Below the pieces are notes generated by a model that was not told the DNA's origin, ran no database searches, and saw nothing but the letters and a program-made list of their open reading frames with translations. Below are positions 1 through 32,330 of a stretch of 32,330 nucleotides of DNA, piece after piece. This DNA is from an uncultured Bacteroidota bacterium. Lineage in GTDB: Bacteria; Bacteroidota; Bacteroidia; Bacteroidales; P3. The DNA is taken from assembly GCA_902783595.1 (NCBI GenBank), contig CACZRR010000010.1, positions 1 through 32,330 of the forward strand, read 5' to 3'. A program made the position numbers and the translations under genes. The number at the start of each line of letters is the position of its first letter. Positions within the stretch are counted from its first letter, which is position 1.

Positions 1-97
1 GATCAACGATATCGCTCTGAACGAGAACCTCCGTTTCGCTATCCGCGAAGGTGGCCGTACCGTTGGTTCCGGTCAGGTGACCAAGATCATTGAATAA
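1..97 (+). CDS. tuf: Elongation factor Tu, C-terminal end (partial)
   Basis: The first base completes a codon begun outside the window; 31 sense codons and a TAA (95-97) follow. The residues match the last beta-barrel strands of EF-Tu: an [18 protein letters not shown] stretch followed by QVTKIIE. EF-Tu is the GTPase that carries aminoacyl-tRNA to the ribosome. In Bacteroidales tuf usually lies directly before tRNA-Trp and secE, as it does here. Only the 3' end is visible, so nothing can be said about the GTPase domain. Confidence 0.95.
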
Positions 98-111
98 TTT
101 CAATCCTAAAT

Positions 112-137
112 AGAGACGCTGCACAAACAGCGTCTCT
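112..137 (+). terminator. Perfect 10-bp hairpin between tuf and tRNA-Trp
   Basis: AGAGACGCTG (112-121) pairs perfectly with CAGCGTCTCT (128-137) around a 6-base loop. No clear U-run follows, and the tRNA begins 4 bases later. It may be a weak or partial terminator, or a processing site that separates the tuf message from the tRNA and secE transcript. The pairing is seen directly; the role is inferred. Confidence 0.55.
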
Positions 138-140
138 AAT

Positions 141-211
141 AGGGGCATAGTTAAATGGTATAATGACGGTCTCCAAAACCGTAGTTGGGAGTTCGATTCT
201 CTCTGCCCCTG
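141..211 (+). tRNA. tRNA-Trp (anticodon CCA)
   Basis: The acceptor AGGGGCA (141-147) pairs with TGCCCCT, followed by discriminator G at 211. The anticodon stem ACGGT/ACCGT closes the loop CTCCAAA, giving anticodon CCA (Trp). The T-arm GGGAG-TTCGATT-CTCTC is intact. CCA is not encoded, so it must be added after transcription. The position between tuf and secE is the usual one in this phylum, and the tRNA is probably cut from the polycistronic message. Confidence 0.95.
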
Positions 212-229
212 CAAAAATAAATTACAACC

Positions 230-445
230 ATGTCAAAGATTGGTGAATATGTGAAGTCCAGCTACGACGAGCTGATGCATAAAGTGTCGTGGCCCACATT
301 CAAGGAGTTGCAGAGCAGCGCTGTTGTCGTTGCGGTAGCCTCTATCATCATTGCCCTTATCGTTTTCGCCATGGACATCGTATTCGGTGTTCAGTCTGGC
401 GGGTGGAAGGGATTACTTGGAAACTTTTATCATCTCCTCGGCTAA
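230..445 (+). CDS. secE: Preprotein translocase subunit SecE
   Basis: This 71-residue protein has the bacterial SecE layout: a short amphipathic N-terminal helix with the conserved EL..KVSWPTFKEL segment (about residues 14-27), then one transmembrane helix (about residues 30-52). The single-TM form is normal outside the enterobacteria. SecE clamps SecY in the SecYEG channel of the inner membrane. It starts 18 bases after tRNA-Trp and precedes nusG, the conserved secE-nusG pair. The ATG at 230 is followed at once by the conserved domain, so the start is secure. Confidence 0.95.
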   Translation: MSKIGEYVKSSYDELMHKVSWPTFKELQSSAVVVAVASIIIALIVFAMDIVFGVQSGGWKGLLGNFYHLLG

Positions 446-579
446 GGGGGTTGTCGTATTGCGGCGGGTGTCTTGCTTCCCAAATCCATTTTTTGAGACC
501 CACGCCTAAGACCTCCCGGCGATTGGCAGAGAAGAGATTGAGTTTATTTTTTCACTGTCCTTATACTGTGCAAGAAGCA

Positions 580-1125
580 ATGGAACAACAGGAAAAAAAA
601 TGGTATGTCGTCCGAGCCATCAGCGGCAAGGAGAAGAAAGCCAAAGAGTACATTGAGAGCGAGATGGCCAAACGAGGCTGGAGTAACGATGTGCCGACTG
701 TGCTTATTCCTACCGAGCAGGTGGTGGCCATCCGCAACGGCAAGAAAGTAGTCAAGGAGCGTAACTATTTTCCTGGCTACGTGATTATCGAGGCCAACTT
801 GCGCGATGAGATTATTCCCGTCATCCAGAATCTTCCGAATGTTCTAGACTTTCTCCGCGAACGCGAGGGGAAGCCGATACCCATGCGTCAGGCAGAGATC
901 AACCGCATCCTCGGCAAGATGGATGAGCAGCTTGATGGAGCCGACAACATGGACCGCTTCATTGTTGGAGAGAGCGTCAAAGTGATCGATGGTGCTTTCA
1001 ACAGCTTCACAGGCCTTGTGGAAGAGGTGAATGAGGAGAAGAAGAAATTGAAAGTTACGGTCAAGATCTTCGGTCGCAAGACTCCTCTTGAGCTCAGTTT
1101 TTCGCAGGTAGAGAAAGAGCAGTAA
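580..1125 (+). CDS. nusG: Transcription termination/antitermination protein NusG
   Basis: A 181-residue protein, the usual NusG length. The NGN domain (about residues 6-115) begins KKWYVVRAISGKEKKAKEYI and carries the FPGYV motif. A KOW domain follows (about 128-175) with the GESVKVIDGAFNSFTG signature. NusG binds the RNA polymerase clamp and modulates elongation, pausing and Rho coupling. The frame is open upstream to 289, but only from 580 does the protein look like NusG, so the ATG at 580 is chosen. The 134 bases after secE hold no other gene that I can see. Confidence 0.95.
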   Translation: MEQQEKKWYVVRAISGKEKKAKEYIESEMAKRGWSNDVPTVLIPTEQVVAIRNGKKVVKERNYFPGYVIIEANLRDEIIPVIQNLPNVLDFLREREGKPIPMRQAEINRILGKMDEQLDGADNMDRFIVGESVKVIDGAFNSFTGLVEEVNEEKKKLKVTVKIFGRKTPLELSFSQVEKEQ

Positions 1126-1161
1126 AACACGATCAACTAACCTTACTTAAAATTTAATTCA

Positions 1162-1605
1162 ATGGCAAAAGAAGTTGCAGGATTGATTAAATTGCAAATC
1201 AAAGGTGGTGCTGCGAACCCCGCGCCTCCCGTTGGACCAGCTCTTGGTGCCAAGGGTGTGAACATCATGGAGTTCTGCAAGCAGTTCAACGCCCGTACGC
1301 AGGATCAGGCAGGCAAAGTGGTGCCTGTGATCATCACTGTGTACACGGACAAGTCCTTTGATTTTGTACTCAAGACCCCTCCTGTTGCTGTCCAGTTGAA
1401 AGAGATGTCCAAAGCTCAGAAAGGTTCTGGCGAGCCCAACCGAGTGAAGGTAGCCTCTGTCACCTGGGATCAGGTGCGCCAGATTGCCGAAGCCAAGATG
1501 CCGGACCTCAACTGTTTCACTGTTGAGAGTGCCATGAGCATGGTGGCCGGTACGGCACGCAGCATGGGTATCACCGTAACAGGTGAAAATCCGCTTACGA
1601 AGTAA
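1162..1605 (+). CDS. rplK: 50S ribosomal protein L11
   Basis: A 147-residue protein of normal L11 length. The N-terminal domain has the proline-rich [20 protein letters not shown] motif (about residues 18-37), and the C-terminal domain that binds the 23S GTPase-associated rRNA ends in the [10 protein letters not shown] region. L11 forms the stalk base with L10/L12. It lies 36 bases after nusG and 66 bases before rplA. I looked for an L1-binding mimic in the short leader and cannot identify one with confidence. Confidence 0.97.
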
Positions 1606-1671
1606 AAACAACAACCGTGGTAGCACCAGTAGCGCAAGCGAACGTGCGGTGACCACACAAAACCAACAACA

Positions 1672-2367
1672 ATGGCAAAACTTACCAAAAAACAAAAAGA
1701 GGCCGTTGCCAAATTCGATGGTAGCAAAGCCTACACGCTCGAAGAAGCCGTCAGCATCGTCAAGAAGATCACCTTCACCAAATTTGACGCTTCTGTTGAC
1801 ATCGACGTGCGCCTTGGTGTAGACCCCCGCAAGGCCAACCAGATGGTGCGCGGCAGTGTCACCCTGCCTCACGGCACGGGTAAGACCGTTCGTGTTCTCG
1901 TTCTTTGCACCCCCGAGAAAGAGGAAGAAGCCAAAGCCGCCGGTGCCGACTACTACGGCCTGGACGAATACATCGACAAGATCAAGCAAGGCTGGACCGA
2001 TGTTGATGTTATCATCACCATGCCCAACTGCATGCCTAAGATTGGTGCCTTGGGACGTATATTGGGTCCCCGTGGCCTGATGCCGAACCCCAAGACTGGC
2101 ACTGTGACCATGGAAGTGGGCAAAGCCGTGCAGGAAGCCAAAGCCGGTAAGATTGACTTCAAGGTTGACAAATTTGGTATCATCCACACAGCCGTTGCGA
2201 AGTGTTCATTCGACGACCAGAAGATTGTTGAGAACGCCCGCGAGGTGCTTCAGATGATCATGAAACTCAAACCGAGTGCCGCCAAAGGTACGTATGTGAA
2301 GAGCATCGCCATCAGCAGCACCATGAGTCCTGGAGTGAAAGTTGACACCAAAGCCGCCACCCTCTAA
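1672..2367 (+). CDS. rplA: 50S ribosomal protein L1
   Basis: A 231-residue protein, typical for L1. It has the conserved [19 protein letters not shown] region near residue 38 and the signature around [14 protein letters not shown] (about residues 127-140). L1 binds 23S rRNA at the mobile L1 stalk and in many bacteria also represses its own operon. It directly precedes rplJ with a 31-base gap, too short for the long structured L10 leader of enterobacteria. The start ATG at 1672 gives the usual MAKLTKKQ N-terminus. Confidence 0.97.
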
Positions 2368-2398
2368 CCCCCCCAATTAACCTTTTTACAGAAACATT

Positions 2399-2926
2399 AT
2401 GAGAAAAGACCTGAAAGACCAGCACATCGACGCGTTGTGTGAAGAGATCAAGTCGTATGCCAATCTGTACATTGCAGACATTGGAGGCTTGGACTCTGTG
2501 CAGACCAGCAAACTGCGTCGTGCCGCCTTCCGCAAAGAGGTGAAGCTGGAAGTTGTAAAGAACACTCTTCTCATCAAAGCTATGGAGAAGTCGGGCTTCG
2601 ACTATTCCGAGCTCTTCCCGGTGATCAAGGGTGAGACCGCCATAATGCTTTCGAACACCAACAACGCCCCTGCCAAACTCATCAAAGACTATCGTACTGC
2701 TGAGAAGACAGCTGAGAAGCCCATTCTCAAAGGTGCCTATGTTGAGGAGTGTTTCTACATCGGCCACGAGAACCTCGATGCACTTGTCAACATCAAGTCC
2801 AAGAACGAGCTCATTGCCGATATCGTTGCCCTGCTGCAGTCGCCCATCAAGAACGTCGTCTCGCAGGTTCAATCGGCAGGCAATACCATCACTGGTGTGC
2901 TGAAAACTTTGGAGGAACGCGCATAA
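2399..2926 (+). CDS. rplJ: 50S ribosomal protein L10
   Basis: A 175-residue L10 protein. The N-terminal rRNA-binding domain carries SKLRRAAFRKEVKLEVVKNTL (about residues 37-57). The C-terminal helix, which anchors L7/L12 dimers, is at the end. L10 and L12 build the ribosomal stalk that recruits translation factors. It starts 31 bases after rplA and is followed by a 95-base AT-rich gap before rplL. The start ATG gives MRKDLKDQH. Confidence 0.96.
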   Translation: MRKDLKDQHIDALCEEIKSYANLYIADIGGLDSVQTSKLRRAAFRKEVKLEVVKNTLLIKAMEKSGFDYSELFPVIKGETAIMLSNTNNAPAKLIKDYRTAEKTAEKPILKGAYVEECFYIGHENLDALVNIKSKNELIADIVALLQSPIKNVVSQVQSAGNTITGVLKTLEERA

Positions 2927-3021
2927 CGCACGCAACAAAAACCAATAGACAGGGGTAGCTCCCTTAAAAAAGCCCAATAATTAAAAAACAAATTTGTAAA
3001 ACATTTAAAAACAATAAAGTC

Positions 3022-3402
3022 ATGGCAGACATCAAAGCTATCGCTGAAGAACTGGTTAACCTTACCGTTAAAGAAGTAAAAGAACTTGCTGACATCCTGA
3101 AAGAGGAATACGGCATTGAGCCCGCCGCCGCCGCCGTTGCCGTTGCCGCTCCCGCCGCTGGCGCTGCTGCCGCTGCAGAGGAGAAGACCTCCTTTGACGT
3201 CATTCTGAAAGGTGTGCCCGATCAGACCAAGAAACTTGGCGTTGTGAAGGCTGTTAAGGACATGGCCTCCCTCGGTCTTAAGGAGTCGAAGGAGCTCGTT
3301 GACAACGCCCCCAAGCCCGTCAAGGAAGGTGTTTCGAAGGATGAGGCTGAGAGCCTGAAGAAAGCCCTCGAAGAGGCTGGTGCCGAAATCGAGATCAAGT
3401 AA
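3022..3402 (+). CDS. rplL: 50S ribosomal protein L7/L12
   Basis: A 126-residue protein with the L7/L12 layout: an N-terminal dimerisation helix (about residues 1-32), an Ala-rich flexible hinge (about 34-56, encoded by a GCC-rich low-complexity stretch at 3121-3178), and a C-terminal factor-binding domain with the [10 protein letters not shown] and [20 protein letters not shown] motifs. Several dimers bind L10 and stimulate factor GTPases. It is followed by a 176-base gap with a hairpin before rpoB. Confidence 0.97.
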
Positions 3403-3430
3403 GGTAAACCCAACCTTCTCAAAATCACGA

Positions 3431-3468
3431 GGAATAGGGCCTCCGGCGAAGACCGGAGTGCCTATTCC
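3431..3468 (+). terminator. Long hairpin between rplL and rpoB (possible attenuator)
   Basis: GGAATAGG (3431-3438) pairs with CCTATTCC (3461-3468), and inside it CTCCGG (3441-3446) pairs with CCGGAG (3453-3458) around a 6-base loop, with a 2x2 internal mismatch. The downstream tract (TTGTTG) is weak in U. This fits a partial terminator or processing site that reduces rpoBC expression relative to the ribosomal proteins, as known at the equivalent place in E. coli. The structure is seen; the function is inferred by analogy. Confidence 0.6.
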
Positions 3469-3578
3469 TTGTTGCCGTGGAATACAATAGCCACGCAGCA
3501 GCGATCCTTCTGAAGCCTAACAGGCTACTCCCCCAGCACTAGCGATTAGTTATATCACACGATTAACCATTTAGTCCC

Positions 3579-7382
<3,804 letters not shown>

Positions 7383-7393
7383 TTTATGAATTG

Positions 7394-7444
7394 TGAATTT
7401 TGAATTATGAATCCACACACTCAAAATTCAACATTCAAAATTCA
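7394..7444 (+). repeat. AT-rich inverted repeat between rpoB and rpoC
   Basis: The arm TGAATTTTGAATTATGAAT (7394-7412) and the arm at 7426-7444 are reverse complements at 17 of 19 positions, with a 13-base loop. The motif TTGAATT/AATTCAA recurs within and beside both arms. There is no following U-tract, so it does not look like a terminator. Repetitive AATTCAAAATTC-type elements are, to my recollection, dispersed in Bacteroidota genomes. It would form an mRNA hairpin just 14 bases before the rpoC start. Confidence 0.7.
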
Positions 7445-7458
7445 AAATTAAAAGATAT

Positions 7459-10400
7459 ATGGCTTTTAAACAAGAATCTCAGGTAAAGACCGATTTCAAT
7501 TCGATTACCATCAGTCTGGCGTCGCCCGAAAGTATCAAGCGTCGCTCGTATGGTGAGGTAACGAAGCCTGAAACCATAAACTACCGCACATATAAGCCGG
7601 AACGCGATGGTCTGTTCTGCGAGCGCATCTTCGGACCCACGCGCGACTGGGAATGCCATTGTGGCAAATATAAACGCATCCGTTACAAAGGCATCGTCTG
7701 TGATCGTTGCGGTGTTGAAGTGACCGAGAAGAAGGTGCGTCGCGAGCGAATGGGACACATTGAGTTGGTGGTACCCATAGCCCACATTTGGTTCTTCCGT
7801 TCGCTGCCCAATAAGATTGGCACCCTACTCAATATCCCCTCCAAGAAACTTGATCAAGTTATCTACTACGAGAAATATATCGTTCTGCAGCCTGGCCGTG
7901 CCAAATTGAACGACAACCCCGTACAGAAACTCGACCTGCTCACGGAGGAGGAATATTACAACATCAAAGACTCGCTGCCCGAGGGCAACGACCAGTTAGC
8001 CGACAGTGATCCCGACAAGTTCATTGCCGGCATGGGCGCCGAAGCACTTTACACGCTGCTTTGCGAACTAGACCTTGATAAACTTTCTTATGAGCTACGT
8101 GCCAAAGCCTCCCACGAGACAGCTGTGGCGCGCAAACAGGAGGCCTTGAAGCGCTTGAACGTCATCGAGTCGTTCCGCGAATCACAACGTTCGATGCGGG
8201 CCCGTGGCATGGACAACCGTCCCGAGTGGATGATTATGAGCATCATTCCCGTCATTCCTCCCGACCTGCGTCCCCTGGTACCGCTGGATGGCGGGCGTTT
8301 TGCCACCTCCGACATCAACGAACTCTATCGTCGTGTCATCATCCGCAACAATCGTCTCAAACGCCTCGTTGAGATAAAAGCCCCCGAAGTCATTATGCGC
8401 AACGAGAAGCGCATGCTTCAGGAGGCTGTGGACTCGCTGTTTGACAATAGCCGTAAAGTGTCGAGTGTCAAATCCGACTCTAATCGTGCGTTGAAATCAC
8501 TTTCCGACGCCCTCAAAGGTAAGCAGGGTCGTTTCCGCCAGAACCTTCTTGGTAAACGCGTTGACTATTCGGGTCGTTCGGTTATCGTCGTAGGTCCCGA
8601 ACTTAAGATGCACGAATGCGGTCTGCCCAAAGATATGGCCGCCGAGCTCTTCAAGCCCTATGTCATCCGCAAACTTTTAGAGCGTGGCATTGTGAAGACT
8701 GTCAAGAGCGCCAAACGCATCGTTGACCGCAAAGAACCCGTAGTGTGGGAGATTTTGGAGAACATCTTGAAAGGTCATCCCATCCTCTTGAACCGTGCTC
8801 CTACGCTGCACCGTTTAGGTATCCAGGCCTTCCAGCCCCGTTTGGTGGAAGGCAAAGCCATCCGTCTGCACCCACTGGTGTGTACGGGTTTCAATGCCGA
8901 CTTCGATGGTGACCAGATGGCCGTCCATGTGCCTATGGGCAATGCTGCCATCCTTGAAGCGCAGTTGCTGATGCTCTCCACCCATAATATCCTCAATCCT
9001 GCTAACGGTGCTCCTATCACCGTGCCGTCGCAGGATATGGTGCTCGGTCTGTACTATATGACTAAGCCTCGTCACACTACCGACAGCGAGACCGTCAAGG
9101 GTGAGGGACAGCGTTTCTACTCTGCCGAAGAGGTCATTATCGCCTACAACGAACGTCGTGTCGACCTCAACGCCTGCATCAGTGTGCAGCTTGACGAGGA
9201 CCATCGTTTCGACGAATACACTTATATTAAGACCGACCGCACCTTCACCGAAGTCATCAAAGACAAGAAGGGCAAAGTGCTCACCGACATCGATTGTGAG
9301 AGTGCCAGCGACATTGCACTCCACAGCCGCACGGAGTTTGAAATCAAACGCGACCGCGACGGCAACCCCATTGTTGATGCCAAAGGTCACTACATCAAGA
9401 CCAACCGTCTTCGCACAACCGTTGGTCGCGTCATCTTCAACCAGGTGGTACCCACACAATATGGCTACATCAACCAGGTGATGGGCAAGAAGTCGCTGCG
9501 CGACATCATCGGAGATATCTTCACCCAATGCGGCAATGCCGTCACCGCCATCTTCCTTGACGACATCAAAAACATGGGTTACCGTCAGGCTTTCCGTGGC
9601 GGTCTCTCCTTCAACTTGGGCGATGTACTCATTCCCGCCGAGAAGGAGCAGCTCATCGCTAAGGCCAACGAGGAGGTTGAAGAGGTTATGGCACAATATG
9701 CCATGGGTCTTATCACCAACAACGAACGTTATAACCACGTCATCGATATTTGGACCAACACCAACAACCAGCTTACCGAGACGCTCATGAAGCAGCTCAA
9801 AGCTGACAATCAAGGCTTCAACCCCATCTACATGATGTACGATTCGGGTGCTCGTGGTAGCAAGGAGCAGATTCGCCAGCTCTCCGGTATGCGTGGTCTG
9901 ATGGCCAAGCCTCAGAAAGCTGGTGCCGCTGGCAACGAAATTATCGAGAACCCCATCATCTCCAACTTCAAGGAAGGTCTGTCGGTGCTCGAGTACTTCA
10001 TCTCCACCCACGGTGCACGTAAGGGTCTTGCCGATACCGCTCTTAAGACTGCCGATGCTGGTTACCTCACCCGTCGACTGGTTGACGTAGCCCACGATGT
10101 TATCATCAATGAGGAAGACTGCGGCACCCTCCGTGGCCTCCCCACCACTGCGCTGAAGAAAGGCGAAGATATCGTACAGAGCCTCGGTGAGCGCATCCTT
10201 GGACGCACCTCTGTCCACGACATATATCACCCGCAGACCGGCGAGCTTATCGCCCGTGCCGGTGAGGAGCTCACCGAAGAGATTTGTCGCAAGATTGAGG
10301 AGTCGCCCATAGAAGAAGTTGAGATACGTTCCGTACTCACCTGCGAGAGCAAGCATGGCGTCTGCGCCAAGTGCTATGGTCGCAACCTGGCCACCGGCAA

Positions 10401-11925
10401 GATGGTGCAGAAAGGCGAAGCTGTGGGTGTCATTGCCGCCCAAGCTATCGGCGAGCCCGGTACGCAGCTCACCCTTCGTACCTTCCACGTCGGTGGTGTG
10501 GCCGGTGGTAACATTGGTACCGCTTCGAGCCTACAAGCAAAATACGATGGTCTGTTGGCCATTGACGAGTTGCGCTCGGTGCCCTACAGCGACAACGATG
10601 GTAATAGTTACCACGTCGTCATGGGCCGTAGTGCCGAGATGCGTATCGTCGATCCCAACACCGACATCACACTCTTCTCCGCCCTGCTGCCCTATGGTGC
10701 CAAACTATACAAAGCAGCTGGCGACAAGTTGCAGAAGGGCGACATAATTGCTGAATGGGATCCTTACAACGCCGTTATCATCAGCGATGTGGCCGGTAAG
10801 GTCTCCTTCGAGAATGTCATTGAAAACGTCACCTTCCGCATTGAGAGCGACGCCCAGACGGGTCTCCAGGACAAGGTGGTTATCGAAAGCCGTCAGCGCA
10901 CCAAGAATCCCACCCTCAACATTGTGGACTCGGAAGGCAACATTCTCAAAGTCTACGACCTTCCCGTCGGTGCACACATCGGCGTCGAGCAGGGTCAGGA
11001 GCTACGCGCCGGCGATATCATGGTGAAGATTCCGCGTTCGTTCGGCAAAGCTGGCGATATCACGGGAGGTCTACCTCGCGTCACCGAGCTCTTCGAGGCG
11101 CGCAATCCCTCCGATCCCGCTATCGTTGCCGAGGTCGATGGTATTGTCTCCATTGCCAAGAAACTCAAACGTGGTAATCGTGAGGTCACCATCACCTCTA
11201 AGACTGGTGAACAGCGCTCCTACCTCATTCCCACCTCCAAGCAGATTCTCGCGCAAGATAGCGACTATGTGAAGGCTGGTACGCCGCTTTCTGACGGTGC
11301 CATCACGCCCAGTGACATTCTCGCCATCAAGGGCCCCATGAAGGTGCAGGAATACATCGTTAATGAGGTACAGGAGGTCTATCGTCTACAAGGTGTGAAG
11401 ATCAATGATAAACACTTTGAGGTCATCGTACGACAGATGATGCGCAAGGTCGAAATTGAGGATCCCGGTGACACTCGTTTCCTTGAAGGGGACCTCGTCA
11501 ACCGCATCGACTTCAACGATGTCAACGACAATATCTTCGGCATGAAAGTGGTTGAAGATTCAGGCGATAGTGAGACCCTCTCTGTGGGTCAGATTATCAG
11601 TGCCCGCGATTTGCGTGATGAGAATTCATCACTGCGACGTCAAGACAAAAAACTGGTCACGGCGCGCGACGCCCATCCTGCCACATGCCGTCAGGTGCTC
11701 CAGGGCATCACCCGCGCATCCTTACAGACCCGTTCATTCATCTCTGCTGCCTCCTTCCAGGAAACCACCAAGGTGCTCACCGAAGCTGCCATCAACGCCA
11801 AGCGCGACACCCTCGTGGGTATGAAGGAGAACGTCATCGTCGGTCACCTTATTCCCGCCGGTACAGGTCTCAGAGAGTATCAGGATCTCGTAGTGGGCAG
11901 TGCAGAAGCACTCGCTGAAAAATAA
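7459..11925 (+). CDS. rpoC: DNA-directed RNA polymerase subunit beta'
   Basis: A 1488-residue beta' subunit. The N-terminal zinc ribbon is in the [20 protein letters not shown] segment. The catalytic Mg-binding motif [12 protein letters not shown] starts at residue 479. The bridge-helix and trigger-loop region includes [20 protein letters not shown]. The second zinc site is CGTLRGL with [13 protein letters not shown]. The protein is somewhat longer than the roughly 1430 residues I recall for Bacteroides and Porphyromonas RpoC; the excess appears to lie at about residues 565-654. A strong terminator follows 27 bases after the stop. Confidence 0.97.
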
Positions 11926-11952
11926 TAATTGACAGCGAAAAAGTCTATAACC

Positions 11953-11983
11953 AAGAAGCCCGACCATTAAGGTCGGGCTTCTT
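11953..11983. terminator. Bidirectional intrinsic terminator after rpoC and tRNA-Arg
   Basis: A perfect 13-bp stem, AAGAAGCCCGACC (11953-11965) with GGTCGGGCTTCTT (11971-11983), closes a 5-base loop. T-rich sequence follows on the + strand (TTCTTTCTTG). Read on the minus strand it lies directly downstream of tRNA-Arg, so it can end both convergent transcripts. Confidence 0.9.
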
Positions 11984-11991
11984 TCTTGTCG

Positions 11992-12063
11992 TACCCCCTG
12001 GGGGAATCGAACCCTCATTTAAAGTTTAGGAAACTTCCGTTCTATCCGTTGAACTAAGGAGGC
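11992..12063 (-). tRNA. tRNA-Arg (anticodon CCT)
   Basis: On the minus strand the acceptor GCCTCCT pairs with AGGGGGT using G-U pairs, with discriminator A. The D-stem is GTTC/GAAC. The anticodon stem GAAGT/ACTTT closes the loop TTCCTAA, giving anticodon CCT (Arg, AGG codons). The T-arm is GAGGG-TTCGATT-CCCCC and contains one A-C mismatch (second base pair). The total is 72 bases with no encoded CCA. It is convergent with rpoC and shares its terminator. Confidence 0.9.
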
Positions 12064-12146
12064 TAAAAACTCATTCAAAAACTAAAAAAGAAAACCTTTA
12101 TTGTGTCAGCCAGAAAAAAAGTTTCCCCATCGATATGGTCTATCTA

Positions 12147-12175
12147 TTGCAGAAGAGAAAAAAAACGTACATTTG
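12147..12175 (+). promoter_or_regulatory. Bacteroides-type promoter for the porin gene
   Basis: A TAnnTTTG -7 box is present as TACATTTG (12168-12175). A TTG at 12147-12149 with an 18-base spacer is a candidate -33 element. Transcription would start about 30 bases before the porin start codon at 12212. The surrounding 12064-12211 is AT-rich and holds nothing else I can support. Confidence 0.65.
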
Positions 12176-12211
12176 CATTTTAAAAGGAATCATCTATAAT
12201 ACTATAACGAT

Positions 12212-13312
12212 TTGAAAACAAGACTATTTTTACCAGTTTTTGTCGTTCTGACATGTACCCTTTCGCACACTTTACGTGCTCAAACAACATGGAACGAGGT
12301 ATTCAATACTTTCAAGCTTGAAGCACGGGCCGATATTGAATGGAACCGCGAGACCGTTGATGTCAACGGTACCTCCGTTGGAGACCCTGGCTATCCCTAC
12401 GGTATTCACGGAAAGTACTTCAATCTAATCCTCGGCGGCAATTTGGGCAACCAATTCAGTTATCATTTTCGCCAGCGATTAAAAGCCGATGCAGGCACCA
12501 TCAACTTCTTTGACAATACCGACTTTTTATGGCTCAACTACCAGATCACCGACCACTTCCGTGTACGCTTCGGAAAAGACGCTATGGCTGTTGGTGGCTA
12601 CGAGTACGATGCCCCTCCTATCGATGAATACATCACTTCCGCCTATTGGGACAACATCTACTGCTTCCAACTGGGAGCATCCGCTGCCTACACCACGCAG
12701 AACGGGCAACACACCTTCGTGGGACAGGTAACACAGTCGCCATATGTCAATAGCCGCCGTGCTACTGGCGAAGCTATCGACTGGAATTCTGGTCTTTTAT
12801 CCTACAATATTGAGTGGATGGGTACCCTCGGCAGGCACATCAGCACCCTCTGGAGTACCAGCATGATAGAGCGTGATAAAGGAGCCTACATGAACCTCAC
12901 CATCCTCGGTACACGCTATGTCTCCACTGACGGCAAGGTGGATATCTACCTAGACCTCATGCACCACGCCCTCGCCACTGATGACTGGGGAAAGAACTTT
13001 GGCATGGTGTTCCGCTGGAACTACCATTTGAACGAAAAACTGTGCCTCTTCATCAAAAGCAGCTATGAACAAAACAAGTCGGAGGTAGATCTCGCCAGCG
13101 CCACAATGATTGACAACCTGGTGCCCGCCAATCATCGCTACACCAAAGTAGGTGCCGGATGCGAGTACTATCCCACTCCGTCTGTACGTCTCCACGCCTA
13201 TGTTGCCGACCTCAACGACGAGACCATCAGCACCAAGACCACCAACATGTCTCTCACCGTCAATATGGGTGCTACATGGACCATGGATTTTAAGAAATTG
13301 TTTAAGAGATAA
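12212..13312 (+). CDS. Outer-membrane porin, O/P-like beta-barrel
   Basis: A 366-residue protein with a signal peptide (hydrophobic core about residues 4-18, probable cleavage after ALA-type residues near TLRA-Q at 20-24). The rest alternates hydrophobic and polar residues as in a beta-barrel, with the GKYFNLILGGNLGNQFSYHFRQ type of strand pairs and the FRVRFGKDAMAVGGYEYDAPP segment (about residues 118-138) common in Bacteroidota phosphate-selective-porin-like proteins. The substrate cannot be told. The start is TTG at 12212; no in-frame ATG lies between the promoter and the signal peptide. The stop is 6 bases before the next gene, so the two form an operon. Confidence 0.75.
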   Translation: MKTRLFLPVFVVLTCTLSHTLRAQTTWNEVFNTFKLEARADIEWNRETVDVNGTSVGDPGYPYGIHGKYFNLILGGNLGNQFSYHFRQRLKADAGTINFFDNTDFLWLNYQITDHFRVRFGKDAMAVGGYEYDAPPIDEYITSAYWDNIYCFQLGASAAYTTQNGQHTFVGQVTQSPYVNSRRATGEAIDWNSGLLSYNIEWMGTLGRHISTLWSTSMIERDKGAYMNLTILGTRYVSTDGKVDIYLDLMHHALATDDWGKNFGMVFRWNYHLNEKLCLFIKSSYEQNKSEVDLASATMIDNLVPANHRYTKVGAGCEYYPTPSVRLHAYVADLNDETISTKTTNMSLTVNMGATWTMDFKKLFKR

Positions 13313-13318
13313 GCCATC

Positions 13319-14575
13319 ATGGACGAGCAGAACTCCAACAAACAACGCCACAATCTGCTGCGCAGCGTTTTGAATCCCTTCGAGGTATTCAGCCATCACC
13401 ATATTGAGAATGCACCCAAGAAGGAGTTGCGTCGCTTTAAGTTCACCACTAGTCGAAGCTTCGAGGCGCTCATCTTCCTCACCATCTTCTTTCTCTTCTT
13501 CGGTCTATTGGCCTACAAGATGACCTTGCCTCATATGCTCAATACCTTCATGCAGACAGCGTATCACCTGCTGCTTGAAACTGTATTCTACCTCATGGCT
13601 GTCTGCGTGCTTATGGGTGCCATCTCGAAGCTTTTCACCGAATTCGGCGTCGTACGTCTGCTGGAGAATCTGCTACGCCCCCTCATGAAGCCCCTCTACA
13701 ACCTTCCTGGAGTGGCAGCCCTAGGCGCCGTGATGACCTTCCTCAGTGACAACCCTGCCATCATCTCGCTGGCCAAAGATAACAACTTCGCCCAATACTT
13801 CAAGAAATATCAATTGGTTTCTCTCACCAATTTTGGTACTGCTTTTGGCATGGGTCTCGTGGTAGTGATGTTTATGACCGGTAAAGGCTATGGCGGCGGT
13901 GCTCTCGTAGGCCTTGTGGGCGCCTTCCTTGGAAGTATCATTTCCACACGCATCATGCAGCACAGCACCCTCAAAAGCTACCCCGAACTTGATAGTCCTG
14001 TCACCGAGGCCACTGGCGGTTCGGAGCAGAACATCTCCTTCAAAAGCGAGGGCGGCATTTTTCAACGCTTTCTCAATGCCATGCTTGACGGTGGTAAGAG
14101 CGGTGTAGGTATCGGTGTAGCCATCATTCCCGGTGTGTTGTGTATCTCTACTGTCGTCATGATGCTTACTTTCGGCGCATCTGGCGAAGGAGGTGTATAC
14201 ACAGGCGCCGCCTATGAGGGTGTGCCTATCATCACCTGGCTGGCTGATAAGATCAACTTTGTATTCTACTGGCTCTTCGGTTTCGAAAGTGGAGCTTTGG
14301 TGAGTTTCCCCATCACCGCCTTAGGCGCTGTAGGAGCGGCTTTGGGCCTCGTTCCTACCTTTATTGATACCGGTATCATCAATAACAATGCTATCGCCGT
14401 ATTCACCGCCATGGGCATGTGCTGGAGCGGATACCTCAGTACCCACACCGCAATGCTCGACTCCCTTGGCTACCGGAAACTCATCGGAAAAGCCATCGGG
14501 GCTCACACCATTGGTGGTCTTTGTGCCGGCATTGCAGCACATTGGCTTTGGGTGCTCCTGAGCCTTATCTTCTGA
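13319..14575 (+). CDS. Polytopic inner-membrane protein with Gate/nucleoside-recognition domains
   Basis: A 418-residue membrane protein with about 8-10 hydrophobic segments. A cytoplasmic N-terminus of about 45 residues is followed by TM helices, then the FLSDNPAIISLAKDN motif (near residue 140) and the Gly-rich GKGYGGGALVGLVGAFLGSI segment. These resemble the nucleoside-recognition (Gate) family, also represented by spore-maturation and concentrative-transporter-like proteins; the closest named group I recall is the CD0519/CD1768 family. A transported substrate is not known. Its 6-base gap to the porin suggests that the pair acts as outer- and inner-membrane partners, which is an inference. 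Confidence 0.7.
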   Translation: MDEQNSNKQRHNLLRSVLNPFEVFSHHHIENAPKKELRRFKFTTSRSFEALIFLTIFFLFFGLLAYKMTLPHMLNTFMQTAYHLLLETVFYLMAVCVLMGAISKLFTEFGVVRLLENLLRPLMKPLYNLPGVAALGAVMTFLSDNPAIISLAKDNNFAQYFKKYQLVSLTNFGTAFGMGLVVVMFMTGKGYGGGALVGLVGAFLGSIISTRIMQHSTLKSYPELDSPVTEATGGSEQNISFKSEGGIFQRFLNAMLDGGKSGVGIGVAIIPGVLCISTVVMMLTFGASGEGGVYTGAAYEGVPIITWLADKINFVFYWLFGFESGALVSFPITALGAVGAALGLVPTFIDTGIINNNAIAVFTAMGMCWSGYLSTHTAMLDSLGYRKLIGKAIGAHTIGGLCAGIAAHWLWVLLSLIF

Positions 14576-14922
14576 TCTCTCCTGTGTCGTATCGCATAGC
14601 AATAGGCTTACCCGTTAGGGAAAGTCAAGCTTGCATTGTAACCTTTCATCACGAATAATCAGAGAGAATAAGGAAACATCAAAATAACTATAAACAAAAT
14701 AGAAAAGTCTCGCATTCAAGCAGTAAGAAATGTACCACAAGAACATTTTTGCTATTTCAACACGTTGATAGACAGCCATATCATAGACGTCTATCACCAA
14801 AAATGGTGATTTTATTTTGCCACATTCGGAAATGTTCGTACCTTTGCATCGCATTTTCGGAGCGGCGATAGCCTCAAAGAAATGCAAAAATATTGCAATA
14901 TTAATCCAAAAACAGAAACAAA
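14576..14922 (+). other. 347-base intergenic region: small hairpin, ferredoxin promoter and leader palindrome
   Basis: The first 200 bases are AT-rich with no supported gene. A hairpin, ATCACC/GGTGAT with loop AAAAAT (14793-14810), is followed by TTTATTTT. It could be a weak terminator for the upstream pair, or an operator, because it adjoins the -33 box of the ferredoxin promoter. In the ferredoxin leader a perfect 14-base palindrome, AATATTGCAATATT, lies at 14889-14902. A minus-strand open frame of 90 codons across this stretch is not convincing. Confidence 0.6.
14816..14846 (+). promoter_or_regulatory. Consensus Bacteroides promoter for the ferredoxin gene
   Basis: TTTG (14816-14819), a 19-base spacer, then TACCTTTG (14839-14846) match the Bacteroides -33/-7 consensus exactly. 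The expected transcription start is near 14853, leaving a leader of about 70 bases. The 14 bases TTCGTACCTTTGCA are also found at the kamB promoter. Confidence 0.85.
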
Positions 14923-15090
14923 ATGGCTTACAAAATTACTGACATCTGTGTTGCTTGCGGTACCTGCATTGGCGAATGCCCCGTGGGAGCTATCAGCGAA
15001 GGTGACATCTACAAAATCGACGAGAACGCTTGCGTGAGCTGCGGTACCTGCGCTGGCGCCTGCCCCACCGGTGCCATCGTTGAGGGCTAA
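14923..15090 (+). CDS. 2[4Fe-4S] bacterial-type ferredoxin
   Basis: A 55-residue protein with two cluster motifs CxxCxxCxxxCP: Cys 9, 12, 15, 19 and Cys 37, 40, 43, 47, each followed by Pro. This is the classic clostridial-type small ferredoxin, a soluble low-potential electron carrier for anaerobic enzymes such as pyruvate:ferredoxin oxidoreductase. The start ATG (14923) follows a leader with a perfect promoter, and a strong terminator begins 24 bases after the stop, so the gene is monocistronic and probably highly expressed. The internal symmetry of the two halves shows the ancient duplication typical of the family. Confidence 0.95.
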   Translation: MAYKITDICVACGTCIGECPVGAISEGDIYKIDENACVSCGTCAGACPTGAIVEG

Positions 15091-15114
15091 TCGCACACAC
15101 AGTTTGTAGACATT

Positions 15115-15147
15115 AAAAAGCCGGCCTCGAAACGAGGTCGGCTTTTT
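15115..15147. terminator. Bidirectional terminator between ferredoxin and the deaminase fusion gene
   Basis: A 15-bp stem, AAAAAGCCGGCCTCG (15115-15129) with CGAGGTCGGCTTTTT (15133-15147), has one G-T pair and a 3-base loop. The A-run on one side and T-run on the other give a U-tract in both directions, so it ends ferredoxin transcription (+) and the long polysaccharide operon (-). Confidence 0.92.
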
Positions 15148-15177
15148 AATATTGTAAAAAAACAAAGGTATTACACT

Positions 15178-16206
15178 TTACTGGTTGGCATACTGCTGTA
15201 TCTCGTCGTGGAAGAATTCAATCTGCACGCCTGCCTGGCGGAAAAGTTCCTCGCTCTCAGCACCAGCATGGTACTTACGTTCACACACTACGCGCTTGAT
15301 TCCGCAGTTGATGATAAGCATCGCGCATGTGCGGCAAGGTGTCATACGGCAGTAGAGCGTGGAACCATCAAGGGCGATACCGCGTCGCGCTGCCTGGCAG
15401 ATGGCGTTTTGCTCAGCATGCACGGTTCGCACACAATGTGTAGAAATATGACCATCCGAATCTATGGTTTGGCGGAACAGGTGTCCCACCTCATCGCAGT
15501 GTGGCAATCCCGCCGGTGACCCCACATAACCCGTCACAAGCAGTTGGCGGTCTTTTACGATAACACATCCCGAACGTCCACGGTCGCACGTGGCGCGGCG
15601 CGAAGCTACGTCAGCCAGCTCCATGAAATACTCATCCCAACTGGGGCGCTTATAAGTAATCTCCCCCAGCACCTGCTCTACCTGATGGTTGAGGTCGTCG
15701 ATGGTACCACCATTATCGAAACGATAGTCGGCCTCGCGAATACACACAGAGAGGTTCTGCTTATTTGGATCAGTATTATTCATCTCTCGTTGCTCGTTGG
15801 CGAGGAACGTCTCAAAAGAGACGTGATCGGTCTCGCTACCACGCAACACCGCGCGGTCATAGCGCACCCGTGGATCAGCGTCGACTGCAAAGAGGTAGAA
15901 ATTAGGCTTACCTCGCAGCGCCTGTACCTCACCGGGAGTACGCACGCTCTCTATGATGCAGTTACATCCACTGGCGGCGGCACGTTCGTAGAGTTGTTCA
16001 ACAATCCACGAGGGACCATGCTGTGCGCGCAGATCGTTGCCCACGGCAGTCATGGTATCGCGGTTCACATCAAGGCCACGACGCTTGATTTCCTCGGTGA
16101 GGAAAGCGCGCACGCTATAATGAACAAAGCCCTTATTCTGCACTAGATAGTCAACGATAGTGCCCTTTCCAGCGCCCAGGGTGCCTGTGATACCTATGGT
16201 TATCAT
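15178..16206 (-). CDS. P-loop nucleotide kinase-like / dCMP deaminase fusion protein
   Basis: A 342-residue two-domain protein. The N-terminal part (about residues 1-185) begins ITIGITGTLGAGKGT, a Walker A P-loop like dephospho-CoA or adenylate kinases. The C-terminal part (about 190-342) is a zinc-dependent deoxycytidylate deaminase: GCVIVKD, a GYVGSPAGLPHCDEVGH segment, HAE with His263 and Glu265, and PCRTC with Cys291 and Cys294. Deamination of dCMP gives dUMP for thymidylate synthesis. Stand-alone bacterial dCMP deaminases are about 150 residues, so the fusion is notable. A P-loop plus deaminase layout is also known in yeast dCMP deaminase and the phage-defence AvcD family. It is 18 bases from purE. 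Confidence 0.85.
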   Translation of the reverse strand: MITIGITGTLGAGKGTIVDYLVQNKGFVHYSVRAFLTEEIKRRGLDVNRDTMTAVGNDLRAQHGPSWIVEQLYERAAASGCNCIIESVRTPGEVQALRGKPNFYLFAVDADPRVRYDRAVLRGSETDHVSFETFLANEQREMNNTDPNKQNLSVCIREADYRFDNGGTIDDLNHQVEQVLGEITYKRPSWDEYFMELADVASRRATCDRGRSGCVIVKDRQLLVTGYVGSPAGLPHCDEVGHLFRQTIDSDGHISTHCVRTVHAEQNAICQAARRGIALDGSTLYCRMTPCRTCAMLIINCGIKRVVCERKYHAGAESEELFRQAGVQIEFFHDEIQQYANQ

Positions 16207-16224
16207 GAGTAAATGGTATAGAAG

Positions 16225-16731
16225 TTAGCACTTGAACTTATAATCCAACTTGGCGAGTTCCTCGTTTGCTTTGACGATTTTCTTTTTAAGGCCATCCTTG
16301 TAGTGAACCAGCTTCTCCATCATTGCCTCATCGCCAAGCGCAAGCATCTGCATGGCAAGTATAGCGGCATTCTGTGCGCCACCTATGGCCACGGTGGCCA
16401 CCGGTATTCCCGGAGGCATCTGAAGGATGGCAAGGGTAGCGTCGAGTCCCTCGAGACAGGATCCCTTGATGGGGACGCCGATGACGGGAAGCGGTGTCTC
16501 GGCGGCGATGACACCGGGCAGCGCTGCCGCCATACCGGCGCCGGCGATGATTACCTTGATACCACGTGCTGCTGCGCCGCGTGCGAAAGCGCTCACCTCA
16601 GCGGGTGTACGGTGCGCCGAGAGTGCGTTTACTTCAAAAGGAATCTCCATTTCTTCGAAAAACTGGCAGGCTTTCTCCATGACTGGCAAATCGGAGGTGG
16701 AGCCCATAATGATGCTTACGATAGGATTCAT
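16225..16731 (-). CDS. purE: 5-(carboxyamino)imidazole ribonucleotide mutase (class I PurE)
   Basis: A 168-residue protein. The class I PurE motifs are clear: GSTSDLPVM near the N-terminus, the SAHRTP segment (about residues 38-43), and GAGMAAALPGVIAAETPLPVIGVP (two parts, about 63-86). It converts N5-CAIR to CAIR in de novo purine synthesis, normally with PurK. No purK is nearby. The gene sits 39 bases after the LTA-synthase-like gene and 18 bases before the deaminase fusion; with no promoter visible it is probably read at the end of the polysaccharide operon. Confidence 0.95.
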   Translation of the reverse strand: MNPIVSIIMGSTSDLPVMEKACQFFEEMEIPFEVNALSAHRTPAEVSAFARGAAARGIKVIIAGAGMAAALPGVIAAETPLPVIGVPIKGSCLEGLDATLAILQMPPGIPVATVAIGGAQNAAILAMQMLALGDEAMMEKLVHYKDGLKKKIVKANEELAKLDYKFKC

Positions 16732-16770
16732 ATGATGGAATAAAGAGGTTAGATGCTAATACGCTGTTTT

Positions 16771-18570
16771 TTATCTTGAGGAGAGTGCTGCCGTGGTGGT
16801 GTAGAGGTGTTGCAAGAGTGCTTCAGCGAAGTGCTGGCGGCTGGTATCGGCAGGTGCCAACGTGCGGCTCACGCAGTCGTAGGCCCAAGCGCCTTGTGGA
16901 GTGATGAGGTTCATATGGTTCTTGACGGCATGGACGGCGAAGGGGACACGCTCGTTATAGCTGCTGCCGAGGACATTGCGGCTGAATGGGAAGGGGGTGA
17001 TATCCACCTGCATCTGCGCCAGGAGTGTAGCCACCAGGTCGGTCTGATTCATCAGGCGATCCACCACCATACCGTGTACAGCCAAAGCCCCCCCCGTCCA
17101 AAGGATGGGTATAGCCGCCACCGCTGTATCGGCAGGTGCTTGTCCGGGGCGGAATGTACAACCATGGTCAGGCACTATGACCACCAGCATGCTGTCCCAT
17201 AGAGGCTGCCTGCGGAGGCTGTCAACTAGCACTCCGATGCACGAGTCGGTGTAGGCGAAGGCATTCTGGCGGTTATCCGCGAGGCGGTGGTAATCCACAT
17301 CCCAGGGTTCGTGACTGCTGAGGGTCAAGACCGTAGAGAAGAAAGGCCGCTCGTGTGGAATGAGATCGGAGGTGAGCACATAGTGATCCGGCACGCCCCA
17401 TGCACCAGTGTAGAGGGCTGAGGGATAAGTTTCGCTACCTCGGACATCCGCAAAACCCGTCTCCATGAAGTACATGCGCATATTGGTATAGTCAATATCT
17501 CCACCGAATGTCATGCGTGTGTGGTAACCTTCTGCTGCCAGCGAAGATGCCACAGAGGGCAGATTACGACAGAGGTCGGGACGTTTCATCACCGTTGCCG
17601 TAGGCAATCCCAGCCATCCGCTGAGCACCGCTACTAGGCCGCGGTCGGTACGGTAGCTATTGGCAAAGCAACGCGAGAAAAACACTCCCTCCCGTTTTAA
17701 ACTTTGGAGGTTGGGTGCCACCGTATCATTGTCCACCATACCTGACCCCGCACCTTCCCAGATAATCAGCAGCACATTGGGGCGCGAAGTACGCAACAGG
17801 TTGATATCAAGGGTTCTGTCGGGGATATAGCTGTCACCCAATGTAGCCTGTACCTCGTCGGAAGACATGATATCGAATTCGGCCGCCAGATCCTGCACCT
17901 TAAAAAGCGAGTGGAACATATTGAAGGTGGGATTGAGGGCGGCGTGATTACAGAAAGCGTGAGGAGAGAAATAGACGAACGAGGGGTTGGCCGTTGACTC
18001 GGTGACGCTGCCTCGCATACCCAAAAAGATGAGCCCTCCAACTGGAATGAACAGTAATGCCACCAGTCGTGAACGTAGTGAATTTGCCGGCGGCAAAGTG
18101 CGAGGTGTCACCCAACGCATCAGCATCACACATCCCCAAACCAGGAGTGCCAAGATGGCAAAACCGATAATGGTGAACCATATGGGCAATCCAGCCAGCG
18201 CCTCACGGGGCTTGGCGGCGTAGATGAGGTCATTGGCGTCGGGTTTAGATCCCCAATAGCTATAGAGCACCAGGTCGACAGCAAAAGCCAACATAAACAC
18301 CGTGGCAATAAGCACATAGTATGGCACCAACACGCGCCGCAGAGGGAACCGCTGGAAGAAAAAGCTCACAATAAGCACCACGGTAGGGATAATAACCAAG
18401 TAGCATGCTGTAGCTACATCGAGCCTTAATCCATGCCATAGTGCCGCCAGACACGAGAGGAAAGGTGCTCCGTCAGCCATACCCATATTGTAGAGCATGA
18501 AGACAACCTTCTGCACCACGAAAAGTATCAGCAGAACTGCGAAGAATCGAAGTAGGAAGCGAAATCGCAT
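16771..18570 (-). CDS. LTA-synthase-like membrane sulfatase/phosphotransferase
   Basis: A 599-residue protein with about five N-terminal transmembrane helices (to about residue 195) and a periplasmic alkaline-phosphatase-superfamily domain. Visible active-site features are IIWEGAG (the first metal-binding acid), Thr308 in NSYRTDRGLV at the place of the LTA synthase nucleophile, and the VPDHG metal site. Members transfer phosphoglycerol or phosphoethanolamine groups to glycans or lipids. In an LPS/capsule operon a role in decorating the polysaccharide or lipid A is likely but not proven. It starts 27 bases after the dehydratase stop. Confidence 0.8.
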   Translation of the reverse strand: MRFRFLLRFFAVLLILFVVQKVVFMLYNMGMADGAPFLSCLAALWHGLRLDVATACYLVIIPTVVLIVSFFFQRFPLRRVLVPYYVLIATVFMLAFAVDLVLYSYWGSKPDANDLIYAAKPREALAGLPIWFTIIGFAILALLVWGCVMLMRWVTPRTLPPANSLRSRLVALLFIPVGGLIFLGMRGSVTESTANPSFVYFSPHAFCNHAALNPTFNMFHSLFKVQDLAAEFDIMSSDEVQATLGDSYIPDRTLDINLLRTSRPNVLLIIWEGAGSGMVDNDTVAPNLQSLKREGVFFSRCFANSYRTDRGLVAVLSGWLGLPTATVMKRPDLCRNLPSVASSLAAEGYHTRMTFGGDIDYTNMRMYFMETGFADVRGSETYPSALYTGAWGVPDHYVLTSDLIPHERPFFSTVLTLSSHEPWDVDYHRLADNRQNAFAYTDSCIGVLVDSLRRQPLWDSMLVVIVPDHGCTFRPGQAPADTAVAAIPILWTGGALAVHGMVVDRLMNQTDLVATLLAQMQVDITPFPFSRNVLGSSYNERVPFAVHAVKNHMNLITPQGAWAYDCVSRTLAPADTSRQHFAEALLQHLYTTTAALSSR

Positions 18571-18597
18571 AGTTTGGTTGAGGAGTTTAGCTATTCG

Positions 18598-20547
18598 CTA
18601 AGAGTTGAGGGGGGGGGGGGTAGAATTATCTAATTTACAGTAGATTGAGTTGTTTGAACGAAACTCAGGTACGATACCCTTCATCTTTGCCACGATCTTC
18701 ATATCGTCGAGCGTAGCCAGGATATCATGGAGCTCGTTGTACTCGCGGTCGATTGCATCGAGGGGGTAACGACGCACCTCTGCACGCATGATCTTGGGGT
18801 GGTAGGTGGGTATAGTGTTTTCCTTGGTGGCCAGCAGTTCCTCGTAGAGCTTCTCACCGGGGCGCAAGCCTATCTCCTTAATCTCTATGCCCTGTTTGCC
18901 GGAAAGCTGTATCATCTTACGTGCCATATCGTAGATCTTCACCGGCTTGCCCATATCGAACACGAAGATATCGCCACCGGCTCCCATAGCTCCAGCCTCA
19001 AGCACCAGATTGCAAGCCTCAGGGATGGTCATAAAGTAACGTATGATATCGCGGTGTGTCACCGTGAGGGGACCACCTGCCGCAAGCTGCTTCTTAAAAA
19101 GCGGTATGACGCTACCATTGGATCCCAGTACATTGCCGAAGCGTGTGGTGACGAAATGTGTCTGCTCCGTCGAACGGCTTTGGATATATATCTCGGCCAT
19201 ACGCTTAGACGCCCCCATGATGTTGGTGGGGTTGACTGCCTTGTCGGTGGATATCATAACGAACTTCTGCACGCCATGTTGAATGCTGAGGTCGGCGATA
19301 TTGCGTGTGCCAAACACATTGACGTATACGGCCTCATAGGGGTTCTCCTCCATGAAAGGCACATGCTTGTAAGCGGCAGCATGATAAACCAGCTGTGGCT
19401 GATAGAGATCGAACACCTCTTCCATGCGGCGTCGATCTTTGATGTTGGCGATCACGAACGCCATGCGGTCGAGTTGGTCGCTATAGGTATTGCGCAGTTC
19501 GAACTGCAGGTCGTACATGGGGCTCTCGGCCTGGTCGAGCATCACCACCTTTTTTGGCTGGTAGCGCATCAACTGGCGGCATATTTCTGATCCTATGCTA
19601 CCTGCCGCGCCGGTGACGAGCACCACCTTGTCCACCACCTCGCGCACGATGTTCACATTGTCCATCTTGATGGGTTCGCGCTCCAGGAGGTCCTCAATCT
19701 TGATATCCTCAATTTGGTTGGACGAGAAGGTGCCGTCCATCCAGGTACTGATGTGGGGTACAGCCTTAACAGTAAGACCCAAGTTAAGGGCACGGTTGGT
19801 GATGGCCTGCTTGTGGCTTAGGCGGATGGAAGGGATTGCGATGATAAGTTGGCGTATCTTCTTCCTTTTAATGAATTCCTCCTGCAGCACGTTGCGCATG
19901 CGCATCACCGGCACGCCGTCGAGCTCCTGATTCACTTTCGACATATCATCGTCGATAAATGCCACGATATGGTATTCGTATACCCTATCTTGATGAAGGG
20001 CATTGCTGGCAATGATACCTGCTGCTCCAGCGCCGTAGATGATAACATTGACCGACGGGCGGCGGCGGCGAAAGTAGTCATTGTAGATCCGCTGCAGCGT
20101 GAGGCGCGAGATAATCATGAGCATTCCCAGTATAAGGTAGAGGGTGAGTGACTCACGGTAAGAGAGCAGGTGGTGGTAGCTCACGATGAGGGGGGAGAAT
20201 TGGTTGTTGATGAGGTTGACACCCCAGCATATCAGCAACGGTCCTATGGTGGCGAAAAGAATCTTGTAGATATCGGATATACCGGCATGACGTATGATGC
20301 CACGATAGGATCCCGATGTTAGGAAGAAAATGGTCGTCAGCATCAGCGACGTGATGAATTTCACCAATACCCCGCGCGACGAGAACTCCTCAGCACCGAA
20401 GGAGCGAAACATCTCCATGGCAAAGAATGCTGCAACGAACAGCGCCACATCCATCAACAGCACATAGGTCTGTGGGATGGTGGAGTGGCGATACTTCTTG
20501 ACGAGCCAGAAGGAGAGTCTTCTAAAATAAGGTAAATTATTTAACAT
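18598..20547 (-). CDS. Membrane-bound nucleotide-sugar 4,6-dehydratase (WbpM/CapD/PglF family)
   Basis: About 649 residues from the ATG at 20547; a TTG two codons upstream (20553) is possible. Four transmembrane helices come first, then a Rossmann CoA-binding-like domain (GAGAAGIIAS), then an extended SDR domain with VTGAAGSIGSE. The catalytic triad reads STDK with Met444 and Lys448 (NIMGASKR): the MxxxK in place of YxxxK is typical of the large UDP-GlcNAc 4,6-dehydratases. The product feeds 6-deoxy amino sugars, often the first sugar of the repeat. The last codons contain a run of twelve C, encoding Pro-Pro-Pro just before the stop. Confidence 0.88.
   Translation of the reverse strand: MLNNLPYFRRLSFWLVKKYRHSTIPQTYVLLMDVALFVAAFFAMEMFRSFGAEEFSSRGVLVKFITSLMLTTIFFLTSGSYRGIIRHAGISDIYKILFATIGPLLICWGVNLINNQFSPLIVSYHHLLSYRESLTLYLILGMLMIISRLTLQRIYNDYFRRRRPSVNVIIYGAGAAGIIASNALHQDRVYEYHIVAFIDDDMSKVNQELDGVPVMRMRNVLQEEFIKRKKIRQLIIAIPSIRLSHKQAITNRALNLGLTVKAVPHISTWMDGTFSSNQIEDIKIEDLLEREPIKMDNVNIVREVVDKVVLVTGAAGSIGSEICRQLMRYQPKKVVMLDQAESPMYDLQFELRNTYSDQLDRMAFVIANIKDRRRMEEVFDLYQPQLVYHAAAYKHVPFMEENPYEAVYVNVFGTRNIADLSIQHGVQKFVMISTDKAVNPTNIMGASKRMAEIYIQSRSTEQTHFVTTRFGNVLGSNGSVIPLFKKQLAAGGPLTVTHRDIIRYFMTIPEACNLVLEAGAMGAGGDIFVFDMGKPVKIYDMARKMIQLSGKQGIEIKEIGLRPGEKLYEELLATKENTIPTYHPKIMRAEVRRYPLDAIDREYNELHDILATLDDMKIVAKMKGIVPEFRSNNSIYCKLDNSTPPPLNS
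18609..18620. repeat. 12-base G/C homopolymer at the 3' end of the dehydratase gene
   Basis: Twelve consecutive G on the + strand (C on the coding strand). It encodes the end of Thr, three Pro and the start of Leu, five codons before the stop. Gain or loss of one base changes only the last residues and moves the stop by 5 to 11 bases towards the next gene. Long G/C tracts are the classic slippage sites of phase-variable genes and are also prone to sequencing error. Confidence 0.9.
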
Positions 20548-20565
20548 AGGCAAAAAGTGCTATTG

Positions 20566-21846
20566 TTATAGTCGTGCATCAATCATTTGGCGTGGCAACA
20601 CACCTTTGACGTCGTAGATTACGCCGGGTTGCGGCACCAGCGTGCGCACATCGAGATCGCGGAATGTGTTGTGTGCCACCGCCAGCATAGCGGCATCGTA
20701 CGTAATTCCCGTCGGTAGGGTCGGCAGCACCTCGATGCCGTATTCGTGTTGCGCCTTGGAGGAGTCGACCCACGGATCCACCACGGTGATGTGGCGTGTG
20801 TATTCTTGAAGGGTGTGGACGATATCCACCACCTTGGTGTTGCGGATATCGGGACAATTTTCCTTGAAGGTGAAACCAAGTATGAGGATGCGGGCATCCT
20901 TGACGGTCACTCCTTTGAGGTTCATCTGCTTGATGAGCTGGCCGGCGACATAGTTTCCCATGCTGTTGTTGAGCCTGCGGGCATTGCTCATCACACGCGG
21001 CAGCACGCCGTAGAGTTGCGATTTCTGGATGAGGTAGTAGGGATCCACGCTGATACAATGACCTCCCACGAGGCCGGGGTTCATGGCTATGAAGTTCCAT
21101 TTTGTCGCCGCCGCCTCGAGCACGTCATGGGTGTCGATACCCATCGCGTTGAAGATCTTGGCAAGCTCGTTGACAAAGGCGATATTCACGTCGCGCTGCG
21201 AGTTCTCTATGATCTTGCTGGCTTCCGCCACACGGATAGAAGGGGCGCGGTGGGTGCCGTTGAGGAGCACGGCGTTGTACATGCTGTCGATGAACTCGGC
21301 CGCCTCGGGTGTGGATCCTGAGGTAACCTTCTTGATGGTCTCCACGCTGTGGGTACGGTCGCCGGGGTTGATACGCTCGGGGCTATATCCCGCAAAGAAG
21401 TCGGTGTTGAGCAGCAACCCCGATACGCGCTCTACCACCGGCAGACACTCCTCCTCGGTGACGCCAGGATAGACGGTGCTCTCATACACCACGATGTCGC
21501 CTTTCCCAATGGCGCGACCCACCACTTCGGATGCCGAAAGCAATGGGGTGAGATCGGGACGGTTGTTGTCGTCGACGGGCGTAGGCACCGCCACGATGTA
21601 CACGTTGCAGTCTTTTATCTCCTCTTCACGGCAGGTGCAACGCATGCCGTACTTGCTGATGGCCTCCTGCAGCACATCGTCATCCACCTCGCGGGTGTCG
21701 TCATGCCCCTGCATGAGGGCCTCCACGCGACTCTGCCGGAGGTCGTAACCCACCACGGGAAAGCGTGTGGAGAAAAGGCGTGCCAGTGGGAGCCCCACAT
21801 AGCCGAGTCCCACGACACATATCCTTATATCATCTAATGTTATCAT
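20566..21846 (-). CDS. wbpA: UDP-N-acetyl-D-glucosamine/mannosamine 6-dehydrogenase (WbpA-like)
   Basis: A 426-residue UDP-sugar dehydrogenase. The N-terminal Rossmann motif is VVGLGYVGLPLARLF. The central domain has NSQRDVNIAFVNELAK, and catalytic Cys264 is in GGHCISVDPYYL. This signature belongs to the UDP-HexNAc branch rather than UDP-glucose dehydrogenase. It makes a UDP-HexNAc uronic acid by two NAD-dependent oxidations. The start at 21846 (ATG) gives [13 protein letters not shown] and overlaps the preceding aminotransferase stop as ATGA; the frame stays open upstream but that is coding for the neighbour. With WbpB, WbpD and WbpE next to it, UDP-GlcNAc is the likely substrate. Confidence 0.88.
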   Translation of the reverse strand: MITLDDIRICVVGLGYVGLPLARLFSTRFPVVGYDLRQSRVEALMQGHDDTREVDDDVLQEAISKYGMRCTCREEEIKDCNVYIVAVPTPVDDNNRPDLTPLLSASEVVGRAIGKGDIVVYESTVYPGVTEEECLPVVERVSGLLLNTDFFAGYSPERINPGDRTHSVETIKKVTSGSTPEAAEFIDSMYNAVLLNGTHRAPSIRVAEASKIIENSQRDVNIAFVNELAKIFNAMGIDTHDVLEAAATKWNFIAMNPGLVGGHCISVDPYYLIQKSQLYGVLPRVMSNARRLNNSMGNYVAGQLIKQMNLKGVTVKDARILILGFTFKENCPDIRNTKVVDIVHTLQEYTRHITVVDPWVDSSKAQHEYGIEVLPTLPTGITYDAAMLAVAHNTFRDLDVRTLVPQPGVIYDVKGVLPRQMIDARL

Positions 21847-22942
21847 ATCTGTGAGGCTACTGTTTCTATCTCTTCGTCCGTCATATAAGGATGCATGGGC
21901 AACGAGAGTGCCGTGGCGGTGATTCTGTCGGCCACCATGCATGGATACTGCCCGAGGTGGGCGAAAGCCGTCTGCCGGCTCATGGTGCGGGGGTAGTAAA
22001 CCATCGCTGGGACCCCCGCTGCCTTGAGGCGTGCCTGCAGGGCATCACGGTTGTCGCATTGTATGGTGTACTGCGCCCACGACGAGGTGTAGCCTTCCGG
22101 CACCACGGGGAGCGTCACCTTGCCCCTGAGCAGCTCATTATAGCGCTTAGCCACCCTATTGACAGATTCCATCTCCTCATCGAAGTGTCTCATCTTCACC
22201 TGTAGTACCGCTGCCTGAAGGGTATCAAGACGCGAGTTAAGACCCAAACGCACATTGTCATATTTGTCAGCGCCCTTACCGTGGACACGCAGCGAACGCA
22301 ACAGATCGGCATACTCGTCACTATTTGTGAAGAGAGCACCACCATCGCCATAGCACCCCAGCGGCTTGGCAGGGAAAAACGACGTGGTGCCGATGTCGCC
22401 ACATCCGCAAGCACGACGCCCGTCAGGCAGCCGTCCTCCGAATCCCTGGGCGCCATCCTCCACGAGGGGGATACCCCATGCCTGACAAAGGATTTGAAGA
22501 CGCTCAAAGTCAGCGGGGAGACCGAAGAGGTCGACAGCCATCACGGCAGCGGCACGCAGCATGCCGCGCGTGGCGACAGCATGGTACTTGTCCTTCAGGT
22601 CGTCAATGCTGATATTATATGTATCTTTATCTATATCCACAAAAATAGGAATTGCTCCCACCATCGCCACCGCCTCCGCCGATGCAAAAAAAGTGAAGTC
22701 GGGCACGAATACAGCGTCGCCCTCCCCTATTCCCAACGCCATCAGCGCCAAACGTAGGGCATCGGTACCATTGGCACATGTGATGCAGTGTTTCACGCCC
22801 ACATATTCCGCCAACTCTCGTTCCAGCTCACCCACCTGCTCGCCCATGATATAGGTTCCTGCGGCGGTGGCCTTTATGATAGCCTCCTCCATCTCGCCTC
22901 GCATGGCGCGGTACTGTCGTTGTAGATCACGGAACTGCATAG

Positions 22943-22946
<4 letters not shown>
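21843..22946 (-). CDS. wbpE: PLP-dependent sugar aminotransferase (DegT/DnrJ/EryC1, WbpE-like)
   Basis: A 367-residue aminotransferase. It has the family N-terminus FRDLQRQY and [13 protein letters not shown], the substrate-fold motif [12 protein letters not shown], an ED-type DGAQGFGG, and the PLP lysine (Lys194) in [16 protein letters not shown]. It would put an amino group on the 3-keto sugar made by the neighbouring dehydrogenase, using glutamate. The start at 22946 (ATG) overlaps the acyltransferase stop as ATGA; a second ATG two codons later (22940) is possible. The stop overlaps the wbpA start in the same way, indicating translational coupling. Confidence 0.87.
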
Positions 22947-24381
<1,435 letters not shown>

Positions 24382-24933
24382 TCAGAAGGGGGATGCGATA
24401 TCGCGCAGCAGCGGATGGTGGCGATCCTTGTCGGAGAGCAGTACACGGTCGCGCGCAATGCGCCAATCAATGCCCAGCGATGGGTCGTCCCATGCTATAG
24501 CGCCCTCGGATTCGGGGTGGTAGTAGCTGTCGCACTTGTATTGGAACACCGCCGTCTCGGAGAGCACGGCAAATCCGTGGGCGAAACCATGCGGCATATA
24601 GAACTGACGGTGGTTGTCGGCGGTAAGCTCCACAGCCACATGCTGGCCGTAGGTAGGCGACGTGCGGCGTATGTCCACCGCCACGTCGAGCACTGCCCCC
24701 TGCACCACACGCACCAACTTGGCTTGCGCGTAGGGGGGCAGCTGGTAGTGGAGACCTCGCACCACACCGTACGTCGACTTCGATTCGTTGTCCTGCACGA
24801 ACGTCACCTTGATTCCCGTCTGCTCTTCAAAGGCGCGGGCATTGAAGCTCTCGAAGAAGTAGCCGCGGCTGTCGCCAAAGATGCGTGGCTCGATGATGAG
24901 GGGTCCTTCTATCTCTGTCTTGATAATGTTCAT
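24382..24933 (-). CDS. rfbC: dTDP-4-dehydrorhamnose 3,5-epimerase
   Basis: A 183-residue RmlC cupin. It begins [20 protein letters not shown] and has the family motifs [16 protein letters not shown] (about residues 60-65) with the catalytic His, and MPHGFAHGF. It epimerises dTDP-4-keto-6-deoxyglucose at C3 and C5 in dTDP-L-rhamnose synthesis. The ATG at 24933 overlaps the rfbA stop (ATGA). The other two pathway genes, rfbB and rfbD, are not in the window. Confidence 0.95.
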
Positions 24934-25817
24934 CGTGCGAAGCCGTTGTCGGCCAGTTTGAGGAGGTATTGTCCGTATTGGTTCTTCACCATGGGTTGCG
25001 CCAGACACCGCAGGTCGTCGGCGCTGAGCCACCCCTGTTCGAAGGCTATGCTCTCGAGGCATGCCACCTTGAGGCCCTGGCGTTTCTCTATGACCTCAAT
25101 GAATGTCGACGCCTCCGCCAGCGAGTCGTGGGTGCCTGTGTCGAGCCACGCAAATCCGCGTCCCATGAGCTGCACATTGAGCTCGTCGTCGGCCAAGAAG
25201 GCCTGGTTGACGGAGGTGATCTCCAGCTCGCCACGGGCGCTGGGTTTTATCTGCTTGGCCACCTGCACCACCTTGTTGGGGTAGAAGTAGAGACCCACGA
25301 CGGCGTAGTTCGACTTGGGTTTGGCGGGTTTCTCCTCAATGGAGAGCACACGACCGTTGCCGTCAAACTCCGCCACGCCGTAGCGCTCGGGGTCGGCCAC
25401 CCAATAGCCGAACACCGTAGCTTCACGCTTTTGCTCGGCGGTAGCCACGGCCTTCCGCAGCATGTTGCTGAGGCCGTTGCCATGGAAGATGTTGTCGCCC
25501 AGCACGAGGCACACGTCGTCGTTGCCGATGAACTCCTCGCCAATGATGAAGGCCTGCGCCAACCCGTCGGGCGACGGCTGCTCGGCATAGCTGAAGTTCA
25601 CCCCGAAGTCGCTGCCGTCACCCAGCAGACGCTGGAAGGCGGGAAGGTCGAAGGGGGTGGAGATGATAAGTATGTCGCGGATGCCAGCAAGCATGAGCAC
25701 CGAGATGGGGTAGTACACCATCGGCTTGTCGTAGATGGGCAGCAACTGTTTGCTGACACCTTTCGTGATGGGGTACAGACGGGTGCCCGAACCTCCGGCG
25801 AGAACAATACCTTTCAT
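24930..25817 (-). CDS. rfbA: Glucose-1-phosphate thymidylyltransferase
   Basis: A 295-residue RmlA. It starts [18 protein letters not shown], the nucleotide-binding signature, followed by [17 protein letters not shown], and has LGDNIFHG with a metal-binding Asp and the [19 protein letters not shown] segment. The full length fits the family. It joins glucose-1-phosphate and dTTP to form dTDP-glucose, the first step to dTDP-rhamnose and other dTDP-deoxysugars. It lies 20 bases after the Wzc gene and overlaps rfbC. Confidence 0.96.
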
Positions 25818-25837
25818 ATTACTGTTGTCCTGTCTGT

Positions 25838-28285
25838 CTATTTCTTCTGCTCTTTGGCGGCATCGCTCTCTTCGCCATAACCGTAGCCATAACCATAGCC
25901 GTAGCCATAACCGTAACCGTAGCCGTAACCATAGCCATAACCGTAACCGTAGCCGTAGCCACCGTAGCGTTTCTTGATGAGAGGCACATCGGTGAGGATT
26001 ACAGCCATGTTGCGGAAGCGCTGCTTGTCGGCCATCTCCTGCACAAAGGGCAGCGAGTTCTTGTTGAGGTAACCCACGCGCATGATGTAGGCGGTGAGGT
26101 CGGCCGAACGGTTGACGATGGAGGCGTCGGCCACGATCTGTGCCGGCGTGGAGTCGAGGATAATGTAGTCGTAGTGCTCGCGGAGGTAAGCCACCAGGCG
26201 GTCGAACTTGTCGCCCATGAGCAACTGGGTGGCGTTGGGCGGCGTCTTCTCGCAGACGATGTAGTCAAGGTGGTCGCTCGATTCGCTGTGCATGATGAAG
26301 CGTTCGAAGTCGTCGTTCTGATCCAGCAGGTAGTGGATGAGGCCCAACCGGTTGTGACGGTCGATGGTCTTGGAGAGCGAGCGCTTACGCAAGTCGAGGT
26401 CGACAAGGATGGTACGCTTTCCGGTGTATGCCAGCGAGAGGGCCAGGTTGAGGGCCACATAGCTCTTACCCTCACCAGGCACCGTGGAAACGGTTTGTAT
26501 GACGCGCTGGTCGTCCTTGAGGAAGAAGGGTATGTTGGAATGCAGCAGGCGGAAGGCCTCAGTGACAACGTCAGTGCCGTTGGCGGTGACGATGATCTCG
26601 TCGCTGCCGCGAGGCTCGGGTTTCTGCGGTATCTCACCCAGAACGGGCAGCGAGGTGGCGCGTTCGACGTCAACCTTGGAGCGCAACTTGGTGTCGAAGA
26701 AACTGATGCCGAACATGATGGCACCAGGCAGCGCAAGGCCAAGCACGATTGCTACAAGGAAGTACATCATCAAGCGGGGACCTGCAAGTCGCACCAGGGC
26801 GGGCTCCACAACTTTGGCGTTGGAGATGGTGACGGCAAGGTTCATGGCCGTCTCCTCACGCTTGGAGAGGAGGTAGAGGTACAGCTCCTCTTTGATCTTC
26901 TGCTGACGAGTCACCTCGGTGACCGCTTTCGTCTGCGTAGGCATGGCGGCAATCTGTCCGCGGGCACGGGCCTCCTGGTTGCGGGCTTCCTGCAGGCGCA
27001 CACGCGTGGCGGTGAGGAAGTTGTTGACCGAGGTGTTAATGGCGTTGAGTTGGTCGTCCAACTGCTGACGTAAGGCGCGTACGTCGGGGTTGTTGGGACC
27101 GGCGGTGGTCTTCAGTTTCTTGTAGCGTGTAACAAGGGTGTTGTAGTTGTTGAGCATACCCTGAATGCCAGCGTCGGAGATGCCCACGTTGACGGGGATG
27201 ATCTCCTCCTTGTTGACGGGGTCGGCCACGTGGTTGCGGATGTAGCTGATGAGAGTCATCTCCGTCTCCAGGCGGTTCACCTCGTCGGTGTAGCGCTGAC
27301 CTGTCTGCAGCAGCTGCGACGAGGCGGAACTGAGGTCGGGCAGCTGCGAGCCGCGCTTGATAGATTCCACCTGCGCGTCGACCACATTCAGCTCACCCGA
27401 GATGAGGGCGATACGTTCAGAGATGAAGGCCTCGGTCTTCTGAGCCACCTTGTTCTTGTCGTCGATGGCATCGTCGTTGTAGACGGCAATGAGCGTATCG
27501 ACAATCTGGTTGGCACGCTCGCTGTTGGCGTCGTTGAAGGTGATGGAGAGAATGGAGGCCATCTTGTCGACACGACTGACGCTGAGGCGTCCTACCATGG
27601 AGCGCGCCAGCGGCATGATGGGATGCTCAGCCATATGGAAGGTGACATCCTGGCAGGCTTTGGTATAGAACTCCGTACACTCGATCTTGAACGCTACAGT
27701 GTCGTCCATCTCGATGCGCTGGCTGTAGTAGGCCTCGCCGCTGCGGGTCACGCCGTCCATCGTGGCGCTATACTCATACTTGTTGTTGGCACGCGGGGTG
27801 ACACGCACCGAGAGCGTAATCTCGCGCTTCTCGGGTGCTTTGTCTTGCACCGTGAGTTCAAGAGGAGCGTCCTTGAAGTAGGTGATCTTGCGGAAGAGGT
27901 CGTTGCGCACGCAGGAGTGGTTCAATCCGAGGCGCGCCACCACCTGGCTCATCAGCCACGACGACCGCAGCATGTAGATCTCGTTCTCCAGCGAGAGGTT
28001 GCTGTTGTCCATCCCCATGTTGCTGAGGATGGCATCCATGTTGCGGCTGGAGTAGCGCACGTTGTTGCCGTTGTCACGCACAAGGATGGTGCCGGTGGCC
28101 GTGTAGGTCTTGGGTTCCGACTTATACACCAACGCGGCGACAAAGAGGCAGACGACCACGGAGATGAGGAACCAGTACCAGTTGTTGATGACCATGAACA
28201 CGAGGTCGCGCAAGTTGAGAGAGTTCTCGTTGCCGTTGTCCTCGCCAGTGTTGTTCTGGCTTTGGTTTTTGTTATATTTTTCCAT
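25838..28285 (-). CDS. wzc: Polysaccharide co-polymerase and autophosphorylating tyrosine kinase (Wzc-like BY-kinase)
   Basis: An 815-residue inner-membrane protein. A Wzz chain-length domain is bounded by TM helices at about residues 31-51 and 520-545, with a coiled-coil periplasmic section between. The cytoplasmic kinase domain has Walker A VPGEGKS (Lys607), Walker A' [11 protein letters not shown] and Walker B YIILDST (about residue 709). BY-kinases phosphorylate a C-terminal Tyr cluster to control assembly and length of exported polysaccharide. Here the tail is an almost pure Tyr-Gly repeat, 15 Tyr within about 31 residues, followed by a short charged end. It lies 31 bases after the Wza gene. 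Confidence 0.93.
25874..25966 (-). repeat. Hexanucleotide coding repeat, (Tyr-Gly)14 in the Wzc tail
   Basis: Fourteen uninterrupted Tyr-Gly codon pairs occupy 25874-25957, preceded in the protein by Tyr-Gly-Gly (25958-25966). On the coding strand the unit is TAY GGY. Both TAT and TAC, and both GGT and GGC, are mixed irregularly, so the array is a degenerate 6-base repeat rather than a freshly expanded one. Copy-number change in steps of six keeps the frame and alters the number of phosphorylatable Tyr. Confidence 0.95.
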
Positions 28286-28316
28286 AACGGGTATAAGTTG
28301 ACGGGATGAGATGAGG

Positions 28317-29135
28317 TTAGATACGTTTGCTGAGCAGGTAGTAGTAGTATGCCGAGATCAACAAAGAAACGACGGAAACACCGCTGCTGATATAAGTGAG
28401 GTAGATGGGGTCGCGGTCGGCCGAACGTTTGCGCTTCTTGTTGGGCTCCACATACACCACGTCGTTCTGGTGCAGGTAGTAGTAGGGCGACTGAAACACA
28501 TCGTCGGAGGTGAGGTCCAACTCGCCGATGGTGCGCACGCCGTTCTCCTCACGGATGACGGTGACGTTGGTGCGCTGGCCGTAGATGGTGAGGTCGCCCA
28601 CCATACTGATGGCCTCAAAGATGGTGAGACGCTCGCCAGTGGCTTGGATCATGCCGGGGCGCACCACCTCGCCGAGCACGCTGACCTTGAAATTGAGCAA
28701 CTTGACGGTGACAACAGCATCAAGGATATGACCCTCGCTGACAAGGCGCTGCTCCAAGAGGGCGGCGAGTTCAGTGTGCGTCATGCCCTCCACATGTATC
28801 TTGCCCAACACGGGGAAGATGATGTCGCCCTCGCGGCTCACAAGGTAACCCGACACAGCGTTGCTACCGGGGTTCATCACCGAACCGCCGTCGACGGCAA
28901 TCTTGTTGGTCTCCTGGTTGAAGCGTATGGTAGCCTCCGGCGTGCGGCTCTCCACATAGATGTAGAGCTGGTCATTGGCTTGGATACCCTTGGAGAACTC
29001 GCCGGTGATGGCTACCGGCACATCGCGCTGCGACTGACTCAGGTAGGCAATCTCCCCGGTGCTGCCGCACGACACAAGTGTCATCATCGTCACCACGGCG
29101 GCGACAAATGAGAGCCGAGATACTGTTTTTCTCAT
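28317..29135 (-). CDS. wza: Polysaccharide export lipoprotein (Wza-like, Poly_export/SLBB)
   Basis: A 272-residue protein with a lipoprotein signal peptide (hydrophobic core to residue 21, lipobox LVSC with Cys23). It continues with a polysaccharide-export domain (about 45-140, including VSREGDIIFPVLGKI) and one SLBB domain (about 150-215, VLGEVVRPGMI). A C-terminal hydrophobic helix (about 247-268) would sit in the outer membrane. It forms the outer-membrane exit channel for capsule or exopolysaccharide, docking with the following Wzc protein. It is the first gene of the long minus-strand operon. Confidence 0.92.
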   Translation of the reverse strand: MRKTVSRLSFVAAVVTMMTLVSCGSTGEIAYLSQSQRDVPVAITGEFSKGIQANDQLYIYVESRTPEATIRFNQETNKIAVDGGSVMNPGSNAVSGYLVSREGDIIFPVLGKIHVEGMTHTELAALLEQRLVSEGHILDAVVTVKLLNFKVSVLGEVVRPGMIQATGERLTIFEAISMVGDLTIYGQRTNVTVIREENGVRTIGELDLTSDDVFQSPYYYLHQNDVVYVEPNKKRKRSADRDPIYLTYISSGVSVVSLLISAYYYYLLSKRI

Positions 29136-29215
29136 ATTATATAATATTCTCTAAAATATATCAATTCTTTCGTTTACACATCCTTACGGCACATCCCGAA
29201 AGATGTGTCACGCTG

Positions 29216-29246
29216 CAAATATACCAATTTTTCATAACACCGACAA
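29216..29246 (-). promoter_or_regulatory. Bacteroides-type promoter of the polysaccharide operon
   Basis: On the minus strand TATATTTG (29223-29216) matches the TAnnTTTG -7 box, with TTG (29246-29244) 20 bases upstream as the -33 element. Transcription would begin near 29209 and leave a leader of about 75 bases. The first leader bases can form a hairpin, CACATC/GATGTG with a 6-base loop (29190-29207), which could be a regulatory or stabilising element. I see no other promoter of this type on the minus strand down to 15178. Confidence 0.75.
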
Positions 29247-29358
29247 TATTTTTTTCATCTGCCTTTTTGGGCATAAAAAATGACGTCAAAAACAATATAC
29301 CCGCATCACCCACGTTATACCCTCGCAAACAACCCCTTATCTTCGTTTTTAACCATCA

Positions 29359-29726
29359 GCTGCTCTATAGCTGCTCTATAGTTGCTCTATAGTTCCTCTA
29401 TAGTTCCTCTATACCCTCGCTATAGTACCTCCTAGTTCCCTCCCAGTTCCCTCCTAGGATTCCCTAAGATCCCCTAGGACCACCTAGGGCCACCTAGAAT
29501 TGCCTAGAATCACCTAGAATCGCCTAGGACCACCTAGAATCACCTAGAATCGCCTAGGACCACCTAGAATCGCCTAGGACCACCTAGAATCGCCTAGAAT
29601 CCCCTAGGACCACCTAGAATCCCCTAGGACCACCTAGAATCCCCTAGAATCCCCTAGGACCACCTAGAATCGCCTAGGACCACCTAGAATCGCCTAGAAT
29701 CCCCTAGGACCACCTAGGATTGCCTA
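29359..29726. repeat. Tandem array of 36 short CTATAG/CCTAGG-centred units, 11-bp then 10-bp period
   Basis: Nine units cover 29359-29456, eight of 11 bp and one of 10 bp (such as GTTCCTCTATA, GTTCCCTCCTA). They are followed without a break by 27 units of exactly 10 bp (29457-29726), mostly GGACCACCTA, GAATCGCCTA, GAATCACCTA or GAATCCCCTA. Every unit ends in CTATA or CC(T/C)A, so a CTATAG or CCTAG(G/A) core recurs at each junction. There are no unique spacers. TAG/CTA in a 10-bp register puts a stop in all six frames every 30 bases, so it is noncoding. It lies between the divergent wza and kamB promoters. Confidence 0.95.
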
Positions 29727-29756
29727 TCCTCTCCCCCTCCCCAAAATTTTTTTTCG

Positions 29757-29764
29757 TACCTTTG
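29757..29764 (+). promoter_or_regulatory. -7 promoter box of kamBC
   Basis: TACCTTTG fits the TAnnTTTG box, in a 14-base context (TTCGTACCTTTGCA) identical to the ferredoxin promoter. No TTTG lies at the expected -33 position; a C-rich tract and A4T8 run (29727-29754) occupy it, directly after the repeat array. The start codon at 29781 is only 16 bases beyond the box, so the leader would be about 10 bases. Confidence 0.7.
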
Positions 29765-29780
29765 CAGCCAAAACCGCTGC

Positions 29781-30788
29781 ATGCCGTTTGTCGAAGCCAT
29801 ACTGAAACACCGCAGCCTCTCTATCGTAGGGCTGGACAAGAACACGGGAAAAACCGTGTGTCTCAACTACCTCCTGCGTCGTCTGGCGCAAGAGGGCGTG
29901 GCAGTGGGCGTCACCTCCATCGGCGTCGACGGCGAGCAGGTGGACAGCGTGTTCGCCACAGCCAAACCCGAAATCACCCTCTACAAGGGCACACGTTTCA
30001 TCACCTCGGAGCGACACTATCTGATGCGGCAGGTGGTGTCAAAACTGGTGTCCGTCGACAGCCGCCGCACCTCCCTGGGACCCCTGGTGACAGCCGAAGT
30101 GCTCATCCGCGGCAAAGCGCTGCTGTCGGGAGCTGCCACCACAGGCATTCTGCGTCAGCAGATACAACAGCTTGATAACATGGGTTGTAGGATCACTATC
30201 GTCGACGGGGCACTGTCACGCCTGAGCTTGGCATCGCCCACCATCACCGATGCCATGATACTGGCGACAGGAGCCGCCGTCTCGGCCAATCTCAAACAGC
30301 TCATCGCCAAGACTCGCCACCAATACAATCTCATACAGTTGGATGAGGTTCAGGAGAAGACGAGAGCAAACCTATCAACCATAGAATCAGGACTCTGGGC
30401 ATTGGACGACGACAGCCAACCTCACGACCTAGGCATCGCCTCCGTATTCCTGATCGACCGCAGCGAGCAGGATATCCTGCGCTTCGGACGCACACTCTTC
30501 GCCTCGGGTGCCGTGAGCGACCGACTACTGAAGATACTCAACACCAAAGGCGAAGGCATCACACTGATAGCACGAGACTTCACCAAGCTCTTCATCACCC
30601 CGGAAGTATACAACGACTTCCTCCGGCACAACAACCGCCTGCTCGTGCTCAAGAAAAGCCGCCTCATAGCCATCACCCTCAACCCAACCTCTCCACAAGG
30701 CTATCTGCTTGATTCCAAGAGTGCTTGCAGCGCCCTTAGCGACGCCCTCGGCACACCCGTATACGACGTAATGAAGATCAATCAATAG
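29781..30788 (+). CDS. kamB: Putative lysine 5,6-aminomutase reactivase subunit KamB
   Basis: A 335-residue protein with a P-loop near the start, GLDKNTGKT (residues 17-25), then a domain with the ITIVDGALSRLSLASP stretch resembling P-loop NTPase-like reactivase proteins. The pairing with a MutS-like ATPase immediately downstream (stop and ATG adjacent) is the known kamB-kamC arrangement of lysine-fermenting bacteria. There the two proteins are proposed to restore damaged B12 cofactor on lysine 5,6-aminomutase (KamDE). The assignment rests on recalled family resemblance and context; the mutase itself is not in the window. Confidence 0.75.
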   Translation: MPFVEAILKHRSLSIVGLDKNTGKTVCLNYLLRRLAQEGVAVGVTSIGVDGEQVDSVFATAKPEITLYKGTRFITSERHYLMRQVVSKLVSVDSRRTSLGPLVTAEVLIRGKALLSGAATTGILRQQIQQLDNMGCRITIVDGALSRLSLASPTITDAMILATGAAVSANLKQLIAKTRHQYNLIQLDEVQEKTRANLSTIESGLWALDDDSQPHDLGIASVFLIDRSEQDILRFGRTLFASGAVSDRLLKILNTKGEGITLIARDFTKLFITPEVYNDFLRHNNRLLVLKKSRLIAITLNPTSPQGYLLDSKSACSALSDALGTPVYDVMKINQ

Positions 30789-32189
30789 ATGAAAATAAAA
30801 GAACTGATAAAAAGCGACCCCGGATTCCAATATATTATTGATAGCATGGAATTTATGTCCGCTGCCGGACGTCGCAAAATGCTCGACACCTCCTTCAGCA
30901 ACGACCCCTCGTGGCTACAGGACGAGTGGCACCGTCTCGACGAAACCGTAAAAGCCACTCGCGAATATAAATATAAGAAACCATATATCGACCTGCGCCA
31001 CTGCCTGATGTGCCTCCACGACCTGCAGGGCACGCTGGCGTCGCTCTCTGCTCACACCTGCCTCAACGAGGTGGAACTCTTTGAAATCAAGAACCTATCC
31101 CAACTCAGCACAACCGCTGCCACCGCACTCGACAGCATGGGTCTCTCCGCCATGTTACCTATCCCCGACACAAAAGCGGTGTTCGACCTACTCGACCCTG
31201 ACCATACCGGCATCGCCAACTTCTACATCTACGACAGCTACGACCCTCGCCTGGCACCGCTGCGCCGCGAGTTGCAGGGCTTGCAGACATCCGACGGCGA
31301 CCCACAGCGCATCAGCGACCTGCTGGCACAACAAAACGAGATACAGGAGGCCGTCTGCATCGCCCTCTCCGACCGCCTTCTACCATGGTGCGAAACACTT
31401 GTAACAACCATGGAACAAATGGCTTACACCGACTTTCTATTGGCCAAGGCCGACCTCGTCATCCGCTGGGAACTCACTCTTCCCACCGTGGGCGACCACA
31501 CCGAATTCCAAGGCCTCATCAACCCACGCCTGAAGGAGCGCAACGAAGCCCAAAAGCTGCGCTACCAACCCGTCGACATCACCATCCAAAGCGGCGTGAC
31601 ACTCATCACCGGCGCCAATATGGCCGGCAAGACGGTGCTGCTCAAGAGTGTCGGCACAGCACAAGTGATGGCGCAATGCGGCATGTATGTCCCTGCATCC
31701 AAGGCTATTATACATCTCGTAGAGGGCGTGATGACCTCCATCGGCGACGACCAGGACGAGATGAACGGCCTCTCCTCCTATGCTTCGGAAATCATCAAAA
31801 TCAGCGACATCCTGCGCGCCTGCCGCCAACACAACCTGCTGGTGCTCATCGACGAACCCGCGCGTACTACCAACCCCGTGGAGGGCAAAGCACTCGTGCA
31901 AGCCATCATACGCATCCTCGAACAATGCTCCTCCTACACCCTCATCACCACCCACTACGGACAGCTGGGCACACACTGCCGCCGCCTGCGCGTGCGGGGG
32001 TTCGTGGAGAACATGGAAGAGATCCCTCTCACTCCGCAGAGCATCAACCGCTTCATCGACTACTCCCTTACCGAAGATCAGAGCGACAACGTGCCCCACG
32101 AGGCACTCCGCATCGCCTCCATCCTGCAATGCGACACAGAGATGATCACCCTGGCTTCCGAAGCCGTCAACGCCATCGGCAAAGCCTGA
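30789..32189 (+). CDS. kamC: MutS-like ATPase, putative lysine 5,6-aminomutase reactivase KamC
   Basis: A 466-residue protein. The N-terminal two-thirds is helical and resembles the MutS core/lever region. The C-terminal ATPase has Walker A GANMAGKT (residues 275-282), a GDDQDEMNGLSSYASE signature segment, and Walker B LLVLIDEPARTTNP (Asp355, Glu356), as in MutS ABC ATPases. No mismatch-binding domain is present and the protein is far shorter than MutS (about 850). Together with KamB it fits the KamC reactivase rather than DNA repair. It starts directly after the kamB stop; no clear terminator on the + strand follows it. Confidence 0.78.
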   Translation: MKIKELIKSDPGFQYIIDSMEFMSAAGRRKMLDTSFSNDPSWLQDEWHRLDETVKATREYKYKKPYIDLRHCLMCLHDLQGTLASLSAHTCLNEVELFEIKNLSQLSTTAATALDSMGLSAMLPIPDTKAVFDLLDPDHTGIANFYIYDSYDPRLAPLRRELQGLQTSDGDPQRISDLLAQQNEIQEAVCIALSDRLLPWCETLVTTMEQMAYTDFLLAKADLVIRWELTLPTVGDHTEFQGLINPRLKERNEAQKLRYQPVDITIQSGVTLITGANMAGKTVLLKSVGTAQVMAQCGMYVPASKAIIHLVEGVMTSIGDDQDEMNGLSSYASEIIKISDILRACRQHNLLVLIDEPARTTNPVEGKALVQAIIRILEQCSSYTLITTHYGQLGTHCRRLRVRGFVENMEEIPLTPQSINRFIDYSLTEDQSDNVPHEALRIASILQCDTEMITLASEAVNAIGKA

Positions 32190-32210
32190 GGTTCTGACGC
32201 ATTTCCACAT

Positions 32211-32242
32211 AAAAAAACGAGAGAGACATCAACGTCTCTCTC
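32211..32242 (-). terminator. Intrinsic terminator of tRNA-Ser
   Basis: On the minus strand GAGAGAGAC (32242-32234) pairs with GTCTCTCTC (32227-32219) around a 6-base loop and is followed by a run of seven T (32217-32211) after one base. It lies 3 bases beyond the tRNA 3' CCA. On the + strand the same stem has no T-run, so it would serve kamC poorly. Confidence 0.9.
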
Positions 32243-32245
32243 ATC

Positions 32246-32330
32246 TGGCGGAAAGGAGGGGATTCGAACCCCTGAAGCGCTTTTAACGCTTACTCGCTTT
32301 CCAGGCGGGCCTCTTCAACCACTCGAGCAC
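32246..32330 (-). tRNA. tRNA-Ser (anticodon GGA), 5' end cut by the window edge
   Basis: On the minus strand the 3' end is CCTTTCC plus discriminator G and an encoded CCA (32248-32246). The T-arm AGGGG-TTCGAAT-CCCCT is intact. The anticodon loop CTGGAAA gives GGA (Ser, UCC/UCU codons). The long variable arm with a GCGTT/AGCGC-type stem is typical of tRNA-Ser. About six bases of the 5' acceptor (expected GGAAAG) lie outside the window. Unlike the tRNA-Trp and tRNA-Arg genes here, this one encodes CCA. Confidence 0.93.

Follow-up and report, generated by a model that had tools for sequence, protein, structure and literature searches.

A long CCTAGG array from a family of intergenic ladders in some gut Bacteroidales

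Introduction

Tandem palindromic sites, CTAG-type cores among them, are a feature of Met-box and trp operators, where dimers sit side by side, while CRISPR loci consist of repeats of tens of base pairs with longer unique spacers. Stop-overlapping short intergenic arrays and palindromic repeats downstream of genes are also known already, according to excerpts of PMC4679880 and PMC3733652, respectively. The former are direct repeats of the heptamer TAACTGA, found in Beggiatoaceae, some Cyanobacteria and Bacteroidetes, and in the same excerpts they are proposed to be regulator-binding sites, their function being without proof (PMC4679880). The latter, the REPs, are palindromes of 20–40 bp, most of them tagged with GTAG or CGTC and some linked to RAYT transposases, as described in excerpts of PMC3733652 and PMC12306157.

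Here we analyse a long array of short palindromes in the window, by which we mean the whole 32,330-nucleotide stretch of DNA under study. The array belongs to a family of CCTAGG 'ladders', which lie between genes in some gut Bacteroidales, and is long for that family. The excerpts of open-licence literature that were searched contained no paper on such CCTAGG arrays.

Results

Structure and setting of the window array

A direct recount placed the array at 29359–29728, with the structure first described for it. From 29365 to 29717 it holds 32 cores, 27 of them CTAG and five CTATAG (at 29365, 29376, 29387, 29398 and 29420). The left part (29359–29452) is made up of 11-bp-spaced palindromic CTATAG units (29365–29425), followed by CCTAGT and degenerate CCCAGT units. 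The main ladder (29453–29718) comprises 27 units in an exact 10-bp register, just as the initial annotation had it for the last 27 units, and is followed by a degenerate 28th unit, CCTATC, at 29723–29728. The 10-bp period originally given for the array as a whole therefore stands from 29453 onwards and gives way to 11 bp in the left part, and the statement that each unit carries a CTAG or CTATAG core fails at 29463, which reads CCTAAG, and in degenerate units near 29409 and 29442. Within the main ladder the words are CCTAGG (12), CCTAGA (14) and CCTAAG (1), separated by 4-bp spacers that are mostly ACCA, ATCC or ATCG. The cores do lie about one helical turn apart; their proposed alignment on one face of the DNA would apply to short arrays only, since across 28 units an exact 10-bp spacing would fall out of phase by roughly half a base in every turn.

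The identity of the array with itself was greatest at lags of 50 bp (0.92) and 100 bp (0.90), which points to expansion by 50-bp (five-unit) blocks, and its exact unit number is unsafe because the source assembly is 80% complete and lies in 112 contigs. A three-unit pattern with at most one mismatch matched 32 times on the two strands of the window, every time inside the array, and not once in each of 100 dinucleotide shuffles of the window; 27 of the 39 CTAG copies in the window also fall within the array. The array is non-coding, as had been thought, in that no codon-scored gene overlaps it. Its 6-bp core and 4-bp spacer likewise set it apart from CRISPR, and a search of positions 28000–31000 against Rfam returned no match at E up to 1. 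The array gave no match to phage DNA. Elsewhere in the window, the end of the polysaccharide tyrosine-kinase gene that encodes the C terminus contains a coding repeat of 6/12/18 bp (25874–25961).

The array is flanked on the left by a divergent gene for a polysaccharide export protein (Poly_export, SLBB; 28317–29135, minus strand) and on the right by kamB, encoding the lysine 5,6-aminomutase reactivase subunit KamB (29781–30788, plus strand), after which comes the gene for the reactivase ATPase KamC (MutS-like; 30789–32189, plus strand). Predicted promoters lie on either side, in keeping with the divergent arrangement first proposed, with a -7 box TATATTTG at 29216–29223 (minus strand) for the polysaccharide-export gene and TACCTTTG at 29757–29764 (plus strand) for kamB; the motif behind both is what we take to be the Bacteroidota -7 box. 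In 12 of 15 Bacteroidales orthologues, kamB has a TAnnTTTG box no more than 60 bp ahead of it, a count from which a 16th locus, from a distant Thermotogales, was left out. The nearest named KamB relatives come from Bacteroidales MAGs, for the most part of ruminant and horse gut. None of the 15 KamB orthologues checked has CCTAGG at the window locus; the four nearest carry 11-bp arrays of unrelated words upstream of kamB, and L103–L105 show weaker AT-rich 10–11-bp matches at their KamB loci. Left-hand synteny with the window locus was found in L098 alone, L097 being too short to tell.

Distribution of the family

The window array is real, and the same family is present in many other genomes. 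In the window genome itself, CCTAGG-N4 arrays with differing spacers occur on at least 10 contigs (C3, C10, which holds the window, C11, C14, C18, C22, C27, C30, C40 and C80). The pattern (CTAGN6)x3-CTAG was found in 9 of 61 genomes, its own included, all of the same genus, and the stricter (CCTAGGN4)x2-CCTAGG in 17 of 120 same-genus genomes, again with its own. The latter pattern was found in none of the 15 genomes reached through KamB orthologues. An order-wide draw of 393 genomes, just two of them from the window genus, yielded three positives, namely the window genome and one representative each of two other families; both of these outlying arrays share the CCTAGG word and the 4-bp spacing, and in both the array's own TAG is the stop of the adjoining open frame. 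The reversed control pattern was absent among the matches listed.

In the 17 positive genomes, which were chosen by the N4 pattern itself, three-unit forward matches numbered 172 with N4, one with N3 and none with N5. Contig C1 of genome G002 has five CCTAGG arrays against none for eight of nine control hexamers and one for TCTAGA. Across 364 gaps of G002, CCTAGG at a period of 10 was the commonest combination of palindromic hexamer and period (six gaps), with AACGTT at 11 bp as runner-up (four gaps). On the same contig C1, CTAG (160 versus 497 expected) and GATC (398 versus 1153) are both depleted about threefold.

Anatomy and location at gene boundaries

We examined the 64 arrays present at the fetched loci, which are part of their genomes' total and of which several are mutually orthologous. 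They contain 437 units, most often CCTAGG (276), CCTAGA (51) or TCTAGG (25), and 357 of the 373 steps between units are 10 bp in a search that tolerated 9 to 11. The core profile is strongest in the centre (T3 431, A4 433, C2 420, G5 423, C1 385 and G6 347 of 437 units) and becomes weaker outward through the flanking spacer positions (A1 207 and T4 175 of 357 spacers), giving a core of CCTAGG weakly extended to TCCTAGGA. Spacers are diverse, with 105 distinct ones among the 357; adjacent spacers are more alike than shuffled ones and less complementary (0.86 versus 1.25). Only three arrays are long, all in the window genome (L032 with 37 units, the window array with 28 and L028 with 27), and the others have at most 11. 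Unit number differs among orthologous arrays of related species, for example 6, 8 and 8 in one case and 9 and 4 in another.

Neighbours were assigned from codon-scored genes in place of greedy open reading frame calls that had misjudged some of them; the codon-scored calls still misjudge some, such as L044, whose orthologue L090 has an upstream plus-strand stop. By this assignment, 52 arrays lie in tandem gaps, six in convergent gaps, five in divergent gaps and one at a contig edge, with none inside genes, and this 52:6:5 ratio compares with a background of 203:20:19 for G002 C1. With five of 64 arrays in divergent gaps, the window copy included, the idea of a single element that buffers two divergent promoters is not supported. 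The window copy is atypical, being long, built with 50-bp block duplications and placed between two predicted divergent promoters.

Arrays in tandem gaps begin a median of 3.5 bp past the stop codon and end a median of 27.5 bp ahead of the next start. Forty of the 52 tandem arrays are nearer to the stop than to the start, against 25 ± 3.5 under random placement, a shift that is also expected from the leader needed before the next start. In 21 of the 52 the upstream stop is an in-register TAG of the array itself. The stops upstream of the tandem arrays are TAG in 25 cases, TAA in 26 and TGA in one, compared with 17, 82 and 41 for G002 tandem gaps of at least 30 bp (n = 140), 35, 61 and 39 for the array loci's own gaps (n = 135) and 4, 19 and 4 for 100 kb of G064 (n = 27); genes ending in TGA are thus nearly missing upstream of arrays (1/52 versus 41/140, 39/135 and 4/27). 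Where a terminator-like hairpin was visible by eye, the examples lay downstream of the array, which argues that the array itself is not the terminator. Two loci from different species, L076 (G028) and L083 (G030), have CCTAGG ladders on both sides of one conserved short stretch, and at L043 (4079–4119) an ACTAGT palindrome array with a 9-bp period adjoins a CCTAGG ladder.

Core conservation and spacer drift

We compared 19 orthologous array pairs, hand-listed with both flanks matched and several of them sharing a member, after dropping one-flank matches and refetched copies of the same locus. Core identity was 494/516 (95.7%), a figure inflated because the pairs were found through both members carrying detectable arrays, and spacer identity was 170/260 (65%) with the register picked to favour the spacers; random spacers share 0.32. 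A check for decay that is less biased than the orthologous pairs, made on three contigs known to hold arrays, covered 364 gaps in 680 kb of G002 and found seven high-scoring arrays of at least four units and none with intermediate scores, a range in which shuffles gave about two. A looser scan of the same contigs found nine arrays, the three-unit or uneven-step ones falling outside the decay check.

Other words in the same gaps

For the gap upstream of the acyl-CoA dehydrogenase gene, 30 loci were fetched as the closest by protein from 119 genomes. Twenty-four gaps were readable, four of 13–16 bp and 20 of at least 35 bp, and among the longer ones two carry CCTAGG, and others have GTCNGAC at 9 bp, inverted heptamers or ACGT-rich words. 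The window genome's own acyl-CoA dehydrogenase copy (L033) has the same CCTAGG array. In the gap after a second gene, also at 30 loci, three species have CCTAGG and one has CTAG units with a 9-bp period, further loci have octamers and heptamers, and 12 of the 30 gaps are shorter than 35 bp. The period of the G116 array was 9 bp on recount.

Genomes G002 and G145 contain many other short-period intergenic arrays. In G147 (L113–L122; for example L113:7498–7592) we observed near-identical palindromes of 82–106 bp, in which repeats of the 11-mer TGTTCTTCGAT are followed by their inverse; 14 copies occur in 177 kb with short flanks alike, and the element looks like a mobile palindromic repeat. G002 C1 (L046–L060) has a second 11-bp family, which recurs at about eight intergenic loci (such as 38420–38538, 107357–107418, 180908–181019 and 268400–268524); its arm ACCAACACCGT often has an inverted arm after it, and the word GTAGGAGTTG in G147 is related to it. 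Heptamer arrays of the TGATGAG, AACACTA, TTAAGAA and TTGAAAA types, some with inverted arms, fill many tandem gaps of G002 C1, C2 and C5.

Discussion

We tentatively favour the reading that the ladder is a series of identical palindromic sites for a putative dimeric, sequence-specific DNA-binding protein, without holding it to be probable. A dimer would bind each palindromic CCTAGG, and neighbouring sites would be occupied with a fixed geometry (10 bp, with free 4-bp spacers); the resulting protein coat on gene boundaries could separate adjacent transcription units or slow RNA polymerase, acting on the DNA as an insulator or road-block, and the window copy might separate two divergent promoters. 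An oligomerising protein, as first suggested, is possible at the window array. We prefer this reading because of the strict N4 spacing, the palindromic profile that weakens outward, the free spacers, and the occurrence of arrays inside and outside predicted transcripts. Arrays in tandem, convergent and divergent gaps alike, the recurrence of word, spacing and stop overlap in two other families, the core conservation in the 19 pairs and the lack of half-decayed arrays in G002 also count for it. Against it, the word is found in just 17 of 120 same-genus species, the majority of arrays lie at gene ends rather than promoters, tandem duplication by itself also holds a period constant, and the core conservation depends in part on the requirement that an array be detectable in both members of a pair. 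Moreover, gaps that carry CCTAGG in one species are occupied by different words in related species, at periods that include 7, 8 and 9 bp, and a conserved factor leaves these word changes unexplained.

A broader view that we consider possible but doubtful is that a gut Bacteroidales genus carries undescribed, genome-wide gene-boundary satellites with exchangeable words, in which position and short-period design are kept and the word, and perhaps its reader, is species-specific. Such words would include CCTAGG at 10 bp, CTATAG at 11 and ACTAGT at 9, together with inverted 11-mers, octamers and heptamers, often anchored at a stop.

Two close rivals of the protein ladder each seem to us rather unlikely. 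The first is a REP-like RNA element that is transcribed after the stop and whose cores pair into stem-loops, with the effect of protecting the upstream mRNA, uncoupling translation or terminating a part of transcription; since every core must pair with all others, the word would then be locked. The prevalence of tandem gaps (52 of 64) and the median distances from the upstream stop (3.5 bp) and to the next start (27.5 bp) suit such an element, as do the fold z-scores of four of five segments (window plus strand -4.4, L082 -4.5, L033 -4.0 and L031 -3.2; the fifth, the window minus strand, scored -1.9). In the two orthologous gaps, non-CCTAGG gaps of at least 35 bp gave z below -2 in 11/18 and 5/15 cases, or 12/20 and 8/18 with the CCTAGG species included. 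However, a length of exactly 4 nt is no requirement for an RNA loop, neither predicted transcript covers the window copy, and the adjacent-spacer complementarity, being below shuffled, led us to reject long hairpins formed through the spacers. The bias towards purines on the sense strand of spacers (24:11, with ties in the remainder of the 49 arrays) matches that of array-free gaps (81/120) and was dropped as RNA evidence; a bias beyond background (83 to 89) was seen for CAAT, in 13 arrays versus ATTG in two, for a word picked post hoc. Core changes that tolerate G-U pairing favour the sense strand by 25 to 6, but a single array contributes 14 of the 25, and counted by array the ratio is 9 to 5. 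On G002 C1, 15 of 36 repeat gaps fold strongly, and 21 do not (z -3 or higher); non-repeat gaps fold strongly as often, as ordinary terminators would give, so strong folding was discarded as a signature of arrays. When the fold energies of all gaps were set against those of another family, the control gaps (five tandem) were too few for a comparison. With RNA hairpins, the position between cistrons and a part of the alternative words would be explained, but the strict spacing and the window copy would not.

The second, which we judge no more probable, is short-period satellite DNA, rapidly turned over and largely without function, that occupies the space between a stop and the next ribosome-binding region. 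Consistent with this, the two orthologous gaps hold species-specific words (CCTAGG, CTAG 9-mers, GTCNGAC 9-mers, heptamers and octamers) or very little, the gap types of arrays match the background, and the likeness of adjacent spacers and the 50-bp blocks suggest growth through duplication of units or blocks. Neutral decay, on the other hand, should erode cores and spacers equally and leave half-decayed arrays, neither of which was found, and independent slippage does not produce the same word at the same spacing across many loci. Satellite turnover would therefore account for the word changes, but not for the core conservation or the missing decayed arrays.

It is very improbable that the ladders serve as an all-frame translation stop, in which a TAG every 10 bp needs no more than three units to shut every frame of both strands, as a guard against read-through: the in-register TAG of 21 of 52 tandem arrays, the TAG frequency (25/52 versus 17/140 in G002 tandem gaps) and the 360 sense stops versus 249 expected in G002 repeat gaps speak for it, but CC, GG and the exact spacing go unexplained, antisense stops are enriched as well (220 versus 164), ORF-based gap calling is biased to stop-rich repeats, and the window copy does not lie behind a gene end.

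Mobility of the RAYT/REP kind is not required for the arrays, although Y1_Tnp (PF01797), a family that also includes ordinary IS200-type transposases, is common; 73 of the 119 genomes have it, as do 14 of the 17 with arrays. G000 (80% complete) gave no match, and G064 and G108 are absent among the positives listed.

What seemed an isolated curiosity is thereby a countable family with natural replicates, at many loci in 17 same-genus species and two other-family genomes. The conserved cores set against free spacers, along with the other words of sister species, make it directly testable whether the short tandem repeats found between bacterial genes are regulatory, structural or junk. In the excerpts of open-licence literature searched, we found no description of palindromic ladders with a 10-bp period whose words are exchanged from species to species.

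Among described systems, Met-box and trp operators resemble the CCTAGG ladders in being tandem palindromic sites, some with CTAG-type cores, and differ in being located at the promoters of a regulon. TAACTGA repeats, to judge from excerpts of PMC4679880, are like the ladders in forming short intergenic arrays at many loci, with stops in all frames and some overlap with the upstream stop, an overlap seen here in the 21 tandem arrays. They are contiguous, oriented 7-mers near start codons, over the ribosome-binding site (PMC4679880), whereas contiguous 7-bp TAACTGA repeats are absent from the ladders, which have a palindromic 6-mer, variable 4-bp spacers and an exact 10-bp period and typically start at a stop codon. 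Like REP/BIME elements, as these appear in excerpts of PMC3733652 and PMC12306157, the ladders are palindromic, intergenic, mostly downstream in tandem or convergent gaps (58 of 64, outside coding sequence) and plausibly transcribed. In place of the 20–40 bp palindromic unit of a REP, however, they are multi-unit, with palindromes of 6–8 bp repeated every 10 bp.
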